Shown in pieces: positions 1 to 64,000 of a DNA stretch of 64,000 nt. How positions within the stretch are numbered: the stretch's first letter is position 1; each line of letters begins with the position of its first letter. The notes below the pieces were generated by a model. The model made no database searches. It was not told the origin of the DNA and saw only the letters and a program-made list of their open reading frames with translations. The stretch lies in contig MEFY01000002.1 in NCBI GenBank assembly GCA_001725325.1, positions 809,559-873,558 on the forward strand, written 5' to 3'. Source of the DNA: Leifsonia sp. SCN 70-46. GTDB lineage: Bacteria; Actinomycetota; Actinomycetes; Actinomycetales; Microbacteriaceae. The translations under genes were made by a program, and so were the position numbers.

Positions 1-793
1 CGGCCGTGCGGTCGACGATCTCCTGCGGCAGCTCGGGCGGCGTGCCCGTCTTGTCCCAGTTCGCCGCGAGCCAGTCGCGCACGATCTGCTTGTCGAAGCT
101 CAGGCCGCGTGTGCCCGCGTCGTACTCGTCCTTGTCCCAGTAGCGGCTGCTGTCCGACGTGAGCACCTCGTCGGCGAGGGTCAGCCGTCCCGTCGACGGG
201 TCGGCGCCGAACTCGAACTTCGTGTCGGCGAGGATGACCCCCCGCTCCTCCGCGATCGCCGAGGCCTTGGCGAACACGCGCAGCGAGGCATCCCGGAGGG
301 CGCTCGCCGCCTCGAGCCCCACGAGCTCGACGGTGCGCTCGAACGTGATGTTCTCGTCGTGCTCGCCCATCGGGGCCTTCCAGGCGGGGGTGTAGATCGG
401 CTCGGGCAGGCGGTCGCCGTCGTGCAGCCCCGCGGGCAGGCCGATGCCGCACACCGTCTGCGTCTCGCGGTACTCGGCCCAGCCGCTGCCCGTGAGGTAG
501 CCGCGCACGACGCACTCGACCGGGTACATCTCGAGGGTCTTGGCGAGCACGGCGCGGCCGCGGAACTCCTCGGGCACCTCGCCCTCGACGAGGTGGTTGG
601 GCACGTCCGACAGCTGGTCGAACCACCACAGGCTCAGCCGGGTGAGCAGCTCGCCCTTGCCGGGGATGCCCGGCGACAGCACGTGGTCGAAGGCGCTCAC
701 GCGGTCGCTCGCGACCATGAGCACGACGCCGGGATGCTCGGGCGACGCGTACAGGTCGCGGACCTTGCCCGAGTAGGTGTGCTCCCAGGTCAC
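1..793 (-). CDS. purC: SAICAR synthetase PurC (partial, C-terminus off the left edge)
   Basis: Phosphoribosylaminoimidazole-succinocarboxamide synthase joins aspartate to CAIR using ATP in cytosolic de novo purine synthesis. The reading frame gives the family signatures GKVRDLY near residue 10, [14 protein letters not shown] near 30, [14 protein letters not shown] near 85 and ADTKFEFG near 200. About 264 codons are visible; family members of this type run to about 290-300, so only the C-terminus is missing. The GTG start at 793 lies inside a GTGA that also holds the purD stop, so the two are translationally coupled in the order purD-purC. Identification is firm; the start rests on the overlap. 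Confidence 0.95.
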
Positions 794-2031
794 TCGGCCA
801 CCCGCTTCGCGATGTCGGTGCGGTAGTGGCCGCCCTCGAGGTGGATCGTCCCGAGCGCGCGGTAGGCCTTGGCCCGGGCCGCGGCGAAGTCCGGTCCCGT
901 GGCGACGACGCTGAGCACGCGGCCGCCCGTCGCGACGAACTCGCCCTTCACGAGCGCGGTGGCGGCGTGGGCGACGGTCACGTCCACGACGTCGGCGAGG
1001 CCCGTGATCTCGCGGCCCGTGACGGGCTGCTCCGGGTATCCCTCGCTCGCGAGCACGACGGTGACCGCGACGTCGTCGCTGAACTCGGGCCGCGGCAGCG
1101 AGCCGAGCCCGCCCGTCGCGGCCGCGAACAGCAGCCCGCTCAGCGGCGTCACGAGCCGCGGCAGCACGACCTGCGTCTCGGGGTCGCCGAAGCGCGCGTT
1201 GAACTCGATGACGCGCGTGCCCCTGTCGGTGAGGATGAGGCCGCAGTACAGCAGTCCGATGAACGGGGTGTCCTCGCTCGCGAGCTGCCGGATCGTGGGC
1301 ACCGCGATGGTCTCGATCACCTCGTCGACGAACCCCTCGGGGAGCCACGGAAGCGGCGAGTAGGCGCCCATGCCGCCCGTGTTCGGGCCCTCGTCGCCGT
1401 CGAGCGCGCGCTTGTAGTCCTGCGCGGGGGAGAGGGGGAGGACGGTGTGCCCGTCGCTCAGCAGGAAGAGCGAGACCTCCTGGCCGGCGAGGAACTCCTC
1501 GACGAGCACGGCGCCGTGGCCGAGCCAGAAGTCAGCGTGGGCGAGGGCGGCGTCGCGATCCTCGGTGACGAGCACTCCCTTGCCCGCGGCGAGGCCGTCG
1601 GCCTTGATGACGTAGGGGGCGCCGTACTCGTCGATGGCCTCCGTCGCCTCGGCGAGCGTCCCGGCGCGCGTCGCGCGGCCCGTGGGCACGCCAGCCTCGT
1701 CCATGACCCGCTTCGCGAAGGTCTTGCTGCCCTCGAGCTGCGCGGCCGCCTTGCCCGGGCCGAACACGGGGATGCCGCGCTGGCGCAGCGCGTCGGCGAC
1801 GCCCGCGACGAGGGGCGCCTCCGGCCCGATGACGACGAGCTGGATGTCGTTGTCGATCGCGTACTGGCTCACCACGTCTTTGCGCGTGGGGTCGAGGGCG
1901 ACGACGGGCACGACCGCCGCGATGCCCGCGTTGCCGGGGGCGGCGGTGATCTCGTGCCGCTCGGGCTCGCCGAGCAGCGACGTGATGATGGCGTGCTCGC
2001 GCGCACCGGAGCCGAGGACGAGGATTCGCAC
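790..2031 (-). CDS. purD: phosphoribosylamine-glycine ligase PurD
   Basis: GAR synthetase couples phosphoribosylamine with glycine at the expense of ATP, the second step of de novo purine synthesis. The 413-residue protein starts with the N-domain glycine-rich loop [15 protein letters not shown]. It carries the ATP-grasp segments [18 protein letters not shown] and [14 protein letters not shown], and the metal-binding [10 protein letters not shown]. Length is normal for the family (about 420). Its stop overlaps the purC GTG start by four bases, forming a purD-purC operon on the minus strand. It is divergent from the sterol-carrier-like gene at 2065 with only 33 bases between them, so promoters must be very close to the starts. 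Confidence 0.97.
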
Positions 2032-2064
2032 GGATCAACCCTACCGAGCGCGTACCGTGGGTCC

Positions 2065-2427
2065 ATGCCCCCCAAGCGCATCCCGCACGCCGTCGGCAAG
2101 GCCGCCGTGCGCGCCGCCGACCGCACGCGCGACGAGACGGCCACGGCCGTGCGCTGGCTCCTGCAGGTGCTCGGAGAGAACGCCGAGGGCAACACCGTCG
2201 AGATCCGCGTTCCCCCGTTCGGCGCGGTGCAGGCGATCGAGGGCCCCCGCCACACGCGCGGCACGCCGCCCAACGTCGTGGAGACCGACGCGGCCACGTG
2301 GATCGCGCTCGCGACCGGCGAGCTCACGTGGGCGGAGGCCGTCGCGGCGGCGCGCGTCTCGGCGTCCGGCCAGCGCGCGGACCTCGCGCCGTACCTGCCG
2401 CTCGCGTGGGAGACAATGGAGGGGTGA
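2065..2427 (+). CDS. sterol carrier family (SCP2-like) protein
   Basis: A 120-residue cytosolic protein resembling the short actinobacterial 'sterol carrier family protein', the C-terminal SCP2-type fold also seen in mycothiol-dependent maleylpyruvate isomerase-like proteins. Visible features are a basic N-terminus, the central stretch VEIRVPPFGAVQAIEG and the conserved TDAATWIALATGELTWAEA near residue 78. Its ligand is unknown. The ATG at 2065 sits six bases after a TACCGT -10 box (2053-2058), so the mRNA is probably leaderless. The 3' end overlaps the next gene by GTGA. Location between pur genes is common in related genomes as far as I recall, but no functional link is shown by the sequence. 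Confidence 0.8.
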   Translation: MPPKRIPHAVGKAAVRAADRTRDETATAVRWLLQVLGENAEGNTVEIRVPPFGAVQAIEGPRHTRGTPPNVVETDAATWIALATGELTWAEAVAAARVSASGQRADLAPYLPLAWETMEG

Positions 2428-2711
2428 GCACGCCCGAGACCGACCAGGTGACGGTTCGCCGCGCCCCGCGCATCCCCGCCTTCCTCTTCGTGGGCGGAGC
2501 CGTGGGCGTCATCGTCACGCTCGTGCTCACGTCGCTCTACCCGGCGGACCCGGCGGTGGGCTTCGCCGCCCTCTTCGCGTACTTCGCGCTCTACGGCATC
2601 ACGGGCGGGGTCGTGCTCGGCGCCGTCGTGGGCATCATCGTCGACCGTGTCTCGAGCCGCCGCGCCAAGACCGTGACCGTCGAGCACGTCACGGAGTCGG
2701 ACGCCGAGTAG
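2424..2711 (+). CDS. small membrane protein, two predicted TM helices
   Basis: A 95-residue protein starting GTG within the GTGA that ends the upstream gene, so it is translationally coupled to it. Residues of about 17-40 (IPAFLFVGGAVGVIVTLVL) and 48-75 are hydrophobic and probably span the membrane, leaving a basic loop and an acidic C-terminal tail. It looks like the short conserved integral membrane proteins found beside purF and the sterol-carrier-like gene in Actinobacteria. I recognise no catalytic motif and can give no function. It is convergent with the DUF2087 gene; an 86-bp palindromic repeat lies between the two 3' ends. Confidence 0.8.
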   Translation: MSTPETDQVTVRRAPRIPAFLFVGGAVGVIVTLVLTSLYPADPAVGFAALFAYFALYGITGGVVLGAVVGIIVDRVSSRRAKTVTVEHVTESDAE

Positions 2712-2737
2712 TCCCGCCGCCCCCGTCGTCCGTCCGC

Positions 2738-2823
2738 GTCAAGAACTCAGGCAATCGGCGGTCGCCGACTGGGGTCAAGCGCATGACTGAGTGCCGCGAG
2801 GACTTCCGTCCTGAGTTCTTCAC
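2738..2823 (+). repeat. palindromic element A, copy 1
   Basis: Arms AAGAACTCAGG (2741-2751) and CCTGAGTTCTT (2810-2820) are a perfect 11-bp inverted repeat about 58 bases apart. Inside are a small hairpin TCGGCG/CGCCGA (2755-2768) and a GTCAAGCGC at 2774-2782. A second copy lies at 16701-16787 in opposite orientation. The element sits between two convergent 3' ends and lacks a T-tract. Confidence 0.8.
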
Positions 2824-2847
2824 CGCCCGACCGGGCGGGAAGGCGGG

Positions 2848-3291
2848 CTAGCGCCGGTAGCGCGAGCCGTCGTCGCCGCGCGTCAGCAGGCCCGCGTCGA
2901 CGAGGTAGCGGCGCAGTGTCGCCACGTCGTCGCTGAACACCGCGAGCCGCTCGCCGAGGGACTTCTCGTCGAGCTCCTCCGTGGTCGAGAGGGCGCGCCC
3001 GACAACCCACTCGAGCAGCTCGAGCCGCTGCGCGGGCTTGGCGGGATAGCTGTCGATGCGGCCCTCCCTGAGCCAGCGGTCGACGCCCTGCCTCGTCTCG
3101 GCAGGATGCTCGGCGAGCAGCCGCGCGAACACCTCGGTCGGGGCATCCTCGTCGTCGAGAAGACCCGCCGCGCGCAGCGAGTCGGCCGCCCTGCGGTTCT
3201 CGACCGGGAGGCCCAGCACGGCGCGCGCGTACTCCGTGCGCTGCTGCTCGTGGGCGAGCGCGGCGACGACCCGCCGCCACGCGTTGCTCAT
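2848..3291 (-). CDS. DUF2087 domain protein, possible regulator
   Basis: A 147-residue protein. Residues of about 72-140 match the DUF2087 pattern: a start like LREGRIDSYPAKPAQRLELLEW, then ELDEKSLGERL, and the ending DDVATLRRYLVDAGLLTR. The N-terminal 60 residues are helical and rich in Arg/Ala, and could be a helix-turn-helix. DUF2087 is often joined to such DNA-binding parts, but this is inference. Its ATG at 3291 is within the ATGA that ends purF, so it is translationally coupled to purF and probably made with it. No direct function is known to me. A regulatory or accessory role in purine metabolism would be a guess from the operon only. Confidence 0.85.
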   Translation of the reverse strand: MSNAWRRVVAALAHEQQRTEYARAVLGLPVENRRAADSLRAAGLLDDEDAPTEVFARLLAEHPAETRQGVDRWLREGRIDSYPAKPAQRLELLEWVVGRALSTTEELDEKSLGERLAVFSDDVATLRRYLVDAGLLTRGDDGSRYRR

Positions 3292-4745
3292 GAGCCCTGG
3301 TTGCGCTCGACCCAGTCGAGGTACTCGGCCGAGACCGTGCCCGTGACGTACTCGCCCGTGAAGCAGCTCATCTCGAGGTCGGTGACGTCAGACCCCTCGA
3401 GGATCGCCGCCTTCATGTCCTCGACCTCCTGGTAGATGAGGTAGTCGGCACCGAGCTCCGTGGCGATCTCGGGGATCTTGCGGCCGTGGGCGACGAGCTC
3501 GTGGCGCGAGGGCATGTTGATGCCGTAGACGTGGGGGAAGCGCACGGGCGGTGCCGCCGACGTGAACGTGACCTTGTTGGCGCCCGCCTCGCGCGCCATC
3601 TGCACGATCTCCTTCGAGGTCGTGCCGCGCACTATCGAGTCGTCGACGATGAGGATGTTCTTGCCCTTGAACTCGCTCGACATGGCGTTGAGCTTCTGCT
3701 TGACGCTCTTCTTGCGCTCCGCCTGCCCGGGCATGATGAACGTGCGGCCCACGTAGCGGTTCTTGTAGAACCCCTCGCGGTACTCGACGCCGAGCTTCTG
3801 GGCGACCTGCATGGCGGCGGGCCGGGATGAGTCGGGGATCGGCATGACGACGTCGATGTCGCCCAGGGGCGTGTACTTCGCGATCGTGTCCGCGAGGCGG
3901 TTGCCGAGGCGCAGGCGGGCCTCGTACACCGAGATGCCGTTCATGACGGAGTCGGGGCGGGCCAGGTAGACGTACTCGAACGAGCACGGGATGAGCACGG
4001 AGTTCTGCGCGCACTGGCGGCTGACCATCTGGCCGTCCGGCGTGATGAACACGGCCTCGCCCGGGGCGACGTCGCGCACGACCTCGTAGCCGCTGGCCTC
4101 GAGCACGAGCGACTCGGATGCGACTATCCACTCCTCGCCCGTGAACCCCGTCTGCCGGCGTCCGAGCACGAGCGGCCGGATGCCGAACGGGTCGCGGAAG
4201 GCGAGCAGGCCGTGGCCCGCGATGAGGGCGATGGCCGCGTACGAGCCCTCGACGCGCTCGTGCAGGCGCGCGATCGCGTTGAAGAGCTGGTCGACATCGA
4301 GGTCGGTGCCCGAGATCTGGGCCTGCAGCTCGTTCGCGAGCACGTTGACGAGCAGCTCGGTGTCGCTCGACGTGTTGAGGTGGCGGCGGTCGATGGTGAA
4401 GAGCTCGGCGGTGAGCTCGCGCGTGTTGGTGAGGTTGCCGTTGTGCACGAGCGTGATGCCGTACGGGGCGTTCACGTAGAAGGGCTGCGCCTCCTCCTCG
4501 TTCGACGCGTTGCCCTTGGTGGCGTAGCGCACGTGGCCGAGGCCCATGTTGCCGGGGAGGTTGCGCATGTCGCGCGTGCGGTACGCCTCGCGCACCTGGC
4601 CCTTGGCCTTCTGCATGTGCAGGGTGCTGCCCTCGGCGGTCGCGATGCCCGTGGAATCCTGTCCGCGGTGCTGCAGCAGGAGGAGGGCGTCGTAGACCTG
4701 CTGGTTCACCGGCTGGGACGAGACGATTCCGACGATTCCGCACAT
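3288..4745 (-). CDS. purF: amidophosphoribosyltransferase PurF
   Basis: Catalyses the first committed step of purine synthesis, replacing the pyrophosphate of PRPP with ammonia taken from glutamine. The start is fixed by Cys2: the chain begins MCGIVGIV, so the N-terminal nucleophile is exposed after Met removal. A longer in-frame extension to 4814 is rejected. A good ribosome site (AGGGAG) lies about 10 bases before this ATG. The class II glutaminase domain covers about residues 2-240 (QHRGQDSTGIA, GHVRYATKG, VHNGNLTN). The phosphoribosyltransferase domain follows, with VMPIPDSSRPAA and the PRPP loop ILIVDDSIVRGTTS near residue 360. At 485 residues the length is typical. The stop overlaps the downstream DUF2087 start. 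Confidence 0.97.
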   Translation of the reverse strand: MCGIVGIVSSQPVNQQVYDALLLLQHRGQDSTGIATAEGSTLHMQKAKGQVREAYRTRDMRNLPGNMGLGHVRYATKGNASNEEEAQPFYVNAPYGITLVHNGNLTNTRELTAELFTIDRRHLNTSSDTELLVNVLANELQAQISGTDLDVDQLFNAIARLHERVEGSYAAIALIAGHGLLAFRDPFGIRPLVLGRRQTGFTGEEWIVASESLVLEASGYEVVRDVAPGEAVFITPDGQMVSRQCAQNSVLIPCSFEYVYLARPDSVMNGISVYEARLRLGNRLADTIAKYTPLGDIDVVMPIPDSSRPAAMQVAQKLGVEYREGFYKNRYVGRTFIMPGQAERKKSVKQKLNAMSSEFKGKNILIVDDSIVRGTTSKEIVQMAREAGANKVTFTSAAPPVRFPHVYGINMPSRHELVAHGRKIPEIATELGADYLIYQEVEDMKAAILEGSDVTDLEMSCFTGEYVTGTVSAEYLDWVERNQGS

Positions 4746-4890
4746 GGCTGGCGGCGGCTCCCTGAAGCTCGAAGGGGGCGTACCCGGACCCGGGTACGGT
4801 CTAGTCTCGCACATCGCGGTGCCTCATCCCCGGTGATGAAAACCGGCGGCCGGCAGTGACGCGGGGGCCGTCGCCGCCTACCGTTCAAGC

Positions 4891-6159
4891 ATGGAATCGC
4901 AGTTGCACAGGCTCGCGCGCCGGCTCCGCCCGCGCATCGTGCTGTGGGGCCCGCCCGTCGTCGCCGCCCTCTACGCCATCGGGTGGGGCGTGGGCGAGGC
5001 CGGTCGGTGGTCCGGCAGCACCCCGTGGATGCTCGTGCTCTTCACCGCCGCCATCGCCCTGAGCGGCCGCTACCCGTACATCTCGCTCGGGCTCTCGGTG
5101 GTCATCCCCGCTCTGCAGCTCATCGAGGCCCTCGAGCCGCCCACGTCGAACAACTGGTTCATGTACAACGCGCTCGGCGCGGTCGCGTTCATCGTGGCCT
5201 TCGGCGGCACGGGCTGGGCGCGCCGCCTCGTGCTGCCCGTCGGCGCCGTCGCGTCGGCGCTGTTCGCGGCGCGGCTCGTGATCCCGAGCGTGTACGACTC
5301 GTGGAGCTACTGGATCGGCGGACCCGACGCCCCGCGCCTCAACCCCGAGAACCCGATCCGCGAGGACTTCGTCGTGCTCCTGCTCGCGTCGATGCTCTTC
5401 TACCTCGCGTTCTGGGCGCTCGGCACCGCGGCCCGGTCGCTCCTGAGCGAGCGCCGCCTCGGCGGCGTGCTCGTGCAGGCGGAGCACCGGCTCGAGGAGA
5501 CCGACTTCGAGCTGCGGCTCTCGCAGGACCGCGCGCGCATCTCGCGCGACGTGCACGACACGCTCGCGCACTCGCTCGCGGTCATCGTCTCGCAGGCCGA
5601 GGGCGCCGCGGCGCTCGCCGCCCGCCGACCGGGGGTCGCCGTCGAGGCCCTCGGCAACATCGCCGCCGTCGGACGTTCGGCGCTCGTCGACGTGCGCAGC
5701 CTCGTCGAGAGCATCCACGAGCACGACATCACGGCCGCCAAGCCCACGATCGACGACCTGCAGGGCGTCGTCGCCCACCTGCGCGACGTGGGCATGGATG
5801 TCGGCTTCCGCGTGCTCGGCGACCCTCGGGCGCTCTCGCCGGCCCAGGACGTGGGCGTCTTCCGCATCGTGCAGGAGAGCCTCACCAACGCCCTGCGCCA
5901 CGCGGGGCCCACGAGCCGCGTCTCCGTCACGCTCGACTGGCAGGGCACGGGGCTCGCCGTGCTCGTGACCTCCGTCGGCACGACGACCACGCCGTCTCCC
6001 ACGACGCGCGGCGTCGGCATCGAGGGCATGAAGGAGCGCGCCCGCCTCATGGGCGGCTGGCTCACCGCCGCCGCGACCGACGACGACACGTTCATCGTCA
6101 CGGCGTACATCCCCACGCCCCTGCTGACCGGGCCGCTGCCGGTGATCGCCGATGCCTGA
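4891..6159 (+). CDS. NarL-family sensor histidine kinase
   Basis: A 422-residue membrane histidine kinase. The first 185 residues contain several hydrophobic segments (about 20-40, 45-60, 65-80, 92-108, 110-128 and 155-175), forming an integral-membrane sensor with no recognisable ligand domain. A HisKA_3 dimerisation domain follows; in RISRDVHDTLAH the phospho-acceptor is His222. The HATPase domain shows IVQESLTNALRHAG and GVGIEGMKERARLMGG. It overlaps the response regulator by eight bases, so the pair is co-translated. The ATG follows a TACCGT box (4879-4884) by six bases, consistent with a leaderless transcript. The stimulus and target genes are not evident from the neighbours (purF and purM). 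Confidence 0.93.
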   Translation: MESQLHRLARRLRPRIVLWGPPVVAALYAIGWGVGEAGRWSGSTPWMLVLFTAAIALSGRYPYISLGLSVVIPALQLIEALEPPTSNNWFMYNALGAVAFIVAFGGTGWARRLVLPVGAVASALFAARLVIPSVYDSWSYWIGGPDAPRLNPENPIREDFVVLLLASMLFYLAFWALGTAARSLLSERRLGGVLVQAEHRLEETDFELRLSQDRARISRDVHDTLAHSLAVIVSQAEGAAALAARRPGVAVEALGNIAAVGRSALVDVRSLVESIHEHDITAAKPTIDDLQGVVAHLRDVGMDVGFRVLGDPRALSPAQDVGVFRIVQESLTNALRHAGPTSRVSVTLDWQGTGLAVLVTSVGTTTTPSPTTRGVGIEGMKERARLMGGWLTAAATDDDTFIVTAYIPTPLLTGPLPVIADA

Positions 6160-6820
6160 GCCGCGCATCCGCGTCGTCGTCGTCGACGACCAGCCGCTCT
6201 TCGCCTCCGGCCTCGGCATGCTCATCGACGCCCAGCCCGACATGGAGTGCGTCGGCACCGCGGGCGACGGCGCCCGGGCGCTCGAGGTCGTCGCCGAGCT
6301 GCGCCCCGACGTCGTGCTCATGGACCTGAGGATGCCCGGGGTCAACGGCATCGAGGCGACCAAGCTGCTGCTGGCCCGCGGCCGGGCCGACGAGCCGCCG
6401 CGCGTCATCGTGCTCACGACCCTCCGGCAGGACGGCGTGGTCGTGCAGGCGCTCGCCGCCGGCGCGAGCGCGTTCCTCACGAAGGATGCGACACCCGACC
6501 AGGTGCTCGGCACGATCCGTGCGACGCAGGAGGGCGCCGTGGTCCCCGACCTCGCCGCGACCCTCGCGCTCGTGGCCGACCTGCGCGGCGCATCCTCTGG
6601 CCCCGCCCGCGGAGCGGCCCTCGAGCCCCTGAGCCCGCGCGAGCGCGAGGTGTTCCTCCTCGTCGCCCGCGGGCTCACGAACGCGGAGATCGCCGAGGCG
6701 GAGTATGTGAGCGAGGCGACCGTGAAGTCGCACATCGCCGCGATCCTGCGCAAGCTCGGGCTCCGCAGCCGCGTGCAGGTCGTCGTGTTCGCACACCAGA
6801 ACGGGCTCGTGAGCGTGTGA
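6152..6820 (+). CDS. LuxR/NarL-family response regulator
   Basis: A 222-residue transcription factor that pairs with the overlapping histidine kinase. The receiver domain (about 5-125) has the acidic pair VVVDDQP, phospho-acceptor Asp58 in VVLMDLRMPG, a Thr in VIVLTT and Lys in FLTKDA. The C-terminal GerE/LuxR helix-turn-helix (about 155-218) has LSPREREVFLLVARGLTNAEIA and TVKSHIAAILRKLGLRSR. Both domains are complete. The eight-base overlap with the kinase stop shows translational coupling. Target promoters cannot be inferred here. The purM promoter immediately downstream is separate, since purM has its own -10 box. Confidence 0.94.
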   Translation: MPEPRIRVVVVDDQPLFASGLGMLIDAQPDMECVGTAGDGARALEVVAELRPDVVLMDLRMPGVNGIEATKLLLARGRADEPPRVIVLTTLRQDGVVVQALAAGASAFLTKDATPDQVLGTIRATQEGAVVPDLAATLALVADLRGASSGPARGAALEPLSPREREVFLLVARGLTNAEIAEAEYVSEATVKSHIAAILRKLGLRSRVQVVVFAHQNGLVSV

Positions 6821-6836
6821 CGTTAAGCTTGACCGC

Positions 6837-7937
6837 GTGACCGAAGACACCTCCGCCAGCTATCGCGCCGCGGGGGTCGACACCGCCGCAGGCGATCTCG
6901 CCGTCGAGCTCATGAAGGCCGCCGTCGCCAAGACGCACGGGCCGCAGGTGTTCGGCGGGGTCGGCGGGTTCGCCGGGCTCTTCGACGTGAGCTTCCTCAA
7001 GACCTTCGACAGGCCGCTGCTCGCCACCTCCACCGACGGCGTGGGCACGAAGGTCGCGATCGCGCAGGCGCTCGACAAGCACGACACGATCGGCCAGGAC
7101 CTCGTGGGCATGGTCGTCGACGACATCGTCGTGGTCGGCGCGCGCCCGCTGCTCATGACCGACTACATCGCGTGCGGCAAGGTCGTGCCCGCGCGCATCG
7201 CCGACATCGTCGCGGGCATCGCGCGCGCGTGCTCGGAGACCGGCACGGCGCTCGTGGGCGGCGAGACGGCCGAGCACCCGGGGCTCCTCGGGCCCGACGA
7301 CTACGACGTCGCGGGCGCCGCGGTCGGCGCCGTCGAGGCGGGCGACCTGCTGGGTGCGCACCTCGTGCGCGAGGGCGACGTGGTCGTCGCCATGGAGTCG
7401 TCGGGCGTGCACAGCAACGGGTTCTCGCTCGTGCGGCACATCCTCGCGACGCGGGGTGTCTCGTACACCGACACGTCGGCCGAGCTCGGGGGAGTCGTGG
7501 GCGAGGCCCTGCTCGAGCCCACGCGCCTGTACACGGCCCCGCTGCTCGAGCTGCTGCCCGCGGGCGGCGTGCACGCCATAAGCCACATCACGGGCGGCGG
7601 CATCGCGGCGAACCTCGCGCGCGTGCTGCCCAAGGGCTCGTACGTGGAGCTGGAGCGGTCGACGTGGTCGCCGCCCGCCGTGTTCCGCGTGCTGTCGGAG
7701 TGGGCGGGGTCCACGCTCGAGAGCGCCGAGGGCACCTGGAACCTGGGCGTGGGCATGATCGCCGTCGTCGCGCCGGATGCGGCGGACCGCATCATCGCGT
7801 CGCTCGTGCGCGCGGGCATCCCATCGTGGGAGGCGGGCCGTGTGGTCGTCGGGCAGCTGCCCGAGGCCCACTTCGAGCAGGGCGCCAAGGGTGTCGACGG
7901 AGGCGCCGTGCGCCTCACGGGGTCGTACGCGGGCTAG
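6837..7937 (+). CDS. purM: phosphoribosylformylglycinamidine cyclo-ligase PurM
   Basis: AIR synthetase closes the imidazole ring of FGAM using ATP, the fifth step of purine synthesis. The 366-residue protein has the family landmarks YRAAGVD near the start, STDGVGTKVAIA near residue 63, QDLVGMVVDDIVVVGARPL, LVGGETAEHPG and HITGGGIAANLARVLP. Length is slightly above the usual 345-355. The GTG start at 6837 follows TAAGCT (6824-6829) by seven bases, so a leaderless mRNA is likely and no Shine-Dalgarno is seen. The TAG stop overlaps the opposite-strand DUF3073 stop through a shared CTAG (7934-7937). Confidence 0.96.
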   Translation: MTEDTSASYRAAGVDTAAGDLAVELMKAAVAKTHGPQVFGGVGGFAGLFDVSFLKTFDRPLLATSTDGVGTKVAIAQALDKHDTIGQDLVGMVVDDIVVVGARPLLMTDYIACGKVVPARIADIVAGIARACSETGTALVGGETAEHPGLLGPDDYDVAGAAVGAVEAGDLLGAHLVREGDVVVAMESSGVHSNGFSLVRHILATRGVSYTDTSAELGGVVGEALLEPTRLYTAPLLELLPAGGVHAISHITGGGIAANLARVLPKGSYVELERSTWSPPAVFRVLSEWAGSTLESAEGTWNLGVGMIAVVAPDAADRIIASLVRAGIPSWEAGRVVVGQLPEAHFEQGAKGVDGGAVRLTGSYAG

Positions 7938-8185
7938 GCGCTCTTCGACTCGTCCTCGTCGTCTTCGGACTCGTCGTCGTCATCCGCGTAGATGTCGGCG
8001 TACTTGTCCTCGTACTCCTCGCCGGCGAACTCCGGCCACTTCTCGAGGTCTTCCGCGAGGCGGGTGTTGGCGACGGGCGCGTTGCCGAGCTCTTTCGCGA
8101 GGGCACCGTAGTTGGTGTCGGGGCTGAAGTACTTGAGGTCGCGCGCGACCTTCGTGTGCTTCGCCTTTTGACGGCCGCGTCCCAT
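7934..8185 (-). CDS. DUF3073 family protein
   Basis: An 83-residue actinobacterial protein of unknown function. It begins MGRGRQKAKHTKVARDLKY, basic and probably nucleic-acid or ribosome oriented, followed by FSPDTNYGALAKEL, and ends in a strongly acidic tail of Asp/Glu (residues of about 60-80). The family hallmark is this basic head and acidic tail. The ATG has a GAGGGGG ribosome site about seven bases upstream, so it is not leaderless. It is convergent with purM, and the two stop codons share CTAG. DUF3073 is nearly always found next to purM in Actinobacteria as I recall; the meaning of that is not known. Confidence 0.93.
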   Translation of the reverse strand: MGRGRQKAKHTKVARDLKYFSPDTNYGALAKELGNAPVANTRLAEDLEKWPEFAGEEYEDKYADIYADDDDESEDDEDESKSA

Positions 8186-8354
8186 GCGAGACCCCCTCTG
8201 GTCAGTCCCGTCGTCCTGGTGCGATCCGCTTCGGAGGCGGTCGAGGACGTGCGAACAGGGTGAGTGTGAAAACTAGCGGCAAGTTTAGCATGTAGGGTCC
8301 CGGCGCTTCCTGCCGTTCTCCACGGGGAACGCCCGCGTTCGCTAACGTGGTCAG

Positions 8355-9461
8355 GTGGCAACCGCGAACACCGACACCTCAGTTGTCGTGATCGGCGCGG
8401 GCCAGGCGGGCCTCTCGGTCTCGTACTACCTCAAGCGCCTCGGGCTCGACCCCGGAAACGACTTCGTCGTGCTCGACCGCGGGCCCTCGACGGGCGGGGC
8501 GTGGCAGTTCCGGTGGGAGGCGCTGCGCATCGGCTCCGCGCACCGCATCAACGACCTGCCGGGGCTCGACGAGCTCGGCCTGAGCTTCGAGACCGCCGAC
8601 CGGCACGCCCCGGCGAAAGACGTCGTCGCGGACTACTACCGACAGTACGAGGCCCACTTCGGGCTGCAGGTCGTGCGGCCCGCCGACGTCACGTCGGTCG
8701 AGAACTGGGGCACCGACCTCATGGTCAACTTCGACCTCGACGGCGAGGAGAAGGAGGTCTCCACGGTCGCCGTGGTCAACGCCACGGGCACGTGGGGAGC
8801 GCCCTTCATCCCCTGGTACCCGGGCCTCAAGTCGTTCGAGGGCCGGCACCTGCACACGGGCGAGTACCGCTCCGCCGAGGACTTCGCCGGTCAGAGCGTC
8901 GTCGTCGTGGGCGGCGGCACGTCGGCGATCGGCTTCCTCCTCGAGCTCGAGGATGTCGCGGCGAAGACCACCTGGGTGAGCCGGCGCCCCATCGACTTCC
9001 TCGAAGACGGAGACCTCAACCTCGAGGCGCGCCGCGAGGCCGTCATCGCGCAGGACGAGGCCGCCCGCGCCGGGCGCGCGCTGCCGAGCATCGTGAGCGG
9101 CACGGGGGTCCCCCGCACGCGCCGCATCCAGGCGGGCATCGAGCGCGGCGTGCTCACGCCCCGTCCCATGTTCGAGTCGATCGAGCCCACGGGCGTCCGC
9201 TGGAAGGACGGTGCATTCCAGCAGGCGGATGCGATCATCTGGTCGACGGGGTTCCGCCCCGAGCTGCGCCACCTCGCCCCGCTCAAGCTCCGCGAGAAGG
9301 AGGGCGGCGTCGTCGTCGCGCAGGGCGCGTCGTGGAAGGACCCGCGCATATTCTTCGCGGGGTATGGGCCTCAGGCGTCGACCATCGGCGCCAACCGCGC
9401 GGGGCGCCTGATCGCGCGCCAGGTCATCGCGACCCTCAGCAAGCTCTCCGCGAGCCGCTAG
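8355..9461 (+). CDS. FAD-dependent monooxygenase-like oxidoreductase
   Basis: A 368-residue flavoprotein of the class B monooxygenase/pyridine nucleotide-disulphide type. The N-terminal dinucleotide fold VVVIGAGQAGLSVSYYL (about 9-26) binds FAD. GGAWQFRWEALRIG follows, and a second nucleotide motif VVVVGGGTSAIGFLLEL near residue 182 should bind NAD(P)H. The conserved late segment IIWSTGFRPELRHLAPL is present, as is the closing GYGPQASTIGANRAGR. The substrate is unknown; related proteins are often annotated as NAD(P)-binding or potassium-transport-like flavoproteins. The GTG start follows TAACGT (8343-8348) by six bases. Its TAG shares CTAG (9458-9461) with the convergent DUF2510 gene. Confidence 0.88.
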   Translation: MATANTDTSVVVIGAGQAGLSVSYYLKRLGLDPGNDFVVLDRGPSTGGAWQFRWEALRIGSAHRINDLPGLDELGLSFETADRHAPAKDVVADYYRQYEAHFGLQVVRPADVTSVENWGTDLMVNFDLDGEEKEVSTVAVVNATGTWGAPFIPWYPGLKSFEGRHLHTGEYRSAEDFAGQSVVVVGGGTSAIGFLLELEDVAAKTTWVSRRPIDFLEDGDLNLEARREAVIAQDEAARAGRALPSIVSGTGVPRTRRIQAGIERGVLTPRPMFESIEPTGVRWKDGAFQQADAIIWSTGFRPELRHLAPLKLREKEGGVVVAQGASWKDPRIFFAGYGPQASTIGANRAGRLIARQVIATLSKLSASR

Positions 9462-10126
9462 GCGAGGATGCCCGGCGCGAGCTGGGACAGCAGCGCGAGG
9501 CTCGTCAGGTACACGACCACGGCCGCGACGACCTGCAGCGCGAAGACGATGAAGAGCGTGATCTCGGGACCGAGCGAACGAGCACCCACCTTGCGCAGCT
9601 TGCGGCCGCGCACGACGAAGTAGATGAGCGGCGTGAGCAGGATGACCCACAGCGCGCTCGGCGCGGGCAGGCCGGCCTTGCGCAGCGCGCGCCCGTCGAG
9701 GTCGGCGAAGACGACGAGCGGGATGAAGCCGACGAGCAGCGCGACGCCGCCGACGATCTGCAGGGTGCCGGGCTGGTTCGCGAGGAGGACCCCAGCCGTG
9801 CCCTGGATGCCGCCCGCGATGATGCCGTAGATGTAGAGCGAGAAGGCGAGGATCCAGATCCACGGCGTGTTCGCGCTCGTCCACTGGCTGACCTTGGCGG
9901 CCTTGGGCGCCTTCTGTGCCCGCACGGCCTTGGCCGCCTTGGCGGGCCCCGCCACGGGTGCCTCGACGTCGCGCGGCGTCTCCCAGCCCCAGTCCTGTGC
10001 GCGCTTCGGCAGCGCGGTGGCGCGCGGGGCCGTGTCGGGCGTCCAGCCGCGACCGTCCCACCAGCGCCACTGCGCGGCGGTGTTGCGCGGGTCGGGATAC
10101 CACCCTGCGATAGGAGCGTCGGTCAC
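9458..10126 (-). CDS. DUF2510 membrane protein
   Basis: A 222-residue protein. The N-terminal 35 residues form a DUF2510 module (AGWYPDPRNTAAQWRWWDGRGW), a small aromatic motif common at the N-termini of actinobacterial membrane proteins. A linker rich in Lys and Ala follows (about 60-85). Four hydrophobic segments then appear at about 92-115, 120-140, 155-172 and 190-215, so the C-terminal part is integral to the membrane. No enzyme motif is visible. The GTG start lies six bases after a minus-strand TAGGCT (10138-10133), as in many leaderless genes here. Function unknown. Confidence 0.86.
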   Translation of the reverse strand: MTDAPIAGWYPDPRNTAAQWRWWDGRGWTPDTAPRATALPKRAQDWGWETPRDVEAPVAGPAKAAKAVRAQKAPKAAKVSQWTSANTPWIWILAFSLYIYGIIAGGIQGTAGVLLANQPGTLQIVGGVALLVGFIPLVVFADLDGRALRKAGLPAPSALWVILLTPLIYFVVRGRKLRKVGARSLGPEITLFIVFALQVVAAVVVYLTSLALLSQLAPGILA

Positions 10127-10183
10127 GGCGCCAGCCTAGGAAGAGCCGGTCATCGTCGTCGCGCCCCAGTTCGGGAGGCGCGG

Positions 10184-12202
10184 TCAGCCGACGACGAAGG
10201 GCAGGCTGCCGCCGAGCACCTCGCCGGAGGCGGAGATGCTCACCTGTCCGCGCTCGCCGTCGAACACGAGGCCGTCGACGGTGATCGCGCCCACGGCGGC
10301 GGTGGGCGAGATGCCGAGTTCGCCCGCGCGGGCGTCCGGCCGCAGGCCGAGCACGCTCGAGAGCACGCTCACGGCGGCGGCGGCCGACCACGCCTGCGGG
10401 CGGCACGCGGCGGGGTAGGGCACGGGGGCCGCCACGGCGCCGGCGGGGTCGCCCGAGTGCAGCTCGGGCATGCGGTAGTCGAAGCCCGACGCGGCGTTGA
10501 GGAGGCCGCGCACGAGCTCGTCGGCCTCCTCGCGGAACCCGTCGCGCGCGAGGCCCGCGATCGCGATGGCGGTGTCATGGGTCCACACGCTGCCGCCGTG
10601 GTAGCTGAGCGGCCAGTACCCCGCCGAGTCCGTCGACATCGTGCGCAGCCCGTAGCCGGAGTTGAGGGTCGGGTCGACGAGCCGCCGCGCGACCATCCCG
10701 GCCTGGCGCTCGTCGAGGATGCCCGTGCCGAGCACGTGCCCGAGGTTGCTCGTCACCGTGTCGACCGGCCGCTTGTCGGCGTCGAGCGCTATCGCGAGGT
10801 AGGCGCCGTCGGCATCCTCGATCCAGAAGGACTCGTGGAAGCGCTCGCGCAGCCGCGCCGCCCACGCGCGCCATTCGGCGCCGGAGCCGCCGAACGCGTC
10901 GAGCAGGTCGGCGCCGTGCACCGCGGCCTCGTACGCATAGGCCTGCACCTCGACGAGGGCGATGGGCCCCGTCGCGAGGGTGCCGTCGCGCCACTGCACG
11001 GAGTCGCCCGAGTCCTTCCAGCCCTGGTTCGAGAGCCCGCGGCCCGACCTGTCGGCGTACTCGAGCAGGCCGTCGCCGTCGGAGTCCCCGAAGTCGCGCA
11101 TCCACTCGAGGGCCCGCGACAGGTGGGGGACGAGCGCGCGCACGTCGTCGTCGGGCATGCCCCAGGTCCACGCGTCGTGCAGCAGGCACACCCACAGCGC
11201 CGTCGCGTCGACGGTGCCGTAGTAGAGCGGCGGCAGGTGGATGCCCTCGCCGGGCATCACGAGGTCGCCGCGGCGCAGCTCGTGCATGATCTTGCCGGGC
11301 TCCTCGGCCGTCGCGGGCACATCCTGAGCGCCCTGGAGGCCCGCGAGGATGCGCAGGGTGTCGGACGCGATGCCCGTGCCGAGCGGGAGCATGAAGCGCG
11401 CGGCCCACAGCGAGTCGCGCCCGAAGAGGGTGAAGAACCACGGCGCCCCCGCGGCGAGGAACTGCAGGCCGGGCTCGCGCGTCGTCACGAGCCGCAGCGC
11501 GTCGAGGTCGTCGATCGCGCGGCGGGTCCAGCGCGCGAGGCGGTCGTCGCCCGTCGTCACCGCGGGGGTCGACCACGGGGCCGCGTCGGGCGCTCCCGCG
11601 ACGACGGCGAGGGCATCCTCCGCCTCGTAGCCCCACTCGACGACGGCGCTGCCGTGCGCGGGCACGACGACCTGCCACGTGAGCGTGCCGTCTGCCGCCG
11701 CGGCGCCGGGCGCCGTGAGCGTCACGGTCACGTCGTCGTCGCCCCACACGCCGTCGCGCACGTCGGGTGCTGCGGCCGCGGGCACCCCCGACTTGACGAC
11801 GTCCATGCCCGTGAGGTCGGCCGTGTAGTGCACGACGACCTGGGCGCGCGCCTCCGCGCCCAGCCGCGAGACGATCTCGAGGCGCTCGCGGATGCCCGTG
11901 GTCGTCGCCGTGCGGGTGTGCTCCGCACGCACCCCGGGGTCGGGGGTCGGGTCGTCCAGCTGCCGCGCGATCGACACGAACGTGGTGGAGTCGGCGCCGC
12001 GCGGCACCGTGGCGATGTGCTCGAGCGGCTCGCCCGCGACCGTGATCCGCTGCGCGGAGACGATGCGCACGTCGGAGAAGTACAGGCCGTGGATGGGCTG
12101 CGACCCGAGCGACCCGTCGGCGGCGGACCAGGCCTGGGAGGGTGCCCGCAGCACGACCGTCTCGCCGTGGAGGAGCGGCTGCCGGGGTGTGTCCAGGGGC
12201 AT
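10184..12202 (-). CDS. glycogen debranching / amylo-alpha-1,6-glucosidase-like protein
   Basis: A 672-residue protein with an N-terminal glycogen-debranching domain (about 1-200, start GETVVLRAPSQAW) and a C-terminal (alpha/alpha)6-barrel glycosidase-like part. The second part carries FFTLFGRDSLWAARFM, YYGTVDATALWVCLLHDAW, SNQGWKDSGDSVQW and GSVWTHDTAIAIAGLARDG. Such proteins hydrolyse alpha-glucans or related oligosaccharides; the exact substrate is not shown. The ATG at 12202 was chosen because GAGGAG lies eight bases upstream; the in-frame ATG 33 bases further upstream lacks such a site. It is divergent from the LacI regulator, and two matching palindromes sit between them, so it is probably controlled with the sugar ABC operon. 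Confidence 0.85.
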   Translation of the reverse strand: MPLDTPRQPLLHGETVVLRAPSQAWSAADGSLGSQPIHGLYFSDVRIVSAQRITVAGEPLEHIATVPRGADSTTFVSIARQLDDPTPDPGVRAEHTRTATTTGIRERLEIVSRLGAEARAQVVVHYTADLTGMDVVKSGVPAAAAPDVRDGVWGDDDVTVTLTAPGAAAADGTLTWQVVVPAHGSAVVEWGYEAEDALAVVAGAPDAAPWSTPAVTTGDDRLARWTRRAIDDLDALRLVTTREPGLQFLAAGAPWFFTLFGRDSLWAARFMLPLGTGIASDTLRILAGLQGAQDVPATAEEPGKIMHELRRGDLVMPGEGIHLPPLYYGTVDATALWVCLLHDAWTWGMPDDDVRALVPHLSRALEWMRDFGDSDGDGLLEYADRSGRGLSNQGWKDSGDSVQWRDGTLATGPIALVEVQAYAYEAAVHGADLLDAFGGSGAEWRAWAARLRERFHESFWIEDADGAYLAIALDADKRPVDTVTSNLGHVLGTGILDERQAGMVARRLVDPTLNSGYGLRTMSTDSAGYWPLSYHGGSVWTHDTAIAIAGLARDGFREEADELVRGLLNAASGFDYRMPELHSGDPAGAVAAPVPYPAACRPQAWSAAAAVSVLSSVLGLRPDARAGELGISPTAAVGAITVDGLVFDGERGQVSISASGEVLGGSLPFVVG

Positions 12203-12278
12203 TGTCGCGACTCCTCGTTGATCCGTCGACGCCATCCGGTTGACATTCGCGCCTAGGCAGGTAACGTAACACTCAGGA

Positions 12279-12326
12279 TTTGATCGATCAAACTTTCCGA
12301 CACGGATGTCGGTTTGATCGTTCAAC
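12279..12326. promoter_or_regulatory. paired LacI-type operator candidates
   Basis: TTTGATCGATCAAA at 12279-12292 is a perfect 14-bp palindrome. TTTGATCGTTCAA at 12313-12325 is the same motif with one change. Centres are about 34 bp apart, roughly three helical turns. Such 14-bp palindromes with a central CG are typical for LacI-family regulators, and the lacI-like gene starts just downstream. They would control both the divergent debranching gene and the lacI-ABC operon. The assignment is inference from sequence and position. Confidence 0.75.
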
Positions 12327-12349
12327 ACGAAGCCAAGGGAGGCGCGAGC

Positions 12350-13408
12350 GTGGCACAGCTGCCCACAGTCGAAGACGTCGCCCGCGTGGCGAACGTGTCG
12401 CGGCAGACCGTGTCGAACGTGCTCAACTCCCCGGAGATCGTCAAGCCGGGCACGCGCGAGCGCGTCGAGTCGGCGATCGCCGAGCTCGGCTACCGGCCCC
12501 ACGCGTCGGCGCGCAGGCTGCGCACGCGCCAGTCGTCGACCATCGGCATCCGCCTCGACCCCGTCGTGAACGGCATCTCGGGGTCCATCCTCGACCGCTA
12601 CCTGCACGCGCTCACCGAGCAGGCCGCCCAGCGGGGCATGCGCATCATGCTCTTCACGGCGACCGATCCCGTGGACGAGATCGAGCAGTACCGCAACCTG
12701 CGCGACGGCGCCGACGTCGACGCGTTCGTCGTCACGGCCACGAGGTACGAGGATCCCCGCATCGAGTGGCTCATCCGCGAGCGCGTGCCGTTCGTCGCGT
12801 TCGGGCGCCCGTGGGGCGAGGACCTCGACAGCGCCGACCGGCTCTGGGTCGACGTCGACGGCTACGCGGGCACGTACGAGGCCACGCGCCACCTCATCGG
12901 CCGCGGGCTGCAGCGCATCGGCTACCTCGGCTGGCCGGAGGGCTCGGGCACGGGCGACGAGCGCCGCAAGGGCTGGGCGGCGGCCATGACGGAGGAGTTC
13001 GGCCTCGACGCGGCGGCCCTCGACGCGCTCACCCACCGCACCGAGGAGGGCGTGCCCCACGCCCGCCGCATCGTGGAGGAGCTGTTCGCGGGCGAGCACG
13101 GCCTCGACGCCCTCGTGTGCGTGAGCGACTCGCTCGCCCTCGGCGCCATGATGGCGGTCAACGAGGCCGGCCAGAAGAAGTTCCCCGTCATCGGGTTCGA
13201 CAACACCCCCGTCGCGCAGGCCGTCGGCCTCTCGAGCGTCGAGCAGCGGCTCGACCTCGTCGCCTCCGCGACCCTCGAGCTGCTCATGGGCGCGACCGGC
13301 CGTCGCGTCCTGCCCCACGGCGAGCCCGCGTCCAGCGAGACGCACCGCCTCGTCACCCCCAAGCTTGTCGTTCGCCGGTCGAGTCACCTGGCGCCCGTCG
13401 AGGAATAG
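12350..13408 (+). CDS. LacI-family transcriptional regulator
   Basis: A 352-residue repressor-type protein. The N-terminal helix-turn-helix is PTVEDVARVANVSRQTVSN, followed by the hinge YRPHASARRLRTRQSSTIG and a periplasmic-binding-protein-like effector domain (about 60-340) with DALVCVSDSLALGAMMAV and PVIGFDNTPVAQAVGLSSV. The GTG at 12350 is preferred over the upstream ATG at 12314 because AAGGGAGG lies seven bases before it, and the upstream ATG would fall within the second operator. It heads the ABC sugar uptake operon and is divergent from the debranching gene. It most likely represses both until a sugar is bound; the inducer is unknown. Confidence 0.93.
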   Translation: MAQLPTVEDVARVANVSRQTVSNVLNSPEIVKPGTRERVESAIAELGYRPHASARRLRTRQSSTIGIRLDPVVNGISGSILDRYLHALTEQAAQRGMRIMLFTATDPVDEIEQYRNLRDGADVDAFVVTATRYEDPRIEWLIRERVPFVAFGRPWGEDLDSADRLWVDVDGYAGTYEATRHLIGRGLQRIGYLGWPEGSGTGDERRKGWAAAMTEEFGLDAAALDALTHRTEEGVPHARRIVEELFAGEHGLDALVCVSDSLALGAMMAVNEAGQKKFPVIGFDNTPVAQAVGLSSVEQRLDLVASATLELLMGATGRRVLPHGEPASSETHRLVTPKLVVRRSSHLAPVEE

Positions 13409-13451
13409 CCGAACGCACCATCTTCGGCAATCACAATCGAGAGGAAGATCA

Positions 13452-14678
13452 ATGAGATACAGGAAAGTAGGCGCGATCCTGCTCGCCGCCGGCGTCGTCG
13501 CCGGCCTCGGAGCATGCGCGAGCGGTGGCGGTGACTCGTCCGAGGGTGGCACCACGGAGCTGAGCATCCTCATCGGGACCAGCGGCGACGCCGAGACGAA
13601 CGCCGTGCAGGCCGCGGCCGACGCGTGGGCGGCGGACAACAACGCCAAGGTCGAGGTCGTGGTCGCGAGCGACCTGACCCAGCAGCTGAGCCAGGGCTTC
13701 GCTGGCGGCGACGCACCCGACCTCTTCTACATGAGCTGGGACCAGTTCGCGACGTACGCCAGCAACGGCTACCTCGACGCGTACGCCGACTCGCTCGCCA
13801 ACGCGGGCGACTTCTACCCGGCGCTCAAGGACACGTTCACCTACGACGGCACGTTCACGTGCGCGCCGAAGGACTTCTCCACCCTCGGGCTCATCATCAA
13901 CACCGACAAGTGGGCCGCCGCCGGCCTGACCGACGCGGACATCCCCACCGACTGGGACAGCCTCGAGGCCGCGGCCACGAAGCTCACCACGGCTGACACC
14001 GTCGGCCTCTCGTTCGGCCTCGAGTACGCGCGCCTCGGCGTCTTCATGAACCAGGCTGGCGGACAGCTCGTCGACGGCGACAAGGTCACCGCCGACAGCG
14101 CTGAGAACCTCGCAGGCCTCACGTACGTGCAGAAGCTGCACGACGAGGGTGTGCTCAAGTGGCCGAGCGAGATCGACGCAGGATGGGGCGGCGAGGCCCT
14201 CGGTGCAGGCAAGGCCGCGATGGTGATCGAGGGACCGTGGATCAAGGGCATCCAGGGCGACTTCCCCGACACCAAGTACTCGTCGTACGAGCTCCCGGCC
14301 GGCCCTGGTGGCAAGTCGACGTTCACGTTCACGAACTGCTGGGGCATCCCCGCCAACTCCGACACCGCCGACGCGGCCAAGTCGCTCGTCGAGTACCTGA
14401 CGGCCGACGAGCAGCAGCTGGCCTTCGGCGACGCGTTCGGCGTGCTGCCCTCGACGACGGGCGCCGCGGCGACCTACGCCGAGCAGCACCCGGAGAACGC
14501 GGCGTTCGTCGCCGGCAACGACTACGCGGTGAGCCCCGTGAACTTCGCGGGCTCGGCGACGGTCATCAGCGACTTCAACTCGCAGCTCGCGAACCTCGCG
14601 GGCGGCGACGCGAAGGCGATCCTCGCCAGCTTCCAGGAGTCGCTGCAGGCGGCCCTCGACGAGGCGAACGGCAACTAG
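13452..14678 (+). CDS. ABC sugar transporter substrate-binding lipoprotein
   Basis: A 408-residue extracellular solute-binding protein of family 1. The signal peptide has basic residues MRYRK, a hydrophobic core and a lipobox GLGAC with the lipidated Cys at about 20. The mature protein shows the family pattern: LSILIGTSGDAET, APDLFYMSWDQFATYASNGYLDAY, GKAAMVIEGPWIKGI and a late LPSTTGAAATYAEQHPE. The ribosome site GAGAGGAAG precedes the ATG. It is followed by two permeases and preceded by LacI, so it delivers a carbohydrate to a CUT1-type importer. The neighbouring debranching enzyme hints at an alpha-glucan or oligosaccharide, but the ligand is not established. Confidence 0.94.
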   Translation: MRYRKVGAILLAAGVVAGLGACASGGGDSSEGGTTELSILIGTSGDAETNAVQAAADAWAADNNAKVEVVVASDLTQQLSQGFAGGDAPDLFYMSWDQFATYASNGYLDAYADSLANAGDFYPALKDTFTYDGTFTCAPKDFSTLGLIINTDKWAAAGLTDADIPTDWDSLEAAATKLTTADTVGLSFGLEYARLGVFMNQAGGQLVDGDKVTADSAENLAGLTYVQKLHDEGVLKWPSEIDAGWGGEALGAGKAAMVIEGPWIKGIQGDFPDTKYSSYELPAGPGGKSTFTFTNCWGIPANSDTADAAKSLVEYLTADEQQLAFGDAFGVLPSTTGAAATYAEQHPENAAFVAGNDYAVSPVNFAGSATVISDFNSQLANLAGGDAKAILASFQESLQAALDEANGN

Positions 14679-14704
14679 CCAGCTAGCACGAAGGGAAGAC
14701 GTCG

Positions 14705-15766
14705 ATGAGCAAGGGAATCCGCGGGCCGGAGGGCCGCTTCGGCTGGCTGTTCGTCGCGCCCGCCATCCTCATCATCGGCGTCTTCCTCGTGCTGCCGATC
14801 CTGCTCGCGCTCTACGTGAGCGTGAGCAACTGGAACGGGCTCGGCTCGCCCCTCGGCAACTCGAGCTTCGTGGGCGGCGTCAACTACCAGAAGGTGCTCG
14901 TCGACTCGGGTCTCGCGCAGCGCGACTTCGGCACGGCCATCCGCAACAACCTCTACTACGTGCTCTTCGTGGTGCCGCTGCAGACCGCGCTCTCGCTCTT
15001 CCTGGCCGTGCAGGTCAACCGCCGGCTGCTCAAGGGGCGCGGCTTCTTCCGCACCGCCTTCTACTTCCCCTCGGTCACGAGCTCCATCGCGATCACGACG
15101 ATCTTCATCTTCCTGTTCACGTCGTCGGGTGCCGTGAACCAGGTCATCGGCTGGCTGGGCATCAACGGCCCCAACTGGTTCGCGGACGCCTCGGGCATCT
15201 TCTCGCCCGCGACGGGCGCGGTCCCGGGCGACGGGCCGCTCGGCCTCAGCTGGGCGCAGTGGCTCTCGGGCCCCTCGGTCGCCATGTGCGTGCTCATCAT
15301 CCTCGCGATCTTCACGACGTCCGGCACGTTCATGCTGCTCTTCCTCGCCGCGCTGCAGAACGTCGGCGCCGAGATCGAGGAGGCGGCGGCCGTCGACGGC
15401 GCCGGCCCCTTCCGCAGCTTCTTCTCGGTGACGCTGCCCATGCTCAAGCCCACGCTCTTCACGGTGCTCACCCTGGGCCTCATCGGCACGTGGCAGGTGT
15501 TCGACCAGATCTACCTCACGGGCGGCGGCGACCCCGGCAAGACGACCCTCACGCCCGCGTTCCTCGCCTACGACACGTCGTTCGCCAACCTCAAGTGGGG
15601 TCAGGGGGCGGCCATCGCGTTCATCCTCTTCGCCATCATCGTCGCGCTCACCATGCTGCAGCGCTGGGTGCTGCGCGACCGCGACCTCGGCAGGTCGGGG
15701 CTCAGACGACAGACACGGGCGATGGCGCGACTGCAGCGCGACGCGGCGGCGGGAGCGAAGCGATGA
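14705..15766 (+). CDS. ABC sugar transporter permease (MalF-type)
   Basis: A 353-residue integral membrane protein. The first transmembrane segment WLFVAPAILIIGVFLVLPI is typical of CUT1 permeases. Further segments lie at about 85-105, 115-140, 195-215 and 255-275, with a last one at 305-325. The cytoplasmic EAA loop reads EIEEAAAVDGAGPFRSFFSVTLP, which docks on the ATPase. The 3' end overlaps the next permease start by ATGA. An insertion of about 40 residues lies between TM segments (about 150-190). It is the first of two permeases. No ATPase gene follows, so a shared MsiK-like ATPase encoded elsewhere is expected. Confidence 0.94.
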   Translation: MSKGIRGPEGRFGWLFVAPAILIIGVFLVLPILLALYVSVSNWNGLGSPLGNSSFVGGVNYQKVLVDSGLAQRDFGTAIRNNLYYVLFVVPLQTALSLFLAVQVNRRLLKGRGFFRTAFYFPSVTSSIAITTIFIFLFTSSGAVNQVIGWLGINGPNWFADASGIFSPATGAVPGDGPLGLSWAQWLSGPSVAMCVLIILAIFTTSGTFMLLFLAALQNVGAEIEEAAAVDGAGPFRSFFSVTLPMLKPTLFTVLTLGLIGTWQVFDQIYLTGGGDPGKTTLTPAFLAYDTSFANLKWGQGAAIAFILFAIIVALTMLQRWVLRDRDLGRSGLRRQTRAMARLQRDAAAGAKR

Positions 15767-16665
15767 CGACGACGGAGGCCGCAGCGGCGGTCGCGACCCA
15801 GGCCGAGCGCACCCCGCGCCGGCGCCGCCACCTCGGGGGCGCGGCCCGCGCGACGATGATCCTCACCTACGTGGTGCTGGGCGTGCTCGCGCTCGTCTAC
15901 ATCTACCCGTTCCTCATCTCGGTGGCCTCGAGCTTCAAGACCGACGCGGACGCGACCCAGAACCCCCTCTCGCTCCTGCCCGAGACGTGGAGCTTCGCGG
16001 CCTACGAGCGGCTCTTCACGACGGTGCCGCTGCTGCAGTGGACGGCCAACTCGGCGATCATCACCATCGTCGTGACGGTGTGCCGGGTCTTCTTCGACTC
16101 GCTCGCGGGCTACGCCCTCTCGCGCCTCAAGTGGCGCGGGCAGACGGTGGTCTTCGCCGGGCTTATCGCCGTCATGGCGGTGCCGAACGTCGTGCTGCTC
16201 ATCCCGCGCTTCCTCATCCTCAAGCAGCTCGGGCTCTACGACAGCTTCGCGGGCATGATCATCCCGATCATCATCGACGCCGCGGGCATCTTCATCATGA
16301 AGCAGTTCTTCGAGTCGATCCCCGTGAGCGTGGAGGAGGCCGCGAGGATCGACGGCGCCGGCGTGTTCCGCACCTACTGGTCGATCGTGCTGCCCATGGC
16401 GCGGCCCGCGCTGATCACCCTGTTCATCCTGAGCTTCCAGGGGTCGTGGAACGAGTTCTCGCACTTCCTCATCTCGCGGCAGAGCGCATCCCTCAACACC
16501 CTCACGACCGGTGTGGCGTCCCTCACGTCCGGCCAGCTCGGCAGCGGCAACCAGTACCCGCTGCAGCTCGCCGCCGCCGTGCTCATGTCGATCCCCGTGA
16601 CCGTGGTGTTCTTCATCTTCCAGAAGCGCATCCTCTCCACGAGCGAGGGCGGCGAGAAGGGCTGA
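15763..16665 (+). CDS. ABC sugar transporter permease (MalG-type)
   Basis: A 300-residue permease, the partner of the upstream one. After a basic, Arg-rich cytoplasmic head (about 1-30) comes the first membrane segment MILTYVVLGVLALVYIYPF. The CUT1 signature SVEEAARIDGAGVFRTYWSIVLPMARPA near residue 185 is the EAA loop. The ATG lies in the ATGA that ends the preceding gene. It is the last gene of the lacI-SBP-permease-permease operon; palindromic element A2 follows 35 bases downstream and may mark the 3' end of the transcript. Function as a carbohydrate importer subunit is secure, the substrate is not. Confidence 0.94.
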   Translation: MTTTEAAAAVATQAERTPRRRRHLGGAARATMILTYVVLGVLALVYIYPFLISVASSFKTDADATQNPLSLLPETWSFAAYERLFTTVPLLQWTANSAIITIVVTVCRVFFDSLAGYALSRLKWRGQTVVFAGLIAVMAVPNVVLLIPRFLILKQLGLYDSFAGMIIPIIIDAAGIFIMKQFFESIPVSVEEAARIDGAGVFRTYWSIVLPMARPALITLFILSFQGSWNEFSHFLISRQSASLNTLTTGVASLTSGQLGSGNQYPLQLAAAVLMSIPVTVVFFIFQKRILSTSEGGEKG

Positions 16666-16700
16666 CCCCGACCGCCCGCCATCCTCTGCGCGCGACGCGG

Positions 16701-16787
16701 GTGAAGAACTCAGGCTGGGTGGGTCCGCCGGGGCGCGGTGCAGCGCTTGACGGCGGCTGGGGCATCCTCGGAGCCTGAGTTCTTGAC
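16701..16787 (-). repeat. palindromic element A, copy 2 (inverted orientation)
   Basis: Arms AAGAACTCAGGC (16704-16715) and GCCTGAGTTCTT (16773-16784) form a perfect 12-bp inverted repeat. Read on the minus strand it matches copy 1: a GTCAAGAACTCAGG arm, then exactly 22 bases of unrelated sequence, then GTCAAGCGC, then 28 bases to the closing arm (27 in copy 1). It lies between the end of the ABC operon and lspA. Confidence 0.8.
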
Positions 16788-16812
16788 AGGTGCGGTCAGG
16801 GATAATGGCAGG

Positions 16813-17340
16813 ATGACCGACGCAGCCCCCCGCCGCTCCCACCGGCTCTACGCCCTGGTGATCGGGCTCGCCCTCCTCGTGATCCTCCTCGACCAGGGCA
16901 GCAAGTGGTGGGCGGAGTCGACCCTCACGGTCGGCAAGCCCGTGCAGATCATCGGCGACCTGCTGCGCTTCCAGCTCATCTACAACCCCGGCGCCGCGTT
17001 CTCCATCGGCACGGGCTTCACGTGGATCTTCACGATCGTCGCGGCCGTGGCCGTCGTGGCCATCGCGATCTTCGCGTGGCGCGTGACGTCGCGCGCGTGG
17101 GCCGTGCTCCTGGGCCTGCTGCTCGGCGGTGCCGCGACGCACTTCGGCGACAGGATGTTCCGCCAGCCGAGCCTCGGCCAGGGCCACGTGGTCGACTTCA
17201 TCGGCTACGGCAACCTGTTCATCGGCAACGTCGCGGACATCGTCATCGTCGGGTGCGGGGTCTTCGGGGTCATCCTCATGGCCCGCGGCGTGAAGTTCCG
17301 CGCCGAGCCCGAGCCGGAGCTCGCGACGCCGGAGGCCTAG
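16813..17340 (+). CDS. lspA: lipoprotein signal peptidase LspA
   Basis: Signal peptidase II, a membrane aspartyl protease that removes signal peptides from prolipoproteins after lipidation. The 175-residue protein has four hydrophobic segments, the motif LLDQGSKWWAE near residue 27, YNPGAAFSI near 58, and the catalytic aspartates in GHVVDFIG (near 128) and IGNVADI (near 142). The usual NLxDR reads HFGDR and the usual FNxAD reads GNVAD here, modest variation with both catalytic Asp kept. The ATG at 16813 follows GATAAT (16801-16806) by six bases, suggesting a leaderless transcript. The AAA ATPase gene begins two bases after its stop. Confidence 0.95.
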   Translation: MTDAAPRRSHRLYALVIGLALLVILLDQGSKWWAESTLTVGKPVQIIGDLLRFQLIYNPGAAFSIGTGFTWIFTIVAAVAVVAIAIFAWRVTSRAWAVLLGLLLGGAATHFGDRMFRQPSLGQGHVVDFIGYGNLFIGNVADIVIVGCGVFGVILMARGVKFRAEPEPELATPEA

Positions 17341-17342
17341 CC

Positions 17343-18491
17343 GTGCTCACGGCGCTCGCGATCGAGGGGTACCGCTCCCTGCGCGACATCGTCGTGCCGC
17401 TCGCGCCCCTCACCGTCGTCACGGGCGCCAACGGGTCGGGCAAGTCGAGCCTCTACCGGTCGCTGCGGCTGCTCGCCGGCGCATCCCGCAACGGTGCTAT
17501 CGCGGCGCTCGCGCGCGAGGGCGGCCTGCCGAGCACGCTGTGGGCCGGCCCCGAGAACGGCACGGCCGACGGGATGCCGACGCAGGGCACGCGCCGCAAG
17601 GGCCCCGTGGCCCTCCGCCTCGGCTTCGCCGGCGACGACTTCAGCTACGCCATGGACCTGGGGCTCCCGATCCCGGGCGAGACCATGTTCGGCCGCGACC
17701 CCGAGATCAAGGTCGAGGCGGTGTGGAGCGGGCCCGTGCTGCGCCCCGCGACCCTGCTCACCGAGCGGCACGGCCCGTCGGTGCGCATCCGCGACGCGGC
17801 GGGGGAGTGGCAGCGCCACGAGATCGGCCTGCGCCCCTACGACAGCATGCTGAGCGAGCTCGCCGATCCGCGCGCGGCTCCCGAGCTGCTCGCCGTGCGC
17901 GAGCAGCTGAGGTCGTGGCGCTTCTACGACGACTTCCGCACGGATGCGGCGGCCCCCGCCCGCGCCGCCCAGGTCGGCACGCGCACGCCCGTGCTCGGCG
18001 CCGACGGCGCCGACCTCGCCGCGGCACTGCAGACCGTGCGCGAGCTGGGGCCGACGGGAGCGCTCGACGCCGCGGTCGGCCGCGCGTTCCCGGGCAGCTC
18101 GGTCGCCATCGTCGACCACGACGGACTCTTCGGCCTCGAGCTGCGGCAGCCCGGGCTGCTGCGCGCCCTCTCGGCCGCCGAGCTCTCGGACGGCACGCTC
18201 CGCTACCTCCTCTGGGTCGCGGCGCTCCTGAGCCCGCGGCCGCCCGCGCTGCTCGTGCTCAACGAGCCCGAGACGAGCCTGCATCCCGACCTCATCGACC
18301 CGCTCGCGGAGCTCATCGCGGGGGCCGTCACCGACTCGCAGGTCGTGGTCGTCTCGCACGCGCCCCGGCTCATCTCGGCGCTCGAGGGCCGCGGCGCGAG
18401 CCGCATCGAGCTCGAGAAGTCGGGCGGCGAGACGCGCGTGGCGGGGCAGGGCCCGCTCGACGGCCCGCCCTGGAGCTGGCCCAAGCGCTAG
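17343..18491 (+). CDS. AAA ATPase (RecF/OLD-like, AAA_21)
   Basis: A 382-residue ATPase of the SMC/ABC-like superfamily. It begins LTALAIEGYRSLRDI and has Walker A GANGSGKSS at about 29-37. The signature-like LSDGTLRYLLWVAALLSP lies near 283, Walker B is LLVLNEPETSLHPDL with Asn where Asp is usual, and the switch is VVVVSHAPRLISAL. No nuclease (TOPRIM) domain follows; the protein ends soon after the switch, unlike OLD nucleases. The GTG start lies two bases after lspA, so it is probably co-transcribed with it. Members of this family are found in DNA repair, toxin-like and phage-defence contexts; none of these is shown here. Confidence 0.86.
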   Translation: MLTALAIEGYRSLRDIVVPLAPLTVVTGANGSGKSSLYRSLRLLAGASRNGAIAALAREGGLPSTLWAGPENGTADGMPTQGTRRKGPVALRLGFAGDDFSYAMDLGLPIPGETMFGRDPEIKVEAVWSGPVLRPATLLTERHGPSVRIRDAAGEWQRHEIGLRPYDSMLSELADPRAAPELLAVREQLRSWRFYDDFRTDAAAPARAAQVGTRTPVLGADGADLAAALQTVRELGPTGALDAAVGRAFPGSSVAIVDHDGLFGLELRQPGLLRALSAAELSDGTLRYLLWVAALLSPRPPALLVLNEPETSLHPDLIDPLAELIAGAVTDSQVVVVSHAPRLISALEGRGASRIELEKSGGETRVAGQGPLDGPPWSWPKR

Positions 18492-18496
18492 CTCGG

Positions 18497-19384
18497 CTAG
18501 CGGGCGCGCACCTCGATCTGGGCGAGCCTCGGCGCCACCGTCTCCGCGAAGCGCTCGACGTACCCGACGGGGTCGGGGTGCGGCAGGCCGAACTGCATGT
18601 GCTCGACGCCCTCCTCCGCGAAACGCTCGGCGAGACGCAGGAAGGTGTCGGGGTCTGCCACCGGGTCCATGCGGCTGCCCTGCACCGTCTTCTCGATCGA
18701 GTCGTAGTCGCGGCCGAGCACGTCGCAGTGCTCCCGCAGCACGGCGAGCTTGTGCGCGGCGGTCTCGGGGTCGGGCACGATGAGGTTCGTCGCGTCGGCG
18801 TACTGCGCGACCATGCGCAGCGTCTTCCGCTCGCCGGATCCGCCGATGACGATGGGGGGATGCGGCCGTTGGATGGTGCTCGGCCGGCTGATCGTCTCGG
18901 CGAGCCGGTAGTGCTTCCCCTCGAACGGACCCTCGTCGTCGCTCCACATCTGCAGCGCGATCTGCAGCGCCTCCTCGAGCCGCTCGAAGCGCTCGGAGAT
19001 GGGCGGGTAGGGCACCCCGAGCGCGAGGTGCTCGCGCTCGTACCACGCGGCGCCGAGGCCCAGGAAGGCCCGGCCGCCCGAGAGCACGTCGAGCGTCGTG
19101 ACGATCTTGGCGAGCAGGGCGGGATGCCGGTAGGTGACGCCCGTCACGATGGTGCCGAGCTTCATGCGCTCGGTGACCCCGGCGAGGAATCCGAGGGTGG
19201 TGTAGCCCTCGAGCATGGGGTCGTGGGCGGTCTGGAAGTGCTCCATCTGGAAGTAGTGGTCCATGACGGAGAACCAGCTCGCCCCCGACTCCTCCGCCGT
19301 GCGGGCCGAGTCGCGGATGAGGCCCGCGAGCGACTGCGGCTCGCCGGGCTGGGTGAAGTCGAGGAAGTGGAATCCGAAGCGCAT
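18497..19384 (-). CDS. LLM-class F420-dependent oxidoreductase
   Basis: A 295-residue luciferase-like TIM-barrel oxidoreductase. The start FGFHFLDFTQPG, the segment SWFSVMDHYFQ, and RMKLGTIVTGVTYRHPALLAKIVTTLDVLSGGRAFLGLGAAWYEREHLALG are characteristic of the F420-dependent branch. The later RPHPPIVIGGSGERKTLRMVAQYADATNL is the cofactor-region motif. The substrate cannot be predicted. The stop lies five bases from the convergent ATPase stop. No F420 biosynthesis gene is in the window, so cofactor use is inferred from family membership. Confidence 0.92.
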   Translation of the reverse strand: MRFGFHFLDFTQPGEPQSLAGLIRDSARTAEESGASWFSVMDHYFQMEHFQTAHDPMLEGYTTLGFLAGVTERMKLGTIVTGVTYRHPALLAKIVTTLDVLSGGRAFLGLGAAWYEREHLALGVPYPPISERFERLEEALQIALQMWSDDEGPFEGKHYRLAETISRPSTIQRPHPPIVIGGSGERKTLRMVAQYADATNLIVPDPETAAHKLAVLREHCDVLGRDYDSIEKTVQGSRMDPVADPDTFLRLAERFAEEGVEHMQFGLPHPDPVGYVERFAETVAPRLAQIEVRAR

Positions 19385-19414
19385 GCTTCCGACGTTACGC
19401 CCTCGCCGAGGGCG

Positions 19415-19897
19415 TCAGAGCTTCTTGTCCTCGAGGGGGTAGACGTAGTACTCGCCGTCCTTGCGCGCCCACAGGGCCCAGCTCGAGCGGCCCTTCTTCG
19501 AGAGCTCGGTAACGGGGTAGACGATGATCCCGTCGTCGAGCGGGCTGAGGTCGTGGATGTCGCGCGCCTCGGCGTTGGAGCCCACCGCGTCGGGGATGAC
19601 CGCCGCCATCATCCCCTCGAAGCGCACGGTGCCGAGCGGCACGAGCTTCGCGGCCTGGGTGAGGCGGGCGAGGGTCGCCTCGTCGAGGTGGCCGCGCGTG
19701 CCGATAGCGCGCAGGTAGTAGTAGGTGCCGTCGTGCTCGCGGGTGTCGAGGATGTACGACTCGGCCGCCCCGCGCTCCTCGGCGGAGGAGTACAGCTCGT
19801 ACGACTTCTTGGCGAGCTTGCCGCCCAGGAATCCGATGTACTTCTTGAAGCCCTCGGGCGCCTCGAACCGTGCGGTGAGCTCTGCGGAGGTGGTCAT
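19415..19897 (-). CDS. hypothetical protein, no recognised domain
   Basis: A 160-residue soluble protein I do not recognise. It is rich in charged residues and starts MTTSAELTARFEAPEGFKKY. The middle contains SYILDTREHDGTYYYLRAIGTRG, and the end, SSWALWARKDGEYYVYPLEDKK, is rich in aromatics. No signal peptide or transmembrane helix is visible. It follows the gene at 19909-20709 by 11 bases on the same strand and so probably belongs to the same transcript, downstream of the crcB pair. Coding is supported by length, codon pattern and close spacing. Confidence 0.75.
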   Translation of the reverse strand: MTTSAELTARFEAPEGFKKYIGFLGGKLAKKSYELYSSAEERGAAESYILDTREHDGTYYYLRAIGTRGHLDEATLARLTQAAKLVPLGTVRFEGMMAAVIPDAVGSNAEARDIHDLSPLDDGIIVYPVTELSKKGRSSWALWARKDGEYYVYPLEDKKL

Positions 19898-19908
19898 GGG
19901 TGTTCCTT

Positions 19909-20709
19909 TCAGGGGATCCAGGGGACGAGGTCGGGGAAGAGGAAGCGGGCGCCTGCGACGACGAGCAGGATGGTCGAGCCCACGGTGATGAGCACCTGCA
20001 GGGCGCTCGCGCGGGTCTTGATGCGCGCACCGCCCTCGGCGACGCGACCGACGCGCGCCGCGTGCTCCGCGGGCGAGACGGTCGCCGACGCCGAGGGGGA
20101 GCGCTCGTCGCGGTAGCGCGAGGTCTGGCGGTGCACCTTGTCGCGCGAGCGCTCGGTGACGGCGACGAGCCCGTCGAGCGCGTCGGCCGTCGCATAGCGG
20201 CCGGGGCGGCTGTAGACGAACATCCAGTCGTCGACGAGCTCGACGTCGCAGCCGCTCGTGGTGTCGAGGAGCAGCTGCATGAGGTCGGGTGTGAAGATCT
20301 CGAGGGCGTCGCGCTCGTAGCCCTCGGGGCAGTAGAGCGTGAAGGTCTTGTCGAAGTCGCCCTCGAGTGAGAGGCGCTGGCGGCCGCCCACGGCGACACC
20401 CGCACGCCGCAGGGCGCCGATGCCCTTGCCGAACAGCAGGATGTTGGGCACGGTGCGCTCGAGCGGGATCGCGACGAACGACGTGACGGCCATGTGCGGC
20501 ATCGAGCTGTCCTCGGCGTAGAGGCCCTGCAGCCCGCCCGCGAGGAACGGCGCGGCGCTCGACCGGGCGTCGATGACGTCGGTGGCCACGACCTTCGAAC
20601 CGGAGCGGAACAACACCCCCGGAAGGCCCGGCCCCCGCAGCTCCCGCACGTACTCGAAACCGCGCCCGATCACCGCGCGCTGCAGTTGCGCCCGCCCCCC
20701 AGTAGCCAC
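19909..20709 (-). CDS. hypothetical protein with C-terminal membrane anchor
   Basis: A 266-residue protein of unknown function. Residues 1-185 look globular (VIGRGFEYVRELRGPG, FVAIPLERTVPNILLFGKG, GDFDKTFTLYCPEGYERDALEIFTPD, DDWMFVYSRPGRYATAD). A charged linker follows, then a single C-terminal hydrophobic segment, LQVLITVGSTILLVVAGARFLF, making it a tail-anchored protein with the bulk in the cytosol. The GTG at 20709 follows a minus-strand TATGGT (20721-20716) by six bases, so it could be leaderless; an in-frame upstream extension would enter crcB. It lies 13 bases after crcB and 11 before the next unknown gene. Confidence 0.75.
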   Translation of the reverse strand: MATGGRAQLQRAVIGRGFEYVRELRGPGLPGVLFRSGSKVVATDVIDARSSAAPFLAGGLQGLYAEDSSMPHMAVTSFVAIPLERTVPNILLFGKGIGALRRAGVAVGGRQRLSLEGDFDKTFTLYCPEGYERDALEIFTPDLMQLLLDTTSGCDVELVDDWMFVYSRPGRYATADALDGLVAVTERSRDKVHRQTSRYRDERSPSASATVSPAEHAARVGRVAEGGARIKTRASALQVLITVGSTILLVVAGARFLFPDLVPWIP

Positions 20710-20722
20710 CTTCCGACCATAC

Positions 20723-21061
20723 CTAGTGGAGCAGCAGGAACACCACACCCGCCGCGCCGACGCCGAGCACGAGGTTCGCGAGCACGCTCAGGAGGGCGAC
20801 GCGGGCCTTGCCGCCGAGCACGAGCTGGATGGTCTCGACGCCGAACGTGCTGAAGGTCGTCAGTCCGCCGCAGAAGCCCGTGAGCAGGATGAGGCGCGCA
20901 TCGCCGCCCACGAGCGCGAGCACGGCGCCCCCGATCGCCGATCCGACGACGTTGACGACGAGCACGGCCCAGACCGCGCGCGTGCCGAACGCCCGCGCCA
21001 CGAGGAACCGGATCACCGCGCCGAGCGCCCCCGCGGCGACGGTCACGAGCACGGCGGTCAT
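20723..21061 (-). CDS. crcB: fluoride channel CrcB/Fluc, second subunit
   Basis: A 112-residue, four-helix fluoride exporter subunit. The family core GFCGGLTTFSTFGVE near residue 62, the early GALGAVIRFLVAR and the VVNVVGSAIGG segment (Asn near 37) are all present. Fluc proteins work as antiparallel dimers, and Actinobacteria often have two adjacent genes that form a heterodimer, as here. The ATG overlaps the upstream crcB stop by ATGA. No fluoride riboswitch could be placed before the operon, which starts with the permease gene only 63 bases from a divergent gene. Confidence 0.93.
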   Translation of the reverse strand: MTAVLVTVAAGALGAVIRFLVARAFGTRAVWAVLVVNVVGSAIGGAVLALVGGDARLILLTGFCGGLTTFSTFGVETIQLVLGGKARVALLSVLANLVLGVGAAGVVFLLLH

Positions 21062-21456
21062 TCCGCGGGGTCCGGGGCCGTGGGGGCGCGGCGGCCCAGG
21101 AGCAGGCCGAGCGCCGCGGCACCGAGCCCCAGGACGACGGTCAGGCCGAGGTAGGCGAGGGCGGTCATCCACGCGCCGGCCGCCGAGAGCGACACGAGCG
21201 ACACCGCGAACGCTGAGAACGTCGTGAAGGTGCCCATGAGACCCGCGCCGAGGCCCGCGCGCAGCCACGAGGGCGCCGTCGCCCACACGCGCGCGACGAG
21301 CACGGCGAGGACGAAGCATCCGACGGTGTTGATGAGGAGCGTCGAGAGCGGGAACGTCGTGTCGCCGTGCGGGATCGCGGCGTCGACCGCGAGCCGCAGG
21401 CCCGCGCCCGCGGCACCCCCGACCACGACGGCCGCGAGGTCCCTGCCGAGCGTCAT
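21058..21456 (-). CDS. crcB: fluoride channel CrcB/Fluc, first subunit
   Basis: A 132-residue paralogue of the next gene. Hallmarks are GGAAGAGLRLAVDAAIP, the Asn-containing LLINTVGCFVLAVL and GLMGTFTTFSAFAVS, the Thr-Thr-Phe-Ser pore signature. The C-terminal tail is longer and Pro-rich. The ATG is inside the ATGA at the end of the permease gene, and its own stop overlaps the second crcB, so all three proteins should be made from one transcript with coupled translation. Two subunits with opposite topology would form the working channel that lowers cytoplasmic fluoride; this is family knowledge. Confidence 0.93.
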   Translation of the reverse strand: MTLGRDLAAVVVGGAAGAGLRLAVDAAIPHGDTTFPLSTLLINTVGCFVLAVLVARVWATAPSWLRAGLGAGLMGTFTTFSAFAVSLVSLSAAGAWMTALAYLGLTVVLGLGAAALGLLLGRRAPTAPDPAE

Positions 21457-23480
21457 CGCTTCCGGGCGGCCGGCGGCATGGGGCGGCGCGCGACCGGGCG
21501 GCGCGGCTCGCCGCGGCGGTCCTGGCCGGGCAGCGGTCGCGAGCGGCGGCCGTAGATGAGCGTCGACGAGTCGAGCAGCCACGGCACGAGCGCGATGACG
21601 ACGCCGTGCACGAGCGCGAGCTTGTGGCGGATGCGCCGCGCCTTGTGGTTGTGCAGGAGCGCCTCCCACCAGTGGCCCACGATGTACAGGGGCGTGTAGA
21701 TCGTGACGACCTCGGAGCCGTGCTCCTCACGGCGGCGCTTGATGTACTTGATGAGCGGCATGCTGATGTCGCGGTACGGCGACTCGAGCACGTTGAGCGG
21801 GATCTTGATGTTCTGCTCGATCCAGTCCTTCTCGAGCTGCTGCGTCGCGGCCTCGTCGATCGACACGTGCACGGCCTCGATCGACTCGTGGCGCGCGGCG
21901 ATCGCATAGTCGAGGGCCTTGAGCACGGGCTTCTGCATGCGGCCCACGAGCACGATCGCGTGGTCGCCCTTCGCGCCGAAGCGCGTCGTCGGGTCGGCCT
22001 CGATCTCCTTGTCGACGTCGCGGTAGTACCGGTTCACGCCGAGCATGAGGGTGAAGAGGATGGGCATGATGACGAACACGATCCACGCGCCGTGGGTGAA
22101 CTTCGTCACGGTCACGATGATGAGCACGCTCGCCGTCATGAAGGCGCCCACCGCGTTGATGATGAGGCTGCGGATGATCGCGCCGCGGTCATCCTCGCCC
22201 AGCCGCAGCGCCCGCAGCCAGTGCCGCACCATGCCGATCTGGCCGAGGGTGAACGACACGAACACGCCGATGATGTAGAGCTGGATGAGCGTCGTGACGT
22301 CGGCGCGGAAGAGCACGAGCAGCACGATCGCGGTCACCGACAGGGCGATGACGCCGTTGGAGAAGATGAGGCGGTCGCCGCGCGTCGCGAGCGACTTGGG
22401 TGCGTAGTGGTCGGTCGCGAGCACCGAGCCGAGCAGGGGGAAACCGTTGAACGCCGTGTTCGCCGCGAGCAGGAGCACGGCGGCCGTGACGACCTGGATG
22501 ACGAAGAACAGCACGGTGTTGTTGCCGAACGTCGACGACGCCATCTGCGCGATGAGGCTGCGCTGCGGGTTGCCGTCCTGCAGGCACGTCTCGAGGGCCT
22601 TGAGCGCCTCGTCCGTGCAGTCCACGTAGTGCACGCCCGCGATGAGGGCGATGGCGACGAGGCCCGAGAAGAGCAGGATGGCCGTGGCGCCCATGGCCAT
22701 GAGGGTCTTCTGCGCGTTCTTGATCTTCGGGCGGCGGAACGCGGGAACGCCGTTCGAGATCGCCTCGACACCCGTGAGCGCCGCGCACCCGCTCGCGAAG
22801 GCGCGCAGGAGCAGCAGGATGAAGGCGGCCTTGGAGATGTCCTCCGACTGCACGACGATGTTGGCGCTCTCCGCGACGGGCGCATCGCCGAGGAACGTAC
22901 GGACGAGGGCCGTGACGATCATGACCGCGATCGAGGCGATGAAGAGGTAGGTGGGGATCGCGAACGCCTTGCTCGACTCGCTCACACCGCGCAGGTTGAC
23001 CGCGGCGAGGAGCACGACGAAGCCCACAGCGATCTCGACGCGGAACGGGTCGAGGAACGGCAGCGCCGAGATGATGTTGTCGACGCCCGAGGCGACAGAC
23101 ACGGCGACCGTGAGCACGTAGTCGACGAGCAGGGCCGACGCGACGACGAGGCCGGCCTTCTCGCCGATGTTCTTCGACGCGACCTCGTAGTCGCCGCCGC
23201 CCGACGGGTAGGCCTTGATGAGCTGGCGGTACGACAGCACGACGACGATGAGCAGGATGACGACGGAGGCCGCGACCCACGGCGCGAAGGAGAGGAACGC
23301 GAGCCCGCCGAGCAGCAGGATCATGAGCAGCTCCTGCGGCGCGTAGGCCACCGACGACAGGGGGTCGCTCGCGAAGATGGGCAGCGCGAGGTGCTTGGGC
23401 AGCAGCTGCCCCTCGAGCTTCTCGGAGGGTAGGGGATCGCCGATGATCCAGCGCTTGGGCGACCGTGCTTCGTCTGTCAC
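21453..23480 (-). CDS. APC-superfamily permease, KimA-like
   Basis: A 675-residue membrane transporter. The early segment LALPIFASDPLSSVAYAPQELLMILL matches the KimA/KUP-related branch of the APC superfamily, which contains potassium importers. About twelve hydrophobic helices lie between residues 40 and 480. A cytosolic C-terminal domain (about 490-675) contains FGAKGDHAIVLVGRMQKPVLKALDYAIAARHESIEAVHVSID, reminiscent of universal-stress-type folds. The end is basic and Pro/Arg-rich. The substrate is not proven; an amino acid is the alternative. The GTG start has no ribosome site, with TAGGCT (23494-23489) eight bases upstream. It is translationally coupled to two fluoride-channel genes. Confidence 0.82.
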   Translation of the reverse strand: MTDEARSPKRWIIGDPLPSEKLEGQLLPKHLALPIFASDPLSSVAYAPQELLMILLLGGLAFLSFAPWVAASVVILLIVVVLSYRQLIKAYPSGGGDYEVASKNIGEKAGLVVASALLVDYVLTVAVSVASGVDNIISALPFLDPFRVEIAVGFVVLLAAVNLRGVSESSKAFAIPTYLFIASIAVMIVTALVRTFLGDAPVAESANIVVQSEDISKAAFILLLLRAFASGCAALTGVEAISNGVPAFRRPKIKNAQKTLMAMGATAILLFSGLVAIALIAGVHYVDCTDEALKALETCLQDGNPQRSLIAQMASSTFGNNTVLFFVIQVVTAAVLLLAANTAFNGFPLLGSVLATDHYAPKSLATRGDRLIFSNGVIALSVTAIVLLVLFRADVTTLIQLYIIGVFVSFTLGQIGMVRHWLRALRLGEDDRGAIIRSLIINAVGAFMTASVLIIVTVTKFTHGAWIVFVIMPILFTLMLGVNRYYRDVDKEIEADPTTRFGAKGDHAIVLVGRMQKPVLKALDYAIAARHESIEAVHVSIDEAATQQLEKDWIEQNIKIPLNVLESPYRDISMPLIKYIKRRREEHGSEVVTIYTPLYIVGHWWEALLHNHKARRIRHKLALVHGVVIALVPWLLDSSTLIYGRRSRPLPGQDRRGEPRRPVARRPMPPAARKR

Positions 23481-23543
23481 GAGGGGTGAGCCTACTCCTG
23501 CCGGTCGACGCTTCAACTCCCTTGCGGTGCCTAGAATTCCCCC

Positions 23544-24185
23544 ATGCCCGAAACCCGTCGCCGCCGTCGCTGGCCGTGGATCCTCATCGCCGCGCTCGTC
23601 GTGGTGCTCGTGCCCGTCGGGATCGTCGCGGTGCCCATCCTCACGCACCAGAACCAGGGCCTCTCTAACCAGGGTGACACGACCACCGAGTTCCCCACGA
23701 CGGTCACCGCCACGGGCGACGACGGCCGCACGCGCGAGCTCACCGTCATCTCGCCCGACCCGGGCGGCGCGGTCGACACGGCAGCGCTCACCGTCGGCGA
23801 GCGCCTGGTCGTGAGCGGCACGGGCTACGACGGCTCGCGCGGCATCTACGTGGCCATCTGCGTCATCCCGGATGACCCGGCCACCAAGCCGGGGCCCTGC
23901 ATCGGCGGCGTCCCGGACCAGGAGCAGGAGCAGGTCGACGCGGGAACCGTGCAGTACGCCCCCAGCAACTGGATCAACGACGACTGGGCGTGGAAGCTCT
24001 TCGGCGCCCGCAGCTACGACGACCCGCAGTCGGGAACGTTCACCGCCTACATCGAGGTGGGCGACCCGAAGGGCGACGGCGTCGACTGTGCGGCCCAGGC
24101 GTGCGGGCTCTACACGCGCAACGACCACACCGCGCTCGCCGACCGCGTGCAGGACCTGCACATCCCGGTCGCCTTCGCCGGCTGA
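23544..24185 (+). CDS. membrane-anchored or exported protein of unknown function
   Basis: A 213-residue protein. A basic head with the run TRRRRRWPW is followed by one hydrophobic helix (about 12-33), which anchors it or acts as a signal. The extracytoplasmic part has LVVSGTGYDGSRGIYVAICVIP, four cysteines (in AICVIP, GPCIGG, DCAAQ, ACGLYT) that could form two disulphides, and GTFTAYIEVG with a final CGLYTRNDHTALAD. This pattern resembles Ig-like repeats in actinobacterial surface proteins such as those linked to HtaA, but I cannot name the family with confidence. The ATG follows TAGAAT (23532-23537) by six bases, so it is probably leaderless. Confidence 0.78.
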   Translation: MPETRRRRRWPWILIAALVVVLVPVGIVAVPILTHQNQGLSNQGDTTTEFPTTVTATGDDGRTRELTVISPDPGGAVDTAALTVGERLVVSGTGYDGSRGIYVAICVIPDDPATKPGPCIGGVPDQEQEQVDAGTVQYAPSNWINDDWAWKLFGARSYDDPQSGTFTAYIEVGDPKGDGVDCAAQACGLYTRNDHTALADRVQDLHIPVAFAG

Positions 24186-24186
24186 C

Positions 24187-24804
24187 CTACCGGCCGAGCA
24201 CGCTCTTCTTGAGCGCGGCGAGGCCCGAGGTGAGCACGTCGACCATCTCGTCGGTCACCGTGCCGCCCTGGGCGACGGTCATCCTGAGCTCCGAACGCAG
24301 CTCCGACCGGAAGTCGTTGATCGCGGCCTCGGCGCGCTGCAGCTGGCTGCGGCTGCGGGCCTCCGACGCGTCGGCGCGCACGGTGCGGCCCGCCTCTCGC
24401 GCCTCGCTGCGCGCCTCGCGCGCGGCCGCGGCGAGCTCGGCCTTGAGGGTGCGCATGGCGTCGTTGACGCTCGAGCGCACCTCGTCGGCGAGCCGGCGCA
24501 CCGAGTCGGTGACGTCGTTCTCGATGTCGTCGAGCTCGGGCGCGCGCGCGGCCAGCTCCGTGCGCCCGGCCTCGGTTATCGCGTAGACGGTCTTGCGGCC
24601 GTCGGCGACCTTCGTGACGAGCCCCTCCTCCTCGAGCTTGCCGAGGCGGGGGTAGATGGTGCCGGCGCTCGGGATGTAGGTGCCGCCGAACCGGTCGCCG
24701 AGCGCCTGCATGAGCTCGTAGCCGTGCATGCCCTGCTGCGACTCCGCGAGGAGGCTCAGCAGGTAGAGGCGCAGGTGGCCGTGGGCGAAGACGGGCGGCG
24801 TCAT
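24187..24804 (-). CDS. PadR-family transcriptional regulator
   Basis: A 205-residue regulator. The N-terminal winged helix (about 5-90) reads HGHLRLYLLSLLAESQQGMHGYELMQAL, then GTIYPRLGKLEEEGLV and GRKTVYAITEAGR, all typical of PadR. The C-terminal half (about 100-180) is a long charged, Ala/Arg/Glu-rich helix suitable for dimerisation. The ATG overlaps the end of the DUF4097 gene by ATGA, so the regulator is co-translated with it. Three repeated TATATCGCG motifs upstream of the operon are probable autoregulatory sites. The effector is unknown. Confidence 0.92.
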   Translation of the reverse strand: MTPPVFAHGHLRLYLLSLLAESQQGMHGYELMQALGDRFGGTYIPSAGTIYPRLGKLEEEGLVTKVADGRKTVYAITEAGRTELAARAPELDDIENDVTDSVRRLADEVRSSVNDAMRTLKAELAAAAREARSEAREAGRTVRADASEARSRSQLQRAEAAINDFRSELRSELRMTVAQGGTVTDEMVDVLTSGLAALKKSVLGR

Positions 24805-25601
24805 GCCGACACCTGGTGCAGCACCGAGATGCTGCCCGAGACCGTGTTGGCCTTGAACTCGACCCACTGGCGGTCGAGCGAGCCGTACTTGCTCGTGTAC
24901 GAGCCGCGGATGCCGCGAATCTCGGAGTCGTCGAGCTGGATGCGGCCGCTCACGGTGTTGATCTTGTACTGCGCGGGCACGTCGGCCTCGAGGCGCGTCG
25001 TGATGCTGCCGCTCACCGTGTTGACCTGCACCTCGTCGGGCACGCCGGAGATGTCGAGGAACACATCCCCCGAGACGGTGTCGCCCGAGAACCGCATGAG
25101 CTCGCCCGCGGCCGTGATGTCGCCGCTGATCGAGTGCACGTTGATGCGGCCGTAGTGGTTGCGCACCGAGATCTCGCCGCTCACGGCGTTGAGCTGCACG
25201 TCTCCGTAGAGGCCGTCGACGATGATGTCCCCGCTCACGGTGCTGATCGAGGCATCCTCGGTGAGGCCGCTGATGAGCGCGCTCGCCGAGACGACCCCGA
25301 ACTTGAGGGAGATGTCGCGCGGCACCTTGATGCTCACGTCGGCGCGGGCCGAGCCGCGGAACGACTTGAACACGTCGATGAAGTTGTCCCAGCTCCACTG
25401 CGCGTGGTCGATGGCGAGGGTGTCGCCGTCGACGCTCACGAGGAGGTCCTTGCCCGAGACCGAGTGCACCTCCACGTGCACGTGCGGCTCGTCGTGGGCG
25501 ACGATGCTCACCTGGCCGGCGACGAGGCCGACCTTGAGCTTGCGGACGTTGTCGATGTCGATGACCTTCTCGTCGGCGACGAGCCACTTCTCCTGGGCCA
25601 C
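24801..25601 (-). CDS. DUF4097 beta-repeat protein
   Basis: A 266-residue protein built from short beta-strand repeats with the recurrent motif T-V-S-G-(S/D)-I (ISTVSGDIIV, LNAVSGEISV, VHSISGDITA, VNTVSGSITT, INTVSGRIQL, ANTVSGSISV), the DUF4097 signature of a right-handed beta-solenoid. No signal peptide or membrane segment is visible, so it is probably cytosolic. The family often sits with PadR regulators, as here; its role is unknown but envelope-stress links have been proposed in related systems. The GTG start has GAAAGGAGG about six bases before it. It is the first gene of a two-gene operon. Confidence 0.9.
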   Translation of the reverse strand: MAQEKWLVADEKVIDIDNVRKLKVGLVAGQVSIVAHDEPHVHVEVHSVSGKDLLVSVDGDTLAIDHAQWSWDNFIDVFKSFRGSARADVSIKVPRDISLKFGVVSASALISGLTEDASISTVSGDIIVDGLYGDVQLNAVSGEISVRNHYGRINVHSISGDITAAGELMRFSGDTVSGDVFLDISGVPDEVQVNTVSGSITTRLEADVPAQYKINTVSGRIQLDDSEIRGIRGSYTSKYGSLDRQWVEFKANTVSGSISVLHQVSA

Positions 25602-25616
25602 GATGGCCTCCTTTCT

Positions 25617-25683
25617 CGCGTTATATCGCGTCTGGTGAGAGTCACGTTATATCGCGTCTGCGCGCGCGTCAAGCTATATCGCG
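25617..25683. promoter_or_regulatory. three TATATCGCG repeats, probable PadR operator array
   Basis: CGCGTTATATCGCG (25617-25630), CACGTTATATCGCG (25643-25656) and AAGCTATATCGCG (25671-25683) repeat every 26-28 bp. Each is a near-palindrome around TATA flanked by CGCG. They lie just upstream of the DUF4097-padR operon and before the divergent MerR promoter. PadR proteins bind such AT-rich palindromes, so autorepression is likely. Confidence 0.7.
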
Positions 25684-25693
25684 AGTTCGACCC

Positions 25694-25724
25694 TTGACCT
25701 TGACGTCGCGTCAACCTCTAGCGT
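25694..25724 (+). promoter_or_regulatory. MerR-type promoter with 19-bp spacer and palindromic operator
   Basis: A -35 box TTGACC (25694-25699) and a -10 box TAGCGT (25719-25724) are separated by 19 bases, the over-long spacing typical of MerR-controlled promoters. The spacer contains the palindrome TTGACGTCGCGTCAA (25700-25714). The regulator ATG lies seven bases after the -10, so the transcript should be leaderless and autoregulated. Confidence 0.75.
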
Positions 25725-25731
25725 GGGCGGC

Positions 25732-26490
25732 ATGGACTGGTCGATACAGGAGGTCGCGCGGCTCGCGAGCACGACGTCGCGCACCCTGCGGCACTACGGC
25801 GACGTGGGCCTGCTCGCCCCGAGCAGGGTCGGGGCCAACGGCTACCGCTACTACGACGGCGCCGCGCTCGTGCGGCTGCAGCGCATCCTCATGCTGCGCG
25901 ACCTCGGTCTGGGCATCCCCGCCATCGCCGAGGTGCTCGACGGGCAGCGCGACGACGCCGAGGCGCTCGAGGGCCACCTGCACTGGCTGCAGGAGGAGAG
26001 GAGCAGGATCGACCGGCAGATCGAGTCGGTCCAGACGACGATCACGACGCTGAGAGGGGGTGAACAACTGATGGCAGAAGAGATGTTCAAGGGCTTCGAC
26101 CACACCGAGTACAAGGATGAGGTCGAGCAGCGCTGGGGCAAGCAGGCCTACGCCGACAGCGACCGCTGGTGGCGCACGATGACCGCCGACGAGCGGGCAG
26201 CGTGGAAGAGCCGCATGGCCGAGATCGGGTTCGACTGGATCGAGGCGGCCGACCGCGGCATCGACCCCGCGGGCGACGAGGCGCAGGCCCTGGCCAAGCG
26301 CCACGCGGACTGGGTCAGCGCGATCCCCGGCACGCCGGGCTACGGCACCGGCGCTCCGGTCAAGGAGTACCTGGTGGGGCTCGGCGAGACCTACGTGAGC
26401 GACGGGCGCTTCACCGCCAACTACGGCGGCATCGAGGGGGCGACGTTCGTGCGCGACGCGTTGCGCGTCTACGCCGACCGCAACCTCTAG
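25732..26490 (+). CDS. MerR-family regulator with TipAS domain
   Basis: A 252-residue TipA-like regulator. The MerR DNA-binding part (about 3-72) reads WSIQEVARLASTTSRTLRHYGDVGLLAPSRVGANGYRYY, followed by a coiled coil (about 80-110). The C-terminal TipAS domain (about 118-250) has QRWGKQAYADSDRWWRTM and ends GGIEGATFVRDALRVYADRNL. In Streptomyces TipAL binds thiopeptide antibiotics and activates its own promoter. The ligand here is unknown, and the Cys that traps thiostrepton is not evident. The ATG at 25732 fits the leaderless promoter. Its stop shares CTAG (26487-26490) with a convergent 36-codon gene. Confidence 0.92.
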   Translation: MDWSIQEVARLASTTSRTLRHYGDVGLLAPSRVGANGYRYYDGAALVRLQRILMLRDLGLGIPAIAEVLDGQRDDAEALEGHLHWLQEERSRIDRQIESVQTTITTLRGGEQLMAEEMFKGFDHTEYKDEVEQRWGKQAYADSDRWWRTMTADERAAWKSRMAEIGFDWIEAADRGIDPAGDEAQALAKRHADWVSAIPGTPGYGTGAPVKEYLVGLGETYVSDGRFTANYGGIEGATFVRDALRVYADRNL

Positions 26491-26597
26491 CGGCCGAAGC
26501 GCGTCGGGACCCTGCGGTAGCCGTCGGTCGCGACGGCCCGCAGGGTCGCGGCGATCCCCACGATCGCCGCGACCGCGAGCAGCGCGATGACGACCAT
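26487..26597 (-). CDS. 36-aa single-pass membrane peptide
   Basis: A very short gene with one hydrophobic helix, MVVIALLAVAAIVGIAATLRAVA, and a basic tail DGYRRVPTR. The ATG shares one base with the stop of the upstream YczE-like gene (TGATG), so it would be translated by reinitiation. Its TAG overlaps the convergent MerR stop through CTAG, an arrangement seen five other times here between clear genes. Short actinobacterial membrane proteins with a similar DGYRRVPTR ending exist as I recall. The function is unknown. Confidence 0.65.
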   Translation of the reverse strand: MVVIALLAVAAIVGIAATLRAVATDGYRRVPTRFGR

Positions 26598-27229
26598 CAC
26601 GCCGGCACCTCGTCGAGCTCGGGCTCGACCCGCCTGGCCTCCGGAACCCGCAGGAGCGGCAGGGTCACGTTGACGAGCGGGCCGATGAGCAGGGCGAAGG
26701 CGAGGGTGCCGAGGCCGACGTTGCCGCCGAGCAGCCAGCCGATGCTCAGCACGATGACCTCGATCGAGGTGCGCACTACCCAGATGGGCCAGCCCGTGCG
26801 GCGGTGGATGCCCGTCATGAGCCCGTCGCGCGGACCGGGACCGAAGCGCGCTCCGATGTACAGCCCCGTCGCGACCGCGAGGGCGAGCAGGCCGCCGACG
26901 AGCAGCAGGATGCGCGGCACGAGGTCCGTCACCTCGGGCAGGATCCACAGGCCCACCTCGATGCTCGGGCCGATGAGCAGCACGTTCGCGACGGTGCCGA
27001 TGCCGGGCTTCTGGCGGATCGGGATCCACAGCAGCAGCACCACCACCCCGATGAGGTTGGTGACGACGGCGTAGTTGAGGCCCGTGTGGAGCACGGTGCC
27101 CTGGCTGAGCACATCCCACGGCGAGATGCCGAGGGCGGCGCGGATCATCATGGAGATCGCGAAGCCGTAGAGGAAGAGTCCGACGAGCAGCTGGACCACC
27201 CGGCGCGTCATGGTCAGTGCGGGAGACAT
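26597..27229 (-). CDS. YczE/YitT-type integral membrane protein
   Basis: A 210-residue protein with about five to six hydrophobic helices. Characteristic of the YczE family are VGLFLYGFAISMMIRAALGISPWDVLSQG at the start, GIGTVANVLLIGPSIEV and GARFGPGPRDGLMTGIHRRTGW. Its biochemical function is unknown. The ATG at 27229 is the most plausible start; another ATG six codons later is possible, and no clear ribosome site separates them. It is divergent from a MocR-type regulator with CCAATT palindromes between, the usual genomic pair for this family, so the regulator probably controls it. Confidence 0.88.
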   Translation of the reverse strand: MSPALTMTRRVVQLLVGLFLYGFAISMMIRAALGISPWDVLSQGTVLHTGLNYAVVTNLIGVVVLLLWIPIRQKPGIGTVANVLLIGPSIEVGLWILPEVTDLVPRILLLVGGLLALAVATGLYIGARFGPGPRDGLMTGIHRRTGWPIWVVRTSIEVIVLSIGWLLGGNVGLGTLAFALLIGPLVNVTLPLLRVPEARRVEPELDEVPA

Positions 27230-27236
27230 GATGCAA

Positions 27237-27283
27237 TCCAATTCCGCAATTGGACTGGGAGCAAGATGCCAATTCGGCTATTG
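27237..27283. promoter_or_regulatory. MocR operator candidates between yczE-like and mocR genes
   Basis: TCCAATTCCGCAATTGGA at 27237-27254 is a palindrome with 7-bp arms and a four-base centre. A related imperfect site, GCCAATTCGGCTATTG, lies at 27268-27283 and overlaps the TATTGT -10 box (27279-27284) of the regulator gene. A further CCAATTGG is found at 27311-27318 inside the regulator's first codons. The common half-site CCAATT suggests binding by the divergent MocR protein. Confidence 0.65.
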
Positions 27284-27290
27284 TGGCGGG

Positions 27291-28706
27291 ATGAGCTCCC
27301 TTTCCGCGCGCCAATTGGCCATCCTGCTCGTCGGTTGGCGTGACAGCGGCGTGGCCTATGCGGCTCTCGCGGACCGCATCCGGCTCCTCATCCTCGACGG
27401 GCGCGTGGCCTCGGCCACACGCCTGCCCGCCGAGCGCGAGCTCGCCGCCCAGCTCGAGGTGAGCCGCACGACCGTCACGGCCGCCTACGCGGAGCTGCGC
27501 GAGGCCGGCTACCTCATGAGCGTGCGCGGCTCGGGCAGCATCGCGCAGCTGCCGTTCCGGGCGCCGACGACGCTCGAGTCGACGCCCGGCTACCTGGACT
27601 TCAGCAAGGCGACGATGCCCGCCATCCCCGGAGTGGTCGCGGCGGCCCAGGAGGCGGCGCTGCAGCTGCCCGCCTACCTCGGGGAGTCCGGATTCGACCC
27701 CGTGGGCATCCCCGTGCTGCGCGAGGCGCTCGCCGACCGCTACACGGCGCGCGGCCTGCCCACCTCGCCCGACCAGATCATGGTGACGATCGGCGCCCAG
27801 CACGCCATCGCGCTCATCGCCCGCACGATCATGGCCCGCGGCGATCGGGCCCTCATCGAGAACCCCACCTACCCCCACGCGCTCGACGCGCTCAAGGCCG
27901 CGGGCGCGCGCATCGCGCCCGTGAGCGTCACCTCCGAGGGCGGCTGGGACGAGGATGCCCTCGAGCAGGTCATCCAGCGCACGAGCCCCTCGCTCGGCTA
28001 CCTCATGCCCGACAACCACAACCCCACGGGCGCCTCCATGCCCGAGGAGCTGCGCGAGCGCGTGCTCGGCCTCGCGGCGCGGGCGGGCACCACGCTCGTC
28101 GCCGACGAGACGATGGGCGAGCTGCACCTCGACGGGACGCCCGACCCGCTGCCCTTCGCGGCGCACGGCAGCGCCATCCTCATCGGCTCCGTCGGAAAGA
28201 GCGTGTGGGGCGGCGTGCGCATCGGGTGGATCCGGGCCGACCGCACAGTCATCCAGCGGCTCATCAGGGCGCGCGCCTCGGGCGACCTCGGCACGCCGTA
28301 CCTCGAGCAGCTCATCGTGACCAACCTGCTGCGCGACTACGACGCGATCCTGGAGTCCCGCCGGTCGTACCTGCGCGCGGGCCGCGACCGGCTCGAGCGA
28401 CTGCTCGCCGCCCGCCTGCCCGAGTGGCACGTGCCCCACGTGCGCGGCGGCATCACGGCGTGGGTCAACCTCGGGCATCCCGTGAGCTCGCAGCTCGCCA
28501 TCGCGGCGCGCAACGAGGGCCTCATCATCGCCGCCGGGCCGCGCTTCGGCGTCGACGGGGCGTTCGAGCGCTTCCTGCGCATCCCGTTCTCGTACTCGGC
28601 CGACGAGACCGAGCGCGGCGTCGACGCGCTCGCCCGGGCGTGGGCCGCGGTGGGCCGCCACCCCCTCCCGGAGACGAGCGCAGACCTCGCGGCATCGGTC
28701 GTGTAA
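27291..28706 (+). CDS. MocR-type (GntR-aminotransferase) transcriptional regulator
   Basis: A 471-residue fusion. The N-terminal GntR winged helix (about 20-90) has LADRIRLLILDGRVASATRLPAERELAAQLEVSRTTVTAAY. The C-terminal part (about 105-460) is a fold-type I aminotransferase-like domain with YLMPDNHNPTGASMP, LVADETMGELHLDG and the PLP lysine segment IGSVGKSVWGGVRIGW. PLP or a derivative probably acts as effector. The ATG at 27291 follows TATTGT by six bases. Since MocR proteins commonly sit beside a yczE-like gene, it probably regulates the divergent membrane protein and itself. Confidence 0.93.
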   Translation: MSSLSARQLAILLVGWRDSGVAYAALADRIRLLILDGRVASATRLPAERELAAQLEVSRTTVTAAYAELREAGYLMSVRGSGSIAQLPFRAPTTLESTPGYLDFSKATMPAIPGVVAAAQEAALQLPAYLGESGFDPVGIPVLREALADRYTARGLPTSPDQIMVTIGAQHAIALIARTIMARGDRALIENPTYPHALDALKAAGARIAPVSVTSEGGWDEDALEQVIQRTSPSLGYLMPDNHNPTGASMPEELRERVLGLAARAGTTLVADETMGELHLDGTPDPLPFAAHGSAILIGSVGKSVWGGVRIGWIRADRTVIQRLIRARASGDLGTPYLEQLIVTNLLRDYDAILESRRSYLRAGRDRLERLLAARLPEWHVPHVRGGITAWVNLGHPVSSQLAIAARNEGLIIAAGPRFGVDGAFERFLRIPFSYSADETERGVDALARAWAAVGRHPLPETSADLAASVV

Positions 28707-28756
28707 CTAATCCTCCGGTAGTACGTGCCCCCGAGCGGGCACGGAGATACTGGAGC

Positions 28757-31700
28757 GTGCACCTTTTCTCGGTATTCAGCCTCCGCAACCGCGCGCTCAT
28801 CGCCCTCGTGACCATCGTCATCGGGGTGTTCGGGGGCATCTCGCTCACGACGCTCAAGCAGGAGCTCATCCCGTCGCTGAGCCTGCCGCAGATCTTCATC
28901 ATCACGAGCTACCCGGGCGCCTCGCCCGCCGTGGTCGAGAAGGATGTCTCGACCCCCATCGAGTCCGCGATCCAGGGCGTCGCCGGCCTCGACTCCACGA
29001 CCGCGACCTCGAGCGCGAACGTCTCGAGCGTGACCGCCGCCTTCGAGTACGGCACGAACATCGCGACGGCCGAGCAGAAGGTGCAGCTCGCGATCAACCG
29101 CATCCAGGGCCTGCCCGACAGCGCGGACACCCAGGTGCTCACCTTCAACTTCTCCGACCTTCCGGTCATCCAGATCGCCGTGTCGAGCGACATGAACTCC
29201 GACGACCTCTCGGCGAAGCTCGAGAGCTCGACGATCGTGGAGCTCAAGAAGCTCGACGACGTGAGCGATGTGAGCCTGCTCGGCACCACGGCGCAGCGCG
29301 TCGTCATCACCCCGGACCCTGCGAAGCTCTTCGCGAACGGCCTCAGCAACCAGGCGATCCGCGACGCCCTCGACGACAACGGCGTGCTGCTGCCCGCCGG
29401 CCAGATCACCGAGGACGACAAGACCCTCACCGTGCAGGCCGGCACGCGCATCACGTCGTCCGACGAGATCGCGGCCCTCCCGCTCATCGGCGGGAGCTCC
29501 GGCTCGCTGCTCACGATCGCCGACGTCGCGACCGTCGCCGTCGTCGACGACCCCGTGACGGGCATCTCGCGCGTCAACGGCGAGCCCGCCCTCACGATCG
29601 CCATCACGAAGACGCCCGCGGGCAACACCGTCGCCGTCTCGCAGGAGGTGCGCGACCTCATCCCCGAGCTCGAGAAGGCGCTCGGCGAGAACACCAAGTT
29701 CACGCTCGCCTTCGACCAGGCGCCGTTCATCGAGGAGTCGATCAACTCCCTCGCGACCGAGGGCCTCCTGGGCCTCGTGTTCGCCGTGATCGTGATCCTG
29801 CTGTTCCTGCTCTCCGTGCGCTCGACCCTCGTGACCGCCATCTCGATCCCCGCGTCGGTGCTCATCACGTTCATCGGCATGCAGGCCGCGGGCTACACGC
29901 TCAACATCATCACCCTCGGCGCCCTCACGATCGCGATCGGACGCGTCGTCGACGACTCCATCGTCGTGATCGAGAACATCAAGCGGCACCTCACCCTCGG
30001 CGAGGAGAAGCTGCCCGCCATCCTCTCCGCGGTCAAGGAGGTCGCGGGTGCCGTCACGGCGTCGACCGCCACGACCGTCGCCGTGTTCCTGCCCATCGCG
30101 CTCGTGGGCGACATCACGGGCGAGCTGTTCCGGCCCTTCGCGCTCACGGTCACGATCGCGCTCGCCGCATCCCTCTTCGTCTCGCTCACTATCGTGCCCG
30201 TGCTCGCGTACTGGTTCCTCGGCAACAAGACCGTGCACAAGCACGAGGGCGCGGGAGACATCGACGAGAAGCCGTCGCGCCTGCAGAGGGGCTACCTGCC
30301 CGTCATCACCTGGACCCTCAAGCGGCCCGTCGCGGTCATCCTCGCGGCGATCCTGCTGCTCGGCGGCACCGTCGCGCTCGTGCCGTTCATGAAGACGAAC
30401 TTCATCGGCGACAGCGGCCAGAACACGCTCACCGTGTCGCAGAAGCTCCCGCTGGGCGCCTCCCTCGAGGCGCGCGACGACGCGGCCAAGAAGGTCGAGG
30501 CCGCCCTGCTCGACGTGCCCGGTGTCGAGACCGTGCAGCTCTCCATCGGGTCGAGCGGCAGCTCGCTGCGTGCCGCCTTCACGGGCGGGGGCGCCTCCAC
30601 GTTCTCGCTCACGACCGACCCCGACGTCGACCAGGTCGTACTGCAGGACGACGTGCGCGCGGCCGTGGCCAAGATCGACGGCGCGGGAGAGGTCACCCTC
30701 CAGGCCGCCGGCAGCGGGTTCGCGTCGTCGAACATCGCCGTCAACATCACCGCGACGAGCGAGAAGGAGCTGCAGGACGCCTCCGACCGCGTGCTCGCGG
30801 CCGTGAAGAAGCTCGACGTGGTCGCCGAGGCCACGAGCAACCTCTCCGCCGACCTGCCGTTCATCGCCATCACCGTCGACCGCGACAAGGCGGCCGAGGC
30901 CGGCCTGAGCGAGATCGCGGTGGGCGGCATCGTCACGGCGGCGATGAACCCGAGCGCCGTCGGATCCGTCGTCATCGACGAGAAGACGCTCTCGATCTAC
31001 ATCACCAACGACAGCGCCCCCACCACGATCCAGGAGCTCAAGGACTTCACGATCCCGACCGCGACCGGCCCCCAGCCGCTCTCGAACATCGCGACCGTGG
31101 AGCAGCAGAACGGACCCGCGAGCATCACGACCATCAAGGGCACGCGCTCCGCGACGGTCACGGTCACGCCCGGCAGCGACAACGTCGGCACGGCGTCGCT
31201 CGAGGTGCAGCAGGCGGTCGACAAGGCCGACCTGCCCGCGGGCGCGACGGCCTCGCTCGGCGGCGTCACCGCGCAGCAGGGCGACGCGTTCTCGCAGCTC
31301 GGCCTCGCGCTTCTCGTGGCGATCCTCATCGTGTACGTCGTGATGGTCGCGACGTTCAAGAGCCTGCGCCAGCCGCTGCTGCTGCTCGTCTCGGTGCCGT
31401 TCGCCGCGACCGGCGCCATCGCGCTGCAGGTGATCTCGGGCATCCCGCTCGGCGTCGCCTCGCTCATCGGCGTGCTCATGCTCATCGGCATCGTGGTCAC
31501 GAACGCGATCGTGCTCGTCGACCTCATCAACCAGTACCGGGCGGGCGGGATGCCCGTGAAGGACGCGATCGTGCACGGCGCCTCGCGGCGACTGCGGCCC
31601 ATCCTCATGACGGCGACGGCGACGATCTTCGCGCTCCTGCCGCTCGGCATCGGGCTCACGGGGCACGGCGGCTTCATCTCGCAGCCGCTCGCCATCATCG

Positions 31701-31819
31701 TCATCGGCGGGCTCGTGTCGTCCACGCTGCTCACGCTCGTGGTGCTGCCCGTGCTCTACTACCTCGTCGAGGGCGCCAAGGAGCGCCGGGAGGCCAAGCG
31801 CGCGGCGGTCGTGGGCTAG
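28757..31819 (+). CDS. RND-family efflux permease
   Basis: A 1020-residue transporter of the AcrB/SwrC type. The first helix is RNRALIALVTIVIGVFGGISL, then the porter domain with SYPGASPAVVEKDVSTPIESAIQGV. The TM4 proton-relay aspartates are in GRVVDDSIVVIENIKRH, and the repeat half ends with GIVVTNAIVLVDLINQYR and ASRRLRPILMT. Two large extracytoplasmic loops (about 35-330 and 560-850) are present. No membrane-fusion or outer-membrane gene accompanies it, as usual in Gram-positives, where it may act alone. The GTG follows GATACT (28746-28751) by five bases. The substrate is unknown. The stop shares CTAG with the convergent GNAT gene. Confidence 0.93.
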   Translation: MHLFSVFSLRNRALIALVTIVIGVFGGISLTTLKQELIPSLSLPQIFIITSYPGASPAVVEKDVSTPIESAIQGVAGLDSTTATSSANVSSVTAAFEYGTNIATAEQKVQLAINRIQGLPDSADTQVLTFNFSDLPVIQIAVSSDMNSDDLSAKLESSTIVELKKLDDVSDVSLLGTTAQRVVITPDPAKLFANGLSNQAIRDALDDNGVLLPAGQITEDDKTLTVQAGTRITSSDEIAALPLIGGSSGSLLTIADVATVAVVDDPVTGISRVNGEPALTIAITKTPAGNTVAVSQEVRDLIPELEKALGENTKFTLAFDQAPFIEESINSLATEGLLGLVFAVIVILLFLLSVRSTLVTAISIPASVLITFIGMQAAGYTLNIITLGALTIAIGRVVDDSIVVIENIKRHLTLGEEKLPAILSAVKEVAGAVTASTATTVAVFLPIALVGDITGELFRPFALTVTIALAASLFVSLTIVPVLAYWFLGNKTVHKHEGAGDIDEKPSRLQRGYLPVITWTLKRPVAVILAAILLLGGTVALVPFMKTNFIGDSGQNTLTVSQKLPLGASLEARDDAAKKVEAALLDVPGVETVQLSIGSSGSSLRAAFTGGGASTFSLTTDPDVDQVVLQDDVRAAVAKIDGAGEVTLQAAGSGFASSNIAVNITATSEKELQDASDRVLAAVKKLDVVAEATSNLSADLPFIAITVDRDKAAEAGLSEIAVGGIVTAAMNPSAVGSVVIDEKTLSIYITNDSAPTTIQELKDFTIPTATGPQPLSNIATVEQQNGPASITTIKGTRSATVTVTPGSDNVGTASLEVQQAVDKADLPAGATASLGGVTAQQGDAFSQLGLALLVAILIVYVVMVATFKSLRQPLLLLVSVPFAATGAIALQVISGIPLGVASLIGVLMLIGIVVTNAIVLVDLINQYRAGGMPVKDAIVHGASRRLRPILMTATATIFALLPLGIGLTGHGGFISQPLAIIVIGGLVSSTLLTLVVLPVLYYLVEGAKERREAKRAAVVG

Positions 31820-32262
31820 AGCGCGAGCTCCATGCACACGCTCGAGGCCGAGCCGACGTACTCGCCGAAGGCGGGGATGCGCCGATAGCCGCGCCGCTCG
31901 TAGAGGGCGAGCGCGGCGTCGGAGCGGTCGCCGGTCTCGAGCCGGATGATCCGCACGCCCGCCGAGCGCGCGTGGGCGTCGAGCGCGTCGAGCAGGGCGC
32001 CTGCAAGGCCCTGGCCGCGGGCATCCTCGCTCACGAACATGCGCTTGAGCTCGGCGTAGCCGTCGTGCTCCACGAGGGCCGCCATGCCGAGCGCCCGCCC
32101 GTCGGTGCGGGCCACGAAGACCGTGACCCCCGGCTTCTCGAGGGCCTCGAGCGGCAGGATGAAGTTCTCCTCGGCCGGGTACAGCGCCTCGGCGAACTGC
32201 TCGCCCGCGCGCAGCAGCTCGGCGATGCCGGGCTCTCGTGGGGACTCGATAGCGATACTCAC
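31816..32262 (-). CDS. GNAT-family N-acetyltransferase
   Basis: A 148-residue acetyltransferase. The GNAT core is complete: VFVARTDGRALGMAALVEHDGYAELKRMFVSEDARGQGLAGALLDAL contains the acetyl-CoA loop (R-G-Q-G-L-A), and ALYERRGYRRIPAFGEY is motif B. The acceptor is unknown. The GTG at 32262 is preferred to an upstream ATG at 32382, because the longer form would read through the divergent promoter and leader of the helicase gene and add 40 residues without family similarity. The stop shares CTAG (31816-31819) with the RND gene. Confidence 0.9.
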   Translation of the reverse strand: MSIAIESPREPGIAELLRAGEQFAEALYPAEENFILPLEALEKPGVTVFVARTDGRALGMAALVEHDGYAELKRMFVSEDARGQGLAGALLDALDAHARSAGVRIIRLETGDRSDAALALYERRGYRRIPAFGEYVGSASSVCMELAL

Positions 32263-32303
32263 GCGACCATTCTCTAGTGCAAACGTCGCAGATCGACTAA
32301 CGT

Positions 32304-32505
32304 AGGAAGGTCGGCTCAAGACAGTGGGTTCTCCCACAAGGGGTTTGTAAGTCTTGCGGGCCGTTGTGTTTGCTCCAAACACATCACACGAATGTATGTG
32401 ACGGCCTCGGTCAAAGACTGCCCGGGTTCCAGTAGTGCGTGTACCAGGCGCCTACCTTCATGCGCTCTGTGCATTTCATCGAATACAGAGACCCCGGAAA
32501 GCATC
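32304..32505 (+). ncRNA. structured 5' leader of the DEAD-box helicase mRNA
   Basis: About 200 bases, less GC-rich than the surroundings, between a possible -10 box TAACGT (32298-32303) and the helicase ATG. Visible hairpins: an outer stem CAAGAC (32317-32322)/GTCTTG (32351-32356) enclosing GTGGG-TTCT-CCCAC (32324-32337); TGTGTTTG-CTC-CAAACACA (32365-32383); and CTCTGT (32465-32470)/ACAGAG (32485-32490) just before the ribosome site. Long structured leaders on cold-shock helicase mRNAs are known in other bacteria; a regulatory role here is inference. Confidence 0.55.
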
Positions 32506-34491
32506 ATGCCCAACTTCAGCAAGAAGTCCTACAAGTCCGCCGCGCCCAAGGGCGCGCAGCGCGAGGGCCACCGCGGCTACCGCGCTGACGCCGCCGCGGC
32601 AGCCCCCAAGAAGCGCTGGACCGCGGACGACCGCGCCGCGCGCACGGGCGACCGTCCCGCCCGCGGCGACGACCGCCGCCCCGACTGGACCCCGCGCGAG
32701 GCGAAGCCCGCCCGTGCGGAGCGTCCCGCGTACGGCGACCGCCGTCCCGAGCGTCCGAGCTACGGCGACCGCCCGGCGTACAACGACCGCCCGGCCCGTC
32801 CGTCCTACGGCGACCGCGCCGAGCGCCCGGCCCGTCCCGCGTACGGCGACCGCCCGGAGCGTCCCGCGCGTCCCGCCTACGGGGAGCGCACCGAGCGCCC
32901 CGCGTACGGCCAGCGCACCGAGCGTCCCTCCTACGGCGACCGCACCGAGCGTCCCCGCTACGAGCGCGCCGAGCGTCCGGCGCGCGACGACCGCCCGGGC
33001 CGCGAGGACCGTCCGCGCTACGAGCGCCCGGAGCGTCCCGCCCGCTCGTTCGACCGTGACGACCGCGCCCCGCGCAGCTACGACCGCGCGGAGCGCCCGG
33101 CGCGCGAGGACCGCCCCCGCTACGAGCGCCCCGAGCGCCCGGCACGCTCGTTCGACCGTGACGACCGCGCCCCGCGCAGCTACGACCGCGCCCCCCGCCG
33201 CGACTTCGACGAGCGCCCCCCGCGCCGCGAGAGCGACTACTACACGCGCGCCACGACGAGCGGACCCGTCGAGGATGTCGTGCTCGAGAAGCTCGAGGCG
33301 TCGATGACGACCGCGGGCGACGTCGAGGGCGTGACGTTCGCCGACCTCGGCCTCGGTGGCAACATCGTGCGCCAGCTCGGCGAGATGGGAGCGGCCGCGC
33401 CGTTCCCGATCCAGGCGGCGACGATCCCCGACGTGCTTGCGGGCAAGGACGTGCTCGGCCGCGGCAAGACCGGCTCCGGCAAGACGATCGCCTTCGGCGC
33501 TCCCCTCGTCGAGCGCCTCATGGAGAACAACGGCGGCAAGGACCGCAAGATGGGCCGCGCGCCGCGCGCGCTCATCCTCGCCCCCACCCGCGAGCTCGCG
33601 CAGCAGATCGACCGCACGGTGCAGCCCATCGCGCGCTCGGTCGGCCTGTTCACGACGACCATCGTGGGCGGCGTGCCGCAGTACAAGCAGGTCTCCGCGC
33701 TGCAGCGCGGCGTCGACATCATCATCGCCACGCCCGGCCGCGTCGAGGACCTCGTGGAGCAGGGTCGCCTCGACCTCTCCAACGTCTTCGTCACGGTGCT
33801 CGACGAGGCCGACCACATGTGCGACCTCGGGTTCCTCGAGCCCGTGCAGCGCATCCTGCACGAGACGAAGCCCGGCGGCCAGAAGCTGCTGTTCTCCGCG
33901 ACCCTCGACAAGGGCGTCGCGACGCTCGTCAACGAGTTCCTCGTCGAGCCGGCGGTGCACGAGGTCGCCGGTGAAGACCAGGCTTCCTCGACGATCGATC
34001 ACCGCGTGCTGCTCATCGAGCAGCGCGACAAGCGCGCCATCATCGAGCAGCTCGCGTCGGGCGAGGGCAAGACCCTCGTCTTCACCCGCACGCGCGCGTT
34101 CGCCGAGGAGATGAGCGACTACCTGGAGGACGCGGGCATCCCCGCCACGAGCCTGCACGGCGACCTCAACCAGTCGCGCCGCACGCGCAACCTCTCGCTG
34201 CTCACGACCGGCCGGGTCAACGTGCTCGTCGCGACGGACGTCGCGGCACGCGGCATCCACGTCGACGACATCTCGCTCGTCATCCAGGCCGACGCGCCCG
34301 AGGAGTACAAGACCTACCTGCACCGCGCCGGCCGCACCGGCCGCGCCGGCAAGAAGGGCACGGTCGTGACCCTCATCAACCGCAACCGCCACCGCAAGAT
34401 GGACGAGCTGCTGGGCCGCGCCGAGATCGACGCCACGCGCGAGCACGTCGCCCCGGGTGACGCCGTGCTCGACGAGCTCGCCGCGCTGTAG
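32506..34491 (+). CDS. DEAD-box RNA helicase with disordered Arg/Tyr/Pro-rich N-terminus
   Basis: A 661-residue ATP-dependent RNA helicase. The first 245 residues are low-complexity, with repeats such as RPSYGDR and ERPAR and a 34-residue unit present twice (from about 167 and 201). The helicase core follows: Q motif region PFPIQAATIP, motif I GRGKTGSGKT, PTRELAQQI, ATPGR, DEAD at 433-436, SAT, and HRAGRTGRAGKKG in motif VI. The charged repeats are a likely RNA-binding or condensate-forming tail. The ATG at 32506 has GGAAAG upstream. An in-frame ATG at 32392 is rejected because it lies inside the structured leader. Likely roles are RNA decay or ribosome assembly. Confidence 0.93.
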   Translation: MPNFSKKSYKSAAPKGAQREGHRGYRADAAAAAPKKRWTADDRAARTGDRPARGDDRRPDWTPREAKPARAERPAYGDRRPERPSYGDRPAYNDRPARPSYGDRAERPARPAYGDRPERPARPAYGERTERPAYGQRTERPSYGDRTERPRYERAERPARDDRPGREDRPRYERPERPARSFDRDDRAPRSYDRAERPAREDRPRYERPERPARSFDRDDRAPRSYDRAPRRDFDERPPRRESDYYTRATTSGPVEDVVLEKLEASMTTAGDVEGVTFADLGLGGNIVRQLGEMGAAAPFPIQAATIPDVLAGKDVLGRGKTGSGKTIAFGAPLVERLMENNGGKDRKMGRAPRALILAPTRELAQQIDRTVQPIARSVGLFTTTIVGGVPQYKQVSALQRGVDIIIATPGRVEDLVEQGRLDLSNVFVTVLDEADHMCDLGFLEPVQRILHETKPGGQKLLFSATLDKGVATLVNEFLVEPAVHEVAGEDQASSTIDHRVLLIEQRDKRAIIEQLASGEGKTLVFTRTRAFAEEMSDYLEDAGIPATSLHGDLNQSRRTRNLSLLTTGRVNVLVATDVAARGIHVDDISLVIQADAPEEYKTYLHRAGRTGRAGKKGTVVTLINRNRHRKMDELLGRAEIDATREHVAPGDAVLDELAAL

Positions 34492-34498
34492 GTCGCAC

Positions 34499-34534
34499 CG
34501 AAGGCGCCCGGTCCCTGGGGGGCGGGCGCCTTCG
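34499..34534 (+). terminator. strong hairpin after the helicase gene
   Basis: CGAAGGCGCCCG (34499-34510) and CGGGCGCCTTCG (34523-34534) form a perfect 12-bp stem with a 12-base loop, seven bases after the helicase stop. There is only a weak T-run (TTCGTCGTGT), as is common for actinobacterial terminators. Confidence 0.75.
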
Positions 34535-34563
34535 TCGTGTCCGGCCTCGTTAGGAGTGCCGAG

Positions 34564-34610
34564 AAGCCGGTTGTGACGGTGCCCTCCCGGCCCTCCGTCA
34601 CAACTGGCTT
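34564..34610. repeat. long imperfect palindrome between helicase and VanZ genes
   Basis: AAGCCGGTTGTGACGG (34564-34579) pairs with CCGTCACAACTGGCTT (34595-34610), 16 positions with one G-T mismatch. It is enclosed by CGGCCTCG (34542-34549) and CGAGGCCG (34613-34620). The element may serve as a second terminator or belong to a family of palindromic repeats. Confidence 0.65.
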
Positions 34611-34669
34611 ATCGAGGCCGCCGCGGGCCTAGCGGCGGTGACCGCGCCCGACCCGGCAGAATTGCTCGG

Positions 34670-35110
34670 GTGAACGGGCGGCGGGCGGTGACGGCGGCGG
34701 CGCTCGCCGCGTACACGGCGTTCGTGCTCGTCGTGACCCTGAGCCCGAGGATGCCCGGCACGGGCTTCGTCGGACGCCTCGTGAACGGCGTGCTCGACTG
34801 GTTCCACGAGCGCGGCCTCCTGCTGCCGGTGGACTACTCCGTCGTCGAGTTCACCGCCAACATCGGCATGTTCGTGCCGCTGGGAGTGCTCGTGCTCCTC
34901 CTGCGCCGCAGCTGGTGGCTGCTGCTCGTCGGGCCCGCGTTCTCGGGCTTCATCGAGGTGTTCCAGGCGACGTTCCTGCCGACGCGCGTGGGGGAGTGGC
35001 GCGACATCCTCTCGAACTCCCTCGGGTTCGTGCTGGGCGCGGCGGTCGTCGCCCTGCGGGGAAGGCGCCGCACCGAGAGTCTCGGCAAAAGGTTGATCCC
35101 GGACGAGTAG
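34670..35110 (+). CDS. VanZ-family membrane protein
   Basis: A 146-residue protein with four hydrophobic segments (about 6-25, 60-83, 84-105 and 118-134). Family marks are TLSPRMPGTG after the first helix, VVEFTANIGMFVPLGVLV, and FSGFIEVFQATFLPTRVGEWRDILSNSLGFVLGA, the conserved E-x-x-Q and R-x-x-D-x-x-x-N pattern of VanZ. In enterococci VanZ gives low-level teicoplanin resistance. In Actinobacteria such proteins are common and their role is unclear. No other van genes are nearby, so a resistance function is not supported. The start is GTG without a clear ribosome site. Confidence 0.9.
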   Translation: MNGRRAVTAAALAAYTAFVLVVTLSPRMPGTGFVGRLVNGVLDWFHERGLLLPVDYSVVEFTANIGMFVPLGVLVLLLRRSWWLLLVGPAFSGFIEVFQATFLPTRVGEWRDILSNSLGFVLGAAVVALRGRRRTESLGKRLIPDE

Positions 35111-35187
35111 TCGACGTAGTGTCGGACGTGACCCCCGAAGGGGGTACACCCGACGCACCCTGCTCTTCCACAAGGAGAACACCCGTC

Positions 35188-37689
35188 ATGGCACGTCCTG
35201 CACCCTTCGTCGCATCCGTAGCCCTCCTCACCCTCGCACTCTCGTCGATCGGCATCTCGTCAGCCTCTGCGGCCGACCCCGTGACTATCGACATCGTGTC
35301 GGTCAACGACTTCCACGGCCGCCTCGAGGCCGGCGCACCGCCGTCTGCCTCGGCACCCACGTCGCCCGCCGGGGCCGCGGTGCTCGCGGGCATGGTGAAC
35401 TCCTACCGCGCGGCGAACCCCAACACCGCGTTCGTCGCGGCGGGCGACCTCATCGGCGCGTCGACGTTCACGTCGTTCATCCAGCAGGACCAGCCCACCA
35501 TCGACGCGTTCAACGCCATGGGCCTCGACGCGAGCTCGTTCGGCAACCACGAGTTCGACCAGGGCCGCGAGGATGTCGACGGCCGCATCCTGCCCGCGGC
35601 GAACTGGGACTACCTCGCCGCCAACCTCTACGAGAAGGGCACGCAGACCCCGGCGTTCCAGGAGTACTCGCTCGAGCAGTACGGCGACATCACCGTGGGC
35701 TTCGTGGGCGCCGTGACCAACGAGCTGCCGAGCCTCGTGAGCCCCGCGGGCATCGCGACCCTCGACGTGGGCGACGTCGTGCCCGCGGTCAACCGCGTCG
35801 CCGACCAGCTGAGCGACGGCGACCCGGCCAACGGCGAGGCGGATGTCGTCGTGCTCCTCGTGCACGAGGGCGCGGCCGCGCCGACCCTCGAGGCCGCGAC
35901 CGACGGCTCCCGCTTCGGGCAGATCGTGAACGGCGCCGACGCGAACGTCGACGCGATCATCTCCGGCCACACGCACCTCGCCTACGACTTCGACATCCCG
36001 ATCGCGGGCACCGACCGCACGCGCCCGGTGTTCTCGTCCGGGCAGTACGGCGAGCGCTACGGCCACCTCGCGGTCTCCGTCGACCCCGCCACGAAGCAGA
36101 TCGTGAGCATCGGCGCAGAGATCAAAGACCTCTACGGCGCCTTCGCGCCCGACCCCGCCGTCGCACAGATCGTCGCCGACGCGGTCGCCGTCGCCAAGGT
36201 CAAGGGCTCGGTCGCGGTCGGCAGCATCACGGGCGACATCAACCGCGCGGTGGCCTCGGGCGGCGGCGAGAACCGCGGCGGCGAGTCGACGCTCGGCAAC
36301 TTCGTCGCCGACGTGCAGCTGTGGTCGACCACCGACAAGGGCGCGCAGATCGCGTTCATGAACCCGGGCGGGCTGCGCAGCGACCTCAAGTACGCGGCGA
36401 GCCCCACGACACCGGGCGACGGCACGGGGGTCGTGACCTACCAGGAGGCGGCGGGGGTGCAGCCGTTCGCGAACACGCTCGTCACGACGCAGCTCACGGG
36501 AGACCTCATCAAGCAGGCGCTCGAGCAGCAGTGGCAGCCCGCGGGCGCGAGCCGGCCCATCCTGCACCTCGGCGTCTCGCAGGGCTTCGAGTACACCTAC
36601 GACCCGACGCGCGACGCGGGCGACCGCATCACGTCGATGACCCTGGACGGTGAGCCGATCGCGGCCGACACGGTCTACACGGTCACGGTCAACTCGTTCC
36701 TCGCTGCGGGCGGCGACAACTTCCCCGCCTTCGCGCAGGGTGCGAACGCCGCCGACTCGGGCAAGGTCGACCTGCAGAGCATGGTCGACTACTTCGTGGC
36801 GAACCCCGTCGCGAGCCCCGACTACGTGCAGCGCGCCGTCGGCGTGACGGTGTCGGCGCCCGATGCCGACGGGTACGGCGTGGGCGACCAGGTGACCCTC
36901 ACGTTCTCGTCGCTCCTGATGAGCAACGACGGTCCGCGCACGGGCACGGTCGTCGTGACCGCCGACGGTCAGGAGCTCGGCTCCGCGCCCATCGACCCAG
37001 CGATCGTCGACACGACGGACGAGGTCGGCCGGGCATCCGTGACCATCACGATCCCCGCGTCGACGACAGGATCGCTCCTGCTCACCGCGACCGTGCCCGA
37101 GACCGGCACGTCCGTCGACGTGACGCTCCCGCTCGCGCTCGCCAACGTCGAGGCTCCCGTGATCACGGGCCAGGCCCTCGTCGGCCGCACGCTGCGGGTC
37201 TCCGACGGCACGTGGTCCGTCGACGACCCGACCCTCAGCTACGCGTGGCTTCGTGACGGGGCCGTCGTCGAGGGCGCCACGACGAACAGCTACCGCGTGA
37301 CGTCCGCCGACATCGGCGCGACGATCTCGGCGGTCGTGACCGCGTCGAAGGACGGCTTCGGCTCCGCCTCGGCCACCGCCGAGGGCGTCGCGATCGCCAA
37401 GGTGGCCTCGGTGACCGTGGGCTACCCGCACAAGTTCATCGTCAAGTCCGGCCAGAGCGTGACGTACACGGTCATCGTGGCGGGCGGCCGCGGGGTGGTC
37501 CCGTCCGGCACGGTGCAGGTCTTCGACGGGTCGAAGGTCGTCGCGACGATCACGCTCGGCGCCGACGGGCGGGGGACGGCGACGATCGCGGGCCTCGGCA
37601 GGGGCATCCACATCCTCAAGCCCGTGTACTCGGGCAACCAGCAGCTCACGTCCTCCACAGGGCTGCCGGTGCCGCTCTACGTGAGGTAG
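35188..37689 (+). CDS. secreted 5'-nucleotidase/2',3'-cyclic phosphodiesterase with Ig-like repeats
   Basis: An 833-residue exported enzyme. The signal peptide ends SSASA-ADP (cleavage after about residue 29). The metallophosphatase domain (about 30-320) has the metal motifs VNDFHGR, GDLIGASTFTS, GNHEFDQG and SGHTH. The 5'-nucleotidase C-terminal domain (about 350-560) shows FMNPGGLRSDL and NSFLAAGGDNFPAF. Then come beta-sandwich modules, one with GQALVGRTLRVSDGTWSVDD and TLSYAWLRDG, and a last one with GTVQVFDGSKVVATITLG. No LPxTG or membrane anchor is seen, so it is released or loosely wall-bound. It hydrolyses extracellular nucleotides for phosphate and nucleoside salvage. The AAGGAG ribosome site is clear. 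Confidence 0.93.
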   Translation: MARPAPFVASVALLTLALSSIGISSASAADPVTIDIVSVNDFHGRLEAGAPPSASAPTSPAGAAVLAGMVNSYRAANPNTAFVAAGDLIGASTFTSFIQQDQPTIDAFNAMGLDASSFGNHEFDQGREDVDGRILPAANWDYLAANLYEKGTQTPAFQEYSLEQYGDITVGFVGAVTNELPSLVSPAGIATLDVGDVVPAVNRVADQLSDGDPANGEADVVVLLVHEGAAAPTLEAATDGSRFGQIVNGADANVDAIISGHTHLAYDFDIPIAGTDRTRPVFSSGQYGERYGHLAVSVDPATKQIVSIGAEIKDLYGAFAPDPAVAQIVADAVAVAKVKGSVAVGSITGDINRAVASGGGENRGGESTLGNFVADVQLWSTTDKGAQIAFMNPGGLRSDLKYAASPTTPGDGTGVVTYQEAAGVQPFANTLVTTQLTGDLIKQALEQQWQPAGASRPILHLGVSQGFEYTYDPTRDAGDRITSMTLDGEPIAADTVYTVTVNSFLAAGGDNFPAFAQGANAADSGKVDLQSMVDYFVANPVASPDYVQRAVGVTVSAPDADGYGVGDQVTLTFSSLLMSNDGPRTGTVVVTADGQELGSAPIDPAIVDTTDEVGRASVTITIPASTTGSLLLTATVPETGTSVDVTLPLALANVEAPVITGQALVGRTLRVSDGTWSVDDPTLSYAWLRDGAVVEGATTNSYRVTSADIGATISAVVTASKDGFGSASATAEGVAIAKVASVTVGYPHKFIVKSGQSVTYTVIVAGGRGVVPSGTVQVFDGSKVVATITLGADGRGTATIAGLGRGIHILKPVYSGNQQLTSSTGLPVPLYVR

Positions 37690-37728
37690 TCGGAGCCGGG
37701 GGTCAGGGGCCGAAAGTAGAGTAGGCCC

Positions 37729-39540
<1,812 letters not shown>

Positions 39541-39592
39541 TTACGCGGTTCCCCTACCTGCGGTGCGCGGCTGGCGCACCTACGCTGGCGCC

Positions 39593-40243
39593 GTGAACCG
39601 TCGAATCCTCGTGTTGGCAGCCGCAGTGCTGGTGCTCACCGGCTGCGCGGGCACGCCCGGGGCCACGGCCACCACGCACCCGCCCACGGCCAAGCCCTCG
39701 GCGACCGCGACGAAGACCACGACCCCGACACCCACGCCGACGGTGCCGGCGAAGATCGCGCTCGCGTCGATCTCGGCGACCACCGACGGCCTCACGCTCG
39801 TCGGCGCCGACGGGTCGACGCTCGCCTTCCTCGACTACTTCCAGCCGCGCGACGCCGCGATCGCGGCCCTCACCGACGCGCTCGGGTTCGCGCCCACGCA
39901 GATCGCCAAGGACGGCACCCCGAACTCCGACAACCTGCCCAGCAACTACCTCGACTTTGAGGGGCTGCGTGTGCTGAACCCGGCGATGGACGGCACGGCG
40001 GGCTGGCAGTTCCGCATCGGGATCTACACCGCGAGCGTGCGCGGCATCCCCGTGTCCACGGTCGACGGCCTCCAGGTCGGGGCGGATGCCCCGACCCTCG
40101 AGTCCGCGTACGCGGCGTACGCGCGGCGCATCGGGAGCAGGCTCCTCATCGCCATCCCGGGCGGCTCGGGATACACGGCCTCGCTCTTCGCCGACGACCC
40201 CGCGGGCACGATCACGAGCATCCTGGTCCCGGCGGGCGGCTGA
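39593..40243 (+). CDS. putative lipoprotein of unknown function
   Basis: A 216-residue lipoprotein. The signal peptide LVLAAAVLVLTGCAG has a lipobox LTGC with lipidated Cys at about 18. A Thr/Pro-rich stalk (TATKTTTPTPTPT) follows, then a globular extracytoplasmic domain (about 55-216) with DGSTLAFLDYFQPRDAAIAALTDALGF and LPSNYLDFEGLRVLNP. I do not recognise the domain; similar small lipoproteins occur in Microbacteriaceae as far as I recall. The GTG start lies six bases after TACGCT (39581-39586). A 7-bp inverted repeat GGTGCGC/GCGCACC (39562-39580) just before the -10 could be an operator or the end of the recQ transcript. Confidence 0.85.
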   Translation: MNRRILVLAAAVLVLTGCAGTPGATATTHPPTAKPSATATKTTTPTPTPTVPAKIALASISATTDGLTLVGADGSTLAFLDYFQPRDAAIAALTDALGFAPTQIAKDGTPNSDNLPSNYLDFEGLRVLNPAMDGTAGWQFRIGIYTASVRGIPVSTVDGLQVGADAPTLESAYAAYARRIGSRLLIAIPGGSGYTASLFADDPAGTITSILVPAGG

Positions 40244-40264
40244 GCCGGTCGTAGACTGCACCGG

Positions 40265-40813
40265 GTGAGCCCCACCCCCCGCACCAACCGCGGCCCCGCC
40301 GCCGCAGCCGAGAACCGCGCGGCGATCATCAAGGCGGCCGGCGAGGTGTTCGCCGAGCAGGGTCTGAACGCGCCGCTCAACGCGATCGCGAAGCGCGCGG
40401 GCGTGGGGCAGGGCAGCCTGTACCGCAACTTCCCGACGCGGCAGTCGCTCGCGTTCGTCGCGTTCGCGGACAACCTCGCGGCGATCGAGGAGGTCGTCGC
40501 GCGCGGCGGCACCCTCGCCGACGTGCTCACGATGGTGTCGGAGCAGGCGGCGGCGTCGGCGGCGTTCATCGAGCTCATCGCCCAGCACCCGGGCGACCCG
40601 CACGCGGAGCAGCTCGGGGCGAGCCTCGCCGGCATCATCGACGCCACGATCGAGGAGGGCCGCGCGTCGGGCACCGTGCCCGCGGGGTTCACGGCCGCCG
40701 ACGTGATCGTCGCCATCCAGCTCGTCGCGGGCGGCGCCTCCGTGGCCCTCGCCCGGGATCGGGAGGCGCTCGTGCGCCGGGGGTGGGAGCTCATGGGCAT
40801 CCGCCTGGGCTGA
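40265..40813 (+). CDS. TetR-family transcriptional regulator
   Basis: A 182-residue regulator. The N-terminal TetR helix-turn-helix (about 20-65) reads AAIIKAAGEVFAEQGLNAPLNAIAKRAGVGQGSLYRNFPTRQSL. The C-terminal ligand-binding part is all-helical (about 70-182) with no recognisable ligand. The GTG follows TAGACT (40252-40257) by seven bases and so is probably leaderless. The next gene in the same direction is a short-chain dehydrogenase 118 bases away, a possible target; the acyl-CoA enzyme gene beyond it may belong to the same regulon. That is inference from position. Confidence 0.92.
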   Translation: MSPTPRTNRGPAAAAENRAAIIKAAGEVFAEQGLNAPLNAIAKRAGVGQGSLYRNFPTRQSLAFVAFADNLAAIEEVVARGGTLADVLTMVSEQAAASAAFIELIAQHPGDPHAEQLGASLAGIIDATIEEGRASGTVPAGFTAADVIVAIQLVAGGASVALARDREALVRRGWELMGIRLG

Positions 40814-40931
40814 GCCCGCGCGGCCTCCGCGGCCCCTCTCCGCAACTGCCGCGAGGATGCCCGGCGCAGGGCGCCGTGCCATACTGTTCACCAACCGGAC
40901 AACGGTGTCCGCATAACCCGAAGGAGTTGCA

Positions 40932-41744
40932 ATGCAGATCGCCGACAAGGTCTTCGTCGTCACCGGCGGAGGCAACGGCATGGGCCGCGAGGTCGTTCTC
41001 CAGCTGCTCGCGCGCGGCGCGCGCGTGGCCGCCGTCGACCTCAACGAGGCGGGGCTCGCCGAGACCGTCGCGCTCGCGAAGGCCGCGGAGGGCCGGCTCA
41101 CGACGCACGCCCTCAACGTGGGCGACCGCGCGGCGGTGCTCGCGCTGCCCGATGCCGTCATCGCCGCCCACGGACAGGTCGACGGCCTGTTCAACGTCGC
41201 GGGCATCATCCAGCCCTTCGTGAAGATCGGCGAGCTCGACTTCGACGTCATCGAGCGCGTGCTCACCGTCAACTTCTGGGGCGTCGTCAACATGTCGAAG
41301 GCGTTCCTGCCGCACCTCCTCGCGCGCCCCGCGTCGGCGCTCCTCAACGTCTCGAGCATGGGCGGGTTCCTGCCCGTCCCGGGCCAGGCCGCGTACGGCG
41401 CGAGCAAGGCGGCCGTCAAGCTCTTCACCGAGGCGCTCTACGCCGAGAGCCAGGGCACGCCCCTCGCCGTGACGGTCATCTTCCCGGGCGGCGTCGGCAC
41501 CAACATCACCGCGAACTCGGGAGTCGACGCGTCCAAGCTCGAGGCCGCAGCCGCGTCGGGCGGCAAGGCGCCCAAGACCACGACACCGCAGGATGCCGGG
41601 CGCCAGATCATCGACGCCATGGAGCGGGGTGCGTTCCGCGCCACGATCGGCGCCGATGCGCGGTTCATGGACCGCTTCGCGCGCCTCTCCCCGCGTCGCG
41701 CGACCCTGCTCATCGCGAACCAGATGAAGTCCCTCCTGGGCTGA
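40932..41744 (+). CDS. short-chain dehydrogenase/reductase
   Basis: A 270-residue classical SDR oxidoreductase. The cofactor fold is VVTGGGNGMGREV (about 10-22), then AAVDLNEAG with Asp at the end of the second strand, which favours NAD(H). LFNVAGI, LLNVSSM with the catalytic Ser, and YGASKAAVK with the Tyr-Lys pair complete the active site. The protein ends in a basic C-terminus (RFARLSPRRATLLIAN). The substrate is unknown; a fatty acyl or alcohol substrate is possible given the downstream acyl-CoA enzyme. The AAGGAG ribosome site precedes the ATG. A pair of overlapping hairpins follows its stop immediately. Confidence 0.93.
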   Translation: MQIADKVFVVTGGGNGMGREVVLQLLARGARVAAVDLNEAGLAETVALAKAAEGRLTTHALNVGDRAAVLALPDAVIAAHGQVDGLFNVAGIIQPFVKIGELDFDVIERVLTVNFWGVVNMSKAFLPHLLARPASALLNVSSMGGFLPVPGQAAYGASKAAVKLFTEALYAESQGTPLAVTVIFPGGVGTNITANSGVDASKLEAAAASGGKAPKTTTPQDAGRQIIDAMERGAFRATIGADARFMDRFARLSPRRATLLIANQMKSLLG

Positions 41745-41798
41745 GCAACGCGCGATCGTTCGCGCGTTGCGCGGTCGCACGGGGCGACCGCGCAACGC
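41745..41798. repeat. two overlapping perfect hairpins
   Basis: GCAACGCGCGA (41745-41755) with TCGCGCGTTGC (41760-41770) forms an 11-bp stem with a four-base loop. GCGTTGCGCGGTCGC (41764-41778) with GCGACCGCGCAACGC (41784-41798) forms a 15-bp stem with a five-base loop. The two share bases 41764-41770 and so cannot form together. They start at the end of the SDR gene and may terminate it. Confidence 0.8.
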
Positions 41799-41939
41799 AG
41801 GAGCGGTAGCGCAACCCCACAAGTCGGGGAATGCTGGTTTGGATACTTCCGCCAAAGAGTGCCGCACGGGCATCCGGGCGCATTGCAGGCTCCCTACGCA
41901 CTGTTTCGCGGCCCGCGACAGCGGACGTACCGTGAAACC

Positions 41940-44003
41940 ATGAGCCAGACCCTCGACCGCACAGCCAAGACCCCCGCCACCCAGGCGCCCGCCCCCGTCG
42001 TCGACGTGGCCGCGCTGGGCGAGCAGCTCATGGGCACGTGGCGCGACATCCGCCGCACGTCGCGCGCGCTCGCGGCCCGCCCCGAGATCAAGCGCGTCGA
42101 GGGCCAGTCGCTCGACGAGCACCGCAAGCGCGTCATGGAGCAGCTGCACCTGCTCGTCGAGGAGGGGGCCGTGCACCGCGCGTTCCCCAAGTCGGTCGGC
42201 GGCGAGGAGAACCACGGAGGCAACATCGCGGGCTTCGAGGAGCTCGTGCTCGCCGATCCCTCGCTGCAGATCAAGTCGGGAGTGCAGTGGGGCCTCTTCG
42301 GGGCCGCGGTCATGCACCTCGGCACCGAGCGGCACCACAAGCAGTTCCTGCCCGGGATCATGGACCTGAGCATCCCCGGCGCCTTCGCGATGACCGAGAC
42401 GGGGCACGGCTCCGACGTGTCGGCGATCGGCACGACCGCGACCTACAACGTGGACGCCCAGGAGTTCGTGCTCAACACCCCGTTCCGCGCCGCGTGGAAG
42501 GACTACCTCGGCAACGCGGCGGTCGACGGCCGCGCGGCCGTCGTGTTCGCGCAGCTCATCACCCAGGGCGTCAACCACGGCGTGCACGCCTTCTACGTGC
42601 CCATCCGCGACGACGACGGCTTCCTCCCCGGCATCGGCGGCGAGGATGACGGGCTCAAGGGCGGCCTCAACGGAATCGACAACGGCCGCCTGCACTTCAC
42701 CGACGTGCGCGTGCCGCGCCTCAACCTGCTCAACCGCTACGGCGACGTGGCCGAGGACGGCACGTACAGCTCGCCCATCGAGAGCCCCGGTCGCCGCTTC
42801 TTCACGATGCTCGGCACCCTCGTGCAGGGCCGGGTGTCCCTCGACGGCGCCGCGACGGTGGTGAGCAAGCTCGCCCTCACGATCGCCCTCTCGTACGGCT
42901 CGCAGCGGCGGCAGTTCACCGCCGCGAGCGAGACGGAGGAGGAGGTCATCCTCGACTACCAGCGCCACCAGCGCCGCCTGCTGCCGCGCCTCGCGCAGAC
43001 CTATGCGATGTCGTTCGCGCACGAGGTGTTCCTCGCCAAGTTCGACGACGTGTTCAGCGGCGCCCACGACACCGACGACGACCGCCAGGACCTCGAGACG
43101 CTCGCGGCGGCGCTCAAGCCGCTGAGCACCTGGGCCGCCCTCGACATCCTGCAGGAGGCGCGCGAGGCGTGCGGCGGCGCGGGATTCCTCGTGGAGAACC
43201 GCTTCACGTCGCTGCGCGCCGACATGGACATCTACGCGACGTTCGAGGGCGACAACAACGTGCTGCTGCAGCTCGTCGCCAAGCGCCTGCTCACCGACTA
43301 CAGCCGCAAGTTCGCGCACGCCGACGCGGGTGCCATGCGCCAGTACGTCGCGGAGCAGGTGAACGAGGCCGCGATCAACCGCACGGGCCTGCGCCGCCTC
43401 GCCCAGAGCGTCGTCGACTTCGGCTCCACCGCGCGCTCCGTGGGCTACGTGCGCGACACCGACTCGCAGCGCCAGCTGCTCACCGACCGCGTGCAGACGA
43501 TGGTCGCCGAGATCGCCGGCCGCCTGCGCAACGCCACCAAGCTCCCCAAGATGGAGGCGGCGCAGCTGTTCAACAGCAACCAGAACGCCCTCATCGAGGC
43601 GGCGCGCGCCCACGGCGAGCTGCTGCAGTGGGAGGCGTTCACGGAGGGCGTCGAAGCTGTCGAGGATGAGGGCACGCGCCAGGTGCTCACGTGGCTGCGC
43701 GACCTGTTCGGACTCGGCCTCATCGAGAAGAACGCGGCCTGGTACCTCATCCACGGGCGCATCTCGACGCAGCGCGCGCAGGCGATCACGTCGTACATCG
43801 ACGACCGGCTGCTGCCGCGCCTGCGCGAGCACGCCCTGCCGCTCGTCGCCGCGTTCGAGTTCGCACCCGAGCACATCGGGGCGCCCATCGCGCTCGGCAA
43901 GGAGAAGGAGCGCCAGGACGAGGCGATGGCCTACTACCGGAACCTGCGCGAGTCGGGCACCGCCCCGCTCGACGAGAAGCAGCAGAAGAAGTCGATCAAG
44001 TAG
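41940..44003 (+). CDS. acyl-CoA oxidase / dehydrogenase family protein
   Basis: A 687-residue flavoenzyme for the first step of fatty acyl-CoA beta-oxidation, closest in layout to acyl-CoA oxidases. The N-terminal helical domain precedes AMTETGHGSDVSAIGTTATYN (FAD and substrate region, near residue 155). RLNLLNRYGDV and GRVSLDGAATVVSKLALTIALSYGSQRRQF follow. EACGGAGFLVENRFTSLRADMDIYATFEGDNNVLLQLVAKRLL (near 420) contains the catalytic-Glu region. An extra C-terminal helical domain of about 230 residues makes it longer than a normal acyl-CoA dehydrogenase. The ATG at 41940 is chosen over an in-frame ATG at 41859, which lacks similarity and a ribosome site. Confidence 0.9.
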   Translation: MSQTLDRTAKTPATQAPAPVVDVAALGEQLMGTWRDIRRTSRALAARPEIKRVEGQSLDEHRKRVMEQLHLLVEEGAVHRAFPKSVGGEENHGGNIAGFEELVLADPSLQIKSGVQWGLFGAAVMHLGTERHHKQFLPGIMDLSIPGAFAMTETGHGSDVSAIGTTATYNVDAQEFVLNTPFRAAWKDYLGNAAVDGRAAVVFAQLITQGVNHGVHAFYVPIRDDDGFLPGIGGEDDGLKGGLNGIDNGRLHFTDVRVPRLNLLNRYGDVAEDGTYSSPIESPGRRFFTMLGTLVQGRVSLDGAATVVSKLALTIALSYGSQRRQFTAASETEEEVILDYQRHQRRLLPRLAQTYAMSFAHEVFLAKFDDVFSGAHDTDDDRQDLETLAAALKPLSTWAALDILQEAREACGGAGFLVENRFTSLRADMDIYATFEGDNNVLLQLVAKRLLTDYSRKFAHADAGAMRQYVAEQVNEAAINRTGLRRLAQSVVDFGSTARSVGYVRDTDSQRQLLTDRVQTMVAEIAGRLRNATKLPKMEAAQLFNSNQNALIEAARAHGELLQWEAFTEGVEAVEDEGTRQVLTWLRDLFGLGLIEKNAAWYLIHGRISTQRAQAITSYIDDRLLPRLREHALPLVAAFEFAPEHIGAPIALGKEKERQDEAMAYYRNLRESGTAPLDEKQQKKSIK

Positions 44004-44013
44004 CCTTGACCGA

Positions 44014-44742
44014 GTGATCAAGTTCCTCGCGCGGGCGTTCCTCGCACCGCTCGCGAGGCTGGTGTTCCGCCCGCGCATCCTCGGCAGGCAGAACGTGCCG
44101 CGCACGGGAGCCGTGCTCATCGCGAGCAACCACCTGTCGTTCATCGACTCGGTCGTGATCACGCTCGTCGCCCCGCGCTCGGTGTCGTTCCTCGCGAAGT
44201 CGGAGTACTTCACGGGCAAGGGCTTCAAGGGCCTCGTGTCGCGGCTCTTCTTCACGGGAATCGGCGCGATCGCCGTCGAGCGCTCCGCGGGGCAGGCTGC
44301 GCAGGATGCGCTCAACTCGGGCCTCGCGGTGCTGCAGCGCGGCGATGCCTTCGCCATCTACCCCGAGGGCACGCGCTCGCGCGACGGACGGCTCTACCGC
44401 GGCCGCACGGGCGTGGCGTGGCTCGCGCTCACGTCGGGCGCGACGGTCATCCCCGTCGCCCTCACGGGCACCGAGAACATCCAGCCGCCCGGCTCCAACC
44501 GGCTGCGGCTCGCGAAGGTGACCGTCGAGTTCGGGGCGCCCCTGCCGGTCGAGGGCTCAGCCGACTCGGGCCGCGACCGCCGCAACGTCACCGACGACAT
44601 CATGGAGGCCATCCAGAGGATGAGCGGCCAGGAGTTCGCCGACGAGTACAACGAGCCGCCCGCCGCGACCGCGGCCGGCCGCGCCCGTCGCAAGCTGCGC
44701 CAGCGCGTGCGCCGACTGTTCCGCCGCGACGGGCGGCACTAG
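44014..44742 (+). CDS. 1-acyl-sn-glycerol-3-phosphate acyltransferase (PlsC family)
   Basis: A 242-residue lysophosphatidate acyltransferase-type protein that adds an acyl chain during phospholipid synthesis. The catalytic HxxxxD is in ASNHLSFIDSV near residue 40. The glycerol-phosphate binding motif is IYPEGTRSRDG near 113, and VIPVALTGTENIQPPG follows. The N-terminus is amphipathic and membrane-associating; the C-terminus is very basic (RRKLRQRVRRLFRRDGRH). The GTG start is ten bases after the acyl-CoA enzyme stop, with TAGCCT (44001-44006) seven bases before it, so it could be read from the upstream transcript or a leaderless promoter. Specific activity is inferred. Confidence 0.92.
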   Translation: MIKFLARAFLAPLARLVFRPRILGRQNVPRTGAVLIASNHLSFIDSVVITLVAPRSVSFLAKSEYFTGKGFKGLVSRLFFTGIGAIAVERSAGQAAQDALNSGLAVLQRGDAFAIYPEGTRSRDGRLYRGRTGVAWLALTSGATVIPVALTGTENIQPPGSNRLRLAKVTVEFGAPLPVEGSADSGRDRRNVTDDIMEAIQRMSGQEFADEYNEPPAATAAGRARRKLRQRVRRLFRRDGRH

Positions 44743-44752
44743 GCCGCGCGCC

Positions 44753-46327
44753 TCACGCCTCGAGGTGCTCCTCGCGCCGCCCGGAGCCGCCCAGGCGGAG
44801 GGTCGCGAGAAGGCCGAGCACGAGGAATCCCGCCGCCGAGAATGCGGCGTTCCGAGTCGCGTCGCTGAAGGCGGCGCGCGCGTCGTCCGCGATCTCGGGC
44901 GACTTCTCGTCGAGCCCCGGTATCGCCGTGCCCGAGGAGTCGACGACCGCATCCACCACCTGCTCCTGCGCCGAGGCCGGGATGGTTCCGCGCTCGTCGA
45001 GGCGGGCGGCGAGCCCGGCGCCCAACGACGTGAAGAGCACGGTGCCGAGGATGGCGATGCCGAGTGCCGATCCCACCTGGCGCGAGGTGCTCTGGGTGCC
45101 GGAGCCCTGCCCGCTCTGCTCGAGGGGCACGTCCTTGAGCACGACCCCGGTGAGCTGAGCCGTGGCGCACCCCACGCCGAAGCCGTAGACGAACAGACCG
45201 GGCACGATCTGCCACCACTGCGCACCGGGGTGGATGGCGAGCGCGACGAGCACGAGGCCCGCGATCTCCGCGAGGATGCCCACGCGCACGATCAGCACGG
45301 GCGCCAGCCGGTTGCCGAGCGCGCCGGCGAATCCGCTGGCCACGAACGATCCGATGGCGAGGGCGAGGATGACGAGGCCCGTCTGCAGCGCGTCGTATCC
45401 GAGCACGTTCTGCAGCCAGAGCGGCAGGGAGAGGATGATGCCGAACTCGCCGAGCGAGACGATGAGCGCGGCGATGTTGCCGTTGCGGAAGGAGGGGATG
45501 CGCAGCAGGCCGAAGGCGAGCATGGTCGGGCGGCCCAGCCGCTCGCGTCGCAGACCCCACAACACGAAACCGACGAGGGCGAGGAGCGTCACCGCGAAGA
45601 CGAACGGTATCGGCGAGATGTCGAGGGTCCAGAAGTCGGGCGGACTGTCGCTGGACCACCAGCCGTAGCTGCGGCCCTCGATGAGGCCGAACACGAGCGA
45701 GCCGAAGAGCACCACCGAGAGCAGGGCCCCCACGACGTCGATGCGGGTCGGCGCGCCGGCCTCCCGCGACTCGGAGACGAAGATCAGCACGCCCACCACG
45801 ATGACGATGCCGAGCGGCACGTTGATGCCGAAGGCCCACCGCCAGGAGTAGTAGGTGGTGAGCCACCCGCCCAAGAGCGGGCCGACGGCCGCCATGCCGC
45901 CGATCGTCGAACCCCAGACCGCGAAAGCTATCGCCCGCTCCCTGCCCAGGAACGTGGAGTTGATGATCGAGAGCGACGCGGGCAGGATCATGGCACCACC
46001 GACGCCCTGCAGGGTGCGCGCAGCGATGAGCAGGCCGCCGTCGAGCGAGAGCGCCGCGAATATCGACGCGCCTGCGAAGATCACCACCCCGATGAGCATC
46101 AGGCGTCGGCGACCGAACCGGTCGGCGAGGGTGCCGAAGACCAGCAGCAGTGCCGCGAAGACGAGGGTGTAGGTCTCCTGCACCCACTGCACCTGCGTGG
46201 AGCTGATGTCGAGATCCTCCACCACCCTGGGGATGGCGACGTTGACGATCGTCGAATCGACGATGATGAGCGCGACGGCGACGCTGATGAAGACGAGGCC
46301 GATCCAGCGCCGGCGGGGGCTGCTCAT
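44753..46327 (-). CDS. MFS drug exporter, DHA2 (EmrB/QacA) type
   Basis: A 524-residue proton-driven multidrug exporter with 14 predicted helices. Motif A GTLADRFGRRRLMLIG lies after TM2, motif D1 in IIVDSTIVNVAIPRVVEDL in TM1, and motif C in TIGGMAAVGPLLGGWLTTYYSWRWAFGINVP. An extracytoplasmic segment near 215-235 lies between the central helices. It is co-translated with the upstream TspO-like gene (ATGA overlap), and both are divergent from a MarR regulator, the usual layout of a ligand-induced efflux operon. The substrates are unknown. Confidence 0.93.
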   Translation of the reverse strand: MSSPRRRWIGLVFISVAVALIIVDSTIVNVAIPRVVEDLDISSTQVQWVQETYTLVFAALLLVFGTLADRFGRRRLMLIGVVIFAGASIFAALSLDGGLLIAARTLQGVGGAMILPASLSIINSTFLGRERAIAFAVWGSTIGGMAAVGPLLGGWLTTYYSWRWAFGINVPLGIVIVVGVLIFVSESREAGAPTRIDVVGALLSVVLFGSLVFGLIEGRSYGWWSSDSPPDFWTLDISPIPFVFAVTLLALVGFVLWGLRRERLGRPTMLAFGLLRIPSFRNGNIAALIVSLGEFGIILSLPLWLQNVLGYDALQTGLVILALAIGSFVASGFAGALGNRLAPVLIVRVGILAEIAGLVLVALAIHPGAQWWQIVPGLFVYGFGVGCATAQLTGVVLKDVPLEQSGQGSGTQSTSRQVGSALGIAILGTVLFTSLGAGLAARLDERGTIPASAQEQVVDAVVDSSGTAIPGLDEKSPEIADDARAAFSDATRNAAFSAAGFLVLGLLATLRLGGSGRREEHLEA

Positions 46328-47106
46328 GCCGACGCCGCCCGCACCCGGGCGATCGCGGTCGCCAGCAGCACGGCGGCGGCGGCCGCGATGGCGGCGATTC
46401 CGGCGGGAACGGAGATGAGCTCACCCGTGAGCCTGCCGACGGCCACCCAGGCCAGGCCCCAGCTCAAGGCGAGCGCCGGCGCGATCCTGCCCCTGCCTCG
46501 CACGGCCAGGAGCACGCCCACGAGGGCCGCCACGGCCAGTACGGCCACGGCCCAGATGTCGGCACTCAGGCCGAAGCCCGTGAACCCTGCCGCCACGAGC
46601 ACGGCCGTCGCGTTGGCGGCGGTGGCGATGCTCACCCAGCCGAGGTAGAGACCGAGGGTGCCGTCGGTGATGACCGCGTCGACCGCGCCGCTCGGTGGGA
46701 ATGCCCGGCACAACAGGAACAGGCGCACGAGCACGGCGAGCAGTGCGACGATCACGGGGAGGCTCAGCCAGAGCTGGTCGAACTGCACGCTCAGGATCCA
46801 CGCCGCGTTCAGGAGGAGTGACGCGGCGACCCAGTAGCCCAGCCGGCGGTGCCGATCGGCCTCCGACTGCTTGGGTAGCAGCTGCCATACGGCGTAGGCC
46901 ACCAGGCCGAGGTAGATGACGCTCCAGATGGAGAAGGCGGGGACATCCGGGGCTATCGGGGTGGATGTCGCGCTCAGGGCGCCGCCCGAGGCCTCTTGGA
47001 TGGGGGTCCCGCCCGCGGCGCCCGACCCGACGAACGAGCCGATTATCGCTATGACGGCGCTCGCCGCCACCGTCACCTGCCGTGTGATGTCCCGTGCTCC
47101 GCGCAT
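46324..47106 (-). CDS. TspO/MBR-like membrane protein
   Basis: A 260-residue protein with about seven to eight hydrophobic helices. Near residue 60 it has FSIWSVIYLGLVAYAVWQLLP, followed by GYWVAASLLLNAAWILSVQF and LGWVSIATAANATAVLV. This layout resembles tryptophan-rich sensory (TspO/MBR) proteins but is longer than the usual 160 residues, so it belongs to an extended subgroup. Porphyrin or steroid binding is known for TspO; it cannot be assumed here. It is the first gene of the operon with the MFS exporter and is divergent from MarR with 62 bases between. Confidence 0.82.
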   Translation of the reverse strand: MRGARDITRQVTVAASAVIAIIGSFVGSGAAGGTPIQEASGGALSATSTPIAPDVPAFSIWSVIYLGLVAYAVWQLLPKQSEADRHRRLGYWVAASLLLNAAWILSVQFDQLWLSLPVIVALLAVLVRLFLLCRAFPPSGAVDAVITDGTLGLYLGWVSIATAANATAVLVAAGFTGFGLSADIWAVAVLAVAALVGVLLAVRGRGRIAPALALSWGLAWVAVGRLTGELISVPAGIAAIAAAAAVLLATAIARVRAASA

Positions 47107-47125
47107 GGCTCGCCCTTCCCATTGA

Positions 47126-47141
47126 TAAGCCAGCTGACTAA
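47126..47141. promoter_or_regulatory. MarR operator candidate
   Basis: TAAGCCAGCTGACTAA is a 16-bp imperfect palindrome centred on CAGCTG. It lies between the divergent TspO-like/MFS operon and the marR gene, about 15 bases upstream of the latter's -10 box TAGGCT (47156-47161). Position and symmetry suit a MarR dimer, but binding is inferred. Confidence 0.6.
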
Positions 47142-47168
47142 TTCACGCTAGCACGTAGGCTTGGGCGC

Positions 47169-47591
47169 GTGACAGATCCCATGGAGACGTGGCCGACCGG
47201 CAGGCTGCTCTCGACGGCGGCCCGGCTGGTGGAGCACGCCTGGCTCGAGGCGCTCGAGGCGCGCGGGCTCACGCATGCCGGGATGATCGCCCTGCACTTC
47301 CTCGACGCGGGGCCGCTCACGCAGTCCGACCTCGCGAGGATGGCCAAGGTCGAGAACCAGACGATGTCGCGCACCGTCGAGCGGCTCGAGCGATCGGGGT
47401 TCGTCGAGCGCCGCGCCGACGACGCCGACCGGCGTCGCCAGATCGTGACCCGCACGCCCGCCGGCGATGCCGCCTGGGCCTCGACGCGCTCGCTCGAGTC
47501 GGAGGTCTTCCCGGCGTTGGATGATAGCGAGCGCATGCGTGCCGGTCTATTGGAGATTATCCGTCGTTCCTCGGAGCGGCGCTGGAAGTAA
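47169..47591 (+). CDS. MarR-family transcriptional regulator
   Basis: A 140-residue regulator with the MarR winged helix: LTHAGMIALHFLDAGPLTQSDLARMAKVENQTMSRTVERLERSGFVERRADDADRRRQIVTRT covers about residues 36-100, including the beta-wing with its DxRxR pattern. The flanking helices provide dimerisation. It is divergent from the TspO-like and MFS exporter genes and probably represses them and itself. GTG start, seven bases after TAGGCT, so a leaderless transcript is likely. The zinc metallopeptidase gene follows nine bases after its stop, possibly from its own -10 box. Confidence 0.93.
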   Translation: MTDPMETWPTGRLLSTAARLVEHAWLEALEARGLTHAGMIALHFLDAGPLTQSDLARMAKVENQTMSRTVERLERSGFVERRADDADRRRQIVTRTPAGDAAWASTRSLESEVFPALDDSERMRAGLLEIIRRSSERRWK

Positions 47592-47600
47592 CGTTGTCCC

Positions 47601-48479
47601 GTGACGTTCAACGACAACGCGAAGATCGACTCGAGCCGGGTCAGTCGCCGGGGCCGCAACACCGGCATCGCCGTGGGCGGCGGTGGCGGGCTCCTCGTCA
47701 TCGGCCTCTTCATCGTGTCGCAGCTGCTGGGCGTCGACCTCACGGGCCTCGCGGGCGGCGTGGGCACCGGCACGGGCGACCAGCAGGGCGAGGCCATCGC
47801 CAACTGCGAGACCGGGGCTGAGGCCAACGCGAGCATCGACTGCCTCCTGGGCGGCGCGTCCGACTCCCTCGACACGTACTGGTCGCAGGAGCTGCCGACA
47901 CTCGGCGCGACCTACCGCTCGACCAACATCATCCTGTTCACCGGGGCGACGGACACGGGATGCGGCGGCGCGACGAGCGACGTCGGCCCGTTCTACTGCC
48001 CGGCGGACGAGACCATCTACGTCGACACCGCCTTCTACGACGAGCTCACGAGCCGGTTCGGCGCCACCGACGGACCGCTCGCCGAGATGTACGTCGTCGC
48101 GCACGAGTGGGGCCACCACATCCAGAACATCACGGGCATCATGAACGGCCTCGACCTGCAGGCGACCGGCCCGACGTCAGACTCCGTGCGGCTCGAGCTT
48201 CAGGCGGACTGCTTCGCGGGCGCGTGGGTCGGCGCGGCCCCGACCATCAAGGACGACAACGGCGTGGCCTTCCTCGAGCCCCTCACCGACGAGCAGATCG
48301 CGAACGCGCTCAGCGCGGCGTCGGCCGTCGGGGATGACCGCATCCAGTCGTCGACGCAGGGTCAGGTGACACCCGAGACGTGGACGCACGGGTCGAGCGA
48401 GAGCCGCCAGAAGTGGTTCAAGATCGGCTTCTCCGGCGGACCTGACGCGTGCAACACGTTCCAGGTGGCGACGCCCTAG
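47601..48479 (+). CDS. neutral zinc metallopeptidase, YpfJ family
   Basis: A 292-residue membrane-anchored metalloprotease. The N-terminus has a short cytosolic part, then one hydrophobic segment GGGGGLLVIGLFIVSQLLG (about 26-44) anchoring the enzyme outside. The active site is HEWGHH at 168-173 in VVAHEWGHHIQNITGI, with the third ligand probably in RLELQADCFAGAW near 200. The end GFSGGPDACNTF is the usual YpfJ terminus. Physiological targets are unknown. The GTG start follows TAACGT (47589-47594) by six bases, and this box overlaps the end of the marR gene. The stop shares CTAG (48476-48479) with the convergent gene. Confidence 0.94.
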   Translation: MTFNDNAKIDSSRVSRRGRNTGIAVGGGGGLLVIGLFIVSQLLGVDLTGLAGGVGTGTGDQQGEAIANCETGAEANASIDCLLGGASDSLDTYWSQELPTLGATYRSTNIILFTGATDTGCGGATSDVGPFYCPADETIYVDTAFYDELTSRFGATDGPLAEMYVVAHEWGHHIQNITGIMNGLDLQATGPTSDSVRLELQADCFAGAWVGAAPTIKDDNGVAFLEPLTDEQIANALSAASAVGDDRIQSSTQGQVTPETWTHGSSESRQKWFKIGFSGGPDACNTFQVATP

Positions 48480-49267
48480 CGCTCCTCGAGCGACATCTGC
48501 CAGAGCGTGTCGACATCCTTGAACTCGCGGGTGTAGCAGATCTCGTCTGACCCGTCGTCAACGGCCGCGCCGGGCGGGCCGAAGAGGAAGCGGTCGTAGT
48601 CCTCCCGCTGCTCGAAGCCGCCCGCGTCGTGGCCAAGGGCGGCGAGGCAGCCGAGGTATCTGTTGAACGCCGCAGCGTACTCGGGGCGCGTGACGACCCC
48701 GTCGGAGAGCTCGGCCCTCTGCTGTGCCGACTGCTCCGGTAGTGGGGGCTCTCTGACCCAGGCCGCCCACACCTCGTGGGTCATGCCCGCATCGGTGTCG
48801 ATGGTGAGCGTGTGCGGTCCTCCGCTGGTGAGGGGCTCCGTCCATGCCGTTCCGCCACCGACCTGGGGACCGTCGGCAGTGCAGTCCACGCCTCCCCTCC
48901 ACGTGCCGTCGACGATGACGTCGAGGGTTCCGACGGAGGAGCACGTGGAGACGAGCACGAAGCCCGTCGCACCCCCCGGCGCCTCGCCGAGGTCGATCGT
49001 GACGGGCCCGTCGGCGTCGGTGTGGAACACCTCGCCGAGCAGCTGCGAGTTCGCCCGGGCGTACGACAGCACCCAGCGCTCCGTGGCCTGGTCCGGCGTG
49101 ACACCCGTCGTCGCGGTGGCGGCGGCGTAGCCCGTGAGGGAGCTCGCGACAGCGACGACGGACGCGCCGGCCACGAGCATCCACGCCCGCGGACGCCTGC
49201 GCTCGTAGGGCGCCGCATCGACGGTGGACACGAGCGCGTGGCGCAGTTCGGTGATGCGGTCGGTCAT
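48476..49267 (-). CDS. membrane protein encoded with ECF sigma factor, possible anti-sigma
   Basis: A 263-residue protein beginning MTDRITELRHALVSTVDAAPYERRRPRAW, then a single membrane helix (about 29-52). The extracytoplasmic domain has FVLVSTCSSVGTLDVIVDGTWRGGVDCTADGP, GPHTLTIDTDAG and later Cys pairs that could form disulphides. The short cytosolic head could bind the sigma factor. No zinc-binding HxxxCxxC motif of classical anti-sigma domains is seen, so anti-sigma activity rests on context: its ATG overlaps the sigma factor stop by ATGA. The extracytoplasmic part would be the sensor. Alternatively it is simply a target protein. Confidence 0.8.
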   Translation of the reverse strand: MTDRITELRHALVSTVDAAPYERRRPRAWMLVAGASVVAVASSLTGYAAATATTGVTPDQATERWVLSYARANSQLLGEVFHTDADGPVTIDLGEAPGGATGFVLVSTCSSVGTLDVIVDGTWRGGVDCTADGPQVGGGTAWTEPLTSGGPHTLTIDTDAGMTHEVWAAWVREPPLPEQSAQQRAELSDGVVTRPEYAAAFNRYLGCLAALGHDAGGFEQREDYDRFLFGPPGAAVDDGSDEICYTREFKDVDTLWQMSLEER

Positions 49268-49803
49268 GGTGCGACCCCTTCGGAGAGTGCTGTGACGCGG
49301 CCGGCGAGCCGTGCCTTCGCGCGTGACAGACGCGACTTGACTGTGCCCTGCGGGATGCCGAGGGCTTCGGCGGCCTCGCGCTCCGAGAGACCCTCGAGCA
49401 CGCACAGCACGATGACCTCACGGTCGGCGAGGGAGAGGGCGCGAAGCTCGCGCACGGCGTCGCCCTCACCGAACGCGTCCGCGTGGTCGGGCGAGGATGC
49501 CTCGACGGGCAGCCGCGCGAGCAGCGCCCGGTACCGGCGCGCCCCGCGGCTCAGGTTCTGGGCGGAGTGCGTGGCCGTGACGAGCAGCCACGGCAGCAGG
49601 GAGTCGTCGACGAACCGCACTCCCGCACGCCTGCGCCACGCCTCGAGGAACGTGATGGCGACGACGTCGTCGGCGTCGGCGGCGGTAGGCACGAGCCGGT
49701 GCGAGTGTCGCGCCAGGCGGTCGCGGTGCCGGTCGAAGATGCGCCCGAAGGCCTCACCGCTGCCCGCGAGGGCCTCTGCCCAGTCGGCGGAGTCGGTGGT
49801 CAT
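49264..49803 (-). CDS. ECF-type RNA polymerase sigma factor
   Basis: A 179-residue group IV sigma factor. Region 2 (about 14-80) has AFGRIFDRHRDRLARHSHRLVPTAADADDVVAITFLEAWRR, and region 4 (about 115-170) has LRALSLADREVIVLCVLEGLSEREAAEALGIPQGTVKSRLSRAKARL. No C-terminal SnoaL domain. The following gene overlaps its stop and encodes a one-pass membrane protein, the normal sigma/anti-sigma arrangement. It would direct RNA polymerase to a small stress or envelope regulon. Promoter motifs for it are not identifiable. A 43-codon membrane peptide gene lies 34 bases upstream in the same direction. Confidence 0.94.
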   Translation of the reverse strand: MTTDSADWAEALAGSGEAFGRIFDRHRDRLARHSHRLVPTAADADDVVAITFLEAWRRRAGVRFVDDSLLPWLLVTATHSAQNLSRGARRYRALLARLPVEASSPDHADAFGEGDAVRELRALSLADREVIVLCVLEGLSEREAAEALGIPQGTVKSRLSRAKARLAGRVTALSEGVAP

Positions 49804-49837
49804 ACCCCGTAGTGTCCGCGCGGGGCCGATCGGTTCC

Positions 49838-49969
49838 CTAGCGCAGGAAGCTCAGCAGCGGCGGGTACGCGAGGCTCGCGAGGATGACGAGGCCCGTCAG
49901 CGTGATGATGACCGCGATCGCGGCGAGGGCCAGCTGGCCGAGGACGGCGATGACGGCGAGGAACTTCAT
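49838..49969 (-). CDS. 43-aa membrane peptide
   Basis: A short gene encoding MKFLAVIAVLGQLALAAIAVI, a long hydrophobic stretch continuing to about residue 34, then YPPLLSFLR. It may span the membrane once or form a helical hairpin. A GGGGG ribosome-like site lies about four bases before the ATG. It is divergent from the 96-residue gene at 50042, and lies upstream of the ECF sigma factor in the same orientation. The coding pattern (third-position GC) and hydrophobic composition favour a real peptide, though there is no family match. Confidence 0.6.
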   Translation of the reverse strand: MKFLAVIAVLGQLALAAIAVIITLTGLVILASLAYPPLLSFLR

Positions 49970-50012
49970 GCCCCCACTGTACCGGCGACGCTGGGAAGTC
50001 AACCCGTTTTGT

Positions 50013-50022
50013 GGAACGTTCC
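50013..50022. promoter_or_regulatory. palindrome in divergent promoter region
   Basis: GGAACGTTCC is a perfect 10-bp palindrome eight bases upstream of the -10 box TAGGGT (50030-50035) of the gene starting at 50042. It is also 44 bases upstream of the divergent 43-aa peptide gene. It occupies the place of a -35 element for the former and could bind a dimeric regulator. Confidence 0.45.
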
Positions 50023-50041
50023 GCATCCCTAGGGTCGAAGT

Positions 50042-50332
50042 GTGGAACCAGTGCACGGCGAGATCGCGACATCCCAGAAGCTCAGCGACACGCTCGTGCA
50101 GGTGTGCGTGGGCGAGGTCGTCGTAGGGTTCGTGGAGTCGGCCGGGCCCGTCTTCGTCGCCCTGCACGGGGTGCGCTACGACGTGGCCGTCGAGGTCGCG
50201 CAGTCGCTCGTGTTCGACGTCGCCGCCGCGGCGCTCCTGTCGCACGCGCGCGTGGTCGACCACCTCACCGCGGAGCTCGCGAAGCCCGCCGCCGTCGAGC
50301 CTGCCGCATCCTCACACCGCGCCGCGTCGTAG
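50042..50332 (+). CDS. hypothetical protein
   Basis: A 96-residue soluble protein with no recognised domain. It reads [32 protein letters not shown], then [32 protein letters not shown], and a Pro/Ala/Ser tail. The pattern suggests a small mixed alpha/beta fold. Start GTG at 50042, six bases after TAGGGT, so it is likely leaderless. Its last 21 bases overlap the 3' end of treZ on the other strand, which makes the exact coding of the tail less certain. Function unknown. Confidence 0.7.
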
Positions 50333-51988
50333 CACGGCAGCGCTCGCCGCGGGCATCTCCAGCCCGTGCGCGCCGGGCGTGACGGGCGCGGTCGCGAGGA
50401 TGACCTCGCCAGCGCCGGGGCACGGCACTGTCCGCCCCTCGTCCGCGAAGTTGAGCAGCACGGAGACGCCCGTGCGGTCGAGGCGGAACCAGCGCGCGTC
50501 CTCGTCCCACTCGCACGCGATAGTCGCGAACGACGGGTCGGTGAGGGCGGGCATCCTGCGGCGCAGCGCGATGAGGTCGCGGTAGAGGGCGTGCAGGCGC
50601 GCGTGGTCGCCGACGGCGGGCTCCGACCAGTCGAGCCGTGAGCGCTCGAACGTGGCCGGGTCTTGGGGGTCGGGCACGGATGCCTCGTCCCACCCCATGC
50701 GCGCGAACTCCTCGACCCGGCCGCGCGCCGTCGCGAGGCCGAGCTCGGGCTCCGGGTGCGACGTGAAGAACTGCCACGGCGTGGAGGCGCCCCACTCCTC
50801 GCCCATGAATATCATGGGGGTGAACGGCCCGAGGAGCGTGAGCACGGCCTCGAGCGCGAGGCGGTCGGCGCTCAGCGTCGTCGAGAGGCGGTCGCCCGCA
50901 GCGCGGTTGCCGACCTGGTCGTGATCCTGCGTGAACGTGACGAGGCGCCACGTCGGCATGCTCTCGCGGTCGATGGGCGCACCGTGGTCACGGCCGCGGA
51001 ACGACGAGTACGTTCCGTCGTGGAAGAAGCCGCCCGTCATGACCTTGCCGAGCGCCGCGAGCGAGTCGAAGTCGGCGTAGTAGCCCGCGGTCTCCCCGCT
51101 GAGGGCGACGTGCGCCGCGTGGTGGTAGTCGTCGCTCCACTGCGCGGTGAGGCCGTAGCCGCCCTCCTCGCGCGGCGTGATGAGCCTCGGGTCGTTGAGG
51201 TCGGACTCGGCGATGAGGATGGCGTCGGTGCGTTCGGCCAGCTCCTCGAGGAGGTGCTTCGGGGTGGGGTCGACGAGCGCGTGCACGGCGTCGAGCCGCA
51301 GCCCGTCGACGCCGTAGTCGTCGATCCACATGAGGGCGTTGTCGAGGATGTAGTCGCGCACCTCGCGCCGCGACAGGTCGACGGTGTCGCCCCAGGCGTT
51401 GCGGCTGCCGTCGGTGAGGTACGGCCCGAAGCGCGGCAGGTAGTTGCCGCTCGGGCCGAGGTGGTTGTACACGACGTCCTGGATGACCCCGAGCCCGCGC
51501 GCGTGGCACGCGTCGACGAACCGCTGGTACGCGGCGGGGCCGCCGTAACCCTCATGGACGGTGTACCAGAGCACGCCGTCGTAGCCCCAGTTGTGCGTGC
51601 CGTTGAAGCCGTTGACGGGCAGCAGCTCCACGAGGTCGACGCCCAGGTCGACGAGGTGGTCGAGCCGCCCGGCCGCGGAGTCGAGGGTGCCCTCGGGCGT
51701 GAAGGTTCCCACGTGCAGCTCGTAGATCACGGAGCCCGCGAGCTGCAGCCCCGGTCGCGGCGTGGGCGGCGACGGGGCGTAGGTGCGGGACCGGCCGTGC
51801 ACCCCCTCGGGCTGGCGGCGCGAGCGCGGGTCGGGCAGCTCGTCGCCGTCGACGACGTAGGAGTAGTCGACATCCGGGGCCCACGCGACGTCGGCCGACC
51901 ACCACCCGCCCGACTCGGTCATGGGGATGTCGCGGTCGAGCCGCAGCTCGACGCGCTGCGCCCGCGGGGCCCACACCTCGAAGGTCAT
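50312..51988 (-). CDS. treZ: malto-oligosyltrehalose trehalohydrolase TreZ
   Basis: Releases trehalose from malto-oligosyltrehalose made by TreY, the last step of the TreX-TreY-TreZ route. The 558-residue GH13 enzyme starts with the N-terminal beta domain [16 protein letters not shown], then [16 protein letters not shown]. Active-site blocks are [12 protein letters not shown] (nucleophile Asp), [12 protein letters not shown] (acid Glu) and [12 protein letters not shown]. Typical actinobacterial TreZ has about 570-590 residues, so this one is a little short. It is the last gene of the operon, and its ATG overlaps the treY stop by ATGA. The 3' end overlaps a small convergent gene. Confidence 0.96.
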
Positions 51989-54245
51989 GGCGCGAGCAGG
52001 GCCACGGGGTAGCGGGTGAGCACGTCGGCGAGCCGCAGCTCGCCGCCCTCGTACGCCGAGCCCGTGAGGATGTCGACGACCGGACGCTGGGGCAGCAGCA
52101 CGACCGTGTCGCCCCACCCGCCGCGCGCGGCGAGCCCGACCGGCAGGCGCGTCGCGAGCGTCACGGCGCCGCCGCGGTCGAACGCGATGACGTGCTCCGC
52201 GGCCTCGCCGAACGCCGCGAGGGCCGTGTAGCGCGTGAAGAGCTCCGGATGGTCACGGCGCAGCCGTAGCGCGCGCGACGTGACGAGGAGCTTGGCGGCC
52301 CCCGTCGCGTCGACGGGCGGGTGGGCGCCCTCGTCGACGGCCGCGAGGTACATCCGCCGCACGTCGAAGTCGACGGTGCGCCGGTTGTCGGGGTCGACGA
52401 GCGAGTCCTCCCACAGCTCGCTGCCCTGGTAGACGTCGGGCACGCCCGGCGCCGTGAGCTGGATGAGCTTGGCCGCGAGGCCGTTCGACCAGCCGGGCTC
52501 CCGCACGAGGTCGACGATGCGCCCGACCTCGGCGGCCACGGCGGGGTTGTCGAAGGCGGCGTCGACGAGCGCGTGCATCCTCGTCTCGAAGGCGTCGTCG
52601 GGCGCCGCCCAGCCCGTCGACGTGCCGGCCTCGCGCGCCGCCTTCTCCGCGTACGCGTGCAGGCGCTCGCGCGACGCGGGCCACGCGCCCACGATCGACT
52701 CCCACAGCAGGTTCTCGAACGGGCCGTCGTCGAGCGGGGCGAGGGCGCGCAGGTGCCCGAGCGTCGCCCGCCACTCGTCCGGCAGCTCGGAGAGCACGTC
52801 GATGCGCGCGCGCACGTCCTCCCCGCGCTTGGTGTCGTGGGTGCTGAGGGTCGTGAGCGACGCCGGGAACGCCGCGTGCCGCGCCTCCTGCCGCGCATGG
52901 AACTCGTCGGGCGTGATCGAGAACTCCGCCGGGTCGCCGCCCACCTCGGTGAGCGAGGCGAGCCGCGAGTAGCGGTAGAAGGCCGTGTCCTCCACGCCCT
53001 TGGCCATGACCATGCCCGTGGTCTGCTGCAGGCGCTGAGCCGCGGGGTGCCCGGGATCGCTCAGCACGGGCAGCAGCGCGTCGAGCACGGGGATGAGGTC
53101 GGGCCGCCGCCGCGCGGCGTCGGAGGCCGCGGCGTCGAGGTGCTCGACGCCGTAGGGCAGGTAGGAGCGGTAGACGGGGAAGCACGCGGTGAGCTCGGCG
53201 ATGGCGTCGGCCGCGCCGTCGAGGGGCACCAGCCGCGCGATGCGCAGGATCTCCGAGCGCAGGATGCCGTCGGCGATGCCGCGCCGGGTGTCGTGGATGA
53301 GGTCCGCCCAGCGGGGCGCGTCCTCGCCGTCGTGCAGGGAGTCCTCGAGGCGGTCGAGCCGCGTGCGGGCCCGCGGGTCGACGAGCACGCGGTCGATGTC
53401 GCCGAGAGCGTCGTAGCCGGTCGTCCCTGCGGCCTGCCAGTGGGCGGGCATCCTCTCGTCGCCCTCGAGGATCTTCTCGACGAGCACGTACGCCGACCCG
53501 GTCGCGCGCGCGAGGTCGTCGAGGTAGCCGCCCGGGTCGAGCAGGCCGTCGGGATGGTCGACGCGCAGGCCGTCGACGAGGCCCTCGCGGAACCAGCGCG
53601 CGATCTCCGCGTGCGACTCCTCGAACACCCACGGCAGCTCGACGCGGATCGCGGCGAGCGAGTTGATCGCGAAGAACCGGCGGTAGCTGAGCTCGGCATC
53701 GGCGCGGCGCCAGTCGACGAGCTCGTAGTGCTGGAGGGAGTGGACCTCGTCGGGATCGTCCGAGAGGGTGCCCTCGGCGACGGGGAACCGGAGGCCGAAG
53801 TAGTCGAGCTGGCCGTCCTGGATCGTGAGGGTGGTGTCGTCGCCCAGCACGGGGATGCGCAGGCGCGGCGCGAACTCCCAGTCGATGTCGAACGCCTCGG
53901 CGTAGCGCGACCCGCGCCCGCGCAGCAGCACGTCCCACCACCACGCGTTGTGGGCGGGGGTCGCGACGCCCACGTGGTTGGGGACGATGTCGACGAGCAC
54001 GCCCATGCCGTGCGCGCGTGCGGCCGCGGAGAGCGCGTCGAGTCCCGCCGCACCGCCGCGCGACTCGTCGATGCGCGAATGGTCGACGACGTCGTAGCCG
54101 TGGTCGGAACCCTCCTCGGCCTGCAGCAGGGGCGAGAGGTAGACCCAGTCGACGCCGAGGTCGTGCAGGTAGTCGACGACGCCGGTGGCGGCGTGCAGGT
54201 CGAAGCCCGCGCGCACCTGCAGCCGGTACGTCGAGATCGGATCCG

Positions 54246-54249
<4 letters not shown>
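51985..54249 (-). CDS. treY: malto-oligosyltrehalose synthase TreY
   Basis: Converts the reducing-end alpha-1,4 bond of maltodextrins into an alpha,alpha-1,1 bond, giving malto-oligosyltrehalose. The 754-residue GH13 protein has [53 protein letters not shown] at the start, and the family insert with [37 protein letters not shown] holds the nucleophile, [13 protein letters not shown] the acid, and [16 protein letters not shown] the third Asp. Length is normal. The GTG at 54249 is in the GTGA that ends treX, and the stop overlaps the treZ ATG, so all three proteins are coupled. Confidence 0.96.
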
Positions 54250-56353
<2,104 letters not shown>

Positions 56354-56354
<1 letters not shown>

Positions 56355-56572
56355 TAGACCGTGGCGAACGACAGGGTTGCCGTCGAGAGCGACCCGAAGC
56401 TGCGCACGGGGCCGGGGGTGAGCACGGAGATGACCTCGTACTCGAACTCGTGGCGCTCGATGAAGCCGATGACCGAGCGGGAGTCGGTCGGGGGCATGCG
56501 GCGGTCGCACACGCGCCATTCGCTGCCCGAGATCAGGTCGAGGCGGATGTCGTCAACGGTCAGTGGTGGCAT
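56354..56572 (-). CDS. small conserved protein upstream of treX
   Basis: A 72-residue protein, MPPLTVDDIRLDLISGSEWR at the start and later VIGFIERHEFEYEVISVLTPG, with a hydrophobic end. No membrane helix or signal. It looks like a small mixed fold that I cannot name. The ATG at 56572 is six bases after a minus-strand TACCAT (56584-56579), so a leaderless promoter probably drives this gene and the trehalose operon behind it. Its TAG shares one base with the treX GTG, implying coupled translation. A role in trehalose metabolism or stress response is only suggested by location. Confidence 0.75.
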
Positions 56573-56620
56573 GGTCCGATGGTAGGCACGTCGGGCCGCC
56601 CGGCGCTGGCCCTTGCGCGC

Positions 56621-57160
56621 TCACGTGCGGCGCGCTAGCTCCCGCGAGAGCCACAGGTCGTAGCGCTGCCACGGGTCGTCCACTCCCGCCGCGAGCTCGG
56701 CGATGTGCTCGAGCAGTTCGTCGTGCACGGCGAACCACTCCGTGCGCGGGAAGCGGTGGGCGGCGAACTGCGCGTGGCGGCGCTGCTCGAGGCTGCGGTC
56801 CCCGCGCTCGAACGCGAGCACCTCGTCGAAGTGCAGGGCCGCGAGGCGTCCGCGCGGCGTCGCCGAGGTGCCGATCTTGATGCGCTCGCGCTGGCGCACG
56901 TAGTAGACGACGTCGACGCGCACGACCTCGTCGGGCACCTCGCCCGCCCGCCACTCGCACCGTGCGCAGATCCAGCCGGACGGGAACCGCAGCCCCGTGC
57001 GAGAGCCGCACGCCGCGCACGGCGCCGGCAGGAGGTCGACGACGCCGGACTCCTCGGCCACCCAGTCGTGCGCGGCGACGAGGTGCGCGGCGCACAGGGC
57101 CACGGGCGCGGCCGGGTCGGCGAGCCCGCCGCAGCCCGCTATCGAACACCCCTGCGCCAT
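56621..57160 (-). CDS. T5orf172/MUG113 (GIY-YIG-like) protein with zinc ribbon
   Basis: A 179-residue protein. The N-terminal part has Cys-rich clusters, CSIAGCGGL near residue 5 and CAACGSRTGLRFPSGWICARCEW near 47-69, which probably bind zinc. The C-terminal half (about 85-155) shows VYYVRQRERIKIGTSATPRGRLAAL, then LEQRRHAQFAAHRFPRTEWF. These are the marks of the T5orf172/Mug113 domain, related to GIY-YIG nucleases (here YYVR...KIGTS, Arg, Glu and a closing Trp). Such domains occur in phage and mobile-element proteins and some defence systems, but also as housekeeping-like genes in Actinobacteria. The ATG follows TAGTGT (57172-57167) by six bases. Confidence 0.82.
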   Translation of the reverse strand: MAQGCSIAGCGGLADPAAPVALCAAHLVAAHDWVAEESGVVDLLPAPCAACGSRTGLRFPSGWICARCEWRAGEVPDEVVRVDVVYYVRQRERIKIGTSATPRGRLAALHFDEVLAFERGDRSLEQRRHAQFAAHRFPRTEWFAVHDELLEHIAELAAGVDDPWQRYDLWLSRELARRT

Positions 57161-57231
57161 GCGCCAACACTACGGTCGAGGGCCGACGCAAGGGGTAGGT
57201 GGGCGAGGATGCCGGTCCTTAAACTCGAAAC

Positions 57232-57663
57232 ATGGACACAGCCGCGCCCAGCACCATCTCGGACCAGACGATCCTCACCGGGGAGACCTCCGGCACCGTC
57301 ACGGTGCTCGACGGCGGAACCCTCGTGATCGACGGCAGCCATGACGGCACCGTCGTGCTCGAGGGCGGTGGCGCCCTCTTCGTGCGCGGGGTGCTCAACG
57401 GCGCGCTCGAGGTCGGCAGCCTCTCGACGGCGACGATCTCGGGCGACGTGAGCGGCAAGATCGACATCCGCATCGCGGGCACGATCGTCGTGGAGGGCGA
57501 GGGGCGCGTTGCCGGTCCCGTCGCGAACTACGGCTCGTTCACGAACCGCGGTCTGCGCAGCGGGCCCGTCGTGGGCCGCGAGCCGGACGACCAGGACGGC
57601 GCCGTGAACGCCGAGCCGGTGCATCCCGGCATCTACAACTACACCCTGCCGCCGCGCGGCTAG
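57232..57663 (+). CDS. beta-repeat protein, bactofilin/polymer-forming-like
   Basis: A 143-residue protein made of short Gly-rich beta-strand repeats: TGTVTVLDGGTLVIDG-type segments follow one another (VTVLDGGTLVID, VVLEGGGALFVRG, EVGSLSTATISGDVSG, IRIAGTIVVEGEG). This resembles the right-handed beta-solenoid of bactofilins and polymer-forming cytoskeletal proteins, but no clear family motif is complete. No signal peptide. The C-terminal 40 residues are polar and end HPGIYNYTLPPRG. The ATG follows TAAACT (57220-57225) by six bases, suggesting a leaderless transcript. Function unknown; palindromic repeats B1 and B2 lie downstream. Confidence 0.78.
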   Translation: MDTAAPSTISDQTILTGETSGTVTVLDGGTLVIDGSHDGTVVLEGGGALFVRGVLNGALEVGSLSTATISGDVSGKIDIRIAGTIVVEGEGRVAGPVANYGSFTNRGLRSGPVVGREPDDQDGAVNAEPVHPGIYNYTLPPRG

Positions 57664-57694
57664 GGGCACCCCCGCGCCCCCTCCCGACCCCCGC

Positions 57695-57756
57695 GTGTCT
57701 CGCAAAGTGACAGGTGTAGCGCACATTTCCGCGACTCTGGTCACTGTGCGAGACAC
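57695..57756. repeat. palindromic element B, copy 1
   Basis: Arms GTGTCTCGCAAAGTGAC (57695-57711) and GTCACTGTGCGAGACAC (57740-57756) pair over 17 positions with one mismatch. The interior contains TGTAGCGCACATTTCCGCGACT. It lies between convergent genes. Confidence 0.85.
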
Positions 57757-57810
57757 GAGCGGGGTGACGGGCGGGGGTGCCGCGCGGGCGGGCGCGGATC
57801 CCTCGCGGGA

Positions 57811-57870
57811 GCCTCGCAAAGTGACATATGTAGCGCACATTTCCGCGACTTTCGTCACTGTGCGAGACAC
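57811..57870. repeat. palindromic element B, copy 2
   Basis: Same orientation as copy 1, 116 bases downstream. Arms CTCGCAAAGTGAC (57813-57825) and GTCACTGTGCGAG (57854-57866). The interior TGTAGCGCACATTTCCGCGACT is kept exactly, while positions next to the arms differ (ACATA against AGG). Both copies are followed by GAGACACGAGCG. Confidence 0.85.
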
Positions 57871-57926
57871 GAGCGTGACGCGCGACACGAGCGGGCCGCG
57901 CGTGCCGCGGGCGGCCGCCCGCCGCG

Positions 57927-58220
57927 CTAGTCGGCGGTCGGCTCGGGCTCGATGCGGAGTCCGCCCGGAGTGTTCGCCGAGTCGATGAGCTGGTCGAGCC
58001 ACGCGCGGTTGATCTCCTGGCGGCCCTGGTCGAAACGGAACTGGAGCGTCGCGTTGGTGCCCACCCAGATCGTGGTGCGCCCGCCCTTGTCACGGTCGAG
58101 GGAGATGGCGAAGCTCTCGTTGCGGCGCAGCTTGGCGAGGGTGACGACCTCGACGTGGGCGAGGGTGCGGTCGTCGAGCTCGAAGGTCTCCGGGGGAGTC
58201 CCGTACAGCAGCTGGCCCAT
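57927..58220 (-). CDS. DUF7882 family protein
   Basis: A 97-residue protein, MGQLLYGTPPETFELDDRTL, then AHVEVVTLAKLRRNESFAISLD, RTTIWVGTNATLQFRFDQG and DSANTPGGLRIEPEP. It aligns along its whole length with the protein at 61652, so the window holds two paralogues. In Microbacteriaceae these proteins are often mislabelled as an ATP-dependent DNA ligase; they lack any ligase motif and function is unknown. The pattern GR(T/S)xIW followed by a predicted beta-strand is the most conserved part. It is convergent with the beta-repeat protein across the B repeats. Confidence 0.87.
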   Translation of the reverse strand: MGQLLYGTPPETFELDDRTLAHVEVVTLAKLRRNESFAISLDRDKGGRTTIWVGTNATLQFRFDQGRQEINRAWLDQLIDSANTPGGLRIEPEPTAD

Positions 58221-58257
58221 GTAGTCGTCTTTCCAGTGGGGGTGTCAAGATGTGTCT

Positions 58258-58521
58258 ATGGCGATTGTAAACAGGCTGACGGTCGACGGCCGCGACTACT
58301 TCCTGCCCGAGCCCGTCACGGAGCTCAAGGGCAAGATCCTCGAGGCGATCAAGGCGGGCGGCGGCTACGTGAACATCCCGCCGCTGCGGTCGGGCCCCGG
58401 CATCGACATCCTGTTCTCCCCGGGCATGCCCGTCGTGTGGACGCAGATCGACGTGGGCGGCGACGGCGACGCGGTGGCCGCCGTGGGCGAGCCCGCGACC
58501 GACGACTTCGACGGGCTCTAG
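58258..58521 (+). CDS. small hypothetical protein
   Basis: An 87-residue protein, AIVNRLTVDGRDYFLPEPVTEL, followed by KGKILEAIKAGGGYVNIPPLRSGPGIDILFSPGMPVVWTQID and an acidic end. The fold is unknown to me. The ATG at 58258 is chosen; an in-frame GTG two codons earlier is also possible. It is divergent from the DUF7882 gene (37 bases between) and its stop shares CTAG (58518-58521) with the EAL gene on the other strand. Coding is supported by these tight neighbours and by length. Confidence 0.78.
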   Translation: MAIVNRLTVDGRDYFLPEPVTELKGKILEAIKAGGGYVNIPPLRSGPGIDILFSPGMPVVWTQIDVGGDGDAVAAVGEPATDDFDGL

Positions 58522-59279
58522 GCCGTCAGGAGGCTCTCGAGCTCCGCGAGCGGCATGGGCATCGCGAGCAGGAAGCCCTGGGCGCGCTCGCAGCCGAGCT
58601 CGCGCACGAGCGCGAGCTGCTCGTCGGTCTCGATGCCCTCGGCCACGACGCGCAGGCCCCGCCAGTGGGCGAGCTCGACGATCGCGGTCATGAGCGCGAG
58701 GGACTGCACCGAGCCGTCTTGCACGAGGCTGCGGTCGATCTTGAGCTCGGTCGCGGGGATGCGCTCGAGCTGCTGCAGCGACGAGTAGCCGATGCCGTAG
58801 TCGTCGATCGAGATGCCGAGCCCGCGCTGGCGCAGCTCGTCGAGCCGGATCGCGATCGACGGGGTGTCGAGGATGGGGTAGCTCTCGGTGATCTCGATCG
58901 TGATCGCATTGGCGGGCAGGCCCACGCGGCCGAGGTCGCGGTCGAGCAGGTCGAAGAACGCGAGGGTCGTGAGCTGGTTCGCCGAGACGTTGACGGAGAC
59001 CTCGAGGGCGATGCCGCGCTCGTTCCAGCTCGTGACCGCCGCGAGCACCTGCTCGATCATGTGGCGGCCGAGGGTGTGGATGAGAGCCTGGTCCTCCGCG
59101 ATGGGGATGAAGACGCCGGGCGCGATGAGGCCGAGCTCGGGGTGGTTCCACCGCGCGAGGGCCTCAGCCGCGACGATCCTGCCCGTGGCGAGGTCGAACT
59201 GGGGCTGGTAGTGCGCGACGATCTCCCCGCGCTCGCACGCGCCGTGGAGGTCGTGGACGAGGCGCTCCTCACCGACCAA
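58518..59279 (-). CDS. stand-alone EAL-domain c-di-GMP phosphodiesterase
   Basis: A 253-residue protein consisting of one EAL domain. It begins close to the domain start (GEIVAHYQPQFDLATGRIVAAEALARWNHPE, where the signature reads EAL). It keeps SVNVSANQL (metal Asn), IEITES (Glu), ISIDDYGIGYSSLQQL (Asp-Asp loop), LKIDRSLV (Lys) and VAEGIETDEQL (Glu). All catalytic residues are present, so it should break c-di-GMP to pGpG. The start must be TTG at 59279 or later, since an in-frame TGA lies two codons before it. No sensor domain is present in this reading. It lies divergent to the RsbQ-like/GGDEF pair and may counteract it. Confidence 0.9.
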   Translation of the reverse strand: MVGEERLVHDLHGACERGEIVAHYQPQFDLATGRIVAAEALARWNHPELGLIAPGVFIPIAEDQALIHTLGRHMIEQVLAAVTSWNERGIALEVSVNVSANQLTTLAFFDLLDRDLGRVGLPANAITIEITESYPILDTPSIAIRLDELRQRGLGISIDDYGIGYSSLQQLERIPATELKIDRSLVQDGSVQSLALMTAIVELAHWRGLRVVAEGIETDEQLALVRELGCERAQGFLLAMPMPLAELESLLTA

Positions 59280-59352
59280 GAGGTATCACCGCCCCGTTCT
59301 CGTGTTGCATGTACCTAGTACACGCGTTTGGCAACCCCGAAATCTACCGTGC

Positions 59353-59380
59353 TTGATTTTGGGCCGATCACACTTATACT
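59353..59380 (+). promoter_or_regulatory. near-consensus promoter of the rsbQ-like gene
   Basis: -35 TTGATT (59353-59358) and -10 TATACT (59375-59380) with a 16-bp spacer, followed by an untranslated region of about 50 bases to the GTG at 59436. The AT-richness contrasts with surrounding GC-rich DNA. TGTACCTAGTACA, a palindrome with 5-bp arms, lies upstream near 59310. Confidence 0.7.
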
Positions 59381-59435
59381 CCGGTCAGGCTTCGAACCCC
59401 CCTCGACGCCCCGCTCTTCTGGATTGGTAGAACCC

Positions 59436-60245
59436 GTGACGACGACACCCGCCGCCACCGTGCTGACACGCAACAACGTGCACGTGTCCGGGAAGCCGGA
59501 CGGCCGGGCGATCATGTTCTCGCACGGGTTCGGCTGCGCGCAGGAGGTGTGGAGCCGGGTCGCCCCGCACTTCGAGGCCGACCACCGGGTGATCCTCTTC
59601 GACCACGTCGGCTCGGGCGGGTCCGACCTCTCGGCGTACGACCGCGGCAAGTACGACTCGCTGCACGGCGCCGCCGACGACATCCTCGAGATCCTCGAGG
59701 CGCTCGACGTGACCGACGTCGTCTTCGTGGGCCACTCGGTGAGCGCCATGATGGGCGTGCTCGCCTCGGTGCACGATCCCTCGCGGTTCGGCAAGCTCAT
59801 CCTCGTCGGCCCGTCGCCGCGGTACATCGACCAGGGCGACTACACGGGCGGGTTCAGCGCCGCCGACATCGACGGCCTCCTCAACTCGCTCGACGCCAAC
59901 TACCTCGCGTGGTCGGCGACGATGGCTCCCGTCATCACGGGCAACCCCGACCGGCCGGAGGTGGGCGAGGAGCTCACGGGCCTGTTCTGCGCGACCGATC
60001 CCGTGATCGCCGGGCACTTCGCGCGCGTGACCTTCCTCTCCGACAACCGCGCCGACCTCGAGGCCGTCACGGTGCCGACGGTCGTGCTGCAGTGCAGCGA
60101 GGATGTCATCGCCCCCGACGTCGTGGGCGACTACGTGCACGAGCACATCCCCGGCAGCACCCTCGTGCGGCTGTCGGCCAAGGGCCACGTGCCGAGCCTC
60201 TCCGACCCCGACGAGCTCGTCGCGGTCATCCGGGCGCAGCTGTGA
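59436..60245 (+). CDS. RsbQ-like alpha/beta hydrolase
   Basis: A 269-residue hydrolase of the RsbQ/KAI2 (DAD2) group. The catalytic triad is Ser101 in FVGHSVSAMMG, Asp223 in LQCSEDVIAP and His251 in AKGHVPSLSDP; the SMHGFG-type oxyanion loop reads FSHGFGCAQEVW, and DRPEVGEELTGLFCATDPVIAGHFAR matches RsbQ closely. In Bacillus, RsbQ works with the PAS-containing phosphatase RsbP to activate SigB under energy stress, while plant KAI2/D14 relatives are hormone receptors. Here its stop overlaps the GTG of a PAS-GAF-GGDEF gene, so it probably supplies the signal to that cyclase. The GTG at 59436 gives the typical length. Confidence 0.92.
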   Translation: MTTTPAATVLTRNNVHVSGKPDGRAIMFSHGFGCAQEVWSRVAPHFEADHRVILFDHVGSGGSDLSAYDRGKYDSLHGAADDILEILEALDVTDVVFVGHSVSAMMGVLASVHDPSRFGKLILVGPSPRYIDQGDYTGGFSAADIDGLLNSLDANYLAWSATMAPVITGNPDRPEVGEELTGLFCATDPVIAGHFARVTFLSDNRADLEAVTVPTVVLQCSEDVIAPDVVGDYVHEHIPGSTLVRLSAKGHVPSLSDPDELVAVIRAQL

Positions 60246-61609
60246 CCGAGGAGCTCTTCCAGCACGCCCCCTGCGGCCTCGTGCGCACGGTCGACGGCGT
60301 CATCCTCGACGCCAACGACACGATCCTCGCGTGGCTGGGCCGCGACCGCGAGTCGTTCGTCGGCACGCTCCTGCAGCAGCACCTGGATGCGGGCAGCCGC
60401 CTGTTCTTCGAGACCCGGCACACGCCCGTGCTGCTGCTCTCGGGCACGGTCCGCGACGCGTCCCTCACGATGCTGCGCGCGGACGGCTCCCCCCTTCCGG
60501 TGCTCCTCAACTCCACGGTGCACGACGGAGCCGTCCACACGGCGATCTTCGACGCGGGCGCGCGCGCCGACTACGAGCGCGAGCTCGTGGAGGCCCGCCG
60601 CGCCGCCGAGGCCTCGGAGGTGCGCGTGCGCGTGCTGCAGGCGTCGTCGAGCGCGTTCGTGAGCAGCTCGACCGAGGAGCAGGTGTGCGTCGCGCTCTTC
60701 GCCGCCGCGACGGAGGCGTTCGGAGCGACCGCCACGGGGGTCTTCCTGCTCGACGACGCGGGCGAGTACAACCTCGTCGCGGGGCAGCATCCGCTCGACG
60801 GCGCGCTGCCGCGCAGCGCCCCGCGCGCGTCCGACGCCGCGCTGCTCGAGGAGAAGACCATGACGGTGTCGGTGCGCGACGCCGACGGCCCCTACTCGGC
60901 CCTCGCCCTAGCGCTGCGCGCCCGCCGTCTGGACTCGGTCACGATCATCCCCCTGCTGCGCAACGGCGTCTCGATCGGCGTGCTCGCGTGCTTCTTCGCG
61001 CGCGAGCGGGCCTTCGACGCGGAGTACGCCGACCTGCAGGCGGCGTTGTCGCGCCAGGCCGCCCTCGCGATCTCGCGCGTGCGCCTGCAGAAGGAGCTCG
61101 AGCGCCTCGCGCTGCACGACCAGCTCACGGGGCTCGACAACCGCAACCTCATCCTCGAGAACGTGCACACCGCCGTGACGCGCGCGCGCCTCACGAGCCG
61201 GCCCGTGTCCGTCGTGTTCCTCGACCTCGACGGGTTCAAGCGCGTCAACGACGAGCTCGGCCACCAGGCGGGCGACGCGGTGCTGCAGGAGGCCGCCGCG
61301 CGGATCCGCTCCGAGGTGCGCCACGCCGACTCCGTGGGGCGCTACGGCGGGGACGAGTTCGTCGCGATCTGCGAGGACGCGGACCGGGATGCCGCTGCCG
61401 CTGTGGCCGACCGCATCCGCGAGGCCGTGGCCCGGCCCTACGCCGGCCTGCCCGACGGCTACGGCGTGACGGCGAGCGTGGGCGTCGCCATCTACACCCC
61501 CTCCGACGCCCCGGAGCCCAGCGACGACGAGCTCATCGGGCTCGCCGACGACGCGATGTACATCGCCAAGAGCGCGGGCAAGGACCGCGTGACGTTCCTG
61601 CACCACTAG
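60242..61609 (+). CDS. PAS-GAF-GGDEF diguanylate cyclase
   Basis: A 455-residue protein. The N-terminal PAS domain (about 1-115, FQHAPCGLVRTVDGVILDANDTILAWLGRDRESFVG) is typical of RsbP-like partners. A GAF domain (about 135-285) follows, with TGVFLLDDAGEYNLVAG and VTIIPLLRNGVSIGVLACF. The C-terminal GGDEF domain (about 295-455) is active by motif: GGDEF at 369-373, LVFLDLDGFK-type metal site VVFLDLDGFKRVND, and an inhibitory I-site RHAD at 360-363. The coupling with the hydrolase (GTGA overlap) suggests that it makes c-di-GMP in response to the hydrolase's ligand or product. Confidence 0.93.
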   Translation: MTEELFQHAPCGLVRTVDGVILDANDTILAWLGRDRESFVGTLLQQHLDAGSRLFFETRHTPVLLLSGTVRDASLTMLRADGSPLPVLLNSTVHDGAVHTAIFDAGARADYERELVEARRAAEASEVRVRVLQASSSAFVSSSTEEQVCVALFAAATEAFGATATGVFLLDDAGEYNLVAGQHPLDGALPRSAPRASDAALLEEKTMTVSVRDADGPYSALALALRARRLDSVTIIPLLRNGVSIGVLACFFARERAFDAEYADLQAALSRQAALAISRVRLQKELERLALHDQLTGLDNRNLILENVHTAVTRARLTSRPVSVVFLDLDGFKRVNDELGHQAGDAVLQEAAARIRSEVRHADSVGRYGGDEFVAICEDADRDAAAAVADRIREAVARPYAGLPDGYGVTASVGVAIYTPSDAPEPSDDELIGLADDAMYIAKSAGKDRVTFLHH

Positions 61610-61651
61610 GCGCTCTAAGCTCGACATGCACGACGAAGAAGGGATCCCGCG

Positions 61652-61969
61652 ATGGGAACGCTGACCTACGACTCCAAGCTCACGGCGACCTTCGACGACC
61701 GCGTCCTCGCCCACCTCCAGATCGTGATCTGGGCGAAGATCCGCCGCGGCGAGCCGTTCTCGTTCACCTGGAGCGAGCCGTCGCGCAACGGCTACGGGCG
61801 AACCTCGATCTGGATCAGCCCCAACATCTCGCTCGCCTTCGAGTACTTCGGCGGCAAGACCCCGCTCATCAACAAGAACTGGGTCAACCTGCTCAGCAAG
61901 TCCGCGAACTCCCCGGGCGGACTGCAGCTGCTGCCCGAGCCCGAGGATGTGCCGGGCCCGGCTAGCTGA
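61652..61969 (+). CDS. DUF7882 family protein, second copy
   Basis: A 105-residue paralogue of the gene at 57927. It reads MGTLTYDSKLTATFDDRVLAHLQIV, with RTSIWISPNISLAFEYFGG and SANSPGGLQLLPEP at the end. The two paralogues keep the same order of blocks, with identity highest at the start and in the SANxPGGL motif. A ribosome site AAGAAGGGA precedes the ATG. It follows the diguanylate cyclase gene by 42 bases on the same strand and may share its transcript. The TGA stop is five bases inside the convergent gene's end. Function unknown. Confidence 0.87.
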   Translation: MGTLTYDSKLTATFDDRVLAHLQIVIWAKIRRGEPFSFTWSEPSRNGYGRTSIWISPNISLAFEYFGGKTPLINKNWVNLLSKSANSPGGLQLLPEPEDVPGPAS

Positions 61970-62195
61970 CCCGCACGAGCTCCCACCCGAGCCCCGCGCT
62001 GCGCACCTCGAAGAAGCGCACGACGCCCGACTCGTCCCGCGCCCGGAACCGCCACACGTCGACATCCCCGTCGACGTGCAGCTCGTCGGCGATCACGCGG
62101 TAGCGCCGGTTCGCGTGCACGAGCCGCACGGGCACCCCCTCGACGAACCACAGCCCCACGGGGCTGCCGGCGTACGAGGGGTGCAGGAGGGTCAT
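61962..62195 (-). CDS. small hypothetical protein (DUF6504-like)
   Basis: A 77-residue soluble protein: LWFVEGVPVRLVHANRRYRVIADELHVDGDVDVWRFRARDESGVVRFFEVRSAGLGWELVRVS. The alternating strand pattern ending WELVRV resembles the DUF6504 small beta proteins, but this match is from memory and weak. The ATG overlaps the stop of the preceding gene by ATGA, indicating translational coupling to it. The 3' end overlaps the DUF7882 gene on the other strand by eight bases. No function is suggested. Confidence 0.72.
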   Translation of the reverse strand: MTLLHPSYAGSPVGLWFVEGVPVRLVHANRRYRVIADELHVDGDVDVWRFRARDESGVVRFFEVRSAGLGWELVRVS

Positions 62196-62500
62196 GACGC
62201 CAGCTGGAAGATCCCGTAGGCGAGGCCGAGCGTCGTGAGGCCCGTGAGGGCGATGGTCGCGCGCAGCATGAGGATCTCGCGGCGGTCGTGCGCGGCGACA
62301 TCCTCGCCGTCGACCGCGACCTGCGCCTCGGCGAGGCCCTCGAAGCTGCCCCTCCCGCGGCCCTTGGCGTCGCTCGCGAGGTAGCGGCCGTCGAGGCGCT
62401 CGATCATGCCGAGGTAGTCGCCCTTGCGCGTCGCGACCCACAGGCCCGACTCCGGGCTCATCCAGTGGATGCCCGCGGGGGAGTCGAGCTCGAGGGTCAT
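62192..62500 (-). CDS. hypothetical protein with C-terminal TM helix
   Basis: A 102-residue protein. The soluble head (about 1-76) has SPAGIHWMSPESGLWVATRKGDYLGMIERLDGRYLASD and a Gly/Arg-rich turn; the tail (about 78-100, LRATIALTGLTTLGLAYGIF) is one membrane helix. It may be a tail-anchored small protein, N-terminus in the cytosol. The TGA overlaps the next small gene. The start ATG at 62500 lies 71 bases after the phytochrome-GGDEF stop, so it could be transcribed with it. Function unknown. Confidence 0.75.
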   Translation of the reverse strand: MTLELDSPAGIHWMSPESGLWVATRKGDYLGMIERLDGRYLASDAKGRGRGSFEGLAEAQVAVDGEDVAAHDRREILMLRATIALTGLTTLGLAYGIFQLAS

Positions 62501-62571
62501 GCCACCGACGCTATCCGCCGGCACCGTCAGGGCACTCCCTCTTGACGAGGATGCCACGGCGGTCGTATACG

Positions 62572-64000
62572 TCAGCGCGAGACGCGGTTCCGCCCGCCGG
62601 CCTTCGCCCGGTACATCGCCGCGTCGGCCCGTTCCACGAGCTCGGCGGTGGACCCGGGTCCGCCGCCCACGAGGCCGCACGACGCCGTGACGACGACGCT
62701 GCCGTCGCGCAGCGCGATGGGCTCGCCCAGCGCCGCGACCACCCGGTCGGCGACGCGCTCCGCGGCGGCCGCGGTCATGTTCTCGCACACGATGACGAAC
62801 TCGTCGCCCCCGAAGCGCGCGACCCTGTCCTGGCTGCGCACCTGCGTGATGAGCCGCTGCGCGACCTCGAGCAGCACGGCGTCGCCGGCCTCGTGGCCGT
62901 AGGAGTCGTTGATGCGCTTGAAGTCGTCGAGGTCGACGAAGAGCAGCGAGATCTCCGAGCCGCGCTCCCGGATGCGCTCGAGCTCCTCCTGCAGGAAACG
63001 GCGGTTCGGCAGGCTCGTGAGCGGGTCGCGCAGCGCGAGCTTCGCGAGCCGGGCCTCGTTGCGGCGCGAGAGGGCGCTCTCGAGGCCCTGGGCGAAGTCG
63101 CCCGCCGCGGTCGCCGCGTCCTCCCACGGCAGCGAGGTCGCCGTGACGCTCTCGGTCCACGACGAGAACGACAGGCGCGGCGAGAGCGGGGTCGGGCGGT
63201 TGTCGGGGCCCTGGTCGCCCAGCCAGTCCACCGACTGCAGCACCTCCCGCCGGAAGAACGCCAGGTAGTCGCCGGCCTCGCCGATCGGCACGACGAGCAC
63301 GCCCGCGAAATCCGGCAGGAGGGGCGCGAGGTCGGGATGCTCGGTAGCGATCGACGCCGTCTCGAGGGCCCCGCGCCGCGCGAGCTCGTCGAGCACGTCG
63401 GCCTCGGGGGCGCCGGGCGTGCGGCGGAGGTCGCCGTCGAGCTGGATCGCCGCCGCATCCGCGGTCACGAGGTCGAGCACCGTCGGGGCGCCCTCGAGCA
63501 GCGTCGCCGAGAGCTCGTCGGAGCCCACCATGCGCGTGAGCAGCGTCGCCCGCAGCTCCCGCCGCCGCACCTCGACCTCGAGCGAGTGCAGGTCGCGCTG
63601 GGCGCCGAGCTGCAGCGCCACCTGGTTGCCGAGCACCTCGAGGCTGCGGCGCAGCAGGAACGGCAGCCGTCGCTCCTCGCGGTGCGCGCACGTGATCATG
63701 CCGATGAGCACACCGCGGTAGATGAGCGAGAACGAGAGCGTGGATGCCTGGCCCATGTTGCGCATGAACTGGCGGTGGATGGGCGAGACGCTGCGCAGCT
63801 CCGCGACGCTCAGGTCGAGCTGTGCGGGTTCGATGTCGGCCAGCGTCAGGAGCGCGACCGGCTCCTTCGTGCTCGAGACGATGGCGCGCGAGAGCTTGGA
63901 GAGGTAGAGCTGGCGGGCTTGGGCGGGGATGTCCGTCGCGGGGAAGTGCAGGCCGAGGTACGGCTCCATGTCGTCCGCGCGGTCCTCGGCGACCACCTCG
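62572..64000 (-). CDS. bacteriophytochrome-GGDEF protein (partial, N-terminus off the right edge)
   Basis: A red/far-red photoreceptor joined to a diguanylate cyclase; 475 residues are visible. The fragment opens inside the chromophore GAF domain: EVVAEDRADDMEPYLGLHFPATDIPAQARQLY carries the phytochrome PASDIP signature as PATDIP, and LRSVSPIHRQFMRNMG gives the conserved His. The PHY domain follows, with its tongue motif as SPRLSFSSW preceded by SVDWLGDQG in place of the usual WGG. The C-terminal GGDEF domain has RFGGDEF (62797-62811 code GGDEF) and an I-site RSQD. The biliverdin-binding Cys would lie in the missing PAS part. No heme oxygenase gene is in view. Confidence 0.92.
   Translation of the reverse strand, partial: EVVAEDRADDMEPYLGLHFPATDIPAQARQLYLSKLSRAIVSSTKEPVALLTLADIEPAQLDLSVAELRSVSPIHRQFMRNMGQASTLSFSLIYRGVLIGMITCAHREERRLPFLLRRSLEVLGNQVALQLGAQRDLHSLEVEVRRRELRATLLTRMVGSDELSATLLEGAPTVLDLVTADAAAIQLDGDLRRTPGAPEADVLDELARRGALETASIATEHPDLAPLLPDFAGVLVVPIGEAGDYLAFFRREVLQSVDWLGDQGPDNRPTPLSPRLSFSSWTESVTATSLPWEDAATAAGDFAQGLESALSRRNEARLAKLALRDPLTSLPNRRFLQEELERIRERGSEISLLFVDLDDFKRINDSYGHEAGDAVLLEVAQRLITQVRSQDRVARFGGDEFVIVCENMTAAAAERVADRVVAALGEPIALRDGSVVVTASCGLVGGGPGSTAELVERADAAMYRAKAGGRNRVSR

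What the first reader, a model, noticed from the sequence alone, without database searches (positions are those of the whole stretch)
59436..61609. RsbQ-like hydrolase coupled to a diguanylate cyclase instead of a SigB phosphatase
The hydrolase has the intact Ser-Asp-His triad and the full RsbQ layout (S101, D223, H251), and its stop overlaps the GTG of a PAS-GAF-GGDEF gene. In Bacillus the PAS domain of RsbP receives the RsbQ signal. Here the output domain is GGDEF, so an energy- or small-molecule cue could directly set c-di-GMP. RsbQ relatives in plants (KAI2/D14) are butenolide receptors, so the natural ligand is of special interest.
Basis: partly seen in the sequence, partly recalled or inferred. 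Interest (0 to 1): 0.8.

Follow-up and report, generated by a model that had tools for sequence, protein, structure and literature searches.

The report
RsbQ-type sensor driving a c-di-GMP synthase
A bacterial sensor protein related to plant karrikin and strigolactone receptors is encoded by a gene that overlaps the gene of a c-di-GMP-making enzyme; this kind of pair was already described in 2011, but comparing many relatives narrows down where the two proteins probably touch.

Summary
In detail: a 269-aa RsbQ-type hydrolase (triad S101/D223/H251) overlaps by 4 bases the GTG of a 455-aa PAS-GAF-GGDEF gene. The novelty claim is not: Nadezhdin, Brody and Price (2011, PMC3183031) described RsbQ-PAS modules with phosphatase, kinase or diguanylate-cyclase outputs. 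Here 273 of 289 assessable RsbQ-type loci have PAS directly downstream. In the window's family the output is c-di-GMP related in all 71 classifiable of 73 cases (62 PAS-GAF-GGDEF, 9 PAS-GGDEF-EAL); elsewhere in the class 64 of 68 are phosphatases. The genome has no SpoIIE-phosphatase hit. The 62 PAS-GAF-GGDEF hydrolases form one branch. Hydrolase divergence tracks the PAS domain, most of all the EF-loop/F-alpha stretch that binds RsbQ in B. subtilis; no single residue pair is significant. A same-genome paralogue of the cyclase without a hydrolase is about 12 residues shorter there. An EAL gene lies divergently upstream in 28 of 73 family loci; DUF7882 genes lie nearby in 30. Best reading: the hydrolase docks on PAS and reports an unknown small molecule to the cyclase. 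New member of a known kind; ligand, sign and contact are unproven.

The parts
59436..60245 (+). RsbQ-type alpha/beta hydrolase (269 aa), triad S101-D223-H251
60242..61609 (+). PAS-GAF-GGDEF diguanylate cyclase (455 aa), 4-base overlap with the hydrolase gene
60275..60553 (+). RsbP-type PAS domain (protein residues 12-104); modelled helix 50-67 carries F55, R59 and P62
60557..60664 (+). helix 106-141 joining PAS to GAF (candidate signalling coiled coil)
   Evidence: model; coil propensity not computed
60674..60997 (+). GAF domain (residues 145-252), a possible second input
61019..61114 (+). signalling helix 260-291 joining GAF to GGDEF
61109..61588 (+). GGDEF domain (residues 290-449): GGDEF at 369-373, I-site R360xxD363
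59280..59435 (.). intergenic region shared with the divergent EAL gene; promoter-like TTGATT-16-TATACT at 59353-59380 (+), a consensus match only
58518..59279 (-). stand-alone EAL phosphodiesterase gene, divergent; same arrangement in 28 of 73 family loci
61652..61969 (+). DUF7882 gene directly downstream
57927..58220 (-). second DUF7882 gene, beyond the EAL gene

Best explanation
This is an RsbQ-PAS sensing module with a c-di-GMP output. Shown: an intact RsbQ-type hydrolase gene overlaps the gene of a diguanylate cyclase whose N-terminal domain is an RsbP-type PAS; the GGDEF motif and I-site are intact; the genome gave no SpoIIE-type phosphatase hit, so there is no RsbP-like output. Inferred: the hydrolase binds, and perhaps cleaves, an unknown small molecule, docks on the EF-loop/F-alpha face of the PAS domain, and shifts the cyclase dimer through helix 106-141, the GAF domain (a second input) and helix 260-291. 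Product would feed back at the I-site and be degraded by the divergent EAL enzyme. In B. subtilis RsbQ is an activator, so activation is the likelier sign, but the sign is untested here.
For: RsbQ is the best solved relative and the triad is intact; the triad is nearly invariant in relatives (Ser in 73 of 74 family and 152 of 153 other rows). PAS directly downstream in 273 of 292 loci; of these 273, 146 overlap by exactly 4 bases and 272 start between -30 and +60 bases of the hydrolase stop. RsbP numbering, checked on locus L346 whose hydrolase is 88% identical to RsbQ, maps onto the window PAS with L48, F55, P62 and P86 kept. Over 62 PAS-GAF-GGDEF operons, hydrolase distances track PAS best (r 0.74; helix 106-143 0.55, GAF 0.56, signalling helix 0.59, GGDEF 0.38; partial r for PAS 0.44); in 200 half-taxon draws PAS beat linker, GAF and GGDEF each time and the signalling helix in 98%; along the protein the best 35-column window is residues 41-75 (r 0.70), above the gene-proximal 1-35 (0.58). 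Of the 50 strongest hydrolase-PAS co-change pairs, 25 lie in PAS 47-62 against 7.1 (sd 2.5) in a Poisson null, 0 of 1000 draws as high. The paralogue without hydrolase (L385:4857-6239; 34% identity over 454 columns) has gaps opposite residues 47-54 and 60-63. For RsbP, F55A lost RsbQ binding in two-hybrid and pull-down, Y59A in two-hybrid (PMC3183031, text parts 1-4 of 7 read). No SpoIIE hit in the genome, 5 of 14 control genomes positive.
Against: No single hydrolase-PAS pair stands out among 27,713 (best p 1.5e-4, weaker than the null's median best of 4.7e-5; 7 pairs under 1e-3 against 15.4 in the null); in the 62-operon set there is no site-level excess of co-change with any domain. PAS residue 59, needed for RsbQ binding in RsbP, is R here instead of H/Y, and residue 72 is D instead of E. 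With 33 columns from each domain PAS and the signalling helix are not separable (0.60 against 0.58). The BLAST alignment of the paralogue still pairs its LLETR with FFETR at 55-59, so only part of the stretch is missing. Purified RsbQ and RsbP did not bind without cell extract (PMC3183031). One family locus (L120) has Cys in place of the catalytic Ser, and one family hydrolase (L139) has no PAS neighbour. The hydrolase is in only 64 of 398 family genomes at E 1e-45.
Confidence: 0.73

Rival explanations
1. Product-delivery version: the hydrolase is an enzyme whose product is the real ligand, handed to or diffusing to the PAS or GAF pocket; PAS or GAF is then the sensor. (Not exclusive of docking.)
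For: Triad conserved in nearly all relatives; the triad is required in B. subtilis, and this is Model 1 of PMC3183031. A GAF domain supplies another pocket.
Against: The EF-loop/F-alpha signal and the shortened paralogue favour a contact role, though docking and delivery can both be true. L120 keeps the pair with Cys at the Ser position.
Confidence: 0.35
2. The hydrolase is an independent metabolic esterase that is merely co-transcribed; the cyclase is controlled by GAF alone.
For: No interaction was measured here, and no residue-level coupling was significant.
Against: The hydrolase stays with this PAS type across cyclase, phosphatase and kinase outputs, its divergence tracks PAS rather than GGDEF, and it is nearest to RsbQ by sequence.
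Confidence: 0.09
3. The hydrolase is a receptor for plant-type butenolides (karrikin/strigolactone class), reporting plant or smoke compounds to c-di-GMP.
For: KAI2/D14 proteins are the next solved relatives after RsbQ and Olei00960.
Against: RsbQ is closer (E 1e-90 against about 1e-59), no pocket or ligand test was made, and hydrolases of this type occur in many bacterial phyla.
Confidence: 0.06

Closest known systems
RsbQ-PAS bipartite sensing module with diguanylate cyclase output (Nadezhdin, Brody and Price 2011, PMC3183031)
   Same: RsbQ homologue directly upstream; RsbP-type PAS at the very N-terminus; GGDEF output; no DIT motif at the end of PAS
   Different: GAF domain between PAS and GGDEF (the word GAF does not occur in that paper's main text; its figures were not seen); R at position 59 and D at 72; an EAL gene stands apart and divergent
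B. subtilis RsbQ-RsbP (SigB energy-stress branch)
   Same: hydrolase at 52% identity, gene order, PAS numbering
   Different: output is GGDEF, not a PPM phosphatase; no SpoIIE hit in this genome
KAI2/D14 karrikin and strigolactone receptors
   Same: alpha/beta hydrolase kinship
   Different: plant partners and ligands; no evidence of a butenolide ligand here
DosP and PadC (nearest whole-chain fold matches)
   Same: sensor domain(s), helical linker and GGDEF in one chain (Foldseek)
   Different: low whole-chain TM (0.31-0.35 by the query's length); heme or bilin sensors (recalled) and no hydrolase partner known to me

Membership tests
RsbQ-type hydrolase | closest relationship to RsbQ by sequence | tested here: met
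   1WOM first of 228 solved sequences matched, E 1.1e-90; 52% identity
RsbQ-type hydrolase | Ser-Asp-His triad | tested here: met
   S101, D223, H251; nearly invariant in relatives
RsbQ-type hydrolase | four-helix cap over the active-site pocket | not tested
   hydrolase not modelled; the feature is from passages of PMC3548789 on KAI2, DAD2 and RsbQ
RsbQ-PAS module (PMC3183031) | RsbQ homologue encoded immediately upstream | tested here: met
   4-base overlap
[quoted passage not shown]
RsbQ-PAS module (PMC3183031) | nine class-distinguishing residues (75% consensus) | tested here: inconclusive
   7 of 9 compatible (C11, V14, L48, R53, F55, F56, P86 for RsbP C10, L13, L48, Q53, F55, C56, P86); R59 for H/Y and D72 for E are not. 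The consensus letters are read from the legend; the figure was not seen
RsbQ-PAS module (PMC3183031) | no DIT motif at the end of PAS | tested here: met
   PAS ends ...AIFDAGARADYE
RsbQ-PAS module (PMC3183031) | predicted coiled coil to the output domain (36 of 45 in the paper) | tested here: inconclusive
   modelled helix 106-141, but it leads to a GAF domain, and coil propensity was not computed
RsbQ-PAS module (PMC3183031) | direct hydrolase-PAS contact | not testable with these tools
   indirect only:
RsbP / SigB phosphatase pathway | PPM (SpoIIE) output domain | tested here: not met
   GGDEF instead; 0 SpoIIE hits in the genome
Diguanylate cyclase | GGDEF active-site motif and RxxD I-site | tested here: met
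   G369-F373, R360-D363
Diguanylate cyclase | c-di-GMP synthesis | not testable with these tools
   needs an assay
KAI2/D14 receptor | butenolide binding or hydrolysis | not testable with these tools
   only kinship shown

The most novel reading that the evidence does not exclude
The locus is a c-di-GMP signalling hub of one actinobacterial family in which an RsbQ-type small-molecule receptor, an opposing EAL enzyme and DUF7882 proteins work together, DUF7882 acting as an adaptor or effector. DUF7882 was founded as the putative cytoplasmic transducer of CryoRhodopsins (PMC12227055); if it belongs to c-di-GMP signalling, the missing next step of CryoRhodopsin signalling could be c-di-GMP. In the window a bacteriophytochrome-GGDEF gene adds a red-light input next door.
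Probability: 0.12. Interest if true: 0.75.

Novelty: new member of a known kind. Interest (0 to 1): 0.42.

Why it matters
PMC3183031 says that no ligand or cofactor had been found for the RsbQ-RsbP pair, and the listings showed me no later answer (listings only). A clade in which the same sensor drives c-di-GMP gives a clean readout (c-di-GMP biosensor, biofilm or motility) outside the SigB network, and a same-genome paralogue without hydrolase and shortened in the contact stretch is a natural control for docking. The clustering of DUF7882 with c-di-GMP enzymes is a lead for a protein family that its founding paper ties to rhodopsins.

Tried and rejected
Salt-bridge idea (PAS R59 with hydrolase D74): both are typical of the family, but within it they vary independently (8 loci with R59 and no D74, 6 with D74 and no R59), so dropped. 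Plain mutual information put H35-P59 first of all inter-protein pairs, but that mostly reflects family against the rest; in the tree-based count on the smaller set it was third, on the larger set second and not significant.

Rows dropped: partial hits G305 and G531 were not fetched; G1245 and G1179 neither. L227 (hydrolase cut short) and rows over 97% identical were left out of the co-change tree (273 rows, window included, to 265).

Full report
What is there. The window carries, on the + strand, a 269-aa alpha/beta hydrolase (59436-60245) and a 455-aa PAS-GAF-GGDEF protein (60242-61609) whose genes overlap by four bases. Among solved structures the hydrolase is closest to RsbQ (1WOM, E 1.1e-90), then Olei00960 (3QVM), then KAI2/D14; it is 52% identical to RsbQ and keeps S101, D223 and H251. 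The second protein has clear GAF and GGDEF domains and a weak PAS match in Pfam. The AlphaFold2 model (mean pLDDT 93, pTM 0.61; 29 sequences) shows a PAS fold at 12-104, a helix 106-141, GAF 145-252, a helix 260-291 and the GGDEF domain; the moderate pTM means that the relative placement of the domains is not to be trusted. GGDEF is at 369-373 and an RxxD I-site at 360-363.

Already known. PMC3183031 (outline, text parts 1-4 of 7, and a word search) reports 45 adjacent RsbQ and RsbP-PAS pairs with phosphatase, histidine kinase or diguanylate cyclase outputs, binding of RsbQ through the PAS domain, loss of binding with F55A (two-hybrid and pull-down) and with Y59A (two-hybrid). PMC12143880 (passages) cites this and models RsbP with RsbQ by AlphaFold2. 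So the kind of system is not new. The word GAF does not occur in the 2011 main text; its figures were not seen. Searches for RsbQ with diguanylate, RsbQ with c-di-GMP, and 'bipartite sensing module' listed 4, 2 and 4 papers; most subscription papers are not in that library.

How widespread. Genomes with a hydrolase hit, the window's own included where it belongs: 7 of 27 in the genus (E 1e-30), 64 of 398 in the family (E 1e-45), 74 of 394 in the class (E 1e-45), 23 of 376 in the phylum (E 1e-40), 48 of 398 in the class of a Paenibacillus locus, called Bacilli here (E 1e-40); a collection scan kept the best 80 of 552 relatives. These sets overlap in part. Neighbours were read in 292 loci: 273 have a PAS domain directly downstream, 19 do not, three of which end within 190 bases. 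Outputs of these 273 plus the window. Window family, 73 PAS genes: 62 PAS-GAF-GGDEF (window included), 9 PAS-GGDEF-EAL, 1 (L095) that loses its frame after GAF, 1 (L088) at a contig end, 0 phosphatases. Rest of the class, 68: 64 phosphatase, 2 GGDEF-EAL, 2 unclear. Rest of the phylum, 14: 9 phosphatase, 2 kinase, 1 GGDEF, 2 unclear. Bacilli, 44: 35 GGDEF, 3 phosphatase, 2 kinase, 4 unclear. Collection scan, 75: 29 phosphatase, 25 kinase, 17 GGDEF (one with EAL), 4 unclear. Labels came from profiles seeded with window domains and with domains of five of the ten proteins checked by Pfam; most rows were not checked by Pfam one by one. On the hydrolase tree (FastTree, 259 rows) the 62 PAS-GAF-GGDEF rows are one side of a branch with support 97*, while the five output classes need 12 changes in all, so outputs changed several times.

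Is the genome wired for SigB? A search with SpoIIE (PF07228) gave no hit, with 5 of 14 control genomes positive. The genome has 3 GGDEF and 2 EAL matches. The third GGDEF protein (L385:4857-6239, by a simple gene caller) is a paralogue of the window cyclase, 34% identical over 454 aligned columns, with GAF and GGDEF domains and an EAL gene 3 bases behind it. The only close RsbQ-type hit of the genome is the window's; the six other hits (E 4e-10 or weaker) lie elsewhere. In the BLAST alignment the paralogue has gaps opposite residues 47-54 and 60-63 of the window PAS, with LLETR set against FFETR at 55-59; with the PAS profile, positions 48-73 are left unaligned and 15 residues stand for 26. 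So about 12 residues are missing from the stretch that holds the RsbQ-binding residues. This is one case, gap placement is uncertain, and whether hydrolase-free relatives in general lack that stretch could not be searched.

Where the two proteins probably touch. RsbP numbering was transferred with locus L346, whose hydrolase is 88% identical to RsbQ and whose PAS shows C10, L13, L48, Q53, F55, C56, Y59, E72 and P86 at the expected places. The window PAS keeps L48, F55, P62 and P86 but has R59 and D72. R59 is found in 65 of 73 family PAS domains and in none of 143 others, where H (120) or Y (17) is usual. In 62 PAS-GAF-GGDEF operons, pairwise distances of the hydrolase agree best with PAS (r 0.74) and least with GGDEF (0.38); partial correlation is 0.44 for PAS, 0.25 for the signalling helix and -0.11 for GGDEF. 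With 33 columns from each domain the gap between PAS and the signalling helix vanishes (0.60 against 0.58). The best 35-column window is residues 41-75 (0.70), not the stretch nearest the hydrolase gene (0.58), so linkage alone does not explain it. A tree-based co-change count over 265 rows found no outstanding pair among 27,713, and fewer pairs under p 1e-3 than the null (7 against 15.4); but 25 of the top 50 lie in PAS 47-62 against 7.1 expected (0 of 1000 null draws). That null is a simple Poisson model, and alignment trouble in the EF loop could feed it. In the 62-operon set no site-level excess was seen. Together this supports, and does not prove, docking on the EF-loop/F-alpha face.

Neighbourhood. 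A stand-alone EAL gene (58518-59279, -) starts 156 bases from the hydrolase start. Of 73 family loci, 28 have an EAL gene divergent within 600 bases, 2 co-directional, 9 fused to the cyclase, 5 elsewhere in the fetched stretch and 29 none; of 74 loci in the rest of the class 4 show EAL at all, two of them as fusions. DUF7882 genes lie on both sides in the window (57927-58220 and 61652-61969), 2 of 6 copies in the genome, and occur in the fetched stretch (up to 8.3 kb) of 30 of 73 family loci, on both sides in 4; at 6 copies per 3.1 Mb about one such locus in 73 would be expected by chance, but copy numbers elsewhere are unknown and related genomes are not independent. Against a general link: the four other DUF7882 copies of this genome (three sites) lie far from every GGDEF and EAL match, and the third GGDEF/EAL site has no DUF7882 near it (positions; sites read, some neighbours). 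DUF7882 was founded in PMC12227055 as putative CryoRhodopsin transducers of Microbacteriaceae; its main text has no occurrence of c-di-GMP or GGDEF (passages). The window's family is probably Microbacteriaceae (inferred from DUF7882; no call named it).

Variants. Of 9 family PAS-GGDEF-EAL proteins 6 have no GGDEF motif; all 9 match the EAL motif pattern, none matched the second, stricter pattern (DDFGxG) that I tried, so their phosphodiesterase activity is open. Two PAS-GAF-GGDEF proteins (L099, L102) have no GGDEF motif. In these the same sensor may drive breakdown or a non-catalytic output.

Verdict. A real, conserved, overlapping RsbQ-PAS-diguanylate cyclase gene pair; a new member of a kind described in 2011, with a GAF insertion and a lineage-typical residue 59. 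Docking is the likeliest mechanism; ligand, sign and contact remain to be tested.

Noticed in passing
62572-64000 (-), continuing beyond the window (L219:6130-8127): Bacteriophytochrome-type protein with PHY and GGDEF domains about 1 kb from the pair; no such neighbour in the fetched stretches of 73 family loci.
   Followed up: partly
57927-58220 (-) and 61652-61969 (+): DUF7882 genes on both sides of the c-di-GMP cluster; DUF7882 was founded as putative CryoRhodopsin transducers, and occurs near this cluster in 30 of 73 family loci; confident monomer model (pLDDT 87.8), no clear PDB fold match.
   Followed up: partly
L385:4857-6239 (+) and 6243-7184 (+): Same-genome paralogue of the cyclase (34% identity) next to an EAL gene, without hydrolase, about 12 residues shorter in the EF-loop/F-alpha stretch of PAS.
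   Followed up: partly
L134, L137, L140, L141, L142, L144, L099, L102: RsbQ-PAS proteins without a GGDEF motif, six of them with an EAL domain: possible switch of output sign.
   Followed up: partly
L120: RsbQ-type hydrolase with Cys at the catalytic Ser position, still followed by PAS-GAF-GGDEF.
   Followed up: no
L139: RsbQ-type hydrolase without a PAS neighbour, in a genome that also has a PAS-GAF-GGDEF pair (L122).
   Followed up: no
59310-59322: Palindrome TGTACCTAGTACA in the shared intergenic region; not found in 73 family upstream stretches.
   Followed up: yes
L243, L248, L250, L373, L375, L378, L379, L380: RsbQ-type hydrolases without a detected downstream PAS; partners not examined.
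   Followed up: no
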